NCBI RefSeq assembly: GCF_026738875.1
Contig: NZ_JAPQFJ010000010.1
Location: 91,780-155,779, forward strand
DNA length: 64,000 bases
Source: Clostridium brassicae
GTDB taxonomy: Bacteria; Bacillota; Clostridia; Clostridiales; Clostridiaceae
Reading direction: 5' to 3'
The notes under the pieces were generated by a model. The model saw only the letters and a list, made by a program, of their open reading frames with translations. It had not been told where the DNA came from and did no database searches. Below are positions 1-64,000 of the stretch, piece after piece; positions within the stretch are counted from its first letter, which is position 1; each line of letters starts with the position of its first letter. Made by a program: the position numbers and the translations under genes.

Positions 1-1
1 T

Positions 2-958
2 GGAATAATAGTAGCAGGTTTTATATATGTAACTATGTCTTTATTAATAAAGAAAATAGGTGTTGAAAACATTAAGAAATATCTTCCAAATCAAGTAGTT
101 GGACCAATGATAATAGTAATAGGATTAAATTTAATACCAGTAGCTGTTGATATGGCTTCTAACAACTTTTTAATAGCAGCTATAACATTATGTACAGCAT
201 TAACTATAACTTTTAAAGCAAAAGGATTTATAAAACAACTTTCAATTTTAATAGCAGTAGTAGTAGGATATTTAGCAGCATTTAAAGTAGGAATTGTAGA
301 TACAAGTGTGGTTAGTCAAGCTCCAATCTTTGCTATGCCAAACTTTACATTACCAAAATTCGATTTAGGGGCTATAGCAATAATTGCTCCAATAGTACTT
401 GCAGTATTTATGGAACACATAGGAGATATAACTACTAATGGTGAAGTAGTTGGAAAGAATTTTATTGAAGATCCAGGTTTAAATAGAACTTTACTAGGTG
501 ATGGACTTGCGACATTATGTGCCGGATTTATAGGAGGACCTGCAAATACAACTTACGGAGAAAATACAGGAGTACTTGCAATAACTAAAAATTATAATCC
601 ACAAATATTAAGAATAGCGGCAGTATTTGCCATATTACTTGGATTTGTAGCTAAAGTAGGAAGATTACTAAGTACAATTCCAGCACCAGTTATGGGTGGA
701 ATAAGCATAATGCTTTTTAGTATGATATCTTTTATAGGAGTAAAGACTTTAAGTAAAGGAAAAGTAGAATTTAATACAAAAAATTTATTAGTAATAGTTA
801 CTATAATAATAATAGGACTTGGAACAAGTTATGTAGAAAAATTCTTAGGAGTTTCAATTGGAATACCTGTAACTTCAACAGTTAAAATTACAGGATTAAG
901 TCTTGCTGCGATAGTTGGGGTTTTATTAAACGCAGTATTAAATAGAAAAACAGTATAA
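2..958 (+). CDS. uraA: uracil permease, C-terminal part (cut by window edge)
   Basis: Nucleobase-cation symporter-2 family protein that imports uracil through the cytoplasmic membrane. The reading frame is already open at base 2, so the Met at 35 is internal; about 100 N-terminal residues lie outside the window. Visible family features are FMEHIGDITT and the later PANTTYGENTGV stretch, each holding a conserved Glu that in E. coli UraA contacts the base, plus successive hydrophobic helices up to the end. It ends in NRKTV and is followed 2 bases later by a strong terminator. Uracil is inferred from similarity; xanthine-type relatives usually differ around these motifs. Confidence 0.9.
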   Translation, partial: GIIVAGFIYVTMSLLIKKIGVENIKKYLPNQVVGPMIIVIGLNLIPVAVDMASNNFLIAAITLCTALTITFKAKGFIKQLSILIAVVVGYLAAFKVGIVDTSVVSQAPIFAMPNFTLPKFDLGAIAIIAPIVLAVFMEHIGDITTNGEVVGKNFIEDPGLNRTLLGDGLATLCAGFIGGPANTTYGENTGVLAITKNYNPQILRIAAVFAILLGFVAKVGRLLSTIPAPVMGGISIMLFSMISFIGVKTLSKGKVEFNTKNLLVIVTIIIIGLGTSYVEKFLGVSIGIPVTSTVKITGLSLAAIVGVLLNAVLNRKTV

Positions 959-960
959 CA

Positions 961-989
961 AAAAATGTTGCGGTAACGCAACATTTTTT
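961..989 (+). terminator. intrinsic terminator after uraA
   Basis: A 12-bp perfect stem (961-972 with 977-988) closes on a GTAA tetraloop and runs into a T tract. The core TGTTGCG/CGCAACA recurs in the terminator at 44141. Confidence 0.92.
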
Positions 990-1078
990 CTATTTTAAAC
1001 AACTAATAAATTAAAAAATTTGGGTAAAAATAAATTATGATTAAATATGTATAAATAATATTATTTGAGGTGATAAAC

Positions 1079-1339
1079 ATGAAAAAAATAGCTATTGAAG
1101 ATAGTTTAACTAATGTTGAGAGTTATCTTAAAAATGCTGGATACGAAGTAAAGAAAATCGATGAAAAAATGAAAGGTAATCCTGCTTGTTTAAATGAATA
1201 TGATGCTGTAGTATTAAATGATTTAAGCAGAAATATGATGGGGTTTGAGGATGCTGTTACATCTGTTCCAACTATTGATGCTGTGGGGATGACTGCTGAA
1301 CAAGTTAAAAATATTATTGAAAGCACAGCTACAAAGTAG
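1079..1339 (+). CDS. UPF0180 / YkuS family protein
   Basis: An 86-residue soluble protein like Bacillus YkuS: an N-terminal KKIAIEDSLTNVESYL helix, a central DAVVLNDLSRNMMGFED segment and a C-terminal TIDAVGMTAEQV segment, the order and spacing of the UPF0180 family. Function is unknown. I place the start at ATG 1079, six bases after GAGGTG; the in-frame GTG at 1070 overlaps that ribosome site and is unlikely. It is monocistronic, with hairpins on both sides. Confidence 0.8.
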   Translation: MKKIAIEDSLTNVESYLKNAGYEVKKIDEKMKGNPACLNEYDAVVLNDLSRNMMGFEDAVTSVPTIDAVGMTAEQVKNIIESTATK

Positions 1340-1366
1340 AATATAATATCACTAAAATAATTAAAG

Positions 1367-1424
1367 ACAAAGAGTTTCAATAATTTAGGTCTTGATAATT
1401 TTATTAAAACTCTTTGTTTTTTTA
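1367..1424 (+). terminator. terminator after the YkuS-like gene
   Basis: An 11-bp stem (ACAAAGAGTTT at 1367-1377 with AAACTCTTTGT at 1407-1417) with a long loop is followed by seven T residues. It may also slow transcripts arriving from the minus-strand gene at 1484. Confidence 0.7.
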
Positions 1425-1483
1425 TTTTACTCTTTTACAGTTTATTTCTAAAATAAATTGCGGGGAGTGATGCTAGTTATTGC

Positions 1484-2008
1484 TTATTTAGAGGATGTAG
1501 TTTGTGTTACACAGTTCATTCTATTACCTCTACCTTGGCCTTGACCATTACCATTTCCTCTAGGAGCATTTAGTCTACCTTGTCCGCCAATGTTGTTTTC
1601 TGAGTTTTCTTTTATTGATTTTTTATATGATTCTCCTTCTTCTTTTGAAATTGTTCCTTTAGAAACGGCCTCATCAATTGCCTTATTTTTGCTTTCTATC
1701 ATAGCTGATCTTAAATCGTCATGTGTAAGTCCTTTTTCTTCTGCAAAATCGCTTAATGTCTTACCTTGTTCTCTAGCTTTATTAATATCTTCATCAGTAA
1801 CTTTAAGCTTAGATTTAATTACAGAGGTTGCAAAATCATATCCTCTTAATCCTGTTATACGTCTAAGTCCTATGCCACTAGAAATTGGTTTGTTATTATC
1901 TGAATTAGTGTTTTGTGATGGTGTAGTTGTAGTAGTGGCATAAGCAGTTGCTCCTACACCAATTAAAATAGATAAAACTGTACCTGCTAAAATATTTTTT
2001 CTTTTCAT
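1484..2008 (-). CDS. secreted protein with Gly/Gln/Asn-rich tail
   Basis: A 174-residue export candidate. Residues 1-25 form a classical signal peptide (KRK, hydrophobic core, AYA then a Thr run). Residues 50-135 are charged and helical, with SDFAEEKGLTHDDLRSAMIE and DEAVSKGTISKEEGESYKKS, resembling the short helical modules of clostridial secreted proteins of the DUF2680 type. The last 35 residues are low-complexity RGNGNGQGQGRGNR. An AGGAGGT ribosome site precedes the ATG. No catalytic motif is visible; cell-envelope binding is a guess from the tail. Confidence 0.65.
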   Translation of the reverse strand: MKRKNILAGTVLSILIGVGATAYATTTTTPSQNTNSDNNKPISSGIGLRRITGLRGYDFATSVIKSKLKVTDEDINKAREQGKTLSDFAEEKGLTHDDLRSAMIESKNKAIDEAVSKGTISKEEGESYKKSIKENSENNIGGQGRLNAPRGNGNGQGQGRGNRMNCVTQTTSSK

Positions 2009-2260
2009 AATTTTTACCTCCTACATATTCAAAATAAATGATTTGTTATGTTATGTTTTTATGATAAGATATAATTTTGATTAAAGTGTGTTATAATTGT
2101 GATGAATTTGTGAAAAGATTCAGTTATATAAATAATTTAGTATAAAAAATTAGTGATTTTTTTAAAGATAAACTTAATATAAAATTTAATTAAAACAATA
2201 ATCCAAGAAAAATGATATAATGTTTATTAGAGACTATAAAATTATTTAGAAGGTGAATGA

Positions 2261-3124
2261 ATGAATAAGATATCAAGAAATGATTTGTGTTGGTGTGGGA
2301 GTGGAAAGAAATATAAGTATTGCCATATGGATCAAGATAAAAAACTATCAGATTTAGAAGATAAGGGTTTAATAGCTCCTCCAATAGATATAATAAAAAC
2401 ACCAGAGCAAATTGAAGGGATTAGAAAAAGTTGTGAGGTAACAAGAAAAGTTTTAGACATGGTATCTGAAAGGATAAAAGAGGGAATTACAACTGATGAA
2501 ATTAATACTTGGGTTCATGACTATACTTCGGAGTTAGGGGCAGTACCAGCACCATTAAATTATATGGGATACCCTAAAAGTGTTTGCATATCAATAAATG
2601 AAGTTGTTTGCCATGGGATTCCTGATTCTAGAGTTTTAAAGTCAGGGGATATAGTAAATGTTGACGTTACAAGTATTTTAAATGGATATTATGGTGACGC
2701 TAGTAGAATGTTTATAATAGGAGATGCTTCTGAAAAAGCTATAAAATTAGTAGAAACTGCAAGCAAATGTTTATATAAAGGTATCGAACAAGTTAAGCCT
2801 TTTGCTACTGTTGGAGATATTGGCTATGCTATTCAAACTTATGCTGAGGGTAAAGGGTATTCAGTTGTTCGTGAATACGGTGGACATGGAGTTGGAAATG
2901 AATTTCATGAAGAACCTTTTGTAGATCATTGTGGAAATAAAAACACAGGAATGATATTAGTTCCAGGAATGATTTTTACCATTGAACCAATGATAAATGA
3001 AGGCACTTATAAGTGTGAACTTCTTGATGATGGATGGACAGCGGTAACAGCGGATAGAAAGCTTACAGCTCAGTGGGAACATACTATATTAGTTACAGAA
3101 GATGGAGTTGAAATATTAACTTAA
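2261..3124 (+). CDS. map: methionine aminopeptidase, type I, with N-terminal SEC-C motif
   Basis: Removes the initiator Met from nascent proteins. Residues 7-22 hold a SEC-C zinc motif (C10, C12, C21, H22), as in SecA tails and some clostridial MetAPs, which may bring the enzyme to ribosomes or SecA. The catalytic domain follows: EVVCHGIPD with the substrate-binding His, the metal ligands in VNVDVTS and YGDASR, GGHGVGNEFHE, FTIEPMINEG and the final Glu of QWEHTILV. All five metal ligands are present. The start follows GAAGGTG by five bases. A 51-residue basic protein gene follows 37 bases downstream, probably in the same transcript. Confidence 0.93.
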   Translation: MNKISRNDLCWCGSGKKYKYCHMDQDKKLSDLEDKGLIAPPIDIIKTPEQIEGIRKSCEVTRKVLDMVSERIKEGITTDEINTWVHDYTSELGAVPAPLNYMGYPKSVCISINEVVCHGIPDSRVLKSGDIVNVDVTSILNGYYGDASRMFIIGDASEKAIKLVETASKCLYKGIEQVKPFATVGDIGYAIQTYAEGKGYSVVREYGGHGVGNEFHEEPFVDHCGNKNTGMILVPGMIFTIEPMINEGTYKCELLDDGWTAVTADRKLTAQWEHTILVTEDGVEILT

Positions 3125-3161
3125 TAATAGTGATAAAAATTTTATAGAGGGAGTTTTAAGA

Positions 3162-3317
3162 ATGTCACAAAAGAATATTGAAATGATGAAAAAGATAATA
3201 GAGGAAAAGAATAAAAAAAGTGCTAGCCAAAAAGGCGGAGGAAGACCTAGTAAAGTTATGGGATCTTCAAGAAAAGCTATTAGAAGCAATAATGGTGGTG
3301 GACTTTTTGATAAATAA
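3162..3317 (+). CDS. small basic protein, 51 residues
   Basis: An ATG after AGAGGGAG opens a 51-codon frame: MSQKNIEMMKKIIEEKNKKS, then a Lys/Gly/Ser stretch containing KGGGRPSKVMGSSRKAIR and a GGGLFDK end. A charged helix followed by a basic Gly-rich tail suggests nucleic-acid or ribosome contact, which is inference only. It sits between map and a strong terminator, so it is probably co-transcribed with map. I do not recognise a named family. Confidence 0.7.
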   Translation: MSQKNIEMMKKIIEEKNKKSASQKGGGRPSKVMGSSRKAIRSNNGGGLFDK

Positions 3318-3349
3318 AAAAAATTGCGTTATCGCAATTTTTTTTTATT
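3316..3349 (+). terminator. terminator, probably bidirectional
   Basis: AAATTGCG (3321-3328) pairs with CGCAATTT (3333-3340) around a TTAT loop, flanked by A and T runs that extend the stem. It serves the map transcript and, read on the other strand, the mscS-like gene ending at 3348. Confidence 0.85.
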
Positions 3350-4205
3350 AAAACAGTTTAATGTCATCATGTTTTTTAAATTCAATAAGAATATTTTCTA
3401 CAATATCATGTTCTAAATTTCTAAAATTTCTAGATCTACAAATAAATCTTAAAGTTAAAATTATTTTTCCTTCATCAATAGAAGTGTAAACTGTATGAGA
3501 AAGATTTGAGTAATATATAGGATGGGTTTTAGATGCTATTTCTAAAGAATCTTTAGCTTCTATTTCAATGTCTCCCAATTTTTTTTGAGCAATATCCATA
3601 ATTAAACTTTTGGCTTTTTCCCAATTGCTATTATTAGTTAGTACTATATCAAGCTCATTCCATGTATATGGGAATGTATTTGTTTCATTTATTACGTCTG
3701 TTGAAATTAATTTTATATTTGGTATATATACAAGTCTTCCAGTACTTTGACCATAAGTTTTATTAGTTTGAGTGACTTCTATAATTGTGGTATAGAACCA
3801 ATCTATTTCTAAAACATCCCCAGTGCTATCTCCAATATTTATTCTGTCGCCTACATCAAAGGGTTTACGAGAACTTATAATTATCCATCCAAGGAAATTA
3901 GATACTAAGTCTTTAAAAGCAAAGGCTAAACCAGCAGAAAATAAACCTAGAAAAGTGAGAATATCTTTAGATTCATATATCCATACAGGAATTATAATAA
4001 TTATACAAATAACTTTGCTTGTTATAGAAATAACTTTTTTATACTTTATTGTTTTTTTTGATGTTAAATCAATTTTATCTATTAATTTAAATATATTTTT
4101 ATTAATAAAATGAAAAATAATAAATGTGATTAGAGTTATTATTAATTTAACTAAAATTCCCACAGATTTAAATTTTAATGCAAGGTTAAATAAAAAACTA
4201 CTCAC
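3348..4205 (-). CDS. mechanosensitive ion channel, MscS family
   Basis: A 285-residue membrane channel that would open under membrane tension to release solutes during osmotic downshock. Three hydrophobic segments lie in residues 1-95. The third (LGLFSAGLAFAFKDLVSNFLG) has the small-residue packing of the MscS pore helix, and KPFDVGDRINIGDSTGDVLEIDW is the start of the beta domain. The C-terminal alpha/beta region reaches about residue 280. The start codon is GTG, with AAAGGAT about 10 bases upstream. It resembles YkuT-type proteins in length. Confidence 0.9.
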   Translation of the reverse strand: MSSFLFNLALKFKSVGILVKLIITLITFIIFHFINKNIFKLIDKIDLTSKKTIKYKKVISITSKVICIIIIIPVWIYESKDILTFLGLFSAGLAFAFKDLVSNFLGWIIISSRKPFDVGDRINIGDSTGDVLEIDWFYTTIIEVTQTNKTYGQSTGRLVYIPNIKLISTDVINETNTFPYTWNELDIVLTNNSNWEKAKSLIMDIAQKKLGDIEIEAKDSLEIASKTHPIYYSNLSHTVYTSIDEGKIILTLRFICRSRNFRNLEHDIVENILIEFKKHDDIKLF

Positions 4206-4372
4206 TTTTCAATTATCCTTTCTATTTTTTAATCATTTTATGCCAATTCAAGCAATTTCTAAAACATAGATTTTTATATATTATATGCATATTTATTTTA
4301 CTAAAATTAATTTTAGTTTCATAGCACTTTATTCAATAGTTAAGAAAATTTTAATTATTTGCCTCATTAAAT

Positions 4373-4419
4373 AAAAAAGCTACATCTATAAAACAAAAAT
4401 GTAATAGATGTAGCTTTTT
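4373..4419 (-). terminator. terminator after the first MATE gene
   Basis: A 16-17 bp stem (AGCTACATCTAT pairing with ATAGATGTAGCT) with A/T flanks; on the minus strand it ends in a T run. It lies 15 bases beyond the MATE stop codon. Confidence 0.88.
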
Positions 4420-4433
4420 AGTGAAATATAATA

Positions 4434-5795
4434 TTATTCAGAGCACTTTTCTAAGTAATTTAATTCTTTTATATCTTTATATAAGAAATAGCCAGTTATT
4501 AAAGCTGCAGCAATATCTGCAATAGGCTGAGATAGCCAAAGTCCATCGAGCTTTAAAAATTTTGGTAAAATAATTATTATTGGTATTAAAATAATAACTT
4601 GTCTTAAAAAACTTAAAAATATGGATATTTTTGCTTTCCCAATGGCTTGAAAGTAATTAGAGGATACTATCTGATATCCTACAATAGGTAAGACTAATAA
4701 GTCGATTCTAAGACCACGAGATGTTAATTTTATAAGATCCATATCATTTTTACTAAATAAAGATATAAGAAGTTCAGGAAAAAGTTCTACTACTACATAT
4801 CCAATTGAAGCAATAGTAACACCAGATATTATAGCTAATTGCATAGCTTTTTTTACTCTTTTATAGGATTTAGCACCGTAATTATAGCCTAATATTGGTT
4901 GAACTCCTTGATTTATACCAAAAATAGGCATAAAAATAATCATAGATATACTTGATATTATACCCATAGCTGCAACAGCTATATCTCCACCATAAGTATA
5001 TAATCCTTTGTTATATAATACAGTTACTATACTAGCAGCTATTTGCATTGAAAAAGGAGAGAGTCCTATAGAAAATATATCAATGCAAGTTTTAAAATTT
5101 AAGTTTAGACAGGATTTTTTTATTTTTAAAATACTTCCACTGTTTTTATTAGTAAAATAATAAATTACTAAGACTGTATTCACTGTTTCAGATATAACCG
5201 TAGCTATAGCTGCTCCTTGAATGCCCATTTTAAAAACAAAGATAAATATAGGATCTAATACCATGTTTAAAAGGCCACCAACTATCATTGTTCGCATTGC
5301 TGTTCTAGGATTTCCTTCTGAACGTATTATATTATTAATTCCAAAACCTATATTTTGGAATATAGCTCCAGCTAGAATAATTAGAATATATTCTTTGGCG
5401 TAAGGAAGACTTTCTGTACTAGCACCAAAGGTTTTTAGAATTGGATTTATAAATATAATACCTATAACACATACAATACCTGAAATCAATATATCTAGTA
5501 TAACAGCTGTACCTAGAATATTTTCAGCAGCTTTTTTATTGTTTTCTCCTAATTTTATAGAAATAAGAGTGGAGGCACCAATTCCTACAAGCATTCCAAA
5601 AGCCATTATTGTAGTGGAAATTGGAAGAGTTATAGCAAGGCCAGCTAAAGCTGTTTGACCTACGCCTTGTCCAATGAAAATTCTATCCACTATATTATAT
5701 AATGCATTAACCATCATACCTACAATAGCAGGTATAGAGAATTTCCATAGTAATGTTGAGATTTTCGTATTGCCGAGTTCATTTGATTTACTCAT
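4434..5795 (-). CDS. MATE family efflux transporter
   Basis: A 453-residue, roughly 12-helix multidrug/toxin extrusion pump, expected to export drugs or metabolites using a Na+ or H+ gradient. FSIPAIVGMMVNALYNIVDR and FIGQGVGQTALAGLAI are the typical first helix pair, and a second related half begins near SIGLSPFSMQIAAS. I put the start at 5795, just after AAAGGAG; the in-frame ATG at 5813 lies upstream of that ribosome site. The Asn-rich and Tyr features place it in the DinF/NorM superfamily, with substrate unknown. It is transcribed alone. Confidence 0.88.
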   Translation of the reverse strand: MSKSNELGNTKISTLLWKFSIPAIVGMMVNALYNIVDRIFIGQGVGQTALAGLAITLPISTTIMAFGMLVGIGASTLISIKLGENNKKAAENILGTAVILDILISGIVCVIGIIFINPILKTFGASTESLPYAKEYILIILAGAIFQNIGFGINNIIRSEGNPRTAMRTMIVGGLLNMVLDPIFIFVFKMGIQGAAIATVISETVNTVLVIYYFTNKNSGSILKIKKSCLNLNFKTCIDIFSIGLSPFSMQIAASIVTVLYNKGLYTYGGDIAVAAMGIISSISMIIFMPIFGINQGVQPILGYNYGAKSYKRVKKAMQLAIISGVTIASIGYVVVELFPELLISLFSKNDMDLIKLTSRGLRIDLLVLPIVGYQIVSSNYFQAIGKAKISIFLSFLRQVIILIPIIIILPKFLKLDGLWLSQPIADIAAALITGYFLYKDIKELNYLEKCSE

Positions 5796-5892
5796 AAGAA
5801 TTTCTCCTTTCATCTAAAGTTATAGTATAACAAAGCGTTAAACCATAATTATATCATAAATCTTAAAAAAAATCCATTATTGGAAATTGTAT

Positions 5893-5919
5893 CATGTAAG
5901 TTATCTTTATAACTTCATG
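5893..5919. promoter_or_regulatory. small dyad upstream of the first MATE gene
   Basis: AAGTTAT (5898-5904) and ATAACTT (5909-5915) are inverted around CTTT and flanked on both sides by CATG. The dyad lies about 100 bases upstream of the MATE start and could be an operator. There is no other support. Confidence 0.3.
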
Positions 5920-6107
5920 TAAAAGATTAAAAAACATATTTTACATATTAAGGTGAGTAAACAATTCATATAAAATTATCTTTATTAAAATAGAATGGGA
6001 GTTATTAATGATAGTTATGAGATAAATTAAGGTTTGTTATTAGAATAAAATAAATATGAAAGGAAAATATAGTATTATAAAATCGCATAGAAAGGAGTTA
6101 AAAGTAG

Positions 6108-6761
6108 TTGTTTTTTTTAGAAAATATATCTACAAGATTCCCTACTCCATTAATTTCGGCTGCTTCTGTTATAGTTGGGTCATTAATAGGAGCTTCATGT
6201 AGTTGGATTACAACAACTTATGCAACAAGAAAAAATATAGAAACTGAAAATAAAATAGTAGAAGATAATAGAAGGTATGAATATAAAGATAAGATAAATA
6301 AAATATGTGAAAACGTAAATATAATACGATTGGATATATGTAATGCTTTATTTCAGAGTATAAGAACCTTAAAGTATTCAAATGAGGATTATTTAAATAA
6401 GTACCCTATATGTATTAATCCTAATTATTCAAAAGTAGTTGCTTCACTTACTAATAGGTTTGATTTAAAAGAAATGAGTTATATATATCAATTATATGGA
6501 ATCATAGAATCTTTGAATAAACATATTAAGGAATATTATTACTATGATAAAAATAAATATGAATTTATAAGAAAAGATTGTGAGTTGTTTTTAAAAAAAT
6601 TGTATGGAGAAAATTATAATAAGATATTAGATATAGACATTGAAAGGGCAACTTATGAGGAATTATATGATAATAAATTTACTAAAAAGGGCTATAGAGA
6701 TGTATTGAAAAAGCTAGATGAAAATAGGTGCTTTGAAATTTATGAAAAGCATGAACAATAA
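6108..6761 (+). CDS. membrane-anchored protein of unknown function
   Basis: A 217-residue protein with one hydrophobic N-terminal segment (about residues 15-38, ISAASVIVGSLIGASCSWIT), then a charged helical region (residues 45-85) and a Tyr/Lys/Asn-rich soluble part. The topology is a membrane anchor with a cytoplasmic helical domain. The start is TTG, ten bases after AAGGAG, so the true start could differ slightly. I recognise no family. It stands alone between a MATE gene on the other strand and the coat-like genes. Confidence 0.6.
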   Translation: MFFLENISTRFPTPLISAASVIVGSLIGASCSWITTTYATRKNIETENKIVEDNRRYEYKDKINKICENVNIIRLDICNALFQSIRTLKYSNEDYLNKYPICINPNYSKVVASLTNRFDLKEMSYIYQLYGIIESLNKHIKEYYYYDKNKYEFIRKDCELFLKKLYGENYNKILDIDIERATYEELYDNKFTKKGYRDVLKKLDENRCFEIYEKHEQ

Positions 6762-6834
6762 TTTGGAAGAATATAAAACTATATTTTGATACAAAATACT
6801 ATAGAATGATTTCAAGAAATGAGGAGGAGAAAAC

Positions 6835-7017
6835 ATGACACAATTAAATCAATTAGAGTTACAAAATCTAAGACACCTTGTAGGAGGACATCAAACTGTT
6901 GCTGCTAAATTAAATGATTATGCTAATCAATGTCAGGATGCTCAAGTTAAACAGATTTTTCAACAAGCAGCTACATCAGCTCAAAATACAACACAAAAAT
7001 TAATGGGATTTCTATAA
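6835..7017 (+). CDS. spore-coat-like protein, 60 residues
   Basis: A short Gln-rich helical protein (LELQNLRHLVGGHQTVAAKL, then NDYANQCQDAQVKQIFQQAA). NLRHLVGGH followed by a Gln-rich helix resembles small clostridial spore-coat-associated proteins found next to CotF-type genes. A GAGGAG site lies seven bases before the ATG. It is paired with the CotF-like gene 25 bases downstream, so the two products probably act together in the coat. The role is inferred from resemblance and context. Confidence 0.7.
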   Translation: MTQLNQLELQNLRHLVGGHQTVAAKLNDYANQCQDAQVKQIFQQAATSAQNTTQKLMGFL

Positions 7018-7042
7018 AATTAAAATGAAAGAAGGGTAAACT

Positions 7043-7291
7043 ATGCAAGAAAAAGAAATGGTAAATGATATATTGTCAACTGTTAATAGCAGTATTACTG
7101 GATATGGATCTATTATAGCTCAATGTGATAATCCACAATTAAGACAAACAATTCAAACATTAAGAGATGGAGACGAAAAATTCCAATATGATTTATATAA
7201 AATAGCATCTCAAAAAGGTTATTATAAACCAGCAGCACAAGCAACTGAACAAGAAATTCAACAAGTTAAATCACAATTAAGCCAAGGCTAG
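7043..7291 (+). CDS. CotF-family spore coat protein
   Basis: An 82-residue protein matching the CotF layout: an N-terminal helix MVNDILSTVNSSITGYGSII, a second helix with NPQLRQTIQTLRDGDEKFQYDLYK, and the QKGYYKPA segment typical of the family. CotF proteins are structural parts of the spore coat. It follows the 60-residue gene at 6835 closely and ends at a strong terminator, giving a two-gene unit. A mother-cell sigma promoter is expected, but I could not identify one clearly. Confidence 0.8.
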   Translation: MQEKEMVNDILSTVNSSITGYGSIIAQCDNPQLRQTIQTLRDGDEKFQYDLYKIASQKGYYKPAAQATEQEIQQVKSQLSQG

Positions 7292-7301
7292 ATAGTAAAA
7301 G

Positions 7302-7342
7302 AGGCTACTTCTATGTATACATAAAAAAGAAGTAGCCTTTTG
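7302..7342 (+). terminator. terminator after the coat gene pair
   Basis: AGGCTACTTCT (7302-7312) pairs perfectly with AGAAGTAGCCT (7328-7338), followed by TTTTG. Confidence 0.9.
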
Positions 7343-7450
7343 TAATTATTATAAAGGTATATAAACAAGAAATAAAATAAATACTAAAAATTATAAAGAA
7401 AATCATTATAAAAAAATAGGTTATTAATACTTATAGAAAGGATTAAATTT

Positions 7451-7648
7451 ATGAGACACCCTTATATAAAAGAAGGAAATAAAATATATGAATCTAAAGA
7501 AGTAGAAATAGCAAGAGAATGTGAACTTGAAAATGTAATAGATGAGGTTCCTAATGTGACGAAAAAATATAATGCTAAGATAAATAATATACAACATAAA
7601 TATGGTCAAGACAATGAAAGTAAAGAGGTTATTGGGCATTTTGAATAA
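7451..7648 (+). CDS. small hypothetical protein, 65 residues
   Basis: A hydrophilic, mostly charged frame (MRHPYIKEGNKIYESKEVEI...ESKEVIGHFE) with an AAAGGAT ribosome site and its own terminator 13 bases later. No motif or membrane segment is seen. The overlapping minus-strand frame is a Phe/Ile/Tyr-rich shadow of this one. Reality is supported by the tight fit between the ribosome site and the terminator; function is unknown. Confidence 0.55.
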   Translation: MRHPYIKEGNKIYESKEVEIARECELENVIDEVPNVTKKYNAKINNIQHKYGQDNESKEVIGHFE

Positions 7649-7660
7649 AAAACAAATTTT

Positions 7661-7708
7661 AATGTAATAAAGCATACTTGGATTAAACTAAGTATGCTTT
7701 ATTACATT
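7661..7708. terminator. long bidirectional terminator
   Basis: A 19-bp perfect stem (7661-7679 with 7690-7708) separates the 65-residue gene from the convergent dehydrogenase gene. A and T tracts on both sides allow use from either strand. Confidence 0.88.
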
Positions 7709-7751
7709 GAATAATTGATTATATACTATTTATTTTTGGAGGAAAATATAT

Positions 7752-8606
7752 TTAACTACTAGTAATACGTCCCCCATTTACATGTATAATCTGACCGTTA
7801 ATATAAGAGGAATCTTCAGATGCTAAAAAAACATAAGCTCCTGCTAACTCACAAGGTTGACCAGCTCTACCCATAGGAGTATTATGACCAAATTCTGATA
7901 CTTTTTCTTTTGAAAAACTAGAAGGAATAAGTGGAGTCCAAATAGGCCCTGGAGCAACACCATTTACCCTGATTCCGGAGTTAATTAAATTTAAAGACAA
8001 TGAACGAGTAAAAGATACAATTGCCCCTTTAGTAGAAGAATAGTCAATTAAAGTTTCATTTCCTTCATAGGCAGTAATAGAAGTTGTATTTATTATACTG
8101 CCTCCATTTTTCATAAGAGGTACTACTGCTTTGGTTAAATAAAACATTGAAAAAAAATTGGTTTTAAAAGTAATATTAAGTTGTTCAGACGTAATATCCA
8201 TAATGCTATTTTGAGGATATTGTACGCCTGCATTGTTAACTAATATATCTATAGATCCCATTGAGTTTACAGTATCAGTTACTACTTTATTACAAAAAGC
8301 TTCATCGCCTATATCACCAGGAATTAAGACACACTTTCTACCTTTTTCTTCAATAATAGATTTAGTTTCTTCTGCATCACAGTGTTCATTAAAGTAAGAT
8401 ATAACAACGTCTGCTCCTTCAATGGCAAAAGCAATAGCTACTGCTTTACCTATACCACTGTCTCCGCCTGTTATTAAAGCAACTTTATTTAATAATTTAT
8501 TACTGCCTTTATAATTAGTATTACTAAACATAGGTTTAGGATTCATTAAAGCCTCAAGTCCAGGTTGAGTGTCTTGATGTTGAGGCTGAAAATTTTTTGG
8601 GTACAT
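7752..8606 (-). CDS. short-chain dehydrogenase, GS39/YhdF-like
   Basis: A 284-residue NAD(P)-dependent oxidoreductase of the classical SDR family. After a 40-residue extension rich in Pro/Gln (MYPKNFQPQHQDTQPGLEAL) come the Rossmann motif TGGDSGIG, the NNAG motif, the active-site YSSTK and the PGPIWTP loop. The N-terminal extension and overall sequence match Bacillus general stress protein 39 (YdaD/YhdF) relatives, sometimes annotated as glucose or ribitol dehydrogenases. The real substrate is unknown. It stands alone, and an AAGGAGG site precedes the start. Confidence 0.88.
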   Translation of the reverse strand: MYPKNFQPQHQDTQPGLEALMNPKPMFSNTNYKGSNKLLNKVALITGGDSGIGKAVAIAFAIEGADVVISYFNEHCDAEETKSIIEEKGRKCVLIPGDIGDEAFCNKVVTDTVNSMGSIDILVNNAGVQYPQNSIMDITSEQLNITFKTNFFSMFYLTKAVVPLMKNGGSIINTTSITAYEGNETLIDYSSTKGAIVSFTRSLSLNLINSGIRVNGVAPGPIWTPLIPSSFSKEKVSEFGHNTPMGRAGQPCELAGAYVFLASEDSSYINGQIIHVNGGRITSS

Positions 8607-8907
8607 TTTAAAACCTCCTTAAAACAACGTATATTTATTTTGTTTACTTATGTTACTTTTTATTCAATAGAATTATCTTAGGGTATGCCTACGTCATGGG
8701 TTACTGCCATCTTTTGTAAAGTTAAAATAAAAATTCGACATAAAGTGAATAAGTTTATTAATGCCATAATTATAATGTTTATGTAATAGATATATTTAGA
8801 CAAAAATTAAATCTCATTTACATATAAAATAATAATTGGTATAATATAGGATATGTATAAAAATGTAGCATTTAATCTAAAGTAGTTAAAAAGGGGAGAA
8901 TGATATT
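8607..8907. other. divergent intergenic region
   Basis: This lies between divergent genes. Bases 8679-8748 are less AT-rich than their surroundings and include CCTACGTCATGGGTTACTGC, but hold no open frame I can support. The right part carries a TATAAT-like site near 8840 and a GGGGAG ribosome site before 8908. Confidence 0.4.
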
Positions 8908-11900
8908 ATGTATTTACCTGAACATAAGGATAGAGATTCCCTCAATGAGTTTATTTCTTCTAAAAAACCCATGGAAATAGAAACATTTCTTCAAATAGCT
9001 ATCAATATAACACAGATAATAGGCGAATTTCATAAAAATAATATAATCTATAAGTATATAAATCCCCATAATATTATTATTGATGTAAGTACCAAAGAGG
9101 TTAAATTTTTAGATACAAAAGATATATCAATAAATAGAACTGAAAATCTTCCTTATATGTCACCAGAACAAACAGGAAGAATGGGGAAAAAGATAGATTT
9201 TAGAACAGATTTTTATTCTTTAGGTGTAACGTTTTATGAAATGCTTACAGGCAGGCTTCCTGTGCAGGGTAAAAATGAAATAGAGCTAACTTATAGCCAT
9301 ATTGCAAAGGAACCTATTTATCCTAATGTTATAAATGAAGAAATTCCATATGTGATATCCCACATTGTAATGAAACTTTTATCTAAGGATCCAGAAGACA
9401 GATATAAGAACTGTTTTGGGATTAGAAATGACTTATTAAAATGTATGGTTGACTTGGAAGAAAAAGGATTTGTTGATAACTTTCCATTAGGTAAAAAAGA
9501 TATAGATGATAAGTTTAGTTTTTCTGAAAAAATATATGGTAGAGATAAAGAATTAAAGGAAATATTAAGGGTATATGAAGGCACTAGATCAGGAAATAGT
9601 AGCTGCGTTCTAATATGTGGAGGAGCAGGTATAGGAAAATCTACTTTAATGAAAGAAGTTAAAAGAAATGTAGTAGATGAAGGTGGTATATTTATTTCGG
9701 GAAAATGTATGCAATATGATAACTCTAATCCGTATTCTCCCATAATACAAGTTGCCACTAAATTAGTTAGGCATATATTAGTAAAAGGTGAGGAAGAGAT
9801 AAGAGATATAAAGGATGATATTTTAAATATCATTGGTAATAATGGACAAATAATTGTTGATTTCATTCCTGAGCTAGAATATATTATAGGAAAGCAGACT
9901 GAATCTCCGAGATATGGAAATTTAGAGTTTGAAAATAGTTTTAATGAAATACTTTTAAGGTTAGTAAATATTTTATTAAAAAAAGACTACAACATAGTTT
10001 TCTTTTTAGATGATTTACAGTGGATTGACTCAGCATCTTTAAAATTTATGAAGATGTTTATAAAATACATAGTAAACAAAAGAATTTTATTAATATGTGC
10101 TTACAGAGAAAGTGAAGATATTTACAAGAATTACCCAATAATTAATCTTTCTAAAGAATTGGAAAATAGTCATTATGATATAACATATATAAGTATGAAG
10201 CCCCTCGGTACAAGGGAGGTAAATAATTTAATTTGTGATACTTTAAATTGTGATAAATATTCATCTATGCTTTTAGCAAAACTAATTACTTATAAGACAA
10301 GTGGAAATCCATTTTTTATAAAAATATTTTTAGAAAATATGCTTAATGAACATATTCTAGAGTTTGATTATGAAAATGGAAAATGGACATGGGATATAAA
10401 CAAAATTTTAAAGATAAAGGTAGATGAAAATTCGCTAGATTTACTTATAAAAAAAATAAAAAATCTTCCACAGAATACAATAGAAATTTTAAAATTAGCA
10501 TCATGTATAGGAGTAGAATTTGACTTAAAAATTGTATCTTATTGTAATGACAGACCAATTTATCAAAATACTATCGATATACTTGCTGCTATAAGAATGG
10601 GGATAATATCTCCAGTTAGTAAAGATTTTAGTAGTTTTTCTAAAGATAATACTATAAGTCATATAAACAAATTTATAAATAAGTATATGTTTTGTCATGA
10701 TCATATTCATGAACAATTTTATTCTATGATAAAAAAAGAAGAAAAAAAGACTTTTCATTTTAAAATAGGAAATGTTTTATTTAATAATTTTTCTGATAAT
10801 CAAATGGAGATTAATATTTTTGATATTGTAAATCAGCTTAATCAAGCTCATGAATTAGTGAAATATGAAAATAAAATATATGATTTAGTAAAACTTAATC
10901 TAGTTGCAGGTAAAAAAGCATATGCTTCAGGGGCTTATAGTTTAGCATTAAAATATTTAAAAATTAGCTCTAACTTATTAAATGATGAAAGTTGGGAAAC
11001 TCATTATAATTTAACTTATAAAGTTTGGTTGACATTTGCTAAATATCAATGTCTTAATGGAGACTTTAAAGTAGGGGAAAAACTTTTTAATGTTATTTTA
11101 GATAACGCAAAGACGAAAAAAGACAAGGCAACTATATATGACATGAGGATTACCTTATATTCTTATTGTGGAAAATATAAGCAAGCTATAGAAAATGGAA
11201 TTTTTGCTTTAAATTTATATGGTATAGATATTCCTATACATCCTAGTAAAAAACATATAAATTTACAATTTATGAAAATAAGAATAAGTTCAAGGGGTAA
11301 AGAGGAAAGAATATTTAATAAGAAAGATAATATAAATGAAGAAAAAAAACAGATAAAAGAAATATTTATGCACTTAAAGTGTCCAGCTATGATTTTTGAC
11401 AAAAATTTATTTTATCTAATTACTTTAAAAGAAATTAATTTGATTTTAAAATATGGAGCATATGAAAGTGATGTAAGAGCATATATAGATTATGCTGTGT
11501 TTATTAATTTATACTTTGACGAATATGAAAAAGCATATAAGTTTGGCAAAAAAGCTTTGGAAGTTTATAAAGATGTTAAAAGTGTTGATTTTTATAAGGC
11601 AGAAGCTAGATTTGCAATCTTTGTTGCTCCTTGGATAGAGGGAATAGATTCTAGCATTGAGTGCATGAAGAAAAGTTATAAAAACCTTTTGAACTCAGGA
11701 GAGATGATTCAAGTTATTCATTTGCTGAATTCACTTGTTGGACTTTTATTTTTAAGAGGAGATACTTTAGAAAGTGTAAAGAGTAATTGTGAACAATATA
11801 TAAAATTAAGTCAAAATATAAAATTTAATCACATAGGTCATGGAATAGTTACAATAAATCAACTATTAGATAATTTAACAAGTAAAACAGGTAATAGATA

Positions 11901-13983
11901 TAGTTTAATATCTGGTGATTATAGTGAAGATATGCAATCTATGTATATAAGTTCATTAACTGGAACCGGAGGTTATTATACTTATAAGTTATTTATAAAT
12001 TATTTTTATGATAACGTAAAAGAAACTAAGACTCTTTTAAAGAATGTTGAAGGCGAGTTGGAATTTTACAAAGGAAGTTTTATTGAAGGATTAGGATGTA
12101 TTTATAGTACTCTATCTATGATCGAGTTATGCAAAGAAGTTAACAAAGGTCAGAAGAAAAAATTTTGGAAAAAGATTAATTCGAATTTACAAAAAATAAA
12201 AAAATGGTCTGATGTCTCTCCAATGGATTATAAAAGTTATTATTTATTAATTAAAGCTCAGATTTATTCAATAAATCATAACTATTCGGATGCGGAACAG
12301 TTTTTTTATAAGTCTATGAGAAGCGCAGCTAAGAATGAATCTTTCCTAAATATAGGCATTATTTGTGAGAAGCTTGGTGATCTTTACAAGAGTATGGGGG
12401 ATGAAAAATTATTTGAAGTATATATTATTCAAGCCTATAAGTGTTATGAGAGATGGGGAGCAATTGAAAAGCTAAAACAATTGAGAGAAAAATGTCCTAA
12501 TGCTTTTTGGGAAGAAGATGAAAAAAATAAAGATAATGCTTCTTTAAATAATAGTGCTGAAGATAGAATCGCTTGTACTACTACTGAAATAGATAATGAA
12601 AAGATAGATTTTTTATCTATAGTAAAAGCCTCTCAAGCTATTTCTGGAGAAATAGTACTTGAAGAACTTTTGGAAAAATTAATGAAAATATTAATTCAAA
12701 ATGCAGGTGCTCAAAGAGGATGTTTGATTTTGAGAAGAGAAAATGACTTATTTATTGAAATAGAAGGAGATATTAACAAGATTTACTCGATGGTCTCGAA
12801 ACATGTTAATATAGATATTTTTAGTAATATACCTAAGTTAGTAATTAATTACGTTGCAAGAACTAAGAAAAACGTGGTTTTAGAAGATGCATCTAAGCAT
12901 AATATGTTCATGCATGACTCATATATATTAAAAAATAATATAAAGTCAGTTTTGTGTTCTCCAATAATGAATAAAGGTAAATTTATAGGAATTATATATT
13001 TAGAAAATAATTTTTCAACAGATGTATTTACTAAACAAAGGTTAAATACTGTAAATATGTTGTCTTCTCAAGCAGCTATATCTATAGATAATGCATATAT
13101 GTATAAAACTATAAAAGAATTTAATGAGCAGCTTGAAAGAAAAGTCGAAGAAAGAACAAAATCATTAAATGAAACTATGAGATATGAAGAATTAAGAACT
13201 GAATTCTTTGCTAACATATCTCATGAATTAAGGACTCCACTTAATGTAATTTTTGGAGGACAACAAATGCTTGAATTATTGATAAAGAACAATATGCCTA
13301 TGCAAAACAGTGATAAAATCGAAAAATATATGAGTACTATGAAGCAAAATTGCTATAGGCTTGTTAGACTGATAAACAATTTAATTGATATCACAAAAAT
13401 AGATGCAGGTTATTTTCAAGTAAGCTTAAAAAATAGAAATATTGTCGATATTGTTGAATCTATAACTTTATCTGTAGCAGAATATATAGAGAATAATGGA
13501 ATAAACTTAGTATTTGATACTGATGTAGAAGAGAAATTAATAGCTTGTGATCCAGATAAAATAGAGAGAATAATGCTTAATCTTTTATCTAATGCATTAA
13601 AGTTTACAGAAAAGGGAGGAAATATAGAAGTAAACATGTATGACAAAGGAAACAAAATAGTAATCTCTGTAAAAGATGATGGCATTGGTATACCTGAAGA
13701 AAAACAAAACACAATTTTTGATAGATTTATCCAAGTAGATAAGTCGTTATCACGAAATAGAGAAGGAAGTGGTATAGGTCTATCTATAGTTAAATCTCTT
13801 GTTGAGATGCATGGAGGCAAAATCAGTCTTTTAAGTGAATGCGGAAAAGGGACTGAGTTTATAATAGAACTTCCAAATGTACAAGTTAAAGAAAAAGAAG
13901 AGGATACTAATAAAGATAGCTATTTAGCATCTAATAAGGTAGAAAGGATTAAAATAGAATTTTCAGATATATATTCTAATTAG
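8908..13983 (+). CDS. giant hybrid sensor: pseudokinase, AAA ATPase, GAF and histidine kinase
   Basis: A 1,691-residue cytoplasmic signalling protein. Residues 1-200 match the C-lobe of a Ser/Thr kinase (MSPEQTGRMG, DFYSLGVTFYEMLTGRLP), but the N-lobe is absent and the HRD loop reads YKY. Residues 205-480 are a STAND/AAA ATPase: GRDKEL near 212, Walker A GGAGIGKST with K244, Walker B LDDLQW near 368. Residues 620-1205 are helical repeats, 1234-1398 a GAF domain, 1400-1430 a coiled coil. The histidine kinase has SHELRTP with H1439, an N box (NLLSNALKF) and G boxes (DDGIGIP, GSGIGLS). No response regulator is adjacent. It may phosphorylate a remote regulator under control of the ATPase and GAF parts. 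Confidence 0.9.
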   Translation: MYLPEHKDRDSLNEFISSKKPMEIETFLQIAINITQIIGEFHKNNIIYKYINPHNIIIDVSTKEVKFLDTKDISINRTENLPYMSPEQTGRMGKKIDFRTDFYSLGVTFYEMLTGRLPVQGKNEIELTYSHIAKEPIYPNVINEEIPYVISHIVMKLLSKDPEDRYKNCFGIRNDLLKCMVDLEEKGFVDNFPLGKKDIDDKFSFSEKIYGRDKELKEILRVYEGTRSGNSSCVLICGGAGIGKSTLMKEVKRNVVDEGGIFISGKCMQYDNSNPYSPIIQVATKLVRHILVKGEEEIRDIKDDILNIIGNNGQIIVDFIPELEYIIGKQTESPRYGNLEFENSFNEILLRLVNILLKKDYNIVFFLDDLQWIDSASLKFMKMFIKYIVNKRILLICAYRESEDIYKNYPIINLSKELENSHYDITYISMKPLGTREVNNLICDTLNCDKYSSMLLAKLITYKTSGNPFFIKIFLENMLNEHILEFDYENGKWTWDINKILKIKVDENSLDLLIKKIKNLPQNTIEILKLASCIGVEFDLKIVSYCNDRPIYQNTIDILAAIRMGIISPVSKDFSSFSKDNTISHINKFINKYMFCHDHIHEQFYSMIKKEEKKTFHFKIGNVLFNNFSDNQMEINIFDIVNQLNQAHELVKYENKIYDLVKLNLVAGKKAYASGAYSLALKYLKISSNLLNDESWETHYNLTYKVWLTFAKYQCLNGDFKVGEKLFNVILDNAKTKKDKATIYDMRITLYSYCGKYKQAIENGIFALNLYGIDIPIHPSKKHINLQFMKIRISSRGKEERIFNKKDNINEEKKQIKEIFMHLKCPAMIFDKNLFYLITLKEINLILKYGAYESDVRAYIDYAVFINLYFDEYEKAYKFGKKALEVYKDVKSVDFYKAEARFAIFVAPWIEGIDSSIECMKKSYKNLLNSGEMIQVIHLLNSLVGLLFLRGDTLESVKSNCEQYIKLSQNIKFNHIGHGIVTINQLLDNLTSKTGNRYSLISGDYSEDMQSMYISSLTGTGGYYTYKLFINYFYDNVKETKTLLKNVEGELEFYKGSFIEGLGCIYSTLSMIELCKEVNKGQKKKFWKKINSNLQKIKKWSDVSPMDYKSYYLLIKAQIYSINHNYSDAEQFFYKSMRSAAKNESFLNIGIICEKLGDLYKSMGDEKLFEVYIIQAYKCYERWGAIEKLKQLREKCPNAFWEEDEKNKDNASLNNSAEDRIACTTTEIDNEKIDFLSIVKASQAISGEIVLEELLEKLMKILIQNAGAQRGCLILRRENDLFIEIEGDINKIYSMVSKHVNIDIFSNIPKLVINYVARTKKNVVLEDASKHNMFMHDSYILKNNIKSVLCSPIMNKGKFIGIIYLENNFSTDVFTKQRLNTVNMLSSQAAISIDNAYMYKTIKEFNEQLERKVEERTKSLNETMRYEELRTEFFANISHELRTPLNVIFGGQQMLELLIKNNMPMQNSDKIEKYMSTMKQNCYRLVRLINNLIDITKIDAGYFQVSLKNRNIVDIVESITLSVAEYIENNGINLVFDTDVEEKLIACDPDKIERIMLNLLSNALKFTEKGGNIEVNMYDKGNKIVISVKDDGIGIPEEKQNTIFDRFIQVDKSLSRNREGSGIGLSIVKSLVEMHGGKISLLSECGKGTEFIIELPNVQVKEKEEDTNKDSYLASNKVERIKIEFSDIYSN

Positions 13984-14075
13984 ATATGTTATATACTTTG
14001 CGAACTGTATAGCTACATGCAATTTTCTCAATTAAAAGTAGTTTTTAAGATTATATATTAAAATAGATTACCTAT

Positions 14076-14119
14076 CAAAACCAAAATTTTAAATATAAGT
14101 TACTATTTTGGTTTTGTTC
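14076..14119 (+). terminator. possible terminator after the giant sensor gene
   Basis: CAAAACCAAAAT (14076-14087) pairs with ATTTTGGTTTTG (14104-14115), 12 bp, followed by only TTCT. The rest of 13984-14292 shows no supported gene. Confidence 0.6.
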
Positions 14120-14292
14120 TAGATTGTGCAATTGCTTGTAATTTAAGAATAATGAGGACACTAATATCATAATTTGTATAAAGGAATTTTTATCTGATCA
14201 CTCACTACCAGAATTAATACTTCAATCATAAATGGAGAGATAAGTGGTGGTATGATTATTGATAAACTTATTCATACAAAGAGGTGAAGTTA

Positions 14293-14631
14293 GTGTCTAA
14301 TTTTATATCAAGTAGTATATATAGTTTTTTAGTTGCTTTTGGAGTTATATTGGGAGGAAGTTTTTTTGGAGGGATAGGAGCATTAATAAATAATCATCCA
14401 CCACTTAAAACTATGATAGATTTAGCAAATTCTATAAAAATATGGGCAGTAGCAACAGCATTAGGGGGGACATTCTCATCATTTCAATTAATAGAAGAAG
14501 GGCTTTTTAGAGGGCAAATAACTTCTCTTTTAAAACAGATAATATACATATTAGCTTCGCTAATAGGGGCAAATTTAGGTGTTAGGGTTATTAAATTGAT
14601 CCAAAAGTGTGGGGACATATGGATAAGATGA
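14293..14631 (+). CDS. ytrH: sporulation membrane protein YtrH
   Basis: A 112-residue protein with three hydrophobic segments. The N-terminal SSSIYSFLVAFGVILGGSFF and the Gly-rich turn that follows match the YtrH family, as does a final helix ending in IKLIQKCG. In Bacillus, ytrH and ytrI are expressed in the mother cell under sigma E and are needed for efficient sporulation. I choose the GTG at 14293, six bases after GAGGTG; the GTG at 14284 is inside that ribosome site. The gene overlaps ytrI by 13 bases, implying coupled translation. Confidence 0.85.
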   Translation: MSNFISSSIYSFLVAFGVILGGSFFGGIGALINNHPPLKTMIDLANSIKIWAVATALGGTFSSFQLIEEGLFRGQITSLLKQIIYILASLIGANLGVRVIKLIQKCGDIWIR

Positions 14632-15098
14632 GAAATAAGCATAAGTACTCTTTGTTTTTTATTCTTGGAGTTTTAATAGGGGCTATGATAGGTACAATAG
14701 TTATAAATATTTTAGTTAGCTATAGAATAGATAGTTATATAAAGGAGATTAAAAGTTTAAGAAAAGTTATAGAAGAAAAGGACACTAGGTTAGAAAAATT
14801 ACAGCAAAATATAAATAATAAGAAAATAATAGTAAATGATATTCAGGTAGAAATTAAATATGAAGATGATAAAACAGAAGATGACATAGTTAAAATTACT
14901 TTAGAAAAACATATTAAGAATAAATTCAAATGTATGCTAGGAAAAGAAGTTAAAAATGTTGATGGAGAGATGTTAGTAGAAGTTATAGATAAAAGAATTA
15001 TGAAGATAGATGGAAAGGAATATCAGATTAAGGTTAAAAGAATTATGATATCTCAAGTGATAAAATTTTGGATAGAAATTAAAGTAATAAAAGAATAA
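14619..15098 (+). CDS. ytrI: sporulation membrane protein YtrI-like
   Basis: A 159-residue protein with one N-terminal membrane helix (LFFILGVLIGAMIGTIVINI), a coiled-coil stretch (KSLRKVIEEKDTRLEKLQQN) and a C-terminal beta-rich domain. That is the YtrI layout, and it directly follows and overlaps ytrH. The start at ATG 14619 follows GGGGA; ATG 14628 is an alternative. It should act with YtrH in the mother-cell membrane during sporulation. After its stop codon the same frame stays open for 62 further codons of unrelated-looking sequence. Confidence 0.75.
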   Translation: MDKMRNKHKYSLFFILGVLIGAMIGTIVINILVSYRIDSYIKEIKSLRKVIEEKDTRLEKLQQNINNKKIIVNDIQVEIKYEDDKTEDDIVKITLEKHIKNKFKCMLGKEVKNVDGEMLVEVIDKRIMKIDGKEYQIKVKRIMISQVIKFWIEIKVIKE

Positions 15099-15448
15099 TA
15101 CTATGATAGAGTAAAAGAGGTTCCCTCATGTATATCTAAAGAAAGATTTGATATGCTTATTAAGTTAGAAGAAAATATATATAATCCTAACATGAAATCA
15201 ATAGGAATAGGATGCGTTCATGAACCACCTATCGCAAAGGAGCATTTAAATGGTAGTTTGGGAGTATTTATAGTAACAGGTAAATAAGTCTATTAGGTAA
15301 CTGGTGTGATCCAGTTAATGGATGATATTATTAGCAAAATTAATAATTCCTTTTGGACCAGCGACCCCCTTAAATATTTTAAATGCACATGAAATATTTT
15401 ATACAAAGAACATTAATAAACTTGTGAAAGAAGGAATAAATAGCAAAT
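15099..15448 (+). pseudogene. gene wreckage, unidentified
   Basis: Directly after ytrI, two open pieces read like protein but lack starts. Bases 15099-15287 carry 62 codons with SCISKERFDMLIKLEENIYN and KSIGIGCVHEPPIA. A second piece in another frame, roughly 15320-15467, reads LLAKLIIPFGPATPLNILNA then HEIFYTKNINKLVKEGI. Stops and frame changes separate them. I cannot name the source genes. They look like decayed fragments rather than regulatory DNA. Confidence 0.5.
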
Positions 15449-15658
15449 TTGTTGCTAAAAGAAATTAAAAATAGTAGTTCTAATAAAATAAAGGTTGAAA
15501 TATTTGAATTTAAAACAGGAAACTTATATTTTAATCAAGATTTATCAAATCATTCTCTACTTATTGAAGTTGGAAATAATAAGTCTAGTGATGATGATAT
15601 TGAAAAGTGTACGAATGTACTAGTTTCAGCATTAAAAGCTATTTATATTAAAAATTAA
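15449..15658 (+). pseudogene. spoIIP C-terminal fragment
   Basis: About 69 codons whose product has the ending of SpoIIP: YFNQDLSNHSLLIEVGNNKS followed by DDDIEKCTNVLVSALKAI, corresponding to the RYNQDL...ALLIEVG...T..EA segment of the amidase/endopeptidase that drives engulfment. The catalytic core of SpoIIP, about 200 residues upstream, is absent. The only starts are TTG codons without a ribosome site, so this is read as a remnant. A functional spoIIP must lie elsewhere. Confidence 0.65.
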
Positions 15659-15701
15659 TTAGTATTAATATGAGTAGAAATTGGATAAATAAAAAAGTAA
15701 G

Positions 15702-15736
15702 AATGGAATTTTGCTAAGCAAAATTCCATTTTTGGG
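15702..15736 (+). terminator. intrinsic terminator
   Basis: A 13-bp perfect stem AATGGAATTTTGC / GCAAAATTCCATT (15702-15730) on a TAA loop, followed by TTTTTGGG. Confidence 0.85.
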
Positions 15737-15774
15737 TCTTGAAATATTTTGTAGGTGTGATAATATTTATAAAT

Positions 15775-15912
15775 ATATAAATTTATCCGATGTCTAACCA
15801 TCCTAATACTCTAAAGTGGGAACAAAGAATGGCATGATTCTGGATAATGTTTTCTAAGCTTCAACTAGGGTTTAAAATTCCATCTGAAGCCAAGAAATCT
15901 ATTTATAGGGCA
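15775..15912. repeat. dispersed repeat, copy A
   Basis: The sequence from TTTATCCGATGTCTAACCAT to GAAGCCAAGAAATCTATTT shares blocks with copies at 27442 and 59393. It lies in the leader of the aspartate kinase gene. GCTTCA and TGAAGC within it can pair, but this pair is not kept in the copy at 59393. It resembles decayed intergenic repeat DNA more than a riboswitch. Confidence 0.55.
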
Positions 15913-15937
15913 ACATATATATGGGGGGAGAAGAAAA

Positions 15938-17251
15938 ATGAATGACATTATTGTAGCCAAATTTGGTGGCAGTTCGCTTGCTGATGCTAACCAGTTTCAA
16001 AAGGTAAAAAAGATAGTTTTAGGTGATGAAAGAAGAAGGTATATTGTACCATCAGCACCTGGAAAAAGGCATGATAAAGATTATAAAATTACAGATTTAT
16101 TTTATTTATGTCATGCTCATGTTCAGCAAGGAATTTCTTTCGATGAAGTATTTAAAATCATTGAAGAAAGATATAAACAAATAGCAAGTGAGTTAAATGT
16201 AACCTTAGATATAGGGGTGTATTTAAGGGAAGTAAAAAGAAAAATTGCCGAGGGGGCAACAGCAGACTATACTGCTAGTAGAGGAGAATACTTAAATGGA
16301 TTAATCCTAGCAGATTTTTTAGGAGTAGAGTTTATTGATGCTTCAGAGGCTATATTATTTAGCAGATATGGGTATCTTGATTCAGAGGGTACTAAAAAAG
16401 CAATAAAAGATAAATTGAAAAATGTTAAAAAGGCTGTTATCCCTGGATTTTATGGAGCTATGCCTAATGGAGAGATAAAAACTTTTTCAAGAGGAGGCTC
16501 TGATATTACAGGATCACTTATAGCTCGTGATATGGAAGCTAGTCTTTATGAAAATTGGACAGATGTTTCAGGATTTTTAATGGCAGATCCTAGAATAGTT
16601 GATAATCCAAAACCAATTGAAAAAATTTCTTATAAAGAGCTAAGAGAACTTGCTTATATGGGAGCTACAGTTCTTCATGAAGAAGCAATTTTCCCTGCAA
16701 GAGAGGGAGGTATTCCAATCAATATAAAGAATACAAATGCTCCTCGAGATAGAGGAACAATTATTGTAAAAGATAATGGAGATAAGGATTTAGGAAATAT
16801 TACTGGGATAGCAGGAAGAAAAGATTTTACTGTAATAGCTATAGAAAAAGCTTTTATGAATGCAGAAATAGGATTTGGAAGAAAAGTTCTTTCAGTATTA
16901 GAGACTTATGGAGTTTCATTTGAAAATATGCCTTCAGGAATAGATACTATATCTATAGTCGTTGAAGATTCTCAAATCGAAGGTAAATTAGATAAAGTAA
17001 TAGAAGAGATAAAAAGACAATGTAATCCAGATGCTATACAGATAATTCCTAATATGGCTCTTATAGCAACAGTAGGTAGAGGTATGGCTAGAACTGTAGG
17101 TACATCACAAAAGATATTTACTTCTCTTGCAAAGAATAACGTAAATGTAAGAATGATAGACCAAGGATCTAGCGAGATGAATATAATAATAGGTGTAGAA
17201 GCTAAGGATTTTGAAAAAGCAATAAATGCTATTTATCATGCTTTTGCATAA
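15938..17251 (+). CDS. aspartate kinase
   Basis: Phosphorylates L-aspartate at the head of the lysine, threonine and methionine pathways. The N-terminal KFGGSSLAD (residues 8-16) binds ATP and aspartate, TFSRGGSDITGSLIA is the second kinase signature, and ENWTDVSGFLMADPR follows. Residues from about 305 hold two ACT domains, the usual site of feedback control by lysine or threonine. The length of 437 fits the monofunctional clostridial enzyme. A GGGGGGAG ribosome site precedes the ATG. No lysine riboswitch is visible upstream. Confidence 0.95.
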   Translation: MNDIIVAKFGGSSLADANQFQKVKKIVLGDERRRYIVPSAPGKRHDKDYKITDLFYLCHAHVQQGISFDEVFKIIEERYKQIASELNVTLDIGVYLREVKRKIAEGATADYTASRGEYLNGLILADFLGVEFIDASEAILFSRYGYLDSEGTKKAIKDKLKNVKKAVIPGFYGAMPNGEIKTFSRGGSDITGSLIARDMEASLYENWTDVSGFLMADPRIVDNPKPIEKISYKELRELAYMGATVLHEEAIFPAREGGIPINIKNTNAPRDRGTIIVKDNGDKDLGNITGIAGRKDFTVIAIEKAFMNAEIGFGRKVLSVLETYGVSFENMPSGIDTISIVVEDSQIEGKLDKVIEEIKRQCNPDAIQIIPNMALIATVGRGMARTVGTSQKIFTSLAKNNVNVRMIDQGSSEMNIIIGVEAKDFEKAINAIYHAFA

Positions 17252-17284
17252 ATACGATAAAATATTTAATTTAAGTTAAATGCT

Positions 17285-17334
17285 AAAGAAACGAGTGGAA
17301 GATTTGATTTTTCCATTTGTTTCTTTATTTTTAT
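17285..17334 (+). terminator. terminator after aspartate kinase
   Basis: A 16-bp stem (17285-17300 with 17311-17326) including two G-U pairs, followed by ATTTTTAT. Confidence 0.85.
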
Positions 17335-17449
17335 CTAATAACTAAACAAAGTTATTATTTTAAGGTAAAATTAATATGATTAATGGAAATGACAATGGTA
17401 TAATTGTGGTAATATATTAAGGAAAATCAATGGCTTTAGGGGGATTTAA

Positions 17450-19279
17450 ATGAGAAAAATAATAAAGTTTTTAATCTCAATGTGTGTTTTAAGTTTAGTA
17501 TTGGTATGCAATGTTTATGCTAAAGAGGAATTAAAAATTGATAGTTGGGATATAAAATCTAATGTTTTAGAAAACGGAGATTTAGTTATAAATGAAGATA
17601 TAAGTTTTAGATTTTCAGATAAATTTAATGGAGTATTTAGAGATATAAAAATAAAGAATACATCTAAGGTTTCAGATATGAAAATCTATGAAAAAGTTAA
17701 TGGAAAAGAAATTGAGTTTAAGCAAGTAGAAAAAGGAAGTAATGGGGATAATGGAGTTTATGAAATTAAATATCCTAGTAAAGACTATGCCTCTATAAAA
17801 ATATTTTCGCCATCAAGGAATCAAGTTAAAACTTTTACTTTAAAATATAAAATATTAAATGAAAGTACTAAATACAAAGATACTGGAGAATTGTTTTATA
17901 AGTTTATAGGAGAAGAGAATAAAACACCAATAGACAAATTGAATATAAATATAAGTCTTCCAAAACCAGCTTTAAAGGATAAAGTAAAGATTTTTGCACA
18001 TGGTCCTTTAAATGGTCAAATAAACTTTTCAGAAAAAGGATCTATAAATTTACAAGTAGATAACGTAAATTCTAAAAAATTTGTTGCGCCAAGGATACTC
18101 TTTCCAGTGGAATATATAAATAGATCGACAAATATAGTTAAGGAAAATGCTTATTCTAGGATTATGGATGAGGAGTTAAGTTATGCAAGTAGTGTTAAGA
18201 AAAAAATAGAGAATTCTAAAAAAAGAATGAGTGCTGCAAATTATGGATCTTTTGCTTTTATAGGAATAAGCTTGTTAATCACTTTTATTCTTTGTATAAA
18301 ATTTAGAAGAAAACAAAACGGTAATATTGAAAATATTTATGGAATGATACCAGAAGATTGTACTCCAGCTGTTGCAAGTGTTATATATTCACATTATTTA
18401 GGAAGCAAAGATATAATTGCCACTATATTAGATTTGAGTAGAAAAGGTTATTTAAATCTTGAAGAAGTGGAAGAAAATGAGGAATTGATAACCCAAAAAG
18501 AAAGCAAAGTTAAAAAACAAAAAAAGGATAAAAACTACAAGATAATAAATAGTGGATATATAGGGGATAACTTATTGGAACATGAAAAGTTCTTTATTGA
18601 CTGGCTTATAAATAAGATTGGAAATGGTTTTTTTGTAACATTGAATATGATACGTGAATATAGTAAAAAAAACACAGGGAAATTTACTGGTGATTATAAA
18701 AAGTGGGAAGAACTTGTTAGAAAATATGTTAAAGAAAATAAATATTATGATAATAAAGCAAAGCAAACAGGAATTCTATTGATCTTATTTAGCTTTTTTC
18801 AAGTACTACTGGGAATTTTGTTTATTGCATTAGGAAGTAATTATGGAATAGCTGTTTTGATTATAGGAATAGTATTTATAATATGGAGTATAGCTTTAAT
18901 GTACAGGAAGAGTGATTATGGCTATGTTCAATATAAAAAATGGGCAAAATTCAAAGAAGAGATTAAAAAAGTTAAAGAATATAATATACAGAAGGAATTT
19001 TCAGAAAATTATATTGATGAATGTTTAATTTATGGAATGTCTCTAGGGCTATCTCAAAAGGAAATAGATAAATTTAAACCTTATATAATGTCATCTTCAG
19101 TTTATAGTAATAGTTATTTATATTGGTATTTCTTAAATTCAGATTCTAAAAATAATAGCTTTAATAAAAGTATAGATTCTGCATTTAATTCAGCTGTACC
19201 TTCAACTGGAAGTGGAGGAGGATTTAGCGGAGGAGGAGCAAGTGGTGCTGGCGGCGGAGGCGGTGCCGGTGGTTTTTAA
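17450..19279 (+). CDS. DUF2207 membrane protein with Gly-rich tail
   Basis: A 609-residue envelope protein. Residues 1-24 are a signal peptide (IIKFLISMCVLSLVLVCNVY). A DUF2207 extracytoplasmic domain follows up to about residue 225. A membrane helix lies near residues 265-285, a cytoplasmic winged-helix-like region with YLGSKDIIATILDLSRKGYL follows, then two more helices near 440-490. The end is SGGGFSGGG...GGGGGAGGF. This matches widespread DUF2207/YP_ Gly-tailed proteins whose biochemical role is unknown. A ribosome site of the GGGGG type precedes the ATG. It is transcribed alone. Confidence 0.88.
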   Translation: MRKIIKFLISMCVLSLVLVCNVYAKEELKIDSWDIKSNVLENGDLVINEDISFRFSDKFNGVFRDIKIKNTSKVSDMKIYEKVNGKEIEFKQVEKGSNGDNGVYEIKYPSKDYASIKIFSPSRNQVKTFTLKYKILNESTKYKDTGELFYKFIGEENKTPIDKLNINISLPKPALKDKVKIFAHGPLNGQINFSEKGSINLQVDNVNSKKFVAPRILFPVEYINRSTNIVKENAYSRIMDEELSYASSVKKKIENSKKRMSAANYGSFAFIGISLLITFILCIKFRRKQNGNIENIYGMIPEDCTPAVASVIYSHYLGSKDIIATILDLSRKGYLNLEEVEENEELITQKESKVKKQKKDKNYKIINSGYIGDNLLEHEKFFIDWLINKIGNGFFVTLNMIREYSKKNTGKFTGDYKKWEELVRKYVKENKYYDNKAKQTGILLILFSFFQVLLGILFIALGSNYGIAVLIIGIVFIIWSIALMYRKSDYGYVQYKKWAKFKEEIKKVKEYNIQKEFSENYIDECLIYGMSLGLSQKEIDKFKPYIMSSSVYSNSYLYWYFLNSDSKNNSFNKSIDSAFNSAVPSTGSGGGFSGGGASGAGGGGGAGGF

Positions 19280-19310
19280 ACTAAGTTGTGGTTTAGCAGT
19301 TTTTATTTTT
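19277..19310 (+). terminator. weak terminator candidate
   Basis: TAAACTA and TGGTTTA form a short stem with one G-U pair, followed after GCAG by a T-rich run. It is weak, but correctly placed just after the DUF2207 stop codon. Confidence 0.35.
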
Positions 19311-19433
19311 TATAATTCACAAAAAACTTAAAAATAAGACTGAAATTTATATTTGGGACATAATCACATGTGTTATATTAAGCCATTATCATATATCAAT
19401 CAGAGAAATAAAACTAAAATTAGAAAAATTATC

Positions 19434-19462
19434 TTGACATTTGAAAAATACAAGTCTATAAT
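19434..19462 (+). promoter_or_regulatory. sigma-A promoter of the methionine operon
   Basis: A perfect TTGACA (19434-19439), a 17-base spacer and a perfect TATAAT (19457-19462). Transcription should start near 19469, about 20 bases before the riboswitch. Confidence 0.9.
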
Positions 19463-19489
19463 GATATGCATAGTTAAAAATGAATACAG

Positions 19490-19640
19490 CTTATCAAGAG
19501 TGGTGGAGGGACTGGCCCGATGAAACCCGGCAACCGTTATAAACTTTATTGTTTATAAAATGGTGCTAAATCCTGCAGCTTTATGCTGGAAGATAAGGGT
19601 AAACGGGACTTTTAAGACCTAAGGTTATCCTTAGGTCTTT
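19490..19640 (+). promoter_or_regulatory. SAM-I (S-box) riboswitch with terminator
   Basis: The aptamer covers 19490-19599. CTTATC (P1) and GATAAG close it, and the invariant core AGAGTGGTGGAGGGACTGGC, CCGATGAAACCCGGCAACC and GGTGCTAAATCC is intact. The expression platform is a terminator hairpin AAGACCTAAGG / CCTTAGGTCTT (19614-19639) followed by TATTTTTTT. With SAM bound, the terminator forms and the downstream transport genes are shut off. This ties the operon to methionine/SAM supply. Confidence 0.97.
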
Positions 19641-19752
19641 ATTTTTTTACCCTAATAGGAATGACAAAAGGAGGAATGAGATATAAATTATCAATTAGGG
19701 CTATACTTTAAGAATTTTAAATGAAAATTAAATAAAAAGGGGGAAACGAAGA

Positions 19753-20559
19753 GTGAAAAGGGCAGTTTTCTGTTTTATAAGTATTATTTGTATTTTTGGC
19801 TTAATAGGATGTAGTAGTAAAGTAAGCGGAGAAAAGCAAGAAGATAAAAAAGTTATTAAAATAGGAATTACTCCTAATCCTTTTAAGGAAATTGTTGAAG
19901 AAATAAAACCTTTGGTTAAGGAAAAAGGATATGAGTTAGAAGTAAAAGAATTTACAGATTATATGACTCCAAATACTGCTCTTGTAGATAAGGAGTTAGA
20001 TGTTAATTTTTATCAGCATATACCGTTTTTAAACAAATTTAACAATGATAAACATGCAGATTTGACTTATGCATCAAAGGTGTTTATAGCGCCTATAGGA
20101 ATATACTCAAAAAAAATTAAGGATATAAAGGAATTGAAAGAAAATTCAGAAATAGGAATTCCTAACGATCCAACTAATGAAGCAAGAGCTTTAAAATTGC
20201 TTGCTAGTGCAGGTCTTATAAAAGTAAAAGATGGAGATTTTATAACAATTGTAGATATAACTGAAAATCCCAAAAAACTTAACATAAAAGAGTTAGATGC
20301 GGCGCAAATACCTAGAACATTAGATCAATTAGATATAGGGGTAATAAATACAAATTTCGCATTGGCAGCAAAATTGAATCCAGCAAAAGATTCTATTTAC
20401 AAAGAAGCAGAGGATTCACCATATTCAAATATTTTAGCAGTTAGAAAAGAAGATAAAGATAAACCTTATGTAAAAGCACTATCAGAAGTATTGACTTCTA
20501 AGGAATTTAAGAAATTTATAGAAGATAAATACAAAGGTGTTTTAATACCTTCTTTCTAA
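19753..20559 (+). CDS. metQ: methionine-binding lipoprotein (first copy)
   Basis: A 268-residue substrate-binding lipoprotein of the MetNIQ importer. The signal peptide ends in a lipobox (FGLIGC), anchoring it to the outer face of the membrane. NlpA/MetQ motifs are IGITPNPFKEI, FYQHIPFLN, GIPNDPTNEARALKLL and ELDAAQIPR. The start is GTG with a GGGGG-type site. It is the first gene after the SAM riboswitch and precedes metN by 32 bases. It shares about half its residues with the second copy at 22274. Confidence 0.93.
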   Translation: MKRAVFCFISIICIFGLIGCSSKVSGEKQEDKKVIKIGITPNPFKEIVEEIKPLVKEKGYELEVKEFTDYMTPNTALVDKELDVNFYQHIPFLNKFNNDKHADLTYASKVFIAPIGIYSKKIKDIKELKENSEIGIPNDPTNEARALKLLASAGLIKVKDGDFITIVDITENPKKLNIKELDAAQIPRTLDQLDIGVINTNFALAAKLNPAKDSIYKEAEDSPYSNILAVRKEDKDKPYVKALSEVLTSKEFKKFIEDKYKGVLIPSF

Positions 20560-20591
20560 ATCTAAAAGCATGTCTGGAGGGGGGGACTAGA

Positions 20592-21548
20592 TTGATACAA
20601 ATTAAAAATGTAAATAAATATTTTTCAGATAAAAAAGTTTTAGATAATGTTAGTTTAGAAATTGAAAAAGGAGAGATATTTGGAATTATAGGACATAGTG
20701 GGGCTGGAAAATCAACTCTTTTAAGATGTATAAATGGCTTAGAAAGTTATGATGAAGGAAGTGTTAAGGTCAATTCTAAAGAAGTTAATAAATTAAAAGG
20801 AAGAGAATTAAGAGAATTTAGAAAAGATATAGGTATGATATTTCAGAACTTTAGCTTATTGACTAGAAAAGATGTTTGGCATAATGTAGCGTTACCTATG
20901 GAGACATGGAATTATGACAAAAGTGAAATAAATGAAAAAGTTAAAAAACTTCTAAAACTTGTAGGGCTTGAAGATAAGGAAAAGAGTATGCCAAAAGAAT
21001 TAAGTGGTGGACAAAAGCAAAGAGTAGCGATAGCAAGGGCTCTTACTTTAGAACCTGATATACTTTTATGTGATGAAGCTACTTCAGCATTAGACCCTAG
21101 TACTACAAAATCTATATTAGAACTTCTAAAAAAGATAAATAAAGAATTAGGAATAACTATTATAATAGTAACGCATCAAATGGAGGTTATAAAGGAAGCT
21201 TGTGCAAAGGCAGCTTTAATGGATAGTGGAAAAGTTACTGATATTGGTAGTGTAGAAGAACTTTTTTTAAATCAGAGTAGTAATATGAAAAAATTACTAG
21301 GAGAAGAGGAGATTCTTCCAGATGAAGGTATAAATATAAGAATACTATTCCCAAAAGAATTTAGTGAAGGAACAATAATAACTAGCATGGCTAGAGATCT
21401 TAATATTGATTTCTCTATTGTTTGGGGCAAACTAGAGAGATTTGGAGAAGATGTTTTAGGAAGTTTAGTGATTAACATATCAGAAGATCAAAAGGGGCAT
21501 GTGAGTTCTTATTTAAATAAAAAGGGCGTAAATTGGGAGGTGTTATAG
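20592..21548 (+). CDS. metN: methionine ABC transporter ATPase
   Basis: A 318-residue energising subunit. Walker A GHSGAGKST, the Q loop FQNFSLLTRKDVWHNVALP, signature LSGGQKQRVAIARAL and Walker B ILLCDEATSALDP are all present. Residues 245-318 form the C-terminal ACT-like NIL domain, which in E. coli MetN binds methionine and inhibits transport. The start is TTG after GGAGGGGGGACTAGA. metI begins at the next base after the stop codon, showing tight coupling. Confidence 0.95.
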   Translation: MIQIKNVNKYFSDKKVLDNVSLEIEKGEIFGIIGHSGAGKSTLLRCINGLESYDEGSVKVNSKEVNKLKGRELREFRKDIGMIFQNFSLLTRKDVWHNVALPMETWNYDKSEINEKVKKLLKLVGLEDKEKSMPKELSGGQKQRVAIARALTLEPDILLCDEATSALDPSTTKSILELLKKINKELGITIIIVTHQMEVIKEACAKAALMDSGKVTDIGSVEELFLNQSSNMKKLLGEEEILPDEGINIRILFPKEFSEGTIITSMARDLNIDFSIVWGKLERFGEDVLGSLVINISEDQKGHVSSYLNKKGVNWEVL

Positions 21549-22193
21549 ATGGAGATTTATGAAATTCTTATTAAGGCTTTAGGGGAAACTTTATATATGG
21601 TTTTTATAGCTACTTTTATAGCTACTTTGCTTGGATTTATACCTGCAATTATTATGGTTATAACAGAGGAAAACGGATTAAATCCAAATAAAACTATATA
21701 TAAAATATTCGATGTCGTTGTTAATATATTAAGATCTTTCCCTTTTATCATACTCATGATTGTTATTTTCCCTTTTACTAAGTTAATAGTGGGAAAAACA
21801 ATTGGAACTACGGCAGCTATTGTTCCACTAACAATAGGTTCGGCACCCTTTGTTACAAGGATAATAGAGGGATCATTAAAGGAAGTCGACAAAGGACTAA
21901 TTGAAGCTGCGAAATCTTTTGGAGCAAGTACTAGGCAGATTATTTTTAAAGTAATGCTTCCAGAATCACTTCCATCTATAATATCTGGTTTAACGCTTAC
22001 AATAATAAGTGTTGTAGGGCTTTCAGCTATGGCAGGAGCAATTGGTGGGGGCGGACTTGGACAGGTAGCTCTTAATTATGGATATTATAGATTTGATACA
22101 AAGATTATGATATATACAGTTATAGTTTTAATAGTATTAGTACAACTTCTTCAAAGCATAGGAATGATTGTATACAATAGATTTAATAAATAG
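21549..22193 (+). CDS. metI: methionine ABC transporter permease
   Basis: A 214-residue permease with five hydrophobic helices. The coupling helix motif EAAKSFGASTRQIIFKVMLP docks on MetN, and AMAGAIGGGGLGQVALNYGY is the typical MetI segment. It follows metN without a gap, using a GGGAGG site inside the end of metN. It moves methionine delivered by either MetQ lipoprotein into the cytoplasm. Confidence 0.95.
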   Translation: MEIYEILIKALGETLYMVFIATFIATLLGFIPAIIMVITEENGLNPNKTIYKIFDVVVNILRSFPFIILMIVIFPFTKLIVGKTIGTTAAIVPLTIGSAPFVTRIIEGSLKEVDKGLIEAAKSFGASTRQIIFKVMLPESLPSIISGLTLTIISVVGLSAMAGAIGGGGLGQVALNYGYYRFDTKIMIYTVIVLIVLVQLLQSIGMIVYNRFNK

Positions 22194-22273
22194 TTTAATA
22201 CAAAAGTGGGGCTTAAAAAGGTATAATTGTAAATTTAAATAAATATTATGTAAACTTAAGGGGGCAAATATAT

Positions 22274-23089
22274 ATGAAAAAGAAAATATTATCAATTGTT
22301 TTAACATCTACTTTAATTTGTAGTTTAGTAGCTTTAACGGGTTGTGGAGCTAAAAAAGGAGCTGAAGTTAAAGAAAAAAAGAAGATTGTTATAGGGGCAA
22401 ATCCAACACCTCATGCGGAGATATTACAAAAAGTTAAACCTATTTTAGAAAAGGAAGGATATACGTTAGAAATAAAAGAGTTCACAGAATATACTACACT
22501 CAATAAAGTCTTACAAGACGGGGAAATAGATGCAAATTATTTTCAGCACATACCTTATTTAGAACAGTTTAACAAGGAGAATAAAACGGATTTAGTTTAT
22601 ACAGTAAAAGTGCATATAGAACCTATGGCAATATATTCTAAAAAGATAAAAGATTTAAAGGAATTAAAAAATGGGTCTGTGATTGCTGTGCCAAATGATC
22701 CAACTAATGAGGCTAGAGCTCTTAAACTACTAGAAAGAGAAGGAATAATGAAATTTAAAGATGGGCAATTAATATCTAAATTAGATATTAAGGAGAATCC
22801 TAAGAATATAGAAATTAAAGAATTAGATGCAGCTCAACTTCCAAGAGTATTACAGGATGTAGATGTTGCAGTTATAAATACTAATTATGCTATTTCAGCA
22901 GGATTAAATCCTACCAAGGATTCTCTAGCAATTGAAGATAAGGATTCACCATATGCTAATATTATAGCCGTAAAGAAAGAAAATAAGGATAAAGAATATA
23001 TAAAAGCATTAAATAAAGCTATTAATTCTGAAGAAATAAAAAAATATATTAAAGAGAAATATAATGGGACTGTAATACCAGCATTTTAG
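22274..23089 (+). CDS. metQ: methionine-binding lipoprotein (second copy)
   Basis: A 271-residue paralogue of the protein at 19753. It has lipobox VALTGC and the same landmarks: IGANPTPHAEIL, YFQHIPYLEQF, VPNDPTNEARALKLL, ELDAAQLPR. It follows metI by 80 bases with a GGGGGC-type site, in the same riboswitch-controlled operon. Two binding proteins for one MetNI pair may widen the range (for example D- and L-methionine or derivatives). That division is inference. No clear terminator follows. Confidence 0.93.
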   Translation: MKKKILSIVLTSTLICSLVALTGCGAKKGAEVKEKKKIVIGANPTPHAEILQKVKPILEKEGYTLEIKEFTEYTTLNKVLQDGEIDANYFQHIPYLEQFNKENKTDLVYTVKVHIEPMAIYSKKIKDLKELKNGSVIAVPNDPTNEARALKLLEREGIMKFKDGQLISKLDIKENPKNIEIKELDAAQLPRVLQDVDVAVINTNYAISAGLNPTKDSLAIEDKDSPYANIIAVKKENKDKEYIKALNKAINSEEIKKYIKEKYNGTVIPAF

Positions 23090-23225
23090 GATAGTAAGAA
23101 TATTTGCTAGTTTCAATGGGGGTTGATTCTAGTTAAGATGTAGATATTGTATAAATAGGGGGCAAATTAACATATATAAACAAATAAAATGTATAAATAA
23201 GGATCTTATTTCAAATAATAACTAA

Positions 23226-23332
23226 TAAGACTTTGTCTTAGGTATAGCCATCCTAGTATTGGGGTAAGGGTGGTTATAACCGAAGATAATAGACTCTAAT
23301 CATGGGGTGAAGGATTATATTAGAATTAGAGT
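23226..23332 (+). ncRNA. structured leader of unknown class
   Basis: Three consecutive stem-loops. TAAGAC/GTCTTA lies at 23226-23240. A wobble-containing stem joins GGTATAGCCATCC (23241-23253) to GGGTGGTTATAACC (about 23268-23281). ACTCTAAT (23293-23300) pairs with ATTAGAGT (23325-23332) around a loop holding CATGGGGTGAAGG. The stretch is richer in G than its surroundings and ends shortly before the ribosome site of the next gene. It is not a T-box and fits no riboswitch class I know. Confidence 0.45.
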
Positions 23333-23359
23333 TCTGTTTATTTGAAAGGAGATTCTAAT

Positions 23360-24004
23360 TTGAAAGTGATAAAAAAATTAAATCAAATTACTAATGAATA
23401 TAATAATTTGGTTGCTTGTGACATAATAGAGAAGCATACTCTTTATTATATAGAAAATTATATAAAAGGGGATAATGATGGGAAGGATTTAATAGTTATT
23501 TTGGGCAATTTAGCTTTTTTATATAGAAAGAAGGAAATTCAAAATAAAAGAATAGTTGAATTTATCAAAAAGATATTCAATATATGTCATTATATAAATG
23601 AATATTTAGCTAAAAGAATAAGCAACTTTATGGAGATAATTTTAAATAAAAATAAAGAGTTAATTGAATTTTATATAAAAGAGATAGAAAATTTTAAAGG
23701 TAGAATAGATAGGGATTGTGTGGCTATTTTATATAAAGCTTCTATTCTACCTTCATTTAAAAATAAGCTTCCTGTAGATAAACTAGTTGAGAAGTTTAAG
23801 TATCCATGGAGAAGTTACTATGAAATTTCTTTATATCATTATTATTATAATGACAACATTAATTCCTTAAAGTATATTTTTAAAGCTTTAAACACTTGTC
23901 CTAAAAAATTAATAAATGAATATAATTCACGTAAACAATACTTAAAAAGTAAGCTAATTAAAATTAAACAAAAACAGCAAACTAAAATTTTTGATTTAAT
24001 GTAA
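23360..24004 (+). CDS. hypothetical protein, 214 residues
   Basis: A soluble, Lys/Ile/Tyr-rich, mostly helical protein without recognisable motifs. The C-terminal part (YEISLYHYYYNDNINSLKYI then FKALNTCPKKLINEYNSRKQ) could be a degenerate TPR-like helix pair, and the last 20 residues are Lys/Gln-rich. I place the start at TTG 23360, eight bases after AAAGGAG; the TTG at 23342 lies upstream of that site. It sits alone behind the structured leader at 23226. Confidence 0.6.
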   Translation: MKVIKKLNQITNEYNNLVACDIIEKHTLYYIENYIKGDNDGKDLIVILGNLAFLYRKKEIQNKRIVEFIKKIFNICHYINEYLAKRISNFMEIILNKNKELIEFYIKEIENFKGRIDRDCVAILYKASILPSFKNKLPVDKLVEKFKYPWRSYYEISLYHYYYNDNINSLKYIFKALNTCPKKLINEYNSRKQYLKSKLIKIKQKQQTKIFDLM

Positions 24005-24220
24005 ATTGATTTAGAATACTATAATTAAAGTACTTTAGAGTATGATAGCTATGGTATAAAATAAGTAATAATTATATAATGTATATATTAGTTTGTTTCA
24101 TAATTTGATTTTTGAAAAATTCTTATTAATGTTGTAGCCACAGTAGATATTGGATAAAAATTTGATTTATAAATTATAGAGCATTCTAGTATACAATATT
24201 TAATTAATTAGGAGACAAAT

Positions 24221-25132
24221 ATGCTTGAAACACGATTACTTACATTTCTTACAGTAGCTAAAATAAAAAATTATACTAAGTCAGCTCAAATTTTAAATTT
24301 AACACAGCCTGCAGTATCTCAGCATATTAAATATTTAGAGGAGTATTATGGGGTGAAATTAATTAAGAAAACTGGCAGAAATGTGGATCTCACAAAAGAA
24401 GGCGAAGAGTTTTTAAAATATGTAAAAGAGATAGAATTTAAGGAAAGAGAGATTCTAAGAAAGTTTAAAAATAAATCTATTTTAGAAGGTACATATAATA
24501 TAGGCGCTACATTAACTATTGGAGGATATGTTCTCCCTAAAATATTAGGAGAATATAAAGAAGAACATCCTAACATAGAGATAATTCTAGCTGTTAATAA
24601 TACAAAAGAAATACTTAAAAAATTACTAAGAGAAGAAATAGATTTAGGTTTAGTAGAAGGACCTTTTGATAAAAATAAGTTTAAATATAAAAAGTTAAAA
24701 GAGGATGAACTTGTATTAGCATTTTCACCTAAACATGAATTTTCAAAAAAAGAATATGCTAAATTAGAAGATGTGCTTTCAGGAAAACTTATTTTAAGAG
24801 AAGAAGGTTCAGGAACAAGAAAATATTTTGAAAACACACTAATAAATGAAGGATATAATATAGAAAATTTTAATATATATATGGAAATAGGAAGTATTGA
24901 TGCCATAAAAGCTATTGTAGAAGAAAATCTGGGGTATACAATTATATCTAAAGCTGCTATAGAAAGAGAGTTAAAAATGGGGGCTATTAAAACTTTACCT
25001 ATAAAAAATAAAAAAATGAGTTTTGTTAATTTTTATAGAGAATTTAATTTTGTTTATCTACCTAATAAGATGAATGATTATATAAGTAATTTTATAGAAT
25101 TTTGTTCTAATAGTTCTGCTAGAGAATTTTAG
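24221..25132 (+). CDS. LysR-family transcriptional regulator
   Basis: A 303-residue DNA-binding regulator. The winged helix-turn-helix occupies residues 1-60 (FLTVAKIKNYTKSAQILNLT, QPAVSQHIKYLEEYYGVKL). The effector-binding domain from about residue 90 includes IGATLTIGGYVLPKIL and DLGLVEGPFDKNKF. It most resembles the CysL/YeiE-type branch. The same-strand YeiH-type transporter gene begins 279 bases downstream, and LysR/YeiH pairs are common, so control of that transporter is likely. Confidence 0.9.
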   Translation: MLETRLLTFLTVAKIKNYTKSAQILNLTQPAVSQHIKYLEEYYGVKLIKKTGRNVDLTKEGEEFLKYVKEIEFKEREILRKFKNKSILEGTYNIGATLTIGGYVLPKILGEYKEEHPNIEIILAVNNTKEILKKLLREEIDLGLVEGPFDKNKFKYKKLKEDELVLAFSPKHEFSKKEYAKLEDVLSGKLILREEGSGTRKYFENTLINEGYNIENFNIYMEIGSIDAIKAIVEENLGYTIISKAAIERELKMGAIKTLPIKNKKMSFVNFYREFNFVYLPNKMNDYISNFIEFCSNSSAREF

Positions 25133-25411
25133 TAGGACTGTTTTTTATGAGAGAAGGTTTTTCCATAATTAATTTTTTAAGAGTATATTGATTATAATAT
25201 TTTATTTATAGGTTCTGTTTTAAAGGAGTGTAAAAAACCTAATGTAAATTTCCTTTAATAGCCCTAAATACATTTATTTATAAATTATACAACAGATACA
25301 ATTGTAATCTTAAATGTATAATATATAATAAAAATTTATACAACTATAATGAATTATAATTTTTATTTATAAAAGACCTTTGATATAATTTTAATCAGAG
25401 GTGATTAAAAT

Positions 25412-26392
25412 ATGGATAAAATAAAGAAAATGGTACCAGGAATAATTTTTGTATTAATAATTTCTATATTATCTATGTTCATAAATGATGCTATGAAGAA
25501 TATCATCAATTTAGAAGCGTTAACAATAGGTATTATTATAGGGATAGTTTACAATAACACAATAAGAACTCAAAGTGTATTTAAAGAAGGTGTAAGTTTT
25601 TCTTTAAAGAAGCTCTTAAAGGTAGGAATAGTTTTGTTAGGATTCAAGCTTAATTTTAATTCACTATTAAAATTAGGTCCTAAAGTATTAATAATGGTAC
25701 TTATATTTGTACCTTCTGTTCTAATATTATCTATATTATTAGGTAAGATATTTAAAACTGAGGGAAAATTAGCGCCATTGATTGGTGTTGGATCATGTAT
25801 ATGTGGGGCTTCAGCAGTAGTTGCTCTTGCACCAACAATAAATGCTGATGACGAAGACTCAGTAGTTGCGGTATCTATAGTTAGTTTTTTAGGAGCTATA
25901 GGGGTTTTAATATATTCTGCTTTAGCTGTAACAAGTAATATGACTGATTTGCAATATGGCGTTTGGTCAGGAATATCTCTTCATGGTGTTGCTCATGCCA
26001 TAGCTGCAGCTTTTGCAAGAGGAGATGTATCAGGAGAAATAGGAACTTTTGTTAAAATGGCAAGAGTTGTAATGCTTGTACCAGTATCTATAGCTTTGGG
26101 ACTTGCTTATAATAAAGATTCAGAAACTAGTAAAAAAGCTAAGTTCCCTATGTATGTATTATATTTTATAATAGCTGGAGCAATAAGTTCTACAGGAATT
26201 ATACCTGATAATATATTGAAAGTATTAACTAAGTTAAGCAATTTATTTATACTAATGGCTATGGTTGGAATGGGACTTTCTGTAGATTTTAAGAGTATAA
26301 GAGACAAGGGAATGAAAGCATTGCTTATAGGTAGTATAATATTTTTAATAACTTCTGTGTCAACGTATTTTATTGTGAATATCATTGTGTAA
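25412..26392 (+). CDS. YeiH/UPF0324 family membrane transporter
   Basis: A 326-residue protein with nine or ten hydrophobic helices. GVGSCICGASAVVALAPTIN and SGISLHGVAHAIAAAFARGD are the UPF0324 hallmarks. Members are described as putative sulfate exporters and are often controlled by LysR proteins such as CysL or YeiE, matching the gene just upstream. Substrate evidence in the family is thin, so sulfite/sulfate or another sulfur anion is inference. An AGAGGTG site precedes the start. Confidence 0.88.
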   Translation: MDKIKKMVPGIIFVLIISILSMFINDAMKNIINLEALTIGIIIGIVYNNTIRTQSVFKEGVSFSLKKLLKVGIVLLGFKLNFNSLLKLGPKVLIMVLIFVPSVLILSILLGKIFKTEGKLAPLIGVGSCICGASAVVALAPTINADDEDSVVAVSIVSFLGAIGVLIYSALAVTSNMTDLQYGVWSGISLHGVAHAIAAAFARGDVSGEIGTFVKMARVVMLVPVSIALGLAYNKDSETSKKAKFPMYVLYFIIAGAISSTGIIPDNILKVLTKLSNLFILMAMVGMGLSVDFKSIRDKGMKALLIGSIIFLITSVSTYFIVNIIV

Positions 26393-26400
26393 TTAAATAA

Positions 26401-26510
26401 AAAAATGGGGCTGTCGCATTAAAAAATTTACATAAAATATATTGGTTTGAAAGTTTAAATTTAATACAATATATTGTAGAATTTATTATTAGTTCGACAG
26501 CTCCATTTTT
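26401..26510. repeat. inverted-repeat element acting as shared terminator
   Basis: Arms at 26401-26416 and 26495-26510 form a 16-bp stem with one G-U pair, reading GGGGCTGTCG/CGACAGCTCC plus A/T tails. Inside, AATATATTG and CAATATATT form a second stem. It ends exactly at the convergent HAD gene. The 78-base spacer is unusual for a terminator, and the GGGGCTGTCGCA ends look like transposon termini, so it may be a MITE or IS relic. Confidence 0.6.
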
Positions 26511-27238
26511 TATAGAGTGATAGAATCAGTTTTTAATTTATAAACCATATCTTTTCTTTCTACTATTATATTAACTTTTTGAGATATTTGATTATCCTCT
26601 GAAAGTTGAGTTAAAAGTTCTTTAGTTGGATTAATAGCAGTTGGATGTTTAACAGATTTTAACATTGAAAAATCTCCAGCAGTATCTCCATAAGCATAAC
26701 TTTGATCTAAGTCTATATTGTATTTTTCAATAAAGTTTACTATGGCTTTATTTTTGTTTAAGCTATCCCACATAGGAATAATTTCTCCAGTATATAAAGA
26801 GTTTTTATCTACTAAATATTTTGTTCCTATAAAATCATCAAAATCATGTTTGATTGACATTTCTTTTACTAATTCTTCAGGGCTTCCAGATATAGTTATT
26901 ATAATATGTCCTTGAGATTTATGCCATGCTATTCTATCTCGTGTATAGGTATAAACTCTATCTCCTTTTTGTTCAATCACCTTTTTTGCAATAAATTCTA
27001 CTTGAGTTTTATGAAGTCCTTTAATTGCTTCTACATATATATCTGCCATTTTAACTAAGTAATCATCATAATTACCTATTCTTTTATCCCATTTCATATA
27101 ATCTTCTCTTAAATTGTTGTACCAAGTTTCAGGTGGAATTATTTCTGATTTAATTAGTTTTTTAAATATTTCAGTTATCATACCTTCTCTATACAAAGTA
27201 CCATCAATATCGAAAAATGCTGCAATACGTTTTCCCAT
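26510..27238 (-). CDS. HAD-IB family phosphatase
   Basis: A 242-residue haloacid-dehalogenase-type hydrolase. Motif I FFDIDGTLYR (residues 8-17) supplies the nucleophile Asp and the general acid Asp. Motif II is in ITISGSPEE, and motif III/IV in YAYGDTAGDFSML. The helical cap between about residues 20 and 95 is of SerB-like type IB. Substrates in this group include phosphoserine and other small phosphomonoesters, and cannot be assigned here. It is transcribed alone toward the inverted repeat at 26401. Confidence 0.88.
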   Translation of the reverse strand: MGKRIAAFFDIDGTLYREGMITEIFKKLIKSEIIPPETWYNNLREDYMKWDKRIGNYDDYLVKMADIYVEAIKGLHKTQVEFIAKKVIEQKGDRVYTYTRDRIAWHKSQGHIIITISGSPEELVKEMSIKHDFDDFIGTKYLVDKNSLYTGEIIPMWDSLNKNKAIVNFIEKYNIDLDQSYAYGDTAGDFSMLKSVKHPTAINPTKELLTQLSEDNQISQKVNIIVERKDMVYKLKTDSITL

Positions 27239-27725
27239 ATAAATTCATCTCCTTCCTATAGTACATATTGTATTCAAAATTTAAAAAAAGTTTTAATAAA
27301 GATTATACAATAAAAAGGTTAAATATACAATCAGTGGATACAAATTTTTATAATAGTTTATGCATTAAAATCTGTTTTAGCCAAATGAATATAAGCAGTT
27401 ATTTTAATTTTGAATTATAGGGTAAAATATATAAATAGAAATATAGGATTTATCCGATGTCTAAACATTCTACATAAATGATATATAAATAAAAAATATA
27501 AAAAAGAGAAAAATAATAAGATAAGATTCAGTATTTAAAGTACACTTATTATAAAATATTATGTTTTTAAGTAATTGCTTATTTTGCTAATTTGAAAAAC
27601 AGCATACTTTTAAAGTAAAGACTTGATAAGTTGACTAGAGTATTGTAGTGAATTAAAATAGAATAAGCTTAGATTATGGTATATAATTGATCTAATGATA
27701 TTAACATAGAGAAGGAGAAAATCAA
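27239..27725. other. intergenic region with repeat fragment
   Basis: A 487-base AT-rich gap between divergent genes. Bases 27442-27472 (ATTTATCCGATGTCTAAACAT and flanks) match the start of the dispersed repeat at 15775. TATAAT at about 27680 could be the -10 of cvfB. No open frame is supported. Confidence 0.5.
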
Positions 27726-28568
27726 ATGATTGAAATAGGAAAAATTCAAGTACTAAAGGTGGCCAAAATTTCAAAAATAGGTGCTTATTTAAATGCTGAA
27801 ACAGATAATGAAGAGGATAATATATTACTACCAAACAATCAACTAGATGATAATGTACAGGTAGGAGATGAATTAGAAGTATTTATATATAGAGACTCCG
27901 AAGATAGGATTATTGCTACAAGAAAGAAGCCTTTAGTTGAGGTTGGTGAACTTGCCAAACTTGAAGTTAAAGAAACAACTAGTATAGGTGCATTTCTTGA
28001 CATGGGTCTTGAAAAGGATTTGTTACTTCCTTTTAAAGAACAAAAATACAAAGTCATACCTGGTAATAAGTATTTAGTTGGAGTATATATTGATAAAAGT
28101 GATAGATTAACTGCTACAACTTATATAGCTAAATTTTTAAAAACCGATAGTGAGTATAAAAAACATGATAAAGTAAAAGGAACTGTTTATTCTGTTAATC
28201 CAGAACTAGGTGTTTTAGTAGCAGTAGACAATAAGTATAAAGGATTAATTCCTAAAAACTATTATTTTGAGAGAATAGAGGTAGGACAGGAAGTTGAAGC
28301 AGTAGTAACTAGAGTTAGAGATGATGGTAAACTTGATTTATCTACAAGAGAACCTGCATATAAGGAAATAAATAATGATGCAGAAATGATTTTAAACAAA
28401 ATGGAAAGATATGATGGAGTACTTCCATTAAATGATAAAAGCAGTCCTGAAGAAATTAAAGATAGACTTAAAATTAGTAAAGCTGCTTTTAAAAGGGCTG
28501 TAGGAAGATTATTAAAAGAGGGAAAAATTGAGCAAACAGAAAGAGGATTAAAACTTAAAAAAATGTAG
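27726..28568 (+). CDS. cvfB: S1 RNA-binding protein CvfB/YitL-like
   Basis: A 280-residue protein with three tandem S1-type beta barrels (starting near residues 6, 70 and 145; the third holds VKGTVYSVNPELGVLVAVDN) and a C-terminal winged helix (about 220-280, SSPEEIKDRLKISKAAFKRA). This matches CvfB of Staphylococcus and YitL of Bacillus, which bind RNA and affect virulence gene expression post-transcriptionally. An AGAAGGAG site precedes the ATG. hutP follows after 10 bases, so the two RNA-binding proteins are co-expressed. Confidence 0.9.
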   Translation: MIEIGKIQVLKVAKISKIGAYLNAETDNEEDNILLPNNQLDDNVQVGDELEVFIYRDSEDRIIATRKKPLVEVGELAKLEVKETTSIGAFLDMGLEKDLLLPFKEQKYKVIPGNKYLVGVYIDKSDRLTATTYIAKFLKTDSEYKKHDKVKGTVYSVNPELGVLVAVDNKYKGLIPKNYYFERIEVGQEVEAVVTRVRDDGKLDLSTREPAYKEINNDAEMILNKMERYDGVLPLNDKSSPEEIKDRLKISKAAFKRAVGRLLKEGKIEQTERGLKLKKM

Positions 28569-28578
28569 GGGTGAGAAA

Positions 28579-28998
28579 ATGAAAGTAAATAGTGTTGAAG
28601 TCGCTAAAGCTTCCATAAAAATGGCCACATCAGACAGAACAGAAGAAAAAATGCTTCAAGAGCTTTTTAAGGAAAAAAACATTTTAACAGCTGCAGTAGA
28701 TATAGGAGGAAATTTAAATAATTCTATTTCTAAAATTATGGAAAGAGCTTTGGTAGCATCTAAAAGAATGGGGATTATAAAAGACTGCCACATTCATGAT
28801 GGAGCTGTAGTTGGAGCTGCAAGAGAAGCCATACTTCAAGTTTCAGCTAAAGCCAATGGTTTAAACTTAGGAGGCAAAATAGGTATTGCTAGATGTGATG
28901 AACATATAAGTGTATGTATTTTTGCAAGTATTGGTTTACTTCATTTAAATGAAGTAGTAATAGGACTTGGACATCGTTCTATACCAATAGATAAATAG
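28579..28998 (+). CDS. hutP: HutP-family RNA-binding antiterminator
   Basis: A 139-residue protein of the HutP family, whose Bacillus member binds L-histidine and Mg2+ and prevents termination in the histidine-use operon by binding UAG repeats. Conserved parts are ALVASKRMGII, HIHDGAVVGAAREAI and LGHRSIP, including H71, H73 and H132, candidates for metal contact. No histidine-degradation gene occurs in this window, so the target is unknown. It is the second gene of the cvfB unit and is followed by a hairpin. Confidence 0.9.
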   Translation: MKVNSVEVAKASIKMATSDRTEEKMLQELFKEKNILTAAVDIGGNLNNSISKIMERALVASKRMGIIKDCHIHDGAVVGAAREAILQVSAKANGLNLGGKIGIARCDEHISVCIFASIGLLHLNEVVIGLGHRSIPIDK

Positions 28999-29000
28999 GG

Positions 29001-29049
29001 TTTTCATTTCAGATTGAGTTTTTACTTAATCTGAAATGAAAAAGTTTTT
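29001..29049 (+). terminator. terminator after hutP
   Basis: A 15-bp perfect stem (29001-29015 with 29029-29043), followed by GTTTTTA. Confidence 0.8.
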
Positions 29050-29213
29050 AGAGAGGGATGTAACAAACCTTATTCGATATTAAAAATCTCAAAATTCCTA
29101 CAATTTTATACTAAGATATATAAACAATGTGAGATGTAAATGTAAAAAAAGTTATTTACTAGTTAAAAATAAAGATTTTTATATTAACTATGTGGAAAAG
29201 ATATAATAGTTTG

Positions 29214-29254
29214 AGCTAATAATTATTAAAATTGATAATTATTAGCTTTTTTTG
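29214..29254 (+). terminator. second terminator in the hutP-ceo gap
   Basis: AGCTAATAATTAT (29214-29226) pairs with ATAATTATTAGCT (29235-29247), followed by seven T residues. TATAAT at about 29202 lies only 12 bases upstream. The hairpin may belong to a very short transcript or to the leader of the gene at 29347. Confidence 0.75.
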
Positions 29255-29346
29255 AAAATTATCTGAATATTTAAGCGATTAATGTTATAATTTTATTAAA
29301 TTAGAAAATAGAGTAATTTATAAAACTTTAAGAAGGAGGAGGGTAT

Positions 29347-30288
29347 ATGAAGTTAGGTTTTATTATTCCTAGTTTTTCAAATGAGAGAAGGGTGGCATTG
29401 CTTCCTAAGCACATAAAGAATTTTGAAAATGAAATATTTATAGAAGATAATTTTGGTATGAATTTGGATATAAGTAATGAAGAGTATGAGAAAGTAGGAT
29501 GTACTATTTTAAAAAGAAAAGAGATATTTTTAGAATGTGATGCTGTATTTTCTCTTAAGGTTATAAAGGAAGAAGATTATAAATATATAAGAGAAAATCA
29601 AATGATAATAGGATGGACTCATCCTTTTGGCTCTGGTAAAGATTTTATGGATCAGCAGGGTAAGCCTAAAAGTTTAATCATAGTTGATTTAGATAATATA
29701 CATCCATCAGTATTTTATAAAGATATTGAAAAACCTATAAATTGGATAAAACCAAATTTTATAAGAGATAACAGCTATATTGCAGGCTATTCTGCGGTAA
29801 TTCATGCTATTATAAATTTCGGGTTAATACCAGATAACAATACAAGGGTAGCTATTCTAGGGTCAGGTAATGTATCACAAGGAGCTTTTAATGCTATAGC
29901 TAAATTTACTGATAATATAAGAATGTTTTACAGGAAAACTCTAAATGAATTCCAAGATTGTTTAGATGAATTTGATATAATAATAAATGGTATAGAGCTA
30001 GATTTTAATAAAGATAATCTCCATATAATCACTTTAGAACAACAAAAAAAATTAAAGAAACATTGTTTAGTAATAGATGCAGCAGCTAATGCAGGAAGAG
30101 CAATAGAAGGTAGTGTTAACACCTGTATAGACAAGCCTATATATGTAAAAGATAATGTTAATTATTATGTAGTTAATAATGCTCCCTCAATTTTTTATAG
30201 AACAGTCAGTGAAAAAATAAGCAAATCTTTTAGTGAAAATATATATAGTAAAGATGTTAAAATATTCAGAAATTTAGTTACTAAATAA
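29347..30288 (+). CDS. ceo: N5-(carboxyethyl)ornithine synthase
   Basis: A 313-residue NAD(P)H-dependent opine-type dehydrogenase that reductively condenses ornithine (or lysine) with pyruvate. It is recognised from FIIPSFSNERRVALLPKHIK, IIGWTHPFGSGKDFM, the Rossmann motif VAILGSGNVSQGAF and the C-terminal NNAPSIFYRTVSE. The N-terminal half is related to alanine dehydrogenase. The length fits the lactococcal enzyme. The start follows AGAAGGAGGAGG. It stands alone with terminators on the left. The biological use of the product in clostridia is unclear. Confidence 0.87.
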   Translation: MKLGFIIPSFSNERRVALLPKHIKNFENEIFIEDNFGMNLDISNEEYEKVGCTILKRKEIFLECDAVFSLKVIKEEDYKYIRENQMIIGWTHPFGSGKDFMDQQGKPKSLIIVDLDNIHPSVFYKDIEKPINWIKPNFIRDNSYIAGYSAVIHAIINFGLIPDNNTRVAILGSGNVSQGAFNAIAKFTDNIRMFYRKTLNEFQDCLDEFDIIINGIELDFNKDNLHIITLEQQKKLKKHCLVIDAAANAGRAIEGSVNTCIDKPIYVKDNVNYYVVNNAPSIFYRTVSEKISKSFSENIYSKDVKIFRNLVTK

Positions 30289-30556
30289 TTAAATTATTAA
30301 TAAGAAAAATTATTAATAAAAAAAATTATTTTTCTACATAAATTATAGACGATGAGTGGCAAACACACAAAGTCAAAGTTAAAGTTCAATTCTAAAACCA
30401 AAGAGAGAAGTAAAGTATAAATATATGTATAAATTTAGAGTTACTAACTTAGTAGCTCTATTTATTTGCATATAAATAAAACAAATAAAATCACTAGCTA
30501 AGTTGGTGGTTATTTATTTTATGTAAAATTAGTTGCTTTAGATATTATTAGATTTT
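30289..30556. other. intergenic region with AT-rich hairpins
   Basis: GAGTTACTA/TAGTAGCTC (30439-30459) is a small stem followed by TATTTATTTG. A second imperfect stem lies near 30480-30525. Neither has a clean T tract. A 22-codon ATG frame at 30352 lacks a ribosome site. No other feature is seen. Confidence 0.4.
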
Positions 30557-30605
30557 TTGACAAAAATGTGATTGATGTGTATAATGTGATGTAACAACAT
30601 ACACA
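30557..30605 (+). promoter_or_regulatory. consensus promoter and likely GntR operator
   Basis: TTGACA (30557-30562), a 17-base spacer and TATAAT (30580-30585) form a perfect sigma-A promoter. TGTGTAT (30576-30582) and ATACACA (30599-30605) form an inverted repeat across the -10 and start point, well placed for repression by the GntR protein encoded immediately downstream. Confidence 0.82.
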
Positions 30606-30620
30606 GCTAGGAGGGATAAG

Positions 30621-30995
30621 TTGAATATTGTTCTTTCAAATACTTCAGAAAAACCTTTGTATCAGCAAATTAAAGAGCAAATAAAGTCATCAATATTAAA
30701 AGGTGAACTAAAAAATGGAGAGCTATTACCATCTATTCGTAATTTTTCTACGGATCTAAGGGTTAGTATATTAACTATTCGTAGAGTGTATGATGAATTG
30801 GAAAAAGAGGGATTTGTAAAAAGTCAGGCAGGTAAAGGAACTTTTGTATTAGCTGGGAATATAGATTTAATCAAAGATACAAAAAGATTAATGGTAGAGG
30901 ATAAAATGTTTGAGATGGTTTCCACAGCAAAGACTATGGGTATAAGTAAAAAAGAGCTTATGGATATGATGGATATTATTTATGAGGAGGTATAA
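30621..30995 (+). CDS. GntR-family regulator, YtrA type
   Basis: A 124-residue repressor-like protein. A winged helix (residues 8-75: PLYQQIKEQIKSSILKGELK, LPSIRNFSTDLRVSILTIRR, GFVKSQAGKGTF) is followed by a short helical dimerisation tail. It has no large effector domain, which defines the YtrA subfamily, usually autogenous controllers of ABC transporters that respond to antibiotics or cell-wall stress. The start is TTG after AGGAGG. The ABC ATPase gene begins three bases after its stop codon. Confidence 0.92.
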   Translation: MNIVLSNTSEKPLYQQIKEQIKSSILKGELKNGELLPSIRNFSTDLRVSILTIRRVYDELEKEGFVKSQAGKGTFVLAGNIDLIKDTKRLMVEDKMFEMVSTAKTMGISKKELMDMMDIIYEEV

Positions 30996-30998
30996 GTT

Positions 30999-31850
30999 GT
31001 GAGAGATGTATTAAATGTTTGCGGAGTTTCAAAAAAATTTAAAAATTTTAGCCTAAATAATGTATCTTTTCATATTGAAGAAAACTGTATCACAGGATTT
31101 CTTGGAAAAAATGGTGCAGGTAAAACTACATTGATAAAGATTTTATTGGGGTTATTAAAAAATGATAGTGGGGAAATTACATTCTTTTCAAACAAATATC
31201 AAGATGATGATTCTTTGATAAAAAATAAAATAGGTGTTGTTTTAGATGATGGATTTTTCTATGAAAATCTAACTCTAAATGAAATGAAAAATGTAATTGC
31301 TGCTTGCTATACTTCTTGGGATGAAGAAGCTTATGGAGAATACTTAAAAAAATTTCAATTAAATCCAAAGCAATCAATAGGAACTTTGTCAAAAGGAATG
31401 AAGCTTAAATATTCTTTGGCATTGGCTTTATCTCATGGTGCTGATTTTCTTATTATGGATGAGCCAACTTCTGGACTTGACCCAGAAATACGAAAAGAAT
31501 TGATGGATATATTAAATGAATTTGTCCAAGAAGAAGGAAAAAGTGCATTTTTTTCAACGCATATTACTAGCGATTTGGAGCGATGTGCTGATGAAATCAT
31601 AATTATTGATAAGGGAAAAATTGTAGAACAAGCAGGAAAAGATGATTTAATAGAATCCTATCGTTTAATAAAAGGTTCACTAGATGATTTAGAAAAAATA
31701 AAGGAAGTTCCTTTTAAAATACTTGATCAATCAAGGTATAGTTTTATAGGTATTACAAGAGAGTTTGAGGCAATGCAATCACTAAATTCTAATATTATTA
31801 TGGAAAAAGCAAATTTAGAAGATATATTTTTAACAGTGGTAGGAGAGTGA
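30999..31850 (+). CDS. ABC transporter ATPase
   Basis: A 283-residue ATPase: Walker A GKNGAGKTTL, Q loop DDGFFYENLT, signature LSKGMKLKYSLALALS, Walker B FLIMDEPTSGLDP and H-loop STHI. The last 70 residues resemble the regulatory tail of export-type ATPases. The start is GTG after GAGGAGG. It lies between the YtrA-type regulator and a small ABC-2 permease, as in Bacillus ytr/bac-resistance type units, suggesting export of a peptide or drug. Confidence 0.93.
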   Translation: MRDVLNVCGVSKKFKNFSLNNVSFHIEENCITGFLGKNGAGKTTLIKILLGLLKNDSGEITFFSNKYQDDDSLIKNKIGVVLDDGFFYENLTLNEMKNVIAACYTSWDEEAYGEYLKKFQLNPKQSIGTLSKGMKLKYSLALALSHGADFLIMDEPTSGLDPEIRKELMDILNEFVQEEGKSAFFSTHITSDLERCADEIIIIDKGKIVEQAGKDDLIESYRLIKGSLDDLEKIKEVPFKILDQSRYSFIGITREFEAMQSLNSNIIMEKANLEDIFLTVVGE

Positions 31851-31854
31851 TAAT

Positions 31855-32511
31855 GTGAAGGTAATTTACAGTCTATTTAAGAAAGACTTTTTACTAATAA
31901 AGAAGTATTTATTAACTATTATTATATTTATTGTGGTGGCTCCTATATTTATTTCATACAGAACCCCTGTATTTCAGAACAATGGAAATATTCTTTATGG
32001 TATATTAGTACTGATGATGACATTTATGGTGTATCATTCAGTATCTATGGAGGAAATGAAGCAAAAAGGTGAAATTTATCTTAGAATAACACCTATGTCA
32101 ATTAAAAAAGTTATTATAGCAAAATATGTTGTTGTTACTTTTTCCTTTATAGTAACTACAATTTTATTTTTAATATTATCGAAGGTATCAATGACACATA
32201 TAGGAAAAGTAGATATAAAAAATGTATTGCTGATTTCTGTATTAATAGAAATATTTTTTGGAATTTATATTCCTATGACATTTAAGTTTGGATATGTTAA
32301 ATTACAAATAATTAGTACAGGCATAATGTTCATATCTCCATTTGTCATACCATTAATTGTAAAACATTTAGGAAATGGTATGTCATTAATAGCTAATATT
32401 CAAAATAGTTCCATCTGGATGGTTGCGGGTTTATCGTTATTGATAATATGTGCATCCATCAGCCTTGGTACTATGGCATCAAATAAGATTATTGAGAACA
32501 AAGAGTATTAG
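31855..32511 (+). CDS. ABC-2 type permease
   Basis: A 218-residue protein with six predicted helices and no soluble domain. It begins KVIYSLFKKDFLLIKKYLLT, typical of ABC-2 permeases, and has the amphipathic EEMKQKGEIYLRITPMSIKK elbow. It starts with GTG four bases after the ATPase stop codon and presumably dimerises to form the pore driven by that ATPase. Substrate unknown. Confidence 0.88.
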   Translation: MKVIYSLFKKDFLLIKKYLLTIIIFIVVAPIFISYRTPVFQNNGNILYGILVLMMTFMVYHSVSMEEMKQKGEIYLRITPMSIKKVIIAKYVVVTFSFIVTTILFLILSKVSMTHIGKVDIKNVLLISVLIEIFFGIYIPMTFKFGYVKLQIISTGIMFISPFVIPLIVKHLGNGMSLIANIQNSSIWMVAGLSLLIICASISLGTMASNKIIENKEY

Positions 32512-32523
32512 GATGGTGATTAG

Positions 32524-32922
32524 ATGGAACAAAATGCACAAGCTATTTTAATTTTTGGAGTTGCAGCAGCATCTTGTATAGTGTATTCTATATATCAGTG
32601 TGTTAGCTTTATGAGGAATAAAGATAAAATAAGCTACACAATAGCAACAATAATTCATACAAATACTCTTGCACCAGAAACAATGAAAAGAAATAACTCT
32701 AGATGGGCTAGCGTAAGTTTTAGAGTAGAGGGAAAAGAGTACGTATCCTCAAACAGAATTCAAGTTCCCATGAATGCTTCTATAGGTGATCAAATAAAAA
32801 TTGCTTACTATAAAGATAATCCTATAGAACTTTTTACACCAAGTTTGAAAAAATCAGGGATATTTTTTGTGATTGGTATTTTGTGTATAGTACTTATGAT
32901 TTATATTAAGTATAATAGTTAA
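32524..32922 (+). CDS. DUF3592-like membrane protein
   Basis: A 132-residue protein with membrane helices at residues 8-30 and 108-126 and an extracytoplasmic or cytosolic beta domain between them (WASVSFRVEGKEYVSSNRIQ, GDQIKIAYYKDNP). The segment IGDQIKIAYYKDNPIE is the DUF3592 signature of unknown function. It begins 12 bases after the permease gene and is part of the same operon. Confidence 0.78.
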   Translation: MEQNAQAILIFGVAAASCIVYSIYQCVSFMRNKDKISYTIATIIHTNTLAPETMKRNNSRWASVSFRVEGKEYVSSNRIQVPMNASIGDQIKIAYYKDNPIELFTPSLKKSGIFFVIGILCIVLMIYIKYNS

Positions 32923-33008
32923 GTGTAGGGTATTTAGTATTATTTTTAGTAAATTAAAATTATTAGTATAGTTTTTGCTTGAAAAATTTTAGTGTATTGG
33001 GGATATTT

Positions 33009-34154
33009 ATGAATAATGAGTCACAAAACAACAGAGTTAAAAATTTATTAAAAAAATTAATTACCATTATATTGTTTACAGGAATGGGTTCTATAATCGG
33101 TGTAATCATAGGAATGTTATCTGAAGGAGACATTTTTATGATTATAGCATGTTTTATTCTTTTTGGACTAGCATTTACACTACAATTAATTCTGCATGAA
33201 GTGGGACATTTAATTTGTGGAATCTGGTCTGGATATGAATTTGTATCTTTCAGAGTTGGAACTCTAACATTTATAAAAGAAAACAATAAAATAGTATTAA
33301 AAAAATTCAAAGTTATGGGAACAGGCGGACAGTGTCTTATGATGCCTCCAAAAGGAAATGGAGATGATTGTCCCTATATTCTTTATAATTTAGGCGGAAT
33401 ATTAATGAATTTTTTAGTATCATGTTTATGCATGATTTTGTATATGCTATTTCCTATGCCCAAATTAGTAGAATCATTTTTAATTTTAACTAGTATTAGT
33501 GGTATCTATGATTTAATTATGAATGGTATTCCTATGAAAGTAGGAGGGATTGCTAATGATGGATACAATATGTTTTCTATGAAAAATGATTCACTTTCAA
33601 GATATTCATTCTACATACAACTTAGAGTGAATGGGCTTCTTCATCAGGGAGTACGAATGAAGGATATGCCTATTAGCTGGTATAAGCTTCCTAGTGAGGC
33701 TGACTTAAATAATTCATTAATTAGTAGTGTGAAATGCTTAGAGGCCAGTTATTATCATGACAGAAAAGAATTTGATAAAGCAAAGGAATGTTATGAAAAT
33801 TTATTAAATGATGCTCCTAATTTAATCAAGTTATTTAAAAATGAAATCAATTGTGAACTTATTTTTTACGAAATTATAGGGGAGTGTAGAAAAGAAATAA
33901 TTGATCAGTTATATACTAAAGAATTAAAAAAGTATATAAAATTAACTGATTGTTATATAACAAGAAAACGCTTGATGTATGCTTATGCTTTGATAATAGA
34001 AAAGGATACAATAAAAGCAGACAAACTATTAAATGAAATTGAAGTAGTTAAAAAAACATATCCAGTTAAAGGTGAAGTTGAAAGTGAACTAGAAATAATA
34101 GATTATATAAAACAAAAGTATTTATATGATGGCAAAGAGCTATTATGTAAATGA
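33009..34154 (+). CDS. M50-like membrane metalloprotease with helical tail
   Basis: A 381-residue membrane protein. The zinc-binding HEVGH (H63, E64, H67) sits in a hydrophobic helix. LGGILMNFLVS resembles the LAGP..N segment, and PMKVGGIANDGYNMF resembles the third-ligand motif of site-2-type proteases. Residues 215-381 are soluble and TPR-like (YYHDRKEFDKAKECYENLLN). The start at ATG 33009 follows TTGGGGA; the in-frame TTG at 32979 lacks a ribosome site. It closes the GntR-ABC operon and may process a peptide or control resistance, which is inference. Confidence 0.82.
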   Translation: MNNESQNNRVKNLLKKLITIILFTGMGSIIGVIIGMLSEGDIFMIIACFILFGLAFTLQLILHEVGHLICGIWSGYEFVSFRVGTLTFIKENNKIVLKKFKVMGTGGQCLMMPPKGNGDDCPYILYNLGGILMNFLVSCLCMILYMLFPMPKLVESFLILTSISGIYDLIMNGIPMKVGGIANDGYNMFSMKNDSLSRYSFYIQLRVNGLLHQGVRMKDMPISWYKLPSEADLNNSLISSVKCLEASYYHDRKEFDKAKECYENLLNDAPNLIKLFKNEINCELIFYEIIGECRKEIIDQLYTKELKKYIKLTDCYITRKRLMYAYALIIEKDTIKADKLLNEIEVVKKTYPVKGEVESELEIIDYIKQKYLYDGKELLCK

Positions 34155-34265
34155 AAAAATCCATAATCCTAAAACTATATAGCTTTTATTATTCACTGCT
34201 TAGAAAACTTTAGTTATAAAAAGTAGATAAACATATTTTTTAGTATGGCAAACTACAAAAGCCTA

Positions 34266-34294
34266 TTGACAAACATATGATTTCATAGTAAAAT
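34266..34294 (+). promoter_or_regulatory. promoter of the TrpXYZ-like operon
   Basis: TTGACA (34266-34271), a 17-base spacer and TAAAAT (34289-34294). Transcription should start near 34301, giving a leader of about 185 bases before the terminator at 34459. Confidence 0.85.
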
Positions 34295-34300
34295 ATATAC

Positions 34301-34486
34301 AATTTATCGTTAAACTTGTAGAATGGAAGATTTATTTTTGTATTATTGAAGTATGGTAGGAAAATAGTAGAATGGTAGAATAGTAGGAGATATAGAGTTT
34401 ATAAGCGATGAGATATGATTGGGTATCTTATTGTTTTATAAGTGTATTTATGTATAATAAAACTCTCCTTAAGGAGAGTTTTTTGT
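34301..34486 (+). promoter_or_regulatory. attenuator-like leader with NAG-rich tract
   Basis: Between promoter and terminator, 34319-34397 is poor in C and holds many TAG/GAG triplets (34357, 34365, 34368, 34376, 34381, 34384, 34387, 34393). A long stem (CGATGAGATA pairing with TATCTTATTG, extended by TTATAA on both sides) spans 34399-34441. The terminator AAAACTCTCC / GGAGAGTTTT (34459-34482) with TTTTTT follows. GAGTTTAT at 34395 could pair with ATAAAACTC of the terminator arm as an antiterminator. Confidence 0.6.
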
Positions 34487-34667
34487 TTAACAAATAAATG
34501 ATGATTTAATAAAATTTATTTAAATTCTTTGATTAGATTTTAAAAATTAGCAACTTCAATAGAGTAAAGAGTTGCTTAAGAAATACTTAAATAAAGATTT
34601 TAAAATCAAAATTTATTTAAAATATATTCCATAAAGATAGATTTATTAAATTTAGGAGGATGGTAGT

Positions 34668-35678
34668 ATGGTAGGAAAAAAATTTTCAGTTTTAATGGCA
34701 GGAGTATTACTAATAGGAACTTTATCTGGTTGTTCGGCTTCAAAGGAATCTAAAGCCGGAGAAAATGTTAAGAAAATAGGTATAACACAAGTTGTAGAAC
34801 ATCCTGCATTGGATGCTACAAGGGAAGGTTTTATAAAAGCACTAAAAGATAATAATTATATTGATGGGCAAAATATAAAAATTGATTACCAAAATGCCCA
34901 AGGAGATAATCCAACAACTCAAACAATTGCAGATAAATTTGTAAATGACAATGTAGATTTAATTTTTGCAATTGCAACTCCTTCAGCACAAGCGGCGTAC
35001 AATTCTACTCAAAAGTTAAATAAAAATATTCCAATTGTAATGACAGCAGTTACTGATCCTGTTAAAGCAGGAATAGTTAAGTCTTTAGATAATCCAGGAA
35101 CTAATGTTACAGGAACTTCTGATGCAGCGCCTATAGATGTTCAATTTAAACTTATAAAAAAGATAATTCCTTCAAGTAAAAAAATAGGAATACTTTATAA
35201 TACTAGTGAGGTTAATTCAGAAGTACAAGTACAAGAAGCAAAGGATAGTGCATCTAAATTTGGGCTAGAGATAATAGCACAAGGTATTACTGCAGAAAAT
35301 GAAATTCCTCAAAGTTTACAGTCAATTTTAGGTAAAATAGATGTATTACTTGTAATAAAAGATAATATGGTAGCTTCTGCAATAACTACTGTTACAAAGC
35401 AATGTTTTGAAAAAAAGATACCAGTTATAGGGACAGAAAGTGCTCATGTAAAGGGTGGAGCATTAGCAACAGAAGGAATTGACTATGAAAAATTAGGTTA
35501 CCAAACAGGACTTAAAGCGGTAGAAATTTTAAAAGGTAAAAAACCATCAGAAATACCAGTAGAAATGCAAAAAGAAGCAACAATAGTTATAAATAAAGAT
35601 TCCGTAGAAAAGTTAAATATAAAAATTCCAGAAGAAATTTCTTCAAAGGCAGAAATGATTTCTGGAGGTGAAAAGTAA
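34668..35678 (+). CDS. ABC transporter substrate-binding lipoprotein, TrpX-like
   Basis: A 336-residue lipoprotein (lipobox TLSGC, Cys 22) of the PF04392 family: IGITQVVEHPALDATREGFI, IATPSAQAAYNSTQKL, TDPVKAGIVKSLDNPGTNVT. Related proteins bind tryptophan, tyrosine or similar small molecules. The permease ATG overlaps the last base of its stop codon. The ATG follows AGGAGGATGGTAGT. Preceded by the leader with terminator at 34301, so expression probably depends on readthrough. Confidence 0.9.
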   Translation: MVGKKFSVLMAGVLLIGTLSGCSASKESKAGENVKKIGITQVVEHPALDATREGFIKALKDNNYIDGQNIKIDYQNAQGDNPTTQTIADKFVNDNVDLIFAIATPSAQAAYNSTQKLNKNIPIVMTAVTDPVKAGIVKSLDNPGTNVTGTSDAAPIDVQFKLIKKIIPSSKKIGILYNTSEVNSEVQVQEAKDSASKFGLEIIAQGITAENEIPQSLQSILGKIDVLLVIKDNMVASAITTVTKQCFEKKIPVIGTESAHVKGGALATEGIDYEKLGYQTGLKAVEILKGKKPSEIPVEMQKEATIVINKDSVEKLNIKIPEEISSKAEMISGGEK

Positions 35679-36592
35679 TGGCAGGTTTTTTGTTAAGTGT
35701 ACTAGAACAAGGGTTGATTTTTTCTATAGTCTCATTAGGAGTATATATCACTTATAAAATATTAGATTTTCCTGATTTGTCAGTAGATGGAACATTCCCT
35801 TTAGGTGCAGCTGTTACTGCTTTGTGTCTTTCCAAAGGTATAAATCCTTTTGTAGCATGTTTTTTGTCAATAATAGCGGGAATGTTAGGTGGAATGATAA
35901 CTGGATTACTTCATGTTAAGCTAAAAATAACGAACCTTTTATCTGGAATATTAGTAATGATAGCTCTGTACTCAGTAAATTTAAGGGTAATGGGAAAGTC
36001 TAATGTATCTTTCTTTAAATTCAATACAATTTTTACAGAAACAAAGTTTATAAATTCAACTATTGTAATTGCTATATTTGCTTTAGTTATTAAATTGTTC
36101 CTAGATTTATTTTTAAAAACTAAAATGGGATTTATGTTAAAGGCAGTAGGAGATAATGAGCAACTTGTCACTTCTTTAGCAGTTGATAAGAGTACGGTGA
36201 AGGTAATGGGTCTTATGATTTCTAATGGTATAGTTGCTTTAGGGGGATCTATAATGGCACAACAGCAGGGGTATGCTGCAGTAGCAATGGGAACAGGAAC
36301 TGTGGTTATAGGTCTTGCGTCAGTAATACTTGGAGAAGCTGTTTTTAAAAAGTTCTCATTTGTTAAGGCAACTACTATGGCATTAACAGGAGCAATTTTA
36401 TATAAGTTGGCTATTGGGGCTGCACTAAGATTTGGGCTTCCACCTTCTGATTTGAAATTAATGACTGCTCTTATAGTAGTTGTAGTATTAGGAGCTAATA
36501 ATGCAAGTTTTGGATTTAGTTTCGGGAAAAAAGAGGTTAAAGGAGGGGATATTGTTGTTAGAAATAAGGAATCTATACAAAGTGTTCAATAA
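35678..36592 (+). CDS. ABC transporter permease, TrpY-like
   Basis: A 304-residue BPD_transp_2-type permease with about eight helices. DFPDLSVDGTFPLGAAVTAL and the later MGFMLKAVGDNEQLVTSLAV coupling segment are typical of permeases paired with PF04392 binding proteins. It overlaps the upstream gene by one base and the ATPase gene by about 38 bases, so the three proteins are translationally coupled. Confidence 0.92.
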   Translation: MAGFLLSVLEQGLIFSIVSLGVYITYKILDFPDLSVDGTFPLGAAVTALCLSKGINPFVACFLSIIAGMLGGMITGLLHVKLKITNLLSGILVMIALYSVNLRVMGKSNVSFFKFNTIFTETKFINSTIVIAIFALVIKLFLDLFLKTKMGFMLKAVGDNEQLVTSLAVDKSTVKVMGLMISNGIVALGGSIMAQQQGYAAVAMGTGTVVIGLASVILGEAVFKKFSFVKATTMALTGAILYKLAIGAALRFGLPPSDLKLMTALIVVVVLGANNASFGFSFGKKEVKGGDIVVRNKESIQSVQ

Positions 36593-37349
36593 AAACACAG
36601 TTAATGAAAATATAATTTTTAATGAGCTTAATTTAAAAGTAAATAAAGGAGATTTTATAACTATAATAGGAAGTAATGGAGCTGGAAAATCTACATTATT
36701 GAATGTTATATCTGGAACAATATCTCCAGATGACGGAAATATAGCTTTAGAAGGGAAAAAAATATCAAATTTATCGGAGTATAAATGTAGTAAATTTATA
36801 GGAAGAGTGTTTCAGGATCCTTCAAAGGGAACAGCACCCTCGATGACTATTTTAGAGAATATGTCTATGGCATATAATAAAGGGAAAAAATTTGGACTAA
36901 GTTTTGGTGTGGATAAAAAAAATATTCCTTATTTTAAAAAATTACTTTCAAAGCTTGATTTGGGACTTGAAGACAAACTTAATACTAAGGTAGGACTATT
37001 ATCTGGAGGGCAAAGGCAAGCACTTACTCTTATAATGACGGCTATGTCAGAACCTAAACTTTTATTATTAGATGAGCATACGGCAGCATTAGATCCAAAA
37101 ACTTCAGAAAAAATAATTGAAATTACAAAAGAAATTGTTGAAGAAAAAAATATGACAACTCTTATGATAACTCATAATTTAAATCATGCTATAAAATTGG
37201 GAAATAGACTTATAATGCTACATGAGGGAGAGGTTATTTTAGATGTAAGAGGGGAAGAAAAAAAATCTCTTACAATGGATAAACTTCTTCAATTCTTTGA
37301 AGCTAATAGAGATAAAGACCTTTTAAGTGATAGAGCACTGTTTGCATAA
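36555..37349 (+). CDS. ABC transporter ATPase, TrpZ-like
   Basis: A 264-residue ATPase: Walker [12 protein letters not shown] loop VFQDPSKGTAPSMTILENMS, signature LSGGQRQALTLIMTAM, Walker B LLLLDEHTAALDP. The normal Glu-Pro after Walker B is replaced by Glu-His, as in many members of this group. I choose TTG 36555 as start, six bases after AAAGGAGGGG; the ATG at 36501 is upstream of the ribosome site. It completes the importer. Confidence 0.9.
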   Translation: MLEIRNLYKVFNKNTVNENIIFNELNLKVNKGDFITIIGSNGAGKSTLLNVISGTISPDDGNIALEGKKISNLSEYKCSKFIGRVFQDPSKGTAPSMTILENMSMAYNKGKKFGLSFGVDKKNIPYFKKLLSKLDLGLEDKLNTKVGLLSGGQRQALTLIMTAMSEPKLLLLDEHTAALDPKTSEKIIEITKEIVEEKNMTTLMITHNLNHAIKLGNRLIMLHEGEVILDVRGEEKKSLTMDKLLQFFEANRDKDLLSDRALFA

Positions 37350-37390
37350 AGAATAATATTGCGATGTAATGAATAAGTGCTAATCCCATC

Positions 37391-37423
37391 GAGCTATAGC
37401 TTTGAGTGTTTACTAGCTCTTTT
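37391..37423 (+). terminator. short terminator after the TrpZ-like gene
   Basis: GAGCTA (37391-37396) pairs with TAGCTC (37414-37419), followed by TTTT. A much stronger hairpin follows at 37433. Confidence 0.5.
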
Positions 37424-37432
37424 GGTTAGTGC

Positions 37433-37486
37433 AAGAATAAGACTATAATGAAAAATAAAATTTTCATTATAGTCTTATTCTTTTAC
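37433..37486. terminator. 22-bp perfect hairpin, bidirectional terminator
   Basis: Bases 37433-37454 and 37461-37482 are perfectly complementary around ATAAAA, followed by TTTTA. It can stop transcription of the ABC operon. Confidence 0.85.
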
Positions 37487-37494
37487 TTAATTTA

Positions 37495-37617
37495 AATTCG
37501 AACAGAAGGGTTGTTGTTAATCAAATAATTTGCATTAATGATTTTTACACTATCTTGAGTGCTTAACCAATACATAATAGCTTTTAATACTTCAAAACCG
37601 AATCCCTTTATGAAAAA
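37495..37617 (-). pseudogene. acetyltransferase (GNAT) C-terminal remnant
   Basis: On the minus strand about 40 codons read IKGFGFEVLKAIMYWLSTQD, then SVKIINANYLINNNPSVRI and a stop. This follows the GNAT pattern G-G-EVLKAI...INA.YL..N..S.R. The rest of the domain is missing, and a stop codon closes the frame upstream. No start or ribosome site is seen. Confidence 0.5.
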
Positions 37618-37804
37618 TCAACAATTTATTAAAGGATAGTATATATTTGGTTTAAAAATTTTGTAACATAAAAAAGAAAATACTCATTAAAAATGATAAT
37701 GTTCACAGTAAATGGATATGGATCAAAAAGAGAGAAAGACTAAGATATTAAAATAAATATTTATGAATAAGTATGTATAAAGTATAAATTTCGGAGGAAT
37801 ATTG

Positions 37805-38734
37805 ATGAGTGTAAATGCAGATATACCAATTTATATGAACAAAGACTTAATGTTGGATATATATTCTATATCAATAGATGGCTATATAGAAAGTAGAGCA
37901 ATAAGATGTATAGAAGATAATATAAATAATCTAAAGGTACAGAATTCGTGTAAAGACGGAAAAAACTCTGGCAAAAAGAAGGCTAATAATAACAAGGAGA
38001 AAAGTTTGGCAAAAGATATATCTACAAGTTATAATAATGAATTTGTAACAGGTGTGGATGCTAGAAGAAGTACTAGAAATGAAATAAGTATAAAAAAAAT
38101 ATATACTAATTTTCAGCTATTTAACAATTTAAAGGATATTATGATTAGAGAAAATTCATTAGTAAGTATACAAAAAAGAGATATTGCCACTGGAAATATC
38201 TTTTATGATAAATATACAGAAGTTGAAGGAAGTATATCTTCTATATCTACAGTATCTCAAATAAGCTGTATGATAGACACTTTAGAAGCTTATGGCTGTA
38301 AAGATTTGGATACGCTACTCAAGGACAAAAAAGAAAAAGGCTTAAATAATTATTCTGTAATATTAACACAGTTAAAAAATTTAAATAACTGTTTAACTAA
38401 AAATAGTACTGTGAGTATGATAATTGACTGCTATGGTTTTGAAATGGTTTTGAATGTAAATCTAAATAATTTTTTAAATAAAAGTACTTATATGTATGAT
38501 TATGTAGGATGTTATTGCAAAGTATTATGTAAAATTATTAATACAGTAAATGAAAATGAATACATAGATTTATTATGTAAAACTTGTATGAGTGATTATT
38601 ACAATAAATTTTTAGATAATATGTATCCATACTTAGATATATTATCTGAAAACAATATTTTAGTGCCAAATGAAATTACTACAAAAATAGAGGGACCAGC
38701 TGTTGAGGCTATACCAATTTCTATATATGTTTAA
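37805..38734 (+). CDS. DUF6414-like protein
   Basis: A 309-residue soluble protein. The N-terminal ADIPIYMNKDLMLDIYSISI segment, a Lys/Asn-rich linker (about residues 50-70) and the strand IKKIYTNFQLFNNLKDIMIR resemble DUF6414 proteins, which open with a short IPVYLD-type strand, a variable linker and a helical body. The second half has scattered Cys residues (YDYVGCYCKVLCKII, LLCKTCMSDYY). Function unknown. The ATG at 37805 follows GGAGG by seven bases. The kinase-like frame at 38845 begins 111 bases later. Confidence 0.6.
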   Translation: MSVNADIPIYMNKDLMLDIYSISIDGYIESRAIRCIEDNINNLKVQNSCKDGKNSGKKKANNNKEKSLAKDISTSYNNEFVTGVDARRSTRNEISIKKIYTNFQLFNNLKDIMIRENSLVSIQKRDIATGNIFYDKYTEVEGSISSISTVSQISCMIDTLEAYGCKDLDTLLKDKKEKGLNNYSVILTQLKNLNNCLTKNSTVSMIIDCYGFEMVLNVNLNNFLNKSTYMYDYVGCYCKVLCKIINTVNENEYIDLLCKTCMSDYYNKFLDNMYPYLDILSENNILVPNEITTKIEGPAVEAIPISIYV

Positions 38735-38844
38735 AAGTTATGATTTATTTTTACTATAATTTTAACGAGTAACAGTTTTTATATATGATAAGTATTATAT
38801 AATATGGGTACTTATTGAATAATTAGTTAAGGGAGGGGGCAACA

Positions 38845-39381
38845 GTAAAAACATATTTAGGTGTAAATATAAATGAGTGTGAATTTTTAGGACAAGGATG
38901 TGAGGGAAAAGTATATCTGACTCCAGATGGATATGCTCTAAAAATATTTAATAATGAAAAGAAATGTAAAAATGAATATCGTATATTAAAGGCGGTAGAA
39001 AAGAGTGAGTTTTTCCCTAAAGTAATAAAGTATAGTGGTAGGTGTATTTTAAGAGAATATGTAGGTGGAATAAAAGTTAAGAAATATATTGAGAAAAATG
39101 GACTTTCCAAAAAACTTTCATTAAATTTAATAAACTTAATTGAGGAATTTAAAAAATTAGGATTTAAAAGATTAGATATGAGAGGAGAACATATATATGT
39201 ACAAGAAGATGAATCTATTAAGGTTATAGATCCAAGAAAAAGTTTTACTAAAGAAGTATTAATACCTTATGGCATAATAAAGGTTGTAGATAAAACAGGT
39301 GAATTAGATAAATTTGTAAAAGTATTAGTTATTTATCGACCTGATCTAGCTATTAGTTGGATGAAGGCTATAAATAGATAA
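38845..39381 (+). CDS. small kinase-fold protein without a standard start codon
   Basis: An open frame of about 178 codons with a small bacterial kinase layout. The Gly loop is GQGCEGKVYL, the ATP Lys is in YALKIF, a hinge-like CILREYVGG follows, a catalytic-loop-like segment reads FKRLDMRGEHIYV and a DFG-like one reads KVIDPRKSF. A strong ribosome site (AGGGAGGGGG, 38830-38839) lies upstream. The codons that follow are GCA ACA GTA AAA, and no ATG, GTG or TTG occurs in frame before 39178. The frame starting at 39178 would lack most of the fold. GTA at 38845 may be a mutated GTG. Confidence 0.6.
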   Translation, partial: VKTYLGVNINECEFLGQGCEGKVYLTPDGYALKIFNNEKKCKNEYRILKAVEKSEFFPKVIKYSGRCILREYVGGIKVKKYIEKNGLSKKLSLNLINLIEEFKKLGFKRLDMRGEHIYVQEDESIKVIDPRKSFTKEVLIPYGIIKVVDKTGELDKFVKVLVIYRPDLAISWMKAINR

Positions 39382-39404
39382 TTTATGAGAGTTGTATTCT
39401 AAAA

Positions 39405-39462
39405 AAATTGTTGAGTTCTTATGATTTAAAATTAGTTGCAATTATAACGAACTCAACAATTT
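39405..39462 (-). terminator. terminator of the GNAT gene
   Basis: A 14-bp perfect stem (39405-39418 with 39449-39462). On the minus strand it is followed by seven T residues, so it mainly serves the gene at 39502-40005. Confidence 0.8.
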
Positions 39463-39501
39463 ACTGATTTAAATTTGATTATATTAGGAGTTATTGATAA
39501 A

Positions 39502-40005
39502 TTAATATAATATTTTTTCAAAACATGGGAATGGGGAAGTTTGGTATCCAAAGTATACTTCTCCAGTCTTTATATAGCCACATTTTTCATAGAAATTTAC
39601 TGAATTAAGGTTTTTGCTAAAGGCATCTAATCTTATAGAGTCATAATTTTTTTTGTGTCCTAGTTGTTCAGCAAAATCTATTAATTTTCTTCCAATACCT
39701 TTTCCTTGATAATTGGGAGATACAGCAAGTCTATGTATAACTAAAGTTTTTTTATTTGAGGTTAGCCAGTCTACATTACAATATTCTGGAGCTTGTTCTT
39801 CATTCAAAGTTATGGTTCCTAAATAAGAGTTATTATCTTTAATTACATAAAGGGAATGATTTTTTATATCTTTAAGAAAGATATCCCTATTTGGGTAAGA
39901 ACTATCCCATTGGAATATACCTTTTTTTGATAGATTTTCTACTACATTTGACATTAAATCTAGTACACTCTGTAAATCTTTCTCAGTAGCTTGTATAATT
40001 TCCAT
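39502..40005 (-). CDS. GNAT family N-acetyltransferase
   Basis: A 167-residue acetyl-CoA-dependent acetyltransferase. Motif A is LAVSPNYQGKGIGRKLIDFA, and motif B is in FYEKCGYIKTGEV. The N-terminal IIQATEKDLQSVLDLM start is typical. Acceptor unknown; some close relatives are annotated as acting on amino-group metabolites. Transcribed alone, with AGGAGG before the ATG. Confidence 0.9.
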   Translation of the reverse strand: MEIIQATEKDLQSVLDLMSNVVENLSKKGIFQWDSSYPNRDIFLKDIKNHSLYVIKDNNSYLGTITLNEEQAPEYCNVDWLTSNKKTLVIHRLAVSPNYQGKGIGRKLIDFAEQLGHKKNYDSIRLDAFSKNLNSVNFYEKCGYIKTGEVYFGYQTSPFPCFEKILY

Positions 40006-40128
40006 GTTAATTCCTCCAAGGTTAAATTTAAGTAATACATAAATAAAATTTTACCATAATTAAAGAAGAATGTCTTTGTTATAATATTAATAATATATTT
40101 GCAGCTAAGGTAGAGAAAGGAGGATTAT

Positions 40129-40563
40129 ATGCTATTTTTTATAATTACAATTACTATAGTAATTTTAGATAGATTTAGTAAATCTATGGCGGTAAAAAAA
40201 TTAAATGATAAAACGGTATATTTCATGAAACAAAAAATCCAGTTGTTTGTGATTGAGAATAGAGGAGTAGCTTTTAGTTTATTAACAGGAAAAGTAAAGA
40301 TGATAATTAAGGTTAGTTTAATTTTACTTCTTGCTATGATTATTTATTTAATATTATTAATACAAAATGAAGGTCAATCTCTTTTGAAGATGGGAATCTC
40401 TTTTATGATAGGAGGGGGATTTTCAAATCTAGTAGATAGGATTTTATATGAGGGGGTAATTGATTATATATATATTAATTTTAAAAAATGTCCTGTGTTT
40501 AATTTTGCAGATATATTTATATTAATAGGTTCTTTAATGATTTTGATTTCAGCTTTAATATAG
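40129..40563 (+). CDS. signal peptidase II-like protein
   Basis: A 144-residue, four-helix membrane aspartyl protease of the LspA family, which cleaves lipoprotein signal peptides after lipidation. ENRGVAFS (residues 43-50) and the two catalytic Asp residues, D112 in VIDYI and D128 in FNFADIF, are present, as is GGGFSNLVDR. It starts after AAAGGAGG. Whether it is the main lspA or a second copy cannot be told: the usual partner rluD is not adjacent here, which favours a paralogue. Confidence 0.85.
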   Translation: MLFFIITITIVILDRFSKSMAVKKLNDKTVYFMKQKIQLFVIENRGVAFSLLTGKVKMIIKVSLILLLAMIIYLILLIQNEGQSLLKMGISFMIGGGFSNLVDRILYEGVIDYIYINFKKCPVFNFADIFILIGSLMILISALI

Positions 40564-40648
40564 CTTGTTGATATTATGATGTTTAGTAGTTCATTATAAA
40601 GATATAATTTTATATTAAGAATTAAACTTTTAAAGTTAGTTTTCTTTA

Positions 40649-40697
40649 AAAATTGTTTAAGAATTTATTAACTTATTATAATTTCTTAAACAATTTT
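40649..40697. terminator. perfect hairpin after lspA-like gene
   Basis: AAAATTGTTTAAGAA (40649-40663) pairs with TTCTTAAACAATTTT (40683-40697), 15 bp, loop 19. Confidence 0.65.
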
Positions 40698-40710
40698 AAT
40701 TATAGCTTTT

Positions 40711-40745
40711 GTTTTAAAAGAGTGTTTTTTACACTCTTTTAAAAC
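40711..40745. terminator. second perfect hairpin in the same gap
   Basis: GTTTTAAAAGAGTGT (40711-40725) pairs with ACACTCTTTTAAAAC (40731-40745), 15 bp on a five-T loop. It lies between the convergent lspA-like and uppS-like genes. Confidence 0.65.
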
Positions 40746-40848
40746 TTCTTAGTATTTTTAAGGATATATTTTTAAATTACTGATTTCATTAATAATGGGA
40801 AAGTAAAATTCTATTTAGTTTAGATAATTGAGCGTCATTAAGTGATTT

Positions 40849-41493
40849 CTAGCCTCCAAGGGTTATATCTTGAGTCTCATACCATTTTAATGCTTCATAA
40901 AATTGATCTTGATTAAAATCAGGCCAATATTTATCTACAACATAAAAATCTGAATATATAGATTGTATTGGCAAAAATCCACTTAAACGTCTTCTTCCTC
41001 CCCATCTTATAATAAGATCTACTCTAGATATATCATTGCTTTTTATGTAATTATTTATAGTTTTTCGGTTAGTAGATTTATTTTCAATTAAATTCCCTAA
41101 ATCCCATTCCCAACCATAATTAACTAAGAAATTTACTTTTGTTCCTCCTTTCCCAAAGGCTTTTCGAGTCGTATAATTTAAAAGTTCTTTTGGAAACATG
41201 GGAGAATCATAATTTCCCACAACTAATAATTCAGCATTTTCATGACTTAACATCTCTACAGCCTCAACACAAGCTTTAGAAAATGCTTCTCTCTGGATTT
41301 TAGGCCTTTTAGTATTATCAGTTGTAAATCCATAAAAAGTTAATTCTTTCACTCCTATTTTTTGGCATAACTTAAATAGCATTAAACCAGGTGCAAGCCC
41401 CCAGGAATATCCTTTTTCTTTAGACATTCCATTTAATAAAGACCATCGTCTATTACCATCAGGTATTACACCTATATGTTTAGGAATCCTCAT
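40849..41493 (-). CDS. undecaprenyl-diphosphate-synthase family protein
   Basis: A 214-residue cis-prenyltransferase. The signature HIGVIPDGNRRW (from residue 6) contains the catalytic Asp and the Asn/Arg residues that bind diphosphate. ELTFYGFTTDNTKRP, VNFLVNYGWEWDL and DLIIRWGGRRRLSGFLP are further landmarks. It belongs to the shorter, divergent clostridial group and is not next to cdsA/dxr, so it is probably a paralogue of the housekeeping uppS. I place the start at 41493 (MRIPKH), six bases after AGGTG; the frame extends upstream to 41544. Confidence 0.85.
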   Translation of the reverse strand: MRIPKHIGVIPDGNRRWSLLNGMSKEKGYSWGLAPGLMLFKLCQKIGVKELTFYGFTTDNTKRPKIQREAFSKACVEAVEMLSHENAELLVVGNYDSPMFPKELLNYTTRKAFGKGGTKVNFLVNYGWEWDLGNLIENKSTNRKTINNYIKSNDISRVDLIIRWGGRRRLSGFLPIQSIYSDFYVVDKYWPDFNQDQFYEALKWYETQDITLGG

Positions 41494-41677
41494 AATTTCA
41501 CCTACCAATTTTACAGTATATTTATCTATTAGTATATCCAACAAATACTAGAATATTATAGGAATTTATTTTTTCATATGAAAGTTAGTAATTTACTAAT
41601 TAAAGTAGTATTTGGTAGAATATTTACTTAACTTATGATAAAATAACTTATTATCTTATACTTAGGAGGAATAAGTT

Positions 41678-42553
41678 TTGAGTGACTTATTAACTAGTGA
41701 CATAAATATACAAATCATAAGGTATTTTCAAAGTTTTTCTAATCCTATTCTAGACAAATTAGCAGAGTTTATTACTATGATGGGAGAAGAATATTTTTTT
41801 ATATTAGTTATAGCGATTATATTTTGGTGTGTTAATAAAAAATTTGGATATAGGCTAGGGTTTACACTTATTTTTAGTATGATATTTAATGGAGGGATTA
41901 AGGAAGCTTTAAAAGTTCCTAGAGTTTTTGGAACAGAGGGAATAAGAAGTCTTAGAATAGAAACAGCAACAGGGTATTCATTTCCAAGCGGACATACCCA
42001 AGGAATAACAACCTTTTGGGCTTATATAATGAGTAGTATAAAGAAAAAATGGACATATATTTTGGGAACTATAATTATAGTACTAGTAGGTTTTTCTAGA
42101 ATATATTTAGGAGTTCATAGACCTGTAGACATTATAGGGGGAGTTGTCTTTGCTTTGGTTTGGGTATTTATAGCTAATAAAATACTCAATAATTTAGAAT
42201 ATAGAAGAAGTAAAGCTGGTATTTTAATTGTTATAATTTCTATGATTATAGGATTATATTTTTTAAAATCACAAGACTATTATAAAGCGTCAGGAACCGT
42301 TATTGGATTGTGTATTGGGTATTTTATAGAAAGTAAATACATAAAGTTTAATGAAAAAGGCAATTTAATTCAAAACATATTAAAGCTTATAATAGGAATA
42401 ACAATGGTTCTAATAATTAGATCTGTTTTAAAGATTATATTACCACAGTATTTAATTTTTGATTTTATTAGGTATACTGTTGTTGGATTATGGATGACAG
42501 TAGGTGCACCTTGGACGTTTATTAAATTAAGACTTTCTTTAGAAAATTTATAG
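41678..42553 (+). CDS. PAP2 superfamily membrane phosphatase
   Basis: A 291-residue protein with about eight helices. The phosphatase signature is split over KEALKVPRVF, the active-site FPSGHTQG and SRIYLGVHRPVDIIGG, with both catalytic His residues present. Such enzymes dephosphorylate lipid phosphates such as undecaprenyl diphosphate. It is near the uppS-like gene on the other strand. TTG start after TAGGAGGA. Confidence 0.88.
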   Translation: MSDLLTSDINIQIIRYFQSFSNPILDKLAEFITMMGEEYFFILVIAIIFWCVNKKFGYRLGFTLIFSMIFNGGIKEALKVPRVFGTEGIRSLRIETATGYSFPSGHTQGITTFWAYIMSSIKKKWTYILGTIIIVLVGFSRIYLGVHRPVDIIGGVVFALVWVFIANKILNNLEYRRSKAGILIVIISMIIGLYFLKSQDYYKASGTVIGLCIGYFIESKYIKFNEKGNLIQNILKLIIGITMVLIIRSVLKIILPQYLIFDFIRYTVVGLWMTVGAPWTFIKLRLSLENL

Positions 42554-42642
42554 GATGTTTTAAGAGTATTAAATGAATCTTATTTTCGAAAGAATTATGA
42601 AATTATGATAATAAAACACATGATATAAATTTTCATATATGA

Positions 42643-42742
42643 TATAATATGGTTATAAAATTTTAAAATATAATATATAAGTTCTATGAACTTAAAGTGA
42701 AGAAGCAAACCACTTTGAAAAACCTTCAAAGTGGTTTATTTT
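42643..42742 (+). promoter_or_regulatory. attenuator-like leader of the second MATE gene
   Basis: TATAAT lies at 42643-42648. Then come a small stem GTTC/GAAC, AAAGTG at 42694-42699, and a terminator AAACCACTTTGAA / TTCAAAGTGGTTT (42707-42737) with ATTTTTT. AAAGTG can pair with CACTTT of the terminator's left arm. The terminator ends only about 17 bases before the MATE start, so it lies between promoter and gene. Confidence 0.6.
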
Positions 42743-42758
42743 TTGATGGAGGGGTTAC

Positions 42759-44129
42759 ATGGAAGGAAAAATTGTTAGTAATTTAAAGGAGCAAAGTTTT
42801 TACAGAACATTATTAAAAGTAGCATTTCCGATAATAATTCAAAATTTTATAGTATCTTCCTTAAATATGATTGATACTATGATGATTGGAAAGCTAGGAG
42901 AAATTGAAATTGCTTCTGTAGGAATAGCAAATCAATATTTTTTTCTATTTAATTTGATTGTTATGGGCATTTTTAGTGGGTGTGGAATTTTTATATCCCA
43001 ATTTTGGGGAAGAAAAGATGTAAAAAATATAAGAAAAATGCTTGGAATAGGCTTAGTATGTGGAGGAAGTGTTGCTATTATATTTACTCTATTAGCAGCT
43101 ATTTTACCAAAACAAATTATAAGTATATTTAATACAAATCCACAAGTAATAGAATTGGGAACACAGTACATTAGGGTAGTTTGTTTAAGTTATATATTTA
43201 CTACAATAACCTTTAATTTTGCTTTTGCATCTAGATGTATTGAACATGCTATATTACCTATGATAGTAAGTAGTTTTGCTATTTTATGTAATGTGTTTTT
43301 TAATTATATGTTTATATTTGGACATTTTGGAGCAAAACCTATGGGGGTTAAAGGAGCAGCTTTAGCTACTGTAATAGCTAGGATATTTGAATGTATAGTA
43401 TTAATAGGATATATATATTTATCTAAAGGAGTACTAGCTGCAAAGTTTAATGAAATGTTGAATTTTGGTAAAGAATTTGGAATTAAAGTGTTTAAAACAG
43501 TTAGTTCAGTAGTTTTAAATGAAGCGTGTTGGGGGCTAGGCTTTGTTATATATTCTGTAGCATATGGAAGAATAGGGGCTAAAGCAATGGCGTCTATTCA
43601 GATATGTAATACAGTACAGAATTTATTCATGGTTATAATTTTTGGAATAGCAAACGCTTCTGTAGTTATGATTGGAAACAAAATAGGGGCTAATTGTGAA
43701 GAAGAAGCAAAACAATATGGCAAGAAATTAATAAAACTTGCTTGTGTTATAGCTTTAGGTTTAGCATTAATGCTGTATTTAAATTCTAAGAAAATACTAC
43801 AAATTTTTAATATTTCTAATGAAGTTTATCATGATAGTTTAATTATTCTTTATATTATGTCACTTATAATGATTGTAAGAGTATTTAATATAACAATGAT
43901 AGTTGGAATATTAAGAGGTGGGGGAGATACAAAATATGCATTAAAATTAGAAGCGATAACTATGTGGTGTATAGGAGTTCCAATATCGTTTATAGGAGCA
44001 TTTTTATTTAAATTCCCAGTGTATATTGTATATGCACTTGTAACTATAGAGGAGGTAATTAAAGCTATTACAGCTTTTAGGAGGTTTTTATCAAATAAAT
44101 GGGTTAAAAATGTAATAAGTGATATTTAA
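42759..44129 (+). CDS. MATE family efflux transporter (second)
   Basis: A 456-residue, roughly 12-helix drug/metabolite exporter: KVAFPIIIQNFIVSSLNMID, TMMIGKLGEIEIASVGIANQ and, in the second half, SVVLNEACWGLGFVIYSVAY. It is only distantly similar to the pump at 4434 and looks like the group found in clostridia with an ACLAME-type NorM arrangement; substrate unknown. ATG after GATGGAGGGG. The terminator-containing leader upstream suggests ligand- or drug-dependent expression. Confidence 0.88.
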   Translation: MEGKIVSNLKEQSFYRTLLKVAFPIIIQNFIVSSLNMIDTMMIGKLGEIEIASVGIANQYFFLFNLIVMGIFSGCGIFISQFWGRKDVKNIRKMLGIGLVCGGSVAIIFTLLAAILPKQIISIFNTNPQVIELGTQYIRVVCLSYIFTTITFNFAFASRCIEHAILPMIVSSFAILCNVFFNYMFIFGHFGAKPMGVKGAALATVIARIFECIVLIGYIYLSKGVLAAKFNEMLNFGKEFGIKVFKTVSSVVLNEACWGLGFVIYSVAYGRIGAKAMASIQICNTVQNLFMVIIFGIANASVVMIGNKIGANCEEEAKQYGKKLIKLACVIALGLALMLYLNSKKILQIFNISNEVYHDSLIILYIMSLIMIVRVFNITMIVGILRGGGDTKYALKLEAITMWCIGVPISFIGAFLFKFPVYIVYALVTIEEVIKAITAFRRFLSNKWVKNVISDI

Positions 44130-44137
44130 TTTACAAT

Positions 44138-44170
44138 AAAAAAAATGTTGCGACGCAACATTTTTCTTTT
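44138..44170. terminator. bidirectional terminator
   Basis: AAAAATGTTG (44141-44150) pairs with CAACATTTTT (44156-44165) on a CGACG loop. It separates the second MATE gene from the convergent UPF0210 gene and repeats the core seen at 961. Confidence 0.88.
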
Positions 44171-44171
44171 A

Positions 44172-45530
44172 TTAATTTTTAAAGCTGTGTATTGGTGCAG
44201 GTATGTGTCCACCTCTATTTACAAAATTAGCACTACTAAAGTTACTTACTCTCATTATAGGAGCACTACCAAGTAGTCCGCCAAATTCAACTTTATCTCC
44301 TAAAGTTTTGCCGTAAACAGGTATTATTCTGACAGCAGTAGTTTTATTGTTAATTACTCCTATAGCTGCTTCATCTGCTATTATAGCAGAAAGTGTTTCT
44401 GCAGGAGTATCCCCAGGTATTGCTATCATATCTAAACCTACAGAACAAACACAAGTCATAGCTTCAAGTTTTTCAATATTTAATGAATTATTAAGTACTG
44501 CATCTATCATTCCCGCATCTTCACTAACAGGGATAAATGCACCACTTAATCCTCCCACACTAGAAGCAGCCATTATACCACCTTTTTTAACAGCATCGTT
44601 TAATAAAGCGAGAGCAGCTGTTGTACCTGGAGCTCCGCAACTTTCAATTCCCATTTCCTCTAAAACGTGTGCAACGCTATCACCAACAGCAGGAGTAGGT
44701 GCTAAAGATAGATCTATTATTCCAAAAGGAACATTTAATCTTCTAGAAGCTTCTTCAGCAACAAGTTGCCCCATTCTTGTTATCTTAAAAGCAGTTTTCT
44801 TTATAGTTTCTGCAACTACATCAAAACTTTCACCTTTAACTGTTTCAAGAGCTGATTTTACAGTTCCTGGTCCGCTGACACCTACGTTAATTATAGACTC
44901 TGCTTCCCCAATTCCATGAAAAGCTCCTGCCATAAAAGGATTATCCTCTACGGCATTAGCAAAGACAACAAGTTTAGCACAGCCTATGCTACTAGAGTCT
45001 TTAGTTAATTCAGCCGTCTTTTTTATTATATGCCCCATTTCTTTTACTGCATCCATATTTATGCCATTTTTACTTGTGCCTATATTTACAGAAGAGCAAA
45101 CTTTATCTGTTACACTTAATGCTTCTGGAATAGACTGGATTAATTTTCTATCACCAATAGAATATCCTTTATGTACTAAAGCAGAAAAACCTCCTATAAA
45201 ATCTATACCTAAAGTTTTTGCAGCTCGGTCTAGGGTTTTTGCAAACTCTACATAATTATCATCTCCGCAGGATTCTGCTATTAAAGCAATAGGAGTTACA
45301 GATACTCTTTTATTAATAATAGGTATTCCATATTCAGTTTCAATTTCATATCCAACTTTAACTAGATTTTCTGCATATCTAGTTATTTTGTCGTATATTT
45401 TATCTCTAGATTTTTTACCATCAAAAGAACAGCAATCTCTTAAGGAAATACCCATGGTAATAGTACGTATGTCCAATTTCTCTTTCTCAATCATTTTTAT
45501 AGTTTCAATTATTTGGCTTTGGTTTATCAC
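44172..45530 (-). CDS. UPF0210 / PFL family protein (DUF711)
   Basis: A 452-residue cytosolic protein of a conserved family. [40 protein letters not shown] and [20 protein letters not shown] identify it. The family is related in fold to pyruvate formate-lyase-like barrels; activity is unknown. It is almost always paired with an ACT-domain gene (as at 45552), implying small-molecule control. The start at GTG 45530 ([11 protein letters not shown]) matches the usual family start; GTG 45539 is too close to the ribosome site. Confidence 0.9.
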
Positions 45531-45551
45531 GTACTTCACATCCCTTCTATT

Positions 45552-45821
45552 TTATATATTATGCATAGAATTAAAGATATCTTCATGTTGAATTTTTACA
45601 GATAGCCCCATATCCTTTCCTTTGCTAGCAAGGATATCTTTTAATTCATTAAAGTTTTTTGTAGATTTAGATAAATCAACTAACATTATCATTGTAAAAT
45701 ATTCTTGAAGAATTGTTTGGCTTATGTCTAGAATATTTACATTTGATTCTGCAAGAACAGAGCTTATAGAAGCTATAATCCCTGTTTTGTCTTTACCTAA
45801 TACAGTTATTATTGATTTCAT
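45552..45821 (-). CDS. ACT-domain protein, UPF0237 family
   Basis: An 89-residue single ACT domain: ITVLGKDKTGIIASISSVLA, ESNVNILDISQTILQEYFTM, then KDMGLSVKIQHEDIF. Single ACT proteins bind amino acids or related ligands and dimerise. It lies 13-22 bases upstream of the UPF0210 gene in the same operon, the classical arrangement, and may sense the ligand for that protein. AGGAGG precedes the ATG. Confidence 0.92.
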   Translation of the reverse strand: MKSIITVLGKDKTGIIASISSVLAESNVNILDISQTILQEYFTMIMLVDLSKSTKNFNELKDILASKGKDMGLSVKIQHEDIFNSMHNI

Positions 45822-45895
45822 AGTATAATCCTCCTTCGATTACAAATTCTACTTGGGTTAAAATATAAGTACTATGTTATAACAAAAAAACAGAA

Positions 45896-45949
45896 AATAC
45901 AATAAGTTTAGAATAATTTAAAATTTAATTATTTTAAACTTATTGTATT
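45896..45949. repeat. 23-bp inverted repeat between divergent genes
   Basis: Arms 45896-45918 and 45927-45949 are complementary at all 23 positions with a single G-U pair, around an eight-base loop. It lies upstream of both flanking genes, so it is not a terminator for either. Confidence 0.75.
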
Positions 45950-46201
45950 ATATCTTTTGATTCATTCTTTTTGAATAGTAAAGCTTTATCTAGCATTTGT
46001 TAAGCCTATATATTTTATGTATAATAGTTAGTACACATTCAAAGAGGATTTACATGTATATATGAGGTGAATTATAAAGTTTTATCATTTTAAAAATACT
46101 TAAAGCTTAAAATATTTATATATTGAGAATATTGTTAAAACAAATTATAATTAAAGATGAAAAACTAAACTTAATAAGCAATTTAAGGTGGAAAAAGTAA
46201 A

Positions 46202-47128
46202 ATGGAATCGAAAATAAGAAATTTAGTTATTGATAATGTTAATCAAAATCCATTAAAAATAGAAAAAATGAATCTGGGTTTTACAAATAAAGTATATAGT
46301 GTAAAGGTAGGCAAAGATGAAATTATAGTTAGAACAAACAATTCTCCAGAGGTTTTTAAAAAACTAGAGCATAATTTAAAGAAACTAAAAGAAATAGAAC
46401 TACCTGTACCTAATATTTTGCATATTGATTTAAGTAAAAATAATTATGATTTTGCTTATGTGATTTTAGAAAAAATTCAAGGAAGAGATTTAAGATATGA
46501 AATAGAAAAAATGTCCATTAGTGAAATGAAGGATGTAGCAAAAGAAATAGTTGAGTATCAAAGGATTACTATGAATTTACCACAAGGTGAAGGGTTTGGA
46601 AAGTGTAACATAGGTGAAAAAGGAATATTCAATAATTGGGCTGAATTTATAGAAAATGAGATTACTCAACTAAAAAGTATTTTTGAAGATGTTTTAGGGG
46701 TAAGTTATTTTCAAAATATAGTTAGATCATTTACTTTATTAAGAGAATATTTTAATAAAATCAAGCCATTATGCTTTTTAGATGAAGCATCTTTAAGAAA
46801 TGTAATTATCAATAAAGGCAAGATAGAAGGTCTTATAGATTTTGATTGGATATGTTATGGAGATCCTTTATATAATGTAGCTTTGATTCAGATAGGAACA
46901 TTACTGCATCTAGATAATAAATGTATGTATTATGTAGAAGAAATATGTAAACAATGGGGTATTAACAAACATGAACGAATAGTTATAGATTTCTATTCTA
47001 TTATACATATAGGACATTTTTTAACATTCCAATTAAAAATGAATAATACAGAAATAATTAATAAATTAAAATATATTGCAGAAAAACTAAATTATAAAAT
47101 TTTAGCGGAGTTACTTATTAATCAATAG
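46202..47128 (+). CDS. aminoglycoside-phosphotransferase-family protein
   Basis: A 308-residue kinase-like protein of the APH/choline-kinase fold. The N-lobe has LGFTNKVYSVKVGKDEIIVR. The hinge is VILEKIQGRDL. The catalytic loop reads CFLDEASLRNVII (Asp and Asn kept, the usual His replaced), and the metal site is LIDFDWICYGDPLYN. Substrate unknown; sugars, amino acids or choline-like compounds are typical. Possibly transcribed alone. Confidence 0.85.
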   Translation: MESKIRNLVIDNVNQNPLKIEKMNLGFTNKVYSVKVGKDEIIVRTNNSPEVFKKLEHNLKKLKEIELPVPNILHIDLSKNNYDFAYVILEKIQGRDLRYEIEKMSISEMKDVAKEIVEYQRITMNLPQGEGFGKCNIGEKGIFNNWAEFIENEITQLKSIFEDVLGVSYFQNIVRSFTLLREYFNKIKPLCFLDEASLRNVIINKGKIEGLIDFDWICYGDPLYNVALIQIGTLLHLDNKCMYYVEEICKQWGINKHERIVIDFYSIIHIGHFLTFQLKMNNTEIINKLKYIAEKLNYKILAELLINQ

Positions 47129-47186
47129 GTTATAGATTTGCAGATTACCAGCATACTAATGTGGTTAAGGGGGAGTGGGGGATTTT

Positions 47187-48350
47187 ATGAGAGGAAAAAA
47201 TAAAGGAATAAGGACGTTTATATTTTCATTATTTGCAATTTTACTTTTTACATTTAGAATTTCCTTTGCAACGGAGCTTACATATAAAGTTTTACAGCCT
47301 AAAAATAATGTTGACATTAATAAGGTTTGGACAATAAATTTTAATAAAAAAATTGACGCACAAACTATTAATAATATAAAAATTATAGATAAAGCAGATA
47401 ATGCAAATATTGAGCTTAAGTTTAATTATGATGAAGATAACAAATGTATTAAAATTACAGCTGTTAACGGATATGATTATGGAAAAACTTATTCTATAAT
47501 GGTTGAGGATGGGGTTAAGTCTATAGATGGCAAAAATATTGGACAACCTACAAAAATGGATTTCACTACATCAGCCCCACAATATAAAATAGATAGCTAT
47601 GAAAAGTTCTATTCAGCAATAAAGTATGCTTTGCATAATTTTGAGAATAAATTAGATGTACAGATTGTTAATTATAATTCTAAAGATTATAAATTAGATA
47701 CAATAAATAAGATTATAGAAGAAAATCCTAATATTGATTATGGCTATAATGGAGCTGAAGCCTCAATAACTTCTTATAGTAATGGTTCTGCTAAAATGTC
47801 AATAAACATTAAATATGAGTTTTCAAAAGAAGAAATGAAGAATATGAAGGAACTATCTGAGAAAAAAGCAAAAGATATAATTGGGAAGATTATTAAGCCT
47901 AATATGAGCGATTATGAAAAAGAATTAGCTATACATGATTATATAGCAAACAATTCAAGTTATGATAAAAGAATATTTACGAATAATATTCCTATAGAGT
48001 CTTATACAGATTATGGAATTCTTATAAAAGGAGTAGGGGTATGCTCAGGATATGCTCGAGCTATGTATAGATTACTAAATATGGCTGGAGTTGAGTGTTT
48101 ATATGTTGTAGGCTATGGTCTTGATGATTCTACATCCGTCCCTCATGCATGGAATATGGTTAAAATTGAAGGGGAGTATTACCATTTAGATGTAACATGG
48201 GATGACCCAATTGTTTCTTCAGGAAAAGACATAGTAACATATAACTATTTTAATTTAACTGATGAAAAAATGCAGCTTGATCATTCATGGGATAGTAAAA
48301 AATACCCGAAATGTACAAGTACAAAATATACTTATAGGAGGACAAATTAA
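47187..48350 (+). CDS. secreted transglutaminase-like protein with Ig-like domain
   Basis: A 387-residue exported protein. Residues 1-26 are a signal peptide. Residues 30-130 resemble a Big_5/SbsA-type Ig-like domain (VWTINFNKKIDAQTINNIKI, GYDYGKTYSIMVEDGVKSID). The transglutaminase-like core at about 230-380 has the triad Cys in GVCSGYARA, His in VPHAWNM and Asp in HLDVTWDD. Likely cell-wall or peptide acting. I choose ATG 47187 after AGTGGGGG. The radical SAM gene overlaps its stop codon by one base. Confidence 0.88.
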   Translation: MRGKNKGIRTFIFSLFAILLFTFRISFATELTYKVLQPKNNVDINKVWTINFNKKIDAQTINNIKIIDKADNANIELKFNYDEDNKCIKITAVNGYDYGKTYSIMVEDGVKSIDGKNIGQPTKMDFTTSAPQYKIDSYEKFYSAIKYALHNFENKLDVQIVNYNSKDYKLDTINKIIEENPNIDYGYNGAEASITSYSNGSAKMSINIKYEFSKEEMKNMKELSEKKAKDIIGKIIKPNMSDYEKELAIHDYIANNSSYDKRIFTNNIPIESYTDYGILIKGVGVCSGYARAMYRLLNMAGVECLYVVGYGLDDSTSVPHAWNMVKIEGEYYHLDVTWDDPIVSSGKDIVTYNYFNLTDEKMQLDHSWDSKKYPKCTSTKYTYRRTN

Positions 48351-49219
48351 TGAGATATGAAGGCGCAGTATATAGACCCCCAAGTGAAGCTTATAGCTTG
48401 ATAATTCAAGTTACCTTAGGGTGCTCTCATAATAAATGTACATTTTGTAATATGTTTAAAGATAAAAAATTTAGAGTAAGAAAGCTAGAAGATGTTTTTA
48501 TTGATTTAGAAATGGCTAGAAATTATTATAGTGTAGTAAAACGAGTATTTTTAGCTGATGGAGATGCCCTAGTTTTAAAAACAGAGGATTTAGAAAGAAT
48601 TATAGTAAAGGTAAAAGAATTATTTCCTGAATGTGAAAGAATAGGAATATATGCAACTCCTAAAGATATATTAAGAAAGAGTGAGGAAGATTTAATTAAG
48701 CTTAAAAATTTAGGATTAGACATAATATATCTTGGAATTGAGTCAGGAAGCGATGAAATCCTAAACGATATAAAAAAAGGAGCTACATCTTCAGAAATTA
48801 TTGAGGCAGGACAAAAAGTTAAGAAAACAGGAATAAAGTTGTCAGTAACACTAATATCAGGGATTGGTGGAAAAGAAAAGTGGAAAATCCATGCAGTAGA
48901 ATCAGCTAGAGTAATTAGTGCAATAAACCCAGACTATTTAGGGGTTTTAACTTTAATAGTTGAGCCAGGTACTGAAATGTACGATAAAGTTGGAAATGGT
49001 GAAGTCATCCTATTATCACCTAAAGAAGTTATGATTGAAACAAGAGAATTTATAAAAAATCTAAATGTAGATGGATGTGTTTTTAGAAGCAATCATGCAT
49101 CTAATTATGCGCCGTTAGCAGCAACTTTAAATGAGGAAAAAGACAGGCTTTTGAATCAATTAGATAATTTTATAGAGAATGCTCATGAGTTTAAAAATGA
49201 GATATATAGAAGGTTATAA
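48350..49219 (+). CDS. radical SAM protein
   Basis: A 289-residue radical S-adenosylmethionine enzyme. The iron-sulfur motif is CSHNKCTFC (C25, C30, C33), a C-X4-C-X2-C spacing rather than the common C-X3-C-X2-C; the same spacing occurs in a known subgroup with GCSHNKC. DIIYLGIESGSDEIL and IVEPGTEMYDK support the TIM-barrel and a HemN/Elp3-like relationship. No B12 domain. Reaction unknown. Start overlaps the previous stop codon, so it is co-translated with the transglutaminase gene. Confidence 0.88.
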   Translation: MRYEGAVYRPPSEAYSLIIQVTLGCSHNKCTFCNMFKDKKFRVRKLEDVFIDLEMARNYYSVVKRVFLADGDALVLKTEDLERIIVKVKELFPECERIGIYATPKDILRKSEEDLIKLKNLGLDIIYLGIESGSDEILNDIKKGATSSEIIEAGQKVKKTGIKLSVTLISGIGGKEKWKIHAVESARVISAINPDYLGVLTLIVEPGTEMYDKVGNGEVILLSPKEVMIETREFIKNLNVDGCVFRSNHASNYAPLAATLNEEKDRLLNQLDNFIENAHEFKNEIYRRL

Positions 49220-49332
49220 TAATTTTGAAAATTAACAAATTATTAATGGTTTTTTAAGGGTTAATTAATACTATATTTATAAAAGTTATGATATAATATG
49301 CCTAAATTAAAAGATAAAAGAGAGGTGTAGTA

Positions 49333-49626
49333 ATGGAATATAGAAATAATGTAGGTATTAAAGGTTCCATAAAGTCAATAACATCAATAGTTATTGGTAT
49401 TCTAATTTTCTTTTTGATTTTAAAAGGTATATTTATACTACTACCTTTCGCTATAGTTGGTTGGCTCGGTTATAAAGGTATAAAGTATATATCTAATAAA
49501 TCAAATAAATTTTCAAGTAATAAGAAGAATGATGATTTTGAAGTAAGTGAAATTTATCAAAGTGATAATAAAGATTTATATCAATCTAATGCGATAGATG
49601 TAGATTATGAAGAAATAAATAAATAA
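49333..49626 (+). CDS. small membrane protein, 97 residues
   Basis: Residues 15-45 are hydrophobic (IVIGILIFFLILKGIFILLP plus FAIVGWLGYKGIKYI), forming one or two membrane passes; the rest is a Lys/Asn/Asp-rich cytosolic tail. AGAGGTG ribosome site and a downstream terminator support it as a gene. No family recognised. Confidence 0.6.
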   Translation: MEYRNNVGIKGSIKSITSIVIGILIFFLILKGIFILLPFAIVGWLGYKGIKYISNKSNKFSSNKKNDDFEVSEIYQSDNKDLYQSNAIDVDYEEINK

Positions 49627-49635
49627 ATTTACAAT

Positions 49636-49668
49636 AAAAAGTGGCATTTTCTAGTGCCATTTTTTATT
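49636..49668 (+). terminator. intrinsic terminator
   Basis: AAAAAGTGGCA (49636-49646) pairs with TGCCATTTTTT (from 49655) with one G-U pair, then T-rich sequence. Confidence 0.85.
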
Positions 49669-49706
49669 ATATAATAAGAAGCTTATTATGGTTGGTGAAT
49701 TAATAA

Positions 49707-49988
49707 ATGAAAGTAAGGAGTAAAATAATAAATACTTCAGGACAAATTGTTGGTACAATAGTTGAATATAAGGTGAAAATCTTAGGAGAAATAGTGGGTT
49801 TAATAGCAGAAGCGGCAGAAAATGAAGAACTTGCTTATAACTCTAGAATAATTTCCAAGAAAGTTGGAAATTTTATGGGTAAAGTATTAAAGCAGTCTTC
49901 TAGTGCTGCAAGTAATATGATTTATAAAGGATATAAAACAAGTAGCTCTAAAAAGTATAAACATAAAAATAAAAGACGAAAAAAATGA
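49707..49988 (+). CDS. small basic protein, 93 residues
   Basis: Two short hydrophobic/amphipathic helices (IINTSGQIVGTIVEYKVKIL, GEIVGLIAEAAENEELAY) and a very basic tail (KYKHKNKRRKK). Possibly membrane- or nucleic-acid-associated. The PHP gene starts 10 bases after its stop codon, so they share a transcript. No family recognised. Confidence 0.55.
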   Translation: MKVRSKIINTSGQIVGTIVEYKVKILGEIVGLIAEAAENEELAYNSRIISKKVGNFMGKVLKQSSSAASNMIYKGYKTSSSKKYKHKNKRRKK

Positions 49989-49997
49989 GGGAGAGTT

Positions 49998-50840
49998 ATG
50001 ACATTAGATGAAAATATTAAAGTTGATTTGCATATTCACTCAAACGCATCAGATGGTACCTATAGTCCTAATGATATAGTTTATGAATCTATGAAAAAGC
50101 AACTAGGATTAATCTCATTAACTGATCATGATGAAGTTAAAAATATAGAGATTACTAAAAAAATAGCAAAGGAAAATGGTATTAAGTTTTTGCCTGGAAT
50201 TGAGGTTTCAAGTACTTTAGAAGGAGAACTTTTTCATGTGTTAGCTTATGGAACAGATAATTTTAATAAGCAACTATTAGAACTACTAGAGCACAATAGA
50301 TATATACTTGAAAAAAAGGATGATGATTCTATAAGGTATTTAATAGATAAGGGATATGAGATAGATTATTTTAAATATGAAAAATACGAATATGATAATT
50401 CAAGAGGTGGATGGAAGACGTTGAATTTTCTCATTGACGAGAATTTATGTAAAGATGTAAAAGATTATTTTACTAGACTTTTCAATGAAAAAGGTGGATT
50501 TGAATTTCCAGAGTTTCCTCATACTTCAGAGGTCATAAAAATAATAAAAAAATCAGGAGGGGTACCAGTTTTAGCTCATCCTTATTATGGAAAAGACGAT
50601 ACTCCTGTAAAAGAGAAATTAGATGAATTTTTAAAGTTAGGGATAGAAGGCGTAGAATGTTTTCACCCTAATCATGACATAGAGAAATCAGAAATGTGTT
50701 ATAAATGGTGTGTAAAAAATGGACTTATAATAACAGCAGGCTCAGATTTTCACGGGGGTTTTATTGAAGAGAGAAGTATGGGAAAACCTGAGATGAAATT
50801 GAAAGATATAAGGTTAGGAAAATTAATAGATTATATATAA
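49998..50840 (+). CDS. PHP-domain phosphoesterase
   Basis: A 280-residue metal-dependent phosphoesterase: VDLHIHSNASDGTYSP (metal-binding HxH), ISLTDHDEV, GIEVSS, VLAHPYYGKDD, and the final AGSDFHGG. All PHP metal ligands are visible. It resembles YciV/RNase AM-like and TrpH-type enzymes that hydrolyse nucleotide or RNA phosphates. Preceded by the small basic protein in the same unit. GGGAGAG ribosome site. Confidence 0.9.
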   Translation: MTLDENIKVDLHIHSNASDGTYSPNDIVYESMKKQLGLISLTDHDEVKNIEITKKIAKENGIKFLPGIEVSSTLEGELFHVLAYGTDNFNKQLLELLEHNRYILEKKDDDSIRYLIDKGYEIDYFKYEKYEYDNSRGGWKTLNFLIDENLCKDVKDYFTRLFNEKGGFEFPEFPHTSEVIKIIKKSGGVPVLAHPYYGKDDTPVKEKLDEFLKLGIEGVECFHPNHDIEKSEMCYKWCVKNGLIITAGSDFHGGFIEERSMGKPEMKLKDIRLGKLIDYI

Positions 50841-50983
50841 ATAAAATTATTACTTTTTGAGATAAGAATATTTTTTATAATAATAATAAAAATTCTAAAA
50901 ACATTGTAGTAAAATAAGTTGCAAAAACTAATGTTTTATAAATATAATAGTATTAGTATAAAATCAAAAAGGGGAGATACAAT

Positions 50984-51211
50984 TTGGGCATATTGATTGG
51001 GATTATTTTCGTTATAGCACTTTTAGTAGCTTTATTTGCTGTGTTAGGTGTTATAATGTTACCAATAGCTGGAGTAGCTTTAGTTATAGGATTTATAATT
51101 ACAGTTATATCGTTATTGTGTGGATTAATAAAATTAGTTTTTTCTTTGCCTATGCTAATAGTGATAATTATATTGTTTATGATATATAAATCAGAAAAGA
51201 ATAGAGCATAA
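50984..51211 (+). CDS. small membrane protein, 75 residues
   Basis: Almost entirely hydrophobic, with two or three membrane helices (IGIIFVIALLVALFAVLGVI, IAGVALVIGFIITVISLLCG, and a third near the end) and a short charged tail KSEKNRA. TTG start eight bases after GGGGAG. Followed by two hairpins. Function unknown. Confidence 0.6.
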   Translation: MGILIGIIFVIALLVALFAVLGVIMLPIAGVALVIGFIITVISLLCGLIKLVFSLPMLIVIIILFMIYKSEKNRA

Positions 51212-51235
51212 AGTGATTTTTTTATCCATATAACC

Positions 51236-51268
51236 TTAAAATGAATGTATTTTTTACATTCATTTTAA
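51236..51268 (+). terminator. hairpin after the 75-residue gene
   Basis: AAAATGAATGTA (51238-51249) pairs with TACATTCATTTT (51255-51266) on a five-T loop. Confidence 0.65.
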
Positions 51269-51283
51269 AATTATATATAAAGT

Positions 51284-51332
51284 AACAGGGGTAAAACTTT
51301 TATAGTTCTACCCCTGTTTGTCTTTTGTTTTT
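51284..51332 (+). terminator. second, GC-richer hairpin
   Basis: AACAGGGGTA (51284-51293) pairs with TACCCCTGTT (51309-51318), and AACT/AGTT extends it inward; TGTCTTTTGTTTTTT follows. Bases 51333-51561 are AT-rich with no gene. Confidence 0.8.
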
Positions 51333-51561
51333 TATCTTTTGCTACTAAATGTACTAGTTATATTCTTGAGTTTATTAATTATTTTTTAGTGCGTTATTTA
51401 CATTATTTGGATTTTTCTCTAGTATTTTTATAATTTATCTTTTGTTACCTTTATTATATAACATATAAATACAAAATTCAATAAAAAAACCGAAAAAATT
51501 AAGAAAAAACTAAAAAAAATAACTTTTATATTGCCATATGTCGAAAAATGCAGTTTACTTA

Positions 51562-52521
51562 TTAAATGTCTATAAAGGAGATATCTTTCTCTATAAAATA
51601 TATGCCTTCATTATTTATTATCATAATTAACTGAGATGTTACTTCTTCTTTTTTTGAGGTTCTACAATATTCTAAAATTGAGAGAAACTTTTCTATATTA
51701 CTAACTGTTTTTGATAAAATTCCATCATTGACTAAAGATGAAGGTATGTGATCAAGATTTGAGAAAAAATTTTTGAAATTGTTGTTTGGTTTATAAGTTA
51801 CACCTATTATAAGAGATATATTATCATCATTAATAAATATTTCTTCCTTTATATAATTTATTTTATTTCTTAATTTATCTATATCGATGGTGTGACCTGG
51901 ATTAATTATATCGATTAAAATTTTTTCATTATCTGTTCTTGCTACATAATCAAATATGTATCCATCAAATTCATAATTGTCTATAAAATCGTATTCATTG
52001 GCACCATAATGGATTTTTAGATTATCTAGTTGTCCTTCGGTGACTTTAGGAAGTAAATATTTTGAGTTTAAAAGGCAATATATATTACATAAAATATCTT
52101 TTTTGGTTAAATTGTATTTTATGTCGATTTTTTTTATATATCTTTGAAGTTCAAAATATTTTTCTGGAGGAAAAATATAACTAAATATATTGTCTATAGC
52201 TAATAAATTCATATTTTGTATACAAGGTATGAGTTTTTCACAAATAGTTATCAATTTAAAATCGTTTATATCTATATGAGAATCTTTTATGTATGGAATT
52301 TTTTCAAGTTCCATAATAAATTTAATATGTTCAGCGGAATAACCTTCAATTATTAGGCCTATGCCTTTTTTTAGAAAACTTATTTCAACTAAAGTTTCAT
52401 CATATTGATAAAAAGGCATATCTTTTAGAGCTAAAAATCCTTTTGTCTTAATGATATTTAAACACGCTATAACAGTTGCAGCTAAATTTGATTTTCTTGA
52501 GTCAAGGGAATGAAAATTCAT
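51562..52521 (-). CDS. unknown protein with MotA-loop-like N-terminus
   Basis: A 319-residue soluble protein. Residues 1-75 recall the cytoplasmic loop of MotA: IKTKGFLALKDMPFYQYDET, ISFLKKGIGLIIEGYSAEHI and KFIMELE match the order ..GLLALE..., FLKKGIQLVVDG.., I..ILE... No membrane segments of MotA are present. The remainder (residues 100-319) is Ile/Asp/Asn-rich and includes EFDGYIFDYVARTDNEKILI, which might be a degenerate nuclease- or restriction-like fold. Function unknown. AGGTGATG site at the start. Confidence 0.55.
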   Translation of the reverse strand: MNFHSLDSRKSNLAATVIACLNIIKTKGFLALKDMPFYQYDETLVEISFLKKGIGLIIEGYSAEHIKFIMELEKIPYIKDSHIDINDFKLITICEKLIPCIQNMNLLAIDNIFSYIFPPEKYFELQRYIKKIDIKYNLTKKDILCNIYCLLNSKYLLPKVTEGQLDNLKIHYGANEYDFIDNYEFDGYIFDYVARTDNEKILIDIINPGHTIDIDKLRNKINYIKEEIFINDDNISLIIGVTYKPNNNFKNFFSNLDHIPSSLVNDGILSKTVSNIEKFLSILEYCRTSKKEEVTSQLIMIINNEGIYFIEKDISFIDI

Positions 52522-52580
52522 AACATCACCTCTAATTAACTAAATTTTTCATACTATTCCATATTATGAATGTACACTAT

Positions 52581-52610
52581 ATTTGAATAAGTGTAAACAC
52601 TTATTCAAAT
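52581..52610. promoter_or_regulatory. 30-base near-perfect palindrome
   Basis: ATTTGAATAAGTGT (52581-52594) and ACACTTATTCAAAT (52597-52610) are perfect inverted arms two bases apart. It lies between divergent genes (51562- and 52681+), the position expected of an operator; a two-base loop argues against an RNA hairpin. Confidence 0.6.
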
Positions 52611-52680
52611 AAAATTTTAATTAAATATGGTAGAATAACAAAGGAGTGTAATAAAATAATTTTGAAGGGATGTGAATAAA

Positions 52681-53835
52681 TTGATTTTAATTGAAAATGG
52701 AAAGATATATACAATGACAGGTAAAAATTATGTTAATGGTAGCGTACTTATACATGAAGGAAAGATTATAGATGTAGGTGAAAAAATACGTGTCAAAAAA
52801 GATGTTAAGAGAATAGATGCAAAAGGAGGATGGGTTTTACCTGGATTTATTGAAGCTCATTGTCATATTGGGATAAATGAACAGGATATGGGATTTGAAG
52901 GTTTAGATGTGAACGAATCTACTGATCCAATTACACCGGAGTTAAGAGCTATTGATGCTATAAATCCTATGGATTCAGCTTTTAAGGATGCAATAAAAGC
53001 AGGAGTCACAACTGTCATGACAGGACCAGGGAGTGCTAATGTTATAGGTGGACAATTTGTAGCTATGAAAACAAAAGGTAATTGTATAGAAAACATGATT
53101 TTATTAGAAAAAGCTGCTATAAAGGTAGCTTTGGGAGAAAATCCTAAAAGGGTATATAGAGAGAAAAAGAGAATGCCTTCTACTAGAATGGCTACTGCCA
53201 GTTTATTAAGAGAAACTCTTTTTAAAGCAAAGCAATATAAATTAAAAAAAGAAAAAGCTATTAAAGAAGAAAGAGACTTTGAAGAAAATTTAAAAATGGA
53301 AGCTCTAATAGATGTAATAGATAAAAAAATACCTCTAAAAGCCCATTGCCATAGGGCAGACGATATATTAACAGCTATTAGGATCGCTAAAGAATTTGAT
53401 GTTAATATGACTTTAGATCATTGTACTGAGGGACATTTAATTAGTGATTATATAAAGGATTCTGGAAAAAGTGCAATTGTTGGTCCAACGCTTACTTCTA
53501 GATCCAAAATAGAAGTTAAAAATAAAACGTTTAAAACAGCTGGTGTTTTAAATAAAAAAGGTGTGAAAGTCGCTATCACTACAGACCATCCAGTTGTTCC
53601 TATTGAGTATTTACCTATATGCGCTGCCTTTGCTGCTAAAGAAGGTTTAGAAATAAATGAAGCACTAAAAGCTATAACAATTAATGCAGCAGAAATTTGT
53701 GGAATAGAAGACAGAGTGGGAAGTATAGAGATAGGAAAAGATGCAGATATAGTAATTTTTGATGGAAATCCATTAGAGATATTTACTAAAACAATGTACA
53801 CTATTATAAATGGAGAAGTAGTATATAGTATGTAG
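52681..53835 (+). CDS. amidohydrolase
   Basis: A 384-residue metal-dependent hydrolase of the imidazolonepropionase/dihydroorotase-like group: GGWVLPGFIEAHCHIG (metal HxH), VTTVMTGPGSANVIGGQFVA, KAHCHRADD, LDHCTEGH, AITTDHPVVP (metal Asp) and a C-terminal IEIGKDADIVIFDGNPL. Substrate not assignable. TTG 52681 gives the typical MILIENGKIYT start; GTG 52672 is too close to the AAGGGA site. Confidence 0.88.
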   Translation: MILIENGKIYTMTGKNYVNGSVLIHEGKIIDVGEKIRVKKDVKRIDAKGGWVLPGFIEAHCHIGINEQDMGFEGLDVNESTDPITPELRAIDAINPMDSAFKDAIKAGVTTVMTGPGSANVIGGQFVAMKTKGNCIENMILLEKAAIKVALGENPKRVYREKKRMPSTRMATASLLRETLFKAKQYKLKKEKAIKEERDFEENLKMEALIDVIDKKIPLKAHCHRADDILTAIRIAKEFDVNMTLDHCTEGHLISDYIKDSGKSAIVGPTLTSRSKIEVKNKTFKTAGVLNKKGVKVAITTDHPVVPIEYLPICAAFAAKEGLEINEALKAITINAAEICGIEDRVGSIEIGKDADIVIFDGNPLEIFTKTMYTIINGEVVYSM

Positions 53836-54137
53836 GGTATATCTATTGCTTTAAAACGAGATTTATAATATTAATTTAAGCCCAATAAAATTAATGAGCT
53901 AAACTTTAAGTAATAAAGCTAGAATAATATAGTGTACTTAGTTATGTTAGAAAAGTTAATTATATAAAGGAACTGTTATGGTTGTATAATAATCATAGCA
54001 GTTTTTATATGGAATAAATTTCAAGAAAAGTGTTGAAAAAATATGTAAAATATGGTATAAAAATATTGAATTTAAAAAAAATACATATTTTAAAGTTGAA
54101 GAAATGTAGAAGCACTACATAAGAGGAGGAAAAATAA
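53836..54137. other. intergenic region with terminator
   Basis: AACTGTTATGGTT (53971-53983) pairs with AATCATAGCAGTT (53991-54003) including two G-U pairs, then TTTATAT: the amidohydrolase terminator. The rest is AT-rich without a gene. Confidence 0.7.
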
Positions 54138-54323
54138 TTGAAATTATATAAATATATTGGTGGAAAAACTGAGAATATTGTTGAAAGAGAAATAAAAAAT
54201 CTAAAACATAAGTTTAATGATTTAATAGTTAATAAAAATATTATGGATTGTGAAGTGGTGGAACTTAGTAAAAATATAGATGAATTATTGATACACTATA
54301 TAAAATTTAATGTGAAAATATGA
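54138..54323 (+). CDS. Spo0E-like aspartyl-phosphate phosphatase
   Basis: A 61-residue two-helix protein of the Spo0E family. Helix one is IVEREIKNLKHKFNDLI; helix two carries the signature SKNIDELL (residues 44-51), equivalent to SQELDKLI, with its catalytic Asp at D48. Such proteins dephosphorylate Spo0A~P and delay sporulation. TTG start eight bases after GAGGAGG. It stands alone, closed by the inverted repeat at 54325. Confidence 0.82.
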   Translation: MKLYKYIGGKTENIVEREIKNLKHKFNDLIVNKNIMDCEVVELSKNIDELLIHYIKFNVKI

Positions 54324-54324
54324 A

Positions 54325-54382
54325 TATATACTTTATCCAAACAAAATATAAATATATATACTTTGTTTGGATAAAGTATATA
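54325..54382. repeat. 21-bp perfect inverted repeat
   Basis: Arms 54325-54345 and 54362-54382 are perfectly complementary (ACTTTATCCAAACAAA and its inverse) around 16 bases. It could end the Spo0E-like transcript, but no T tract follows. Confidence 0.7.
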
Positions 54383-54457
54383 AAGTGAAATAATTTTAGC
54401 ATAGTATATAATTATCCAAATATTCAATATATATCTTTTAAAATAAAATATTTTTTA

Positions 54458-54486
54458 TTGACAGATATAAAAAAATATTTTATTAT
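54458..54486 (+). promoter_or_regulatory. promoter of the ribose operon
   Basis: TTGACA (54458-54463), a 17-base spacer and TATTAT (54481-54486); start near 54493, inside the operator pair. Confidence 0.9.
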
Positions 54487-54490
54487 TTAG

Positions 54491-54518
54491 TTAACCGATT
54501 AAGTAAACCGATTAAGTA
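54491..54518 (+). promoter_or_regulatory. tandem LacI-type operators (RbsR)
   Basis: A 13-base unit AACCGATTAAGTA is directly repeated (54493-54505, 54506-54518). Each contains a near-palindrome TTAACCGATTAA / TAAACCGATTAA with the central CG typical of LacI-family sites. Overlap with the start of transcription fits repression by the RbsR encoded at 59532. Confidence 0.85.
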
Positions 54519-54540
54519 AGCAAAAAGGAGGAAATACCTT

Positions 54541-55470
54541 GTGAACAATATATGTGTGTTAGGTAGCATAAATATGGATGTGGTTTTAAAAGTAAATAGA
54601 ATGCCTAAAGTTGGAGAAACAATATTTTCTACGGACATTAAAAATATACCTGGTGGTAAAGGCGCTAATCAAGCAGTGGCATGTTCTCGACTTGGTGCAA
54701 ACGTATACATGATTTCTAAAGTTGGTATGGATGGAAATGGGCAAGTTTTAGTCAAAGAACTTCTAAAAGATAATATAAATGTAGATTTTGTATTTAGAGA
54801 AGAAAAATTTTTAACAGGAATGGCAATGATAACTGTAGATAAAGAGGCTAATAATTCTATTATTGTAGCATCTGGGGCCAATATGTATATAGAAAAATCA
54901 GAAATAAATAAAGCTAGAGAAGCTATAGAAAAAAGTGATATAGTTATAGCTCAATTCGAAACACCTGTAGAAGCAACTATACAAGCTTTTAAAATTGCAA
55001 AAGAAAGTAATAAAACTACAATTTTAAATCCTGCTCCTGCAAAAAAGATAGATAAAGAACTACTTAAGTATACTGACATTATTATTCCAAATGAAACTGA
55101 AGCTTTTGAAATTACAGGAGTAGAAGTTAAAGATTTAGAGGATGCAGAAAAAGCTTCAAGGGTTCTCTTTAAAGAAGGAGTAAAATGTGTAATTATAACG
55201 TTGGGTTCTAAAGGTGCAGCTGTAATTACTAAAGAAGATTCAGAAATGGTTTCTGCTTTTAAAGTTGAAGCTTTAGATACAACTGCAGCGGGAGACAGTT
55301 TTATAGGGGCTTTTGCCAGCAATTTGAGTGTAGAAAATTTAAATTTTGATAATATAAGATTATCTGTAAAATTTGGCAATAAGGTATCTTCAATTGCAGT
55401 TCAAAGAGAAGGAGCTCAGCCTTCTATTCCTTATTTAAGAGAAATAAAAGAAATATATGTGGAGGAATAA
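54541..55470 (+). CDS. rbsK: ribokinase
   Basis: Phosphorylates D-ribose to ribose 5-phosphate after import. A 309-residue PfkB-family kinase: [37 protein letters not shown], and the ATP/anion-hole signature [13 protein letters not shown] with its catalytic Asp. GTG start after AAAGGAGG. First gene of rbsKDACB, ending two bases before rbsD. Confidence 0.95.
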
Positions 55471-55472
55471 AA

Positions 55473-55868
55473 ATGAAAAAAACACCATTACTAAATAGTA
55501 CTATATCGGAAATGATAGCGAAGATGGGGCATAACGATACTATAGCTATAGGAGACTGTGGATTACCAATACCAGATTGCACGAAAAGGATAGATTTAGC
55601 TCTTGTAAAAGGGATTCCAACTTTTGAAGATACATTAAAAGCTGTGTTGCTAGAACAACAAGTTGAAGAAGTTATAGTTGCGAAAGAAACTAAAGAAGTA
55701 AGTCCACATGTTTTTGAAATTATTAAAAATGAAGTAGGGGATGTAAAGATAACGTTTATTTCTCATGAGGAACTTAAAGAAGAACTTAAAAATTGTAAGG
55801 GAGTAATTAGAACAGGAGAACAAACTTCTTATGCAAATGTAATTTTAAAATCAGGCGTTGTTTTTTAA
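55473..55868 (+). CDS. rbsD: D-ribose pyranase
   Basis: A 131-residue enzyme that interconverts pyranose and furanose forms of ribose so that RbsK can use it. [20 protein letters not shown] with the catalytic His, [25 protein letters not shown] and the C-terminal [14 protein letters not shown] are diagnostic. Between rbsK (2-base gap) and rbsA (11-base gap). Confidence 0.95.
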
Positions 55869-55879
55869 GGAGGATTACG

Positions 55880-57397
55880 ATGGAAAATCAAAAGAAACCT
55901 ATGCTCCAAATGATTGATATTAAGAAATATTTCCCGGGAGTTAAAGCTTTAGATGGGGTTAATCTTAATGCTTATGGTGGAGAAGTTTTAGCTTTGTTAG
56001 GAGAAAACGGTGCCGGAAAATCTACTCTTATGAAGATATTAAGTGGAGTATATAAAAAAGACTCAGGAAAAATTCTTATAGAGGGGGAAGAAGTAGAACC
56101 TTCTAATATAAAGGAAGCAGAAAAATTGGGAGTTGCTATAATTCATCAGGAATTAAGTGTTTTACCTAATTTAACAGTAGAAGAAAATATATTTTTAGGG
56201 AACGAAAGGTATAGCAAATATACTAGAAAGATAAATAAAAAACTATTAAGAGAAAGAAGTACTATGTTTTTAGAACAGATAGGATGTAAGGTGAATCCAG
56301 ATGCTTTGGTTAAAGATATAAATGTAGGTGATCAGCAGATGATAGAAATTGCTAAGGCTTTAACCAAGAATTCTAGAATCATAATAATGGATGAACCTAC
56401 AACAGCTCTTACTGAAGTTGAAACAAAAAAACTGTTTGAAGTTGTTAATAAACTTAAAGAAAAAGGCATAGCAGTTATTTATATATCTCATAGAATGGAA
56501 GAGATATTTACTATATGTGATAAAGTTACAGTTTTAAGAGATGGAAAATATGTAGGGGAATCTTTAACTAAAGATGTAAGCTATGATGAATTAATTAGTA
56601 TGATGGTAGGAAGAAAATTAGAAGAGCAATTTCCATATAAAAAAGTTAAACCTGGAAAAATGCTTATGAAAGTTGAAAATTTAAATTATAAGAATAAAGT
56701 TAAGGATATAAATTTTGAAGTTAAAGAAGGAGAGATATTGGGAATAGCAGGGCTTATGGGCTCAGGAAGAACTGAACTTGCTAAAACTATATTTGGAGAA
56801 TATAAGAAAGAATCAGGTGAAATATTTATTGAAAATGAAAAAGTAGTTATAAATTCACCTAAATATGCTATAAAAAATGGAGTATGTTATTTATCTGAGG
56901 ATAGAAAAAAAGAGGGATTAGTCCTTGGAATGACTGTTGGAGATAATATGACTATTTCAAACTTAGTTAAATATGAAAATTCTATAAAAAGAATTGATAA
57001 GGTAAGAGAGAAAAAGGATGTAGAAGAATATATTAAAAAGCTATCTGTAAAGACACCTAGCTCTGATCAAATAATTAAAAACTTAAGTGGAGGAAATCAG
57101 CAAAAAGCAATACTTGCAAAATGGATTATGTTATCTCCAAAGGTTTTGATTATAGATGAACCTACTAAGGGAATAGATGTGGGAGCTAAAAAAGAAATTT
57201 ATGAGGTCTTAAACGAATTAAAAGAAATGGGAAAGGCTATTATAATGATATCTTCAGATATGCCAGAAGTTCTTGGTGTAAGCGATAGGATATTAGTTAT
57301 GCATGAAGGAAAAATTACAGGTGAGCTAAGTCATGAAGAAGCAAATCAAGAAAAAATAATGAAGTATGCTGTTGTAGCTACTCATGAAAATCAATAA
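55880..57397 (+). CDS. rbsA: ribose ABC transporter ATPase
   Basis: A 505-residue protein with two fused ATPase domains. Domain one: [40 protein letters not shown]. Domain two, from about residue 255, has [20 protein letters not shown] (the usual degenerate Walker A of sugar transporters), [14 protein letters not shown] and [12 protein letters not shown]. Energises ribose import with RbsC and RbsB. AAGGAGG site. Confidence 0.95.
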
Positions 57398-57416
57398 AGA
57401 ACAAAGGAGAAAGTGT

Positions 57417-58346
57417 ATGAAAAACGATTTAAAAAAGAATTTATTAAAATATAAATCACTTTTAGGTCTAATAGTTTTGTGTATTGTAGTAGCAATTATT
57501 TCACCGAGATTTTTAACTGTATCTAATATTAAAAATGTTCTTACTCAGGTTTCAGTAAATACAGTTATTGCAGTTGGAATGACTTTTGTAATACTAACTG
57601 GAGGAATAGATTTATCAGTAGGTTCAACATTGGCTATATGTGGAGCTGTAGCTGCAGCTATTACTAAAGGAACAGGAAATGTTTTCATGGCTATTGTTGT
57701 ATCTTTAATTATTGGGGCTGTAGTTGGGTTTATCAATGGTTTTTTTGTTTCAAAAGGGAAAATACAAGCTTTTATTGTTACTTTAGCTACCATGACTATA
57801 TTTAGAGGAGTTACACAAGTATATACCAATGGTACTCCTATTTCAGGACTTGGCAAGGATTTTGGAGTAATAGGAAATAAAACTTTATTGCAGATACCGA
57901 TACCGGTAGTTATTACTATAGTTGTATTTCTTATTGCTTATTATGTATTAAGTGAAACAAGATATGGAAGATATTTATATGCTTTAGGTGGAAATGAAGA
58001 TTCAGCAAGACTTTCAGGAATTAATACAAATAGAACAAAGACAGCAGTTTACATTATTTCCGGTATAACAGCGGCTATAAGTGGAATAATAGTTACAAGT
58101 AGAATTGGTTCTGCATCAGCTACTGCTGGGGTAGGGTATGAACTTGATGCGATTGCTGCAGTTGTACTTGGCGGAACAAGTTTATCAGGCGGGGAAGGTA
58201 GTGTAGCAGGTACGATAATAGGAGCACTTATTATTGGAGTATTAAATAATGGGCTCAATCTTATGAATGTATCACCTTATTATCAATTAATTGTTAAAGG
58301 ATTAGTAATTTTATTAGCTGTTATGATTGACAAAAAAAATAAATAA
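57417..58346 (+). CDS. rbsC: ribose ABC transporter permease
   Basis: A 309-residue permease of about ten helices: VGMTFVILTGGIDLSVGSTL and AVVLGGTSLSGGEGSVAGTI are RbsC hallmarks. ATG 57417 follows AAAGGAG by eight bases; the ATG at 57384, within rbsA, has no ribosome site. rbsB follows after 34 bases. Confidence 0.95.
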   Translation: MKNDLKKNLLKYKSLLGLIVLCIVVAIISPRFLTVSNIKNVLTQVSVNTVIAVGMTFVILTGGIDLSVGSTLAICGAVAAAITKGTGNVFMAIVVSLIIGAVVGFINGFFVSKGKIQAFIVTLATMTIFRGVTQVYTNGTPISGLGKDFGVIGNKTLLQIPIPVVITIVVFLIAYYVLSETRYGRYLYALGGNEDSARLSGINTNRTKTAVYIISGITAAISGIIVTSRIGSASATAGVGYELDAIAAVVLGGTSLSGGEGSVAGTIIGALIIGVLNNGLNLMNVSPYYQLIVKGLVILLAVMIDKKNK

Positions 58347-58380
58347 TTAAAAAACTAAAGTAAAAAAGGAGGATATGCAA

Positions 58381-59316
58381 ATGAAAAAAAGACTTACTTC
58401 AATTTTATCTGTAATTTTAATGATTTTCTTTATTGGAGGAACTGTAGGGTGCGCAAAGAAAACAGCAGAAAAGCCTGCTGAAGGAGAACAAAAAGGTAAT
58501 AAAGTAGGTATGGTATTGTCTACTCTTAATAATCCTTTCTTTGTTTCAATGAAAGAAGGAGCGGAAAAGAAAGCTAGAGAAATGGGATATGAACTAATAG
58601 TATTAGATTCTCAAAATGATTCTTCTAAAGAGAGATCTAATGTAGAAGATTTAATTCAAAAAGGAGTTAAAGTCTTGATAATTAATCCAACAGATAGTGA
58701 TGCAGTGGCAAATTCAGTTCAAGCTGCTAATGATGCAAAAATACCTGTTATAACTGTAGATAGACAATCTAATGGTGGAGAGATTATAAGTCATATAGCT
58801 TCTGATAATGTAAAAGGTGGAGAAATGGCGGCTAACTACATTGTAGAAAAATTAAAAGATAAAAAAGAGATAAAATTAGTTGAGCTTCAAGGAATACCAG
58901 GAGCGTCAGCGACAAGAGAAAGAGGAGAAGGATTCCATAAAGTTATAGATGTAAAAAATAATATTAAAGTGATATCAAGCCAAGCTGCTGATTTTGATAG
59001 AACAAAAGGACTAAATGTAATGGAAAATGTAATTCAAGCACAACCTCAATTTGATGCAGTATTTGCACATAATGATGAAATGGCTCTTGGTGCAGTAAAA
59101 GCATTAAAAACTGCAAATAAAAAAGTTATTATAGTAGGCTTTGATGGTAATCAAGACGCTAAAGATGCTATTTCAAAAGGAGAAATGACTGCAACAGTAG
59201 CTCAACAACCTGATTTAATGGGAATTGCTGCAGTAGAAAATGCTGATAAGGTAATAAAAGGCGAAACTGTAGAAAAAACAATTCCAGTAGAACTTAAACT
59301 TATCGAAAAAAAATAA
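58381..59316 (+). CDS. rbsB: ribose-binding lipoprotein
   Basis: A 311-residue periplasmic-binding-type lipoprotein (lipobox TVGC) with GMVLSTLNNPFFVSMKEGAE, INPTDSDAVANSVQAANDA, DRQSNGGEIISHIASDN and AVFAHNDEMALGAVKAL. It binds ribose outside the cell and delivers it to RbsAC. ATG 58381 lies eight bases after GGAGG; ATG 58375 is too close. Confidence 0.94.
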   Translation: MKKRLTSILSVILMIFFIGGTVGCAKKTAEKPAEGEQKGNKVGMVLSTLNNPFFVSMKEGAEKKAREMGYELIVLDSQNDSSKERSNVEDLIQKGVKVLIINPTDSDAVANSVQAANDAKIPVITVDRQSNGGEIISHIASDNVKGGEMAANYIVEKLKDKKEIKLVELQGIPGASATRERGEGFHKVIDVKNNIKVISSQAADFDRTKGLNVMENVIQAQPQFDAVFAHNDEMALGAVKALKTANKKVIIVGFDGNQDAKDAISKGEMTATVAQQPDLMGIAAVENADKVIKGETVEKTIPVELKLIEKK

Positions 59317-59333
59317 GATAAACCAAATCTTTT

Positions 59334-59370
59334 AATTAGAAAACGTCGATAATTTCGACGTTTTCTAATT
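59334..59370 (+). terminator. terminator after rbsB
   Basis: A 16-bp perfect stem (AGAAAACGTCGA core, 59334-59349 with 59355-59370). The T residues lie in the right arm; the base after it is G. Confidence 0.75.
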
Positions 59371-59392
59371 GTACATTTATATATTTTAATAC

Positions 59393-59480
59393 TTTATCCA
59401 ATTGATACTGATGCTGGATAATAATTTCTAATTATTGGGGAGTTTAAAGTCTCATTTGAAGCCAAGAGTCCTATTTATCT
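59393..59480. repeat. dispersed repeat, copy B
   Basis: CTGGATAATAATTTCTAA, GTTTAAAGTCTCATTTGAAGC and CCAAGAGTCCTATTTAT align with 15840-15910. It lies in the leader of rbsR, as copy A lies in the leader of the aspartate kinase gene. Confidence 0.55.
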
Positions 59481-59531
59481 GTTATAATATATTGTGTTAT
59501 ATTAATAAGTATGAAGGAGCTACATAAAAAT

Positions 59532-60527
59532 ATGAACAAAGTTACAATGAAGGATATAGCAAATATAGCTGGTGTATCTAAGGCTACTGTTTCCATGGTT
59601 TTAAACAATAAAGCTATTAGCATAAGTGATAATACAAAGGAAAGAATATTAAAAATTGCTAAGGAATTAAATTATATACCTAATGGAGTTGCTAGAAGCT
59701 TAAGTACAAATAAGTCTCAAACTATAGGAATAATTGTACCAGATATAATTAATCCTTTCTTTTCAGAAATAGCTAGAGCAATTGAAGATACTGCTAATAA
59801 GTTAGAGTATAATGTTATATTTTGTAATACAGACAGTAATAGTAAAAAAGAAGAAAAATACATAAAACTTCTTATAAGTAAATTAGTAGATGGTGTGATA
59901 TTTATAACTGGAGAAGGAGATATACATAGCTTAGATATATTAAATAAAAATAATATTCCTTTTGTTCTTGTAGATAGAGATATAAGCAATAAAGAGAATT
60001 ATTGTGGTGTTTACTGTTTAAATGAAGAGGGAGTAAGGGAAGGAGTAGAATATTTATTACAGAATGGAAAGAAAAAGATCGCTTTTGTAAGTGGAAATAA
60101 AAGTTTAAAAATATCATTTCAAAGAATTAAGGGATATAAAGATGTAATGATGGAACACAATTTATATGATGAAAATTTAATTTTTGAAGGTGATTTTACT
60201 ATTGAAGGTGGCATGAAGATTACAGAAGAGATAATTAATTACGATAAAAATATTGAAGCTATCTTCTACAGTAATGATATAATGGCATTAGGCGGAATGA
60301 AGTTTCTTGTAAGAAAGGGTTATAATATACCTAATGACATAAGTATTATAGGATTTGATAATATAAAAATTTCAAATTTTGTTGAACCTGAATTAACTAC
60401 TATAGCCCAACCTATTTATGAAATGGGTGAAAAAGCTTGTCAAGTACTTATTGAGATAATAAATGGGAATCCATCTAGAAAGCAGATGTATTTTAAACCT
60501 AAATTAATAGTTAGAGGAACTACGTAA
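59532..60527 (+). CDS. rbsR: LacI-family repressor of the ribose operon
   Basis: A 331-residue repressor. The helix-turn-helix VTMKDIANIAGVSKATVSMV is followed by the hinge helix YIPNGVARSL and a sugar-binding domain (IGIIVPDIINPFFSEIARAI, VDRDISNKENYCGV, AIFYSNDIMALGG). Ribose is inferred from position next to rbsKDACB and the LacI-type operators at 54491. ATG 59532 has AAGGAG 12 bases upstream; ATG 59511 has no site but is possible. Confidence 0.88.
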   Translation: MNKVTMKDIANIAGVSKATVSMVLNNKAISISDNTKERILKIAKELNYIPNGVARSLSTNKSQTIGIIVPDIINPFFSEIARAIEDTANKLEYNVIFCNTDSNSKKEEKYIKLLISKLVDGVIFITGEGDIHSLDILNKNNIPFVLVDRDISNKENYCGVYCLNEEGVREGVEYLLQNGKKKIAFVSGNKSLKISFQRIKGYKDVMMEHNLYDENLIFEGDFTIEGGMKITEEIINYDKNIEAIFYSNDIMALGGMKFLVRKGYNIPNDISIIGFDNIKISNFVEPELTTIAQPIYEMGEKACQVLIEIINGNPSRKQMYFKPKLIVRGTT

Positions 60528-60701
60528 TATACTAAATAACATGTTACTAATAAAGGGTAATTAAGAGGAAATTAATTACCTTTTATTAGTAATTACCATT
60601 ATCAATTGATAATAAAAATTACAAAGAAAAATAGTTGCATATTACATATATAGTGCATATAATGTATAGTATATATTATCAATTGGAAATGGGGAATGAA
60701 A

Positions 60702-61571
60702 TTGGAGCCAAAGGAAAGACTTCGAATAGGGAATAGAATATCTAAGATAACTATAGTTGTAAATGTAATATTATCTATAGTGAAAGTGGTTGCAGGAATT
60801 TTTGGAAAGAGTAGTGCTATGATATCAGATGGAGTACATTCTTTATCAGATGTTATGAGTACGTTTTGTGTTATGATAGGGTTGAAAATGTCACAGAAAC
60901 CTGGAGATGTTGATCATCCTTATGGACATGAAAAATATGAGCCTGTTTTTGCTAAAATGCTTGCTGTTATTTTGGGGACTACAGGTATAATGATTGGATA
61001 TAAGTCCATACAAATAATTAGATTAGGACAATATAATATTCCAGGTAAAATAACTATTTTTGCTGCTCTCTTGTCAATTATTACAAAAGAATGGATGTAT
61101 AGATATACAATTAAAGGAGCTAAAAAAATAGATAGTTCTGCTCTTCTTGCAGATGCTTGGCATCATAGGTCAGATGCATTTTCATCTATTGGGACTTTAA
61201 TAGGAGTGGTTGGTGCAAGAATAGGCTATCCAATTTTAGATCCAATAGCTTCAATAGTTATATGTATAATAATACTTAAGGTTGCAGTAGAGATATATAT
61301 TGGAGCAGTAAATCAATTAATGGATTGTGCTGCAGATAAAGATACGATTAATAAAATAATAAAAGATATTGAAGGTATAAGTGGAGTTCTTAAAATAGAT
61401 GATTTAAAAACAAGAGTACATGCAAGTAGATTGTATGTTGATGTTGAGATATCAGTAAGCAAGGAGTTATCACTATTAGATGCGCATGATATAGCAGAAA
61501 AAGTTCACTTTAAAATAGAGGAAAGTAATTCTAAAGTAAAACATTGCATGGTACATGTTAATCCTTATTAA
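60702..61571 (+). CDS. cation diffusion facilitator family transporter
   Basis: A 289-residue metal/proton antiporter with six helices and a C-terminal cytosolic metal-sensing domain. ISDGVHSLSDVMSTF and ADAWHHRSDAFSSIG supply the His/Asp zinc-site residues; DHPYGHEKYEP is the family loop. Exports Zn, Mn, Fe or similar; the metal is not determined. TTG 60702 is six bases after GGGGA; ATG 60696 is adjacent to that site. Confidence 0.9.
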   Translation: MEPKERLRIGNRISKITIVVNVILSIVKVVAGIFGKSSAMISDGVHSLSDVMSTFCVMIGLKMSQKPGDVDHPYGHEKYEPVFAKMLAVILGTTGIMIGYKSIQIIRLGQYNIPGKITIFAALLSIITKEWMYRYTIKGAKKIDSSALLADAWHHRSDAFSSIGTLIGVVGARIGYPILDPIASIVICIIILKVAVEIYIGAVNQLMDCAADKDTINKIIKDIEGISGVLKIDDLKTRVHASRLYVDVEISVSKELSLLDAHDIAEKVHFKIEESNSKVKHCMVHVNPY

Positions 61572-61700
61572 ATAAAAGTAGACAATCGATATTAATAAAG
61601 AGTATAATTTCTATGTATATATAAGTAAGAGTATAATTTTAACATTACTAAACTTATAAAATATAATTATTTAATGAAAATTTTATACAGCAAAAATAAT

Positions 61701-61729
61701 GCCATGTTTTAACAATGTTAAAACATGGC
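61701..61729 (+). promoter_or_regulatory. hairpin in the uppP leader
   Basis: GCCATGTTTTAAC (61701-61713) pairs with GTTAAAACATGGC (61717-61729) on an AAT loop; about 20 bases before the ribosome site. No T tract follows, so it looks like an operator or a transcript-5' stabiliser. Confidence 0.5.
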
Positions 61730-61758
61730 TAATAAAAAACAGAAAGAGAGGGTGGATT

Positions 61759-62616
61759 GTGGTAAATTTTATATTTATACTTAAAGCTATTATTATAGGT
61801 GTAGTAGAAGGAATTACTGAATTTTTACCAGTATCTTCTACAGGGCATATGATTATTGTTGGAAATCTTATAGGGTTTAAAGAGGGAATTCTTCCAAGAA
61901 CTTTATATTCTAAGACATACATAGACATGTTCAATATGGTTATTCAATTAGGAGCTATATTAGCTATAATTTTTTTGTATTGGGGTAAAATCACAGATAC
62001 CTTTAAAGATTTTTGGCCAACTAAGCCTAAATCAGGATTTATGTTTTGGTTTAAGATAGGCGTAGCTTGTATACCAGCGGGAGTACTGGGAATATTATTT
62101 AATGATAAAATAGAAGAAAAACTATTTTATCCAATGCCTGTAATTGCAGCTTTGATAGTTGGAGCGTTATGGATGATTTTTGCTGAAAAAAAATACAGAA
62201 GAAATTTTAAAACAAAATCAATAGACGATATAACAATAAGGCAAGCTTTTGTTATAGGATGTTTTCAATGTTTAGCTTTGTGGCCTGGAATGTCAAGATC
62301 AGCATCTACTATAATAGGTGGTTGGATTAGCGGGCTTTCTACAGTTGCGGCAGCTGAATTTTCTTTCTTTGTGGCTATACCAGTAATGGTAGGTGTTACA
62401 ATTATATCTTTGTCTAAGCATTTAGTAGCTGTAAATGCTATTCAAATTATAGCTTTAGCTGTTGGGTTTATAGTTTCCTTTATTGTTGCGTTGGTTGTTG
62501 TTGATAAATTTATTTCATTTTTAAAGAAGAGACCTATGAGAGTATTTGCTATGTATAGAATATTTGTAGGAGTATTGCTTTTAATATTAGTGTTTACAAA
62601 TGTAGTGAAGTTCTAA
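61759..62616 (+). CDS. uppP: undecaprenyl-diphosphatase
   Basis: Recycles the C55 lipid carrier for peptidoglycan and confers bacitracin tolerance. A 285-residue protein with about eight helices: EGITEFLPVSSTGHM carries the first signature, and GMSRSASTIIGG the second. GTG 61759 is seven bases after AGAGGG; an ATG frame begins at 61699 but lies in the hairpin leader. Transcribed alone to the strong terminator at 62682. Confidence 0.93.
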   Translation: MVNFIFILKAIIIGVVEGITEFLPVSSTGHMIIVGNLIGFKEGILPRTLYSKTYIDMFNMVIQLGAILAIIFLYWGKITDTFKDFWPTKPKSGFMFWFKIGVACIPAGVLGILFNDKIEEKLFYPMPVIAALIVGALWMIFAEKKYRRNFKTKSIDDITIRQAFVIGCFQCLALWPGMSRSASTIIGGWISGLSTVAAAEFSFFVAIPVMVGVTIISLSKHLVAVNAIQIIALAVGFIVSFIVALVVVDKFISFLKKRPMRVFAMYRIFVGVLLLILVFTNVVKF

Positions 62617-62681
62617 TTATATATAAGGGTTTCTAAAATTAAAATGATGTACTTTTATTTATTTTTAGAGAATAAATTCGC

Positions 62682-62724
62682 AAAAGAGTCTAGTAAAAAA
62701 TTTTTACTAGACTCTTTTTTATTT
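62682..62724 (+). terminator. strong terminator after uppP
   Basis: An 18-bp stem (AAAAGAGTCTAGTAAAAA and its inverse, 62682-62718), then TTATTTT. The remainder of 62617-62981 is AT-rich and holds no supported gene. Confidence 0.9.
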
Positions 62725-62981
62725 TGTATAGTCAAACTTCTTATGTTATGTAATATATATGATTAACTATAATACATAATAAAATTTATATATAATTGAA
62801 ATTTTATTTAAAAATTAGAACTCTTTTTAAACATAGCTTTTTAAAAGTGAATAAGTTCTAAGAATAACTAATGTGGTTTAAAAGGTGTTTAATATTATTT
62901 TTTACATTATTTATAGATAGATGGAAATAATAAAAGTGTAGTATAGATAAGATTGAAATTTATATTGAAGGAGCTGATTTT

Positions 62982-63425
62982 ATGAATTGGAATAAAAAAA
63001 TTGAAGATATAATAAGAGATGGTAAGTGGACCAAAAATTCTATTAGGTTAGGAAGGGTTCAATGTGGCAAACTTGTAGAGGAAAAAGGAAGCTTAGCTTT
63101 GTTTATAGTGTCAGATATTCTTATGAAACCTTTATATACAAAAGTTGAGAAAATGGTAGTTGCAGATAATGAGATAGTTGTATTTTATGATGAAAAATTT
63201 GGCGCATTATTAGAAGAAGGGGAATATGAAAAGTTCTCTAGATTTTTTAATAAAGAAGAGTGGGATGTTTTATTTGGTGGAGATACTATAGATAGATTAG
63301 ATAAAATGGAATTAATACATGAGAGGGAAGGATTTTATATAGAACCTCATGAAACTATGGAAGCTTATTTAGGAAAATATGATCAAAATGCAACAAAAGA
63401 TTTATGTTCTCAATATAATTTATAA
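62982..63425 (+). CDS. hypothetical protein, 147 residues
   Basis: A soluble acidic protein: LGRVQCGKLVEEKGSLALFI near the start, then an EVVFYDEKFGALLEEGEYEK-like alpha/beta stretch with WDVLFGGDTIDRLDKMELIH and a C-terminal AYLGKYDQNATKDLC. I recognise no family. AAGGAGC precedes the ATG. It stands alone before the rrn operon. Confidence 0.6.
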   Translation: MNWNKKIEDIIRDGKWTKNSIRLGRVQCGKLVEEKGSLALFIVSDILMKPLYTKVEKMVVADNEIVVFYDEKFGALLEEGEYEKFSRFFNKEEWDVLFGGDTIDRLDKMELIHEREGFYIEPHETMEAYLGKYDQNATKDLCSQYNL

Positions 63426-63437
63426 AAATATTTTTAT

Positions 63438-63500
63438 TAAGCTATTTTAAGGAGCAAGTAAATTAAGCATTTCTACAGGAAACTTAAAATAGCTTATTGA
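63438..63500 (+). terminator. weak hairpin after the 147-residue gene
   Basis: TAAGCTATTTTAAG (63438-63451) pairs with CTTAAAATAGCTTA (63483-63496), 14 bp with a 31-base loop and no good T tract. Confidence 0.45.
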
Positions 63501-63702
63501 ATTTGTAAATAAACTATACCTTGTGTGTCTATATAAAAAAATAGAATAAATTAAGAGAAAATGAAAGAAAAAGGTGGATAATTTATTTAAATGTCGATTG
63601 CTATGAAAAAATAGATTAAAGTATTTGTTACAATAACATTCGTCGTCACAAAACACTAGCTTTAAAAACAAAAAATGAGTTTGAAAAGCGAGGTAAAAAG
63701 TG

Positions 63703-63731
63703 TTGACAAAAGAAAGAAAGTAATATAAAAT
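63703..63731 (+). promoter_or_regulatory. rrn promoter
   Basis: TTGACA (63703-63708), a 17-base spacer and TAAAAT (63726-63731), with A-rich upstream sequence as in rRNA promoters; start near 63738. Confidence 0.88.
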
Positions 63732-63737
63732 TACTAA

Positions 63738-63887
63738 TGTCGTCGAAAGATGAAAATGGTCTTTGAAAATTAAACAGAAGTTGATATAAAGTCAGTCAAT
63801 TCTAAAGAGCAAGGAAACTCAGCAAAGCTGAGTAAGCGAACATTACAAAATCGTAGATTTTGGATGCCTGCTTAAGATTAAACTTTT
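63738..63887 (+). other. rRNA leader with boxA-like and processing hairpins
   Basis: GGTCTTTGAAAATTAAACAG (63758-63777) resembles boxA antitermination sequence. ACTCAGC/GCTGAGT (63819-63835) and CAAAATC/GATTTTG (63846-63862) form two short stems just upstream of 16S, likely for processing. Confidence 0.7.

Positions 63888-64000
<113 letters not shown>

Follow-up and report, generated by a model that had tools for sequence, protein, structure and literature searches.

A giant clostridial histidine kinase that carries only the C-lobe of a Ser/Thr kinase domain

The window analysed here, a stretch of 64,000 nucleotides, contains a gene at 8908-13983 (+ strand; assigned from the open reading frame list, Pfam and orthologues) that encodes a half-kinase, an AAA ATPase, a GAF domain and a histidine kinase in one protein of 1691 amino acids. 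The kinase part is a C-lobe only, a pseudokinase half-domain of residues 1-205 (8908-9522, +; Pfam, AF2, Foldseek and dN/dS). We favor, at a probability of about 0.72, the reading that this C-lobe, with its YKY catalytic loop and short activation loop, would serve the ATPase as a docking or gating module without catalysis of its own, such that signal leaves the protein only via His1439. The initial annotation had proposed that the kinase part is kept as a docking or regulatory module; that it cannot be a usual Ser/Thr kinase and is retained is well supported, while the docking or regulatory role stays a proposal.

The ribosome-binding site GGGGAG noted in the initial annotation was read from the sequence at 8893-8898 (+), 9 nt upstream of the ATG. 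Matches that each exceed their own Pfam cut-off define the domain layout. Downstream of the Pkinase match lies an AAA_16 ATPase domain (residues 209-385; 9532-10062, +), which retains a P-loop at G238-K244 and D368-D369. A GAF domain (residues 1251-1393; 12658-13086, +) precedes the HisKA phosphoacceptor domain (residues 1430-1501; 13195-13410, +), in which alignment places H1439 at 13222-13224, and the HATPase_c catalytic domain follows (residues 1548-1657; 13549-13878, +). Pfam gives no match in the middle region, residues 640-1230, which we guess to be TPR-like. The Pkinase match covers residues 5-166 and reaches profile positions 78-252 of 263 only. We take the positions below 78 to represent beta1-beta5 and helix C, where the Gly-loop and the ATP lysine with its Glu partner would lie; all of these are absent here. 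Because the profile is entered only at position 78, the protein begins near the kinase hinge.

The catalytic loop of the half-kinase reads IIYKYINPHNI, in which Y48-K49-Y50 (9049-9057, +) replaces HKD. When the protein was aligned with its eleven closest homologues (P0001-P0011), M1, Y48, Y50 and N55 were invariant in 12 of 12 sequences. The change had initially been described as HRD to YKY; the YKY is confirmed, but the usual motif among relatives is HKD. Because relatives usually read HKD, the Lys was probably inherited, with the flanking H and D each turning to Tyr. A census of 219 rows, comprising 218 listed homologues and the query, showed the catalytic Asp kept in 196, and all 12 rows of the decapitated form had Tyr at both the His and Asp positions together with the loop Asn. 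The activation segment (residues 56-84; 9073-9159, +) is also shortened, as N55 and S85 are 29 residues apart and the commonest spacing is 41, which leaves the loop of the decapitated proteins 12 residues below the usual length. The spacing from the loop Asn to SPEQ was 29 in all ten decapitated rows of alignment A2. A regular expression applied to the listed proteins likewise returned 29 in 10 of 10 decapitated proteins and 41 in 173 of 196 others. This count took in 206 of 218 proteins (P0002 and 11 others escaped it) and gave wrong values for spacings of roughly 100 and above. Loop shortening is rare elsewhere but is not unique to proteins without an N-lobe: P0188 has an N-lobe yet a spacing of 30, and P0151 has a spacing of about 34 by eye. 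The N-lobe is absent from L089, L092 and L026, which still show spacings of 40-41. Other C-lobe positions are maintained: P86, E87, D97, R165 and Y166 do not vary in 47 aligned rows, and D101 hardly does; E87 and R165 presumably form the usual C-lobe salt bridge, and D101 is presumably the helix-F Asp. The features that define an active kinase, namely a Gly-loop, a beta3 Lys and the HRD Asp, are all lacking. These motifs give good support to the view that the kinase part is incapable of ordinary Ser/Thr kinase activity.

We also examined whether the N-lobe is encoded upstream. No N-lobe sequence was found, by eye or by tblastn, in the intergenic region towards the divergent SDR gene (8607-8907), and inspection by eye of every frame of 8458-8907 revealed nothing N-lobe-like. 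At five loci, the three forward upstream frames contained, by eye, only the divergent SDR gene and non-coding sequence. Using 11 N-lobes as tblastn queries against 20 upstream stretches (11 from N-lobe-less loci and 9 from controls), we recovered the N-lobe at 9 of 9 control loci with E values of at most 4.6e-11, own matches left out. In the same search, 0 of the 11 N-lobe-less loci (the window and ten others) had an N-lobe upstream, the best E value being 0.21; the best for L027 was 0.84 and that for the window was 4.6. A hidden N-lobe joined by frameshift or alternative start is ruled out by the upstream frames and tblastn. An annotation artefact is ruled out for the clade, as the start M1 aligns in 12 of 12 proteins; the annotated starts of P0006 and P0010 add 24 and 30 residues, respectively, which do not resemble an N-lobe. 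Because the same start and the same two Tyr residues occur in 12 of 12 proteins and the form is intact in five of eight genomes of the genus, chance or an assembly slip is not the cause of the missing N-lobe. These results bear out what had been claimed from the window alone, namely that the N-lobe is missing and that 8607-8907 is not decayed N-lobe coding sequence. An unannotated N-lobe upstream, which the initial annotation had named as grounds for abandoning its reading, was thus looked for and did not appear at any of the 11 loci.

The decapitated form is a trait of a clade of Clostridium. A protein search over about 5.8 billion proteins, from which the best 120 of 7993 matches were listed, placed the eleven homologues P0001-P0011 (1671-1714 amino acids, 95-45% identity) among the matches listed, and those with names are all Clostridium. 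P0001 comes from Clostridium sp. MB40-C1, and the named carriers are C. ganghwense, Clostridium sp. ZS2-4, C. thermopalmarium and C. bovifaecis. Within the family, a model match at E <= 1e-200 occurred in 21 of 206 genomes, and every carrier of the decapitated form belonged to the genus of the window, where the form is intact in five of eight genomes and broken in a sixth (G139). In G138 and G141, of the same genus, a decapitated copy was not among the matches. Because the copy is broken in G139 and none was among the matches in G138 and G141, the gene is dispensable in these genomes. The C. bovifaecis orthologue (L023), the named locus for G139, is split into three open frames, and P0010 is an intact relative that shares the N-terminal region of the broken C. 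bovifaecis copy. Aligning homologues, as had been suggested as a check, showed the N-lobe absent and the catalytic Asp replaced in 12 of 12. Attributing the loss to "this copy" was too narrow, as it is a trait of the clade and at least one other N-lobe loss occurred in the family.

Sequence comparison and structure prediction describe a retained domain. In one pairwise comparison, with the 95%-identical orthologue L073, dN/dS was 0.064 over the whole protein; by part, it was 0.016 in the histidine kinase, 0.051 in residues 1-205 and 0.072 in the ATPase. The half-kinase part is 47-98% identical in nine decapitated relatives, and a manual count found 51 invariant residues within the first 205 across 12 proteins. 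That the half is under purifying selection, and is retained rather than decaying, is well supported by these comparisons. For residues 1-212, AF2 returned a pLDDT of 88 and a pTM of 0.87. The best Foldseek matches were mycobacterial PknB domains (top match 6i2p, E 7.5e-14, TM 0.72 by query length), and all 50 matches listed were, by title, protein kinases or kinase-homology domains. The half is predicted to fold on its own as a kinase C-lobe. The two-domain model of residues 1-440 reached a pTM of 0.51, with the linker at 201-207 poorly predicted, and therefore the seating of the half on the ATPase is not predicted, in that AF2 gave neither a fixed contact nor a fixed orientation for this pair.

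The ancestry of the half-kinase was traced in a tree built on the ATPase region (75 rows). The decapitated proteins form one clade with support of 100, and P0012 adjoins it with support of 89. P0012 has an N-lobe with its Lys, but an Asn in place of the catalytic Asp, and an order in which catalysis was lost before the lobe would fit, resting on this one sister row. The domain architecture does not need the decapitated form, since P0012, the nearest relative, has an N-lobe. The catalytic Asp changed 13 times on the tree; among 30 family matches, the motif is visible in 29, of which 22 lack the Asp. Judged by its domains and placement, the half-kinase descends from the ATPase-linked CP1/cbSTKIII dual kinases, a known family rich in pseudokinases, of which it represents a decapitated variant. 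Two further N-lobe-less loci from two genomes of genus g13, L089 and L092, nest among paralogues with intact kinases. The AU test rejects a common origin of this pair and the window clade (p 5.4e-6); it used the simpler LG+G4 model and 29 of the 75 rows, with the group chosen after the first tree. L086, in which Tyr stands for the His and Ser for the Asp and the loop spacing is 25, is not separable from the window clade (AU p 0.46) and could share its origin. Because L086 is inseparable, we claim only one clearly separate N-lobe loss, that of L089 and L092, as the trees indicate. The N-lobe is also absent from the frames of L026 and L027, which sit on long branches with unsure placement. Two candidates were not counted, since each may be a start or fragment artefact: P0105 nests with the N-lobe-bearing L091 and L100, and P0158 has only 994 amino acids.

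Related proteins vary in other ways. The catalytic Asp is absent in eight of eight loci with a readable motif that we place in the Bacillaceae from their genus names (L015-L019, L021, L022 and L029), where it is replaced in several different ways and more than 125 residues precede the motif; the letters read in place of the Asp in this comparison of family matches are A, N, S, V, T, E, H and Y. Besides the gene described here, the genome of the window has three other Pkinase places. It encodes a long paralogue, located at C3, whose kinase domain is complete and reads HLD. In the same genome, a protein of 280 amino acids (L004; G000:C23:71371-71967) matches Pkinase only from profile position 40 and reads YGSLNPAN at the catalytic loop; it is likely another pseudokinase with a cut N-lobe. 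Finally, L079-L082, L085, L088, L093 and L099 have the kinase-ATPase-GAF front and C-termini that are mostly like AMYxAKxxGKN, which we take to be the end of a diguanylate cyclase; the front thus seems to swap outputs.

The genomic neighborhood of the gene is conserved. The order of a divergent SDR gene, the giant gene, ytrH and a ytrI-like gene is kept in four named loci. The ytrH gene, at 14284-14631 (+; Pfam PF14034, E 6.3e-38; synteny), with GTG at 14293 as the likelier start by eye, adjoins the giant gene in six of six distinct loci examined (the window, L073 and the four named). The ytrI-like gene occupies 14607-15098 (+; synteny) and matches NF041479 only sub-threshold (E 2.6e-14). From their family names, we assume that YtrH and YtrI serve sporulation. 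The gap before ytrH measures 309 nt in the window (13984-14292), 274 nt in L073 and 62-85 nt in four other orthologue loci. By eye, an inverted repeat that is rich in AT and has T at its end lies near 14077-14117 in the extra stretch; a terminator scan that needs G-C pairs did not call it. No response regulator was seen by eye among the open reading frames of at least 100 amino acids in window positions 5000-20000, and the four named loci together held one receiver-like frame, about 6 kb away in L009 and beside its own sensor-like frame. The initial annotation had envisaged an orphan response regulator; a dedicated one was not found next to the gene in the loci examined. The C-terminal tail and the ytrH neighbor point rather to a shared target such as Spo0A.

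The motifs of the histidine kinase end are intact. H1439 does not vary among the 12 aligned proteins, and neither do what we take by name to be the histidine-kinase ATP-binding motifs. This conservation favors the earlier claim that output runs only via H1439, as a predicted function. Behind a variable linker, the protein ends in the conserved tail NKVERIKIEFSDIYSN (13933-13980, +; alignment and regular expression), the last residues of the clade reading approximately NK(I/V)ERIxIEFSDIYS and the peptide IEFSDIY lying at 13957-13974. This genome has 42 HisKA places. Coding sequence for EFSDIY occurs four times in it: in this gene, in the long paralogue, in a PAS histidine kinase with a frame of 592 amino acids, and at one place that has no sense open reading frame of at least 80 amino acids and is antisense to a permease-like frame. 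Among homologues of the PAS kinase (P0219-P0338, the best 120 of 4776), a regular expression found the motif as the C-terminal end of 117, and the other three have near variants; the linkers before the tail vary among them, but the tail does not. Of 218 listed kinase-ATPase relatives, 13 have the tail (P0001-P0012 and P0105).

We also compared the tail with the presence of Spo0A across the class. A DNA pattern for IEFSDIY, which admits some other residues at the Ser and was matched without regard to histidine-kinase ends, occurred in 71 of 393 genomes, and a reversed control pattern gave three matches among the 393. Spo0A_C was found in 318 of 393 genomes. Counted by hand, Spo0A matches were present in 70 of the 71 pattern-bearing genomes and in 248 of the 322 others (Fisher p 1.2e-6, which ignores kinship); the exception is G512. 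The letters EFSDIY were not found in the literature searched, mostly without subscription papers; the same literature also yielded nothing useful on MASE3 with sporulation or on a C-terminal tail with Spo0A. We tentatively propose, at somewhat under even odds, that Spo0A is the target and is reached through the tail. Another account is possible, if somewhat doubtful, in which a dedicated response regulator other than Spo0A is encoded elsewhere in the genome and the tail serves the kinase itself, for example in dimer or ATP-lid contacts. An intramolecular role would suit a tail common to kinases of many architectures, but a constant tail after a varying linker fits docking of a common partner, and the near-constant company of Spo0A argues against a dedicated regulator.

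Several accounts of the half-kinase compete with the docking or gating module. The C-lobe could be a structural cap that only keeps the N-terminus of the ATPase folded or soluble and passes on no signal. Conservation in the 47 rows falls mainly on the C-lobe fold core and AF2 leaves the orientation to the ATPase unfixed, as a cap would allow, but a bare cap would not obviously need the clade-specific Y48 and Y50, and selection on the half is about as strong as on the whole protein; we regard this account as unlikely. Far less credible is a remnant drifting towards loss by pseudogene-like decay. The repeated changes of the catalytic Asp in the family, N-lobes lost more than once and one broken orthologue would all accord with drift, but not with the low dN/dS of the half, its identity among nine decapitated relatives or its invariant residues. 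We give the least credence to a half that still phosphorylates Ser/Thr, through an unusual mechanism or with an N-lobe lent by another protein. WNG kinases are active without a Gly-loop, but they retain an N-lobe in altered shape and depend for activity on an HRD Asp, according to the accessible part of that report (PMC6442604). The three other Pkinase places in the genome could in principle supply a lobe; against this, the protein described here has lost the entire N-lobe, both the His and the Asp of HRD, and 12 activation-loop residues.

In the docking or gating module that we prefer, a ligand or partner would meet the open face around Y48/Y50 and N55. The state of the C-lobe would be sensed through the ATPase and middle region and relayed to the GAF domain and histidine kinase, with His1439 as the sole output. 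The recipient of the phosphate would be a response regulator that other kinases with the IEFSDIY tail also use, most plausibly Spo0A. More speculatively, and with considerable doubt, Clostridia may on more than one occasion have reduced a Ser/Thr kinase to a pseudokinase of one lobe and used it as the input module of STAND-type ATPase/histidine kinases acting on the sporulation switch, with the Tyr-Tyr loop as a new binding face and the IEFSDIY tail as a general docking tag of a Spo0A-directed network of orphan kinases. A lone C-lobe under selection with clade-specific residues suggests that half a kinase fold can serve signaling. The catalytic Asp was lost many times in the family, and so the steps from kinase to half-kinase can be compared. 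The tail offers a simple handle on the question of which clostridial orphan histidine kinases act on Spo0A.

Pseudokinases usually have both lobes, and a form without the N-lobe was not found in the literature searched, mostly without subscription papers. Fungal hybrid histidine kinases with a Ser/Thr kinase-related domain are assigned to group X. Those proteins resemble the one described here in placing a kinase-related domain within a histidine kinase, but they are hybrids with a receiver, and we set them beside it by description rather than by sequence, as far as the available portion of the source allows (PMC4965123). In the accessible part of PMC12599244, EssB/YukC and ActPs3 are bacterial pseudokinases with a reduced or deleted activation loop, as here, but neither is described there as a lone C-lobe, and the constraints on ActPs3 are said to be concentrated in the N-lobe. 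That source also treats CP1, whose kinases linked to COG3899 are pseudokinases in about 40% of cases (PMC12599244). From what the accessible text conveys, CP1/COG3899 (pseudo)kinases occur mainly in cyanobacteria and proteobacteria and have motif changes, and they likewise join a kinase domain to a predicted ATPase, often with GAF or PAS; as a further likeness, no transmembrane segments are reported for them, and the account as available does not mention N-lobe loss (PMC12599244). The protein described here probably shares the link to a COG3899 ATPase, judging from AAA_16 at 209-385 and nesting in the trees, and the frequent but not universal GAF or PAS domain, through GAF at 1251-1393. It differs in its occurrence in Clostridium, its absent N-lobe, its Tyr pair and its shortened loop. 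The bilobal kinase domain of CP1 is lacking, as the match is confined to profile positions 78-252 of 263, and hence we regard the protein as a descendant of the CP1 family and do not file it as a CP1 kinase. Dual Ser/Thr-histidine kinases are described in cyanobacteria as cbSTKIII, and proteins such as HstK/Alr2258 have the same order of Ser/Thr kinase, GAF and histidine kinase, in the available portion of PMC2176072. The C-terminal histidine kinase with at least one GAF domain between is present here, and the KD-type catalytic loop and DFS of cbSTKIII are seen in the intact relatives. Unlike the cyanobacterial proteins, which that portion describes with a full kinase domain and a KD loop (PMC2176072), the decapitated protein has neither and reads YKY. 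Its histidine-kinase core and tail align to the end of the MASE3_PAS_HK model (NF047874; 655/655) at 471.5 bits, below the cut-off of 560; the front differs, and the likeness is limited to the histidine-kinase end. Finally, the clostridial orphan histidine kinases that act on Spo0A have no adjacent cognate response regulator, according to the accessible text of PMC11210211, and the same arrangement is seen here.
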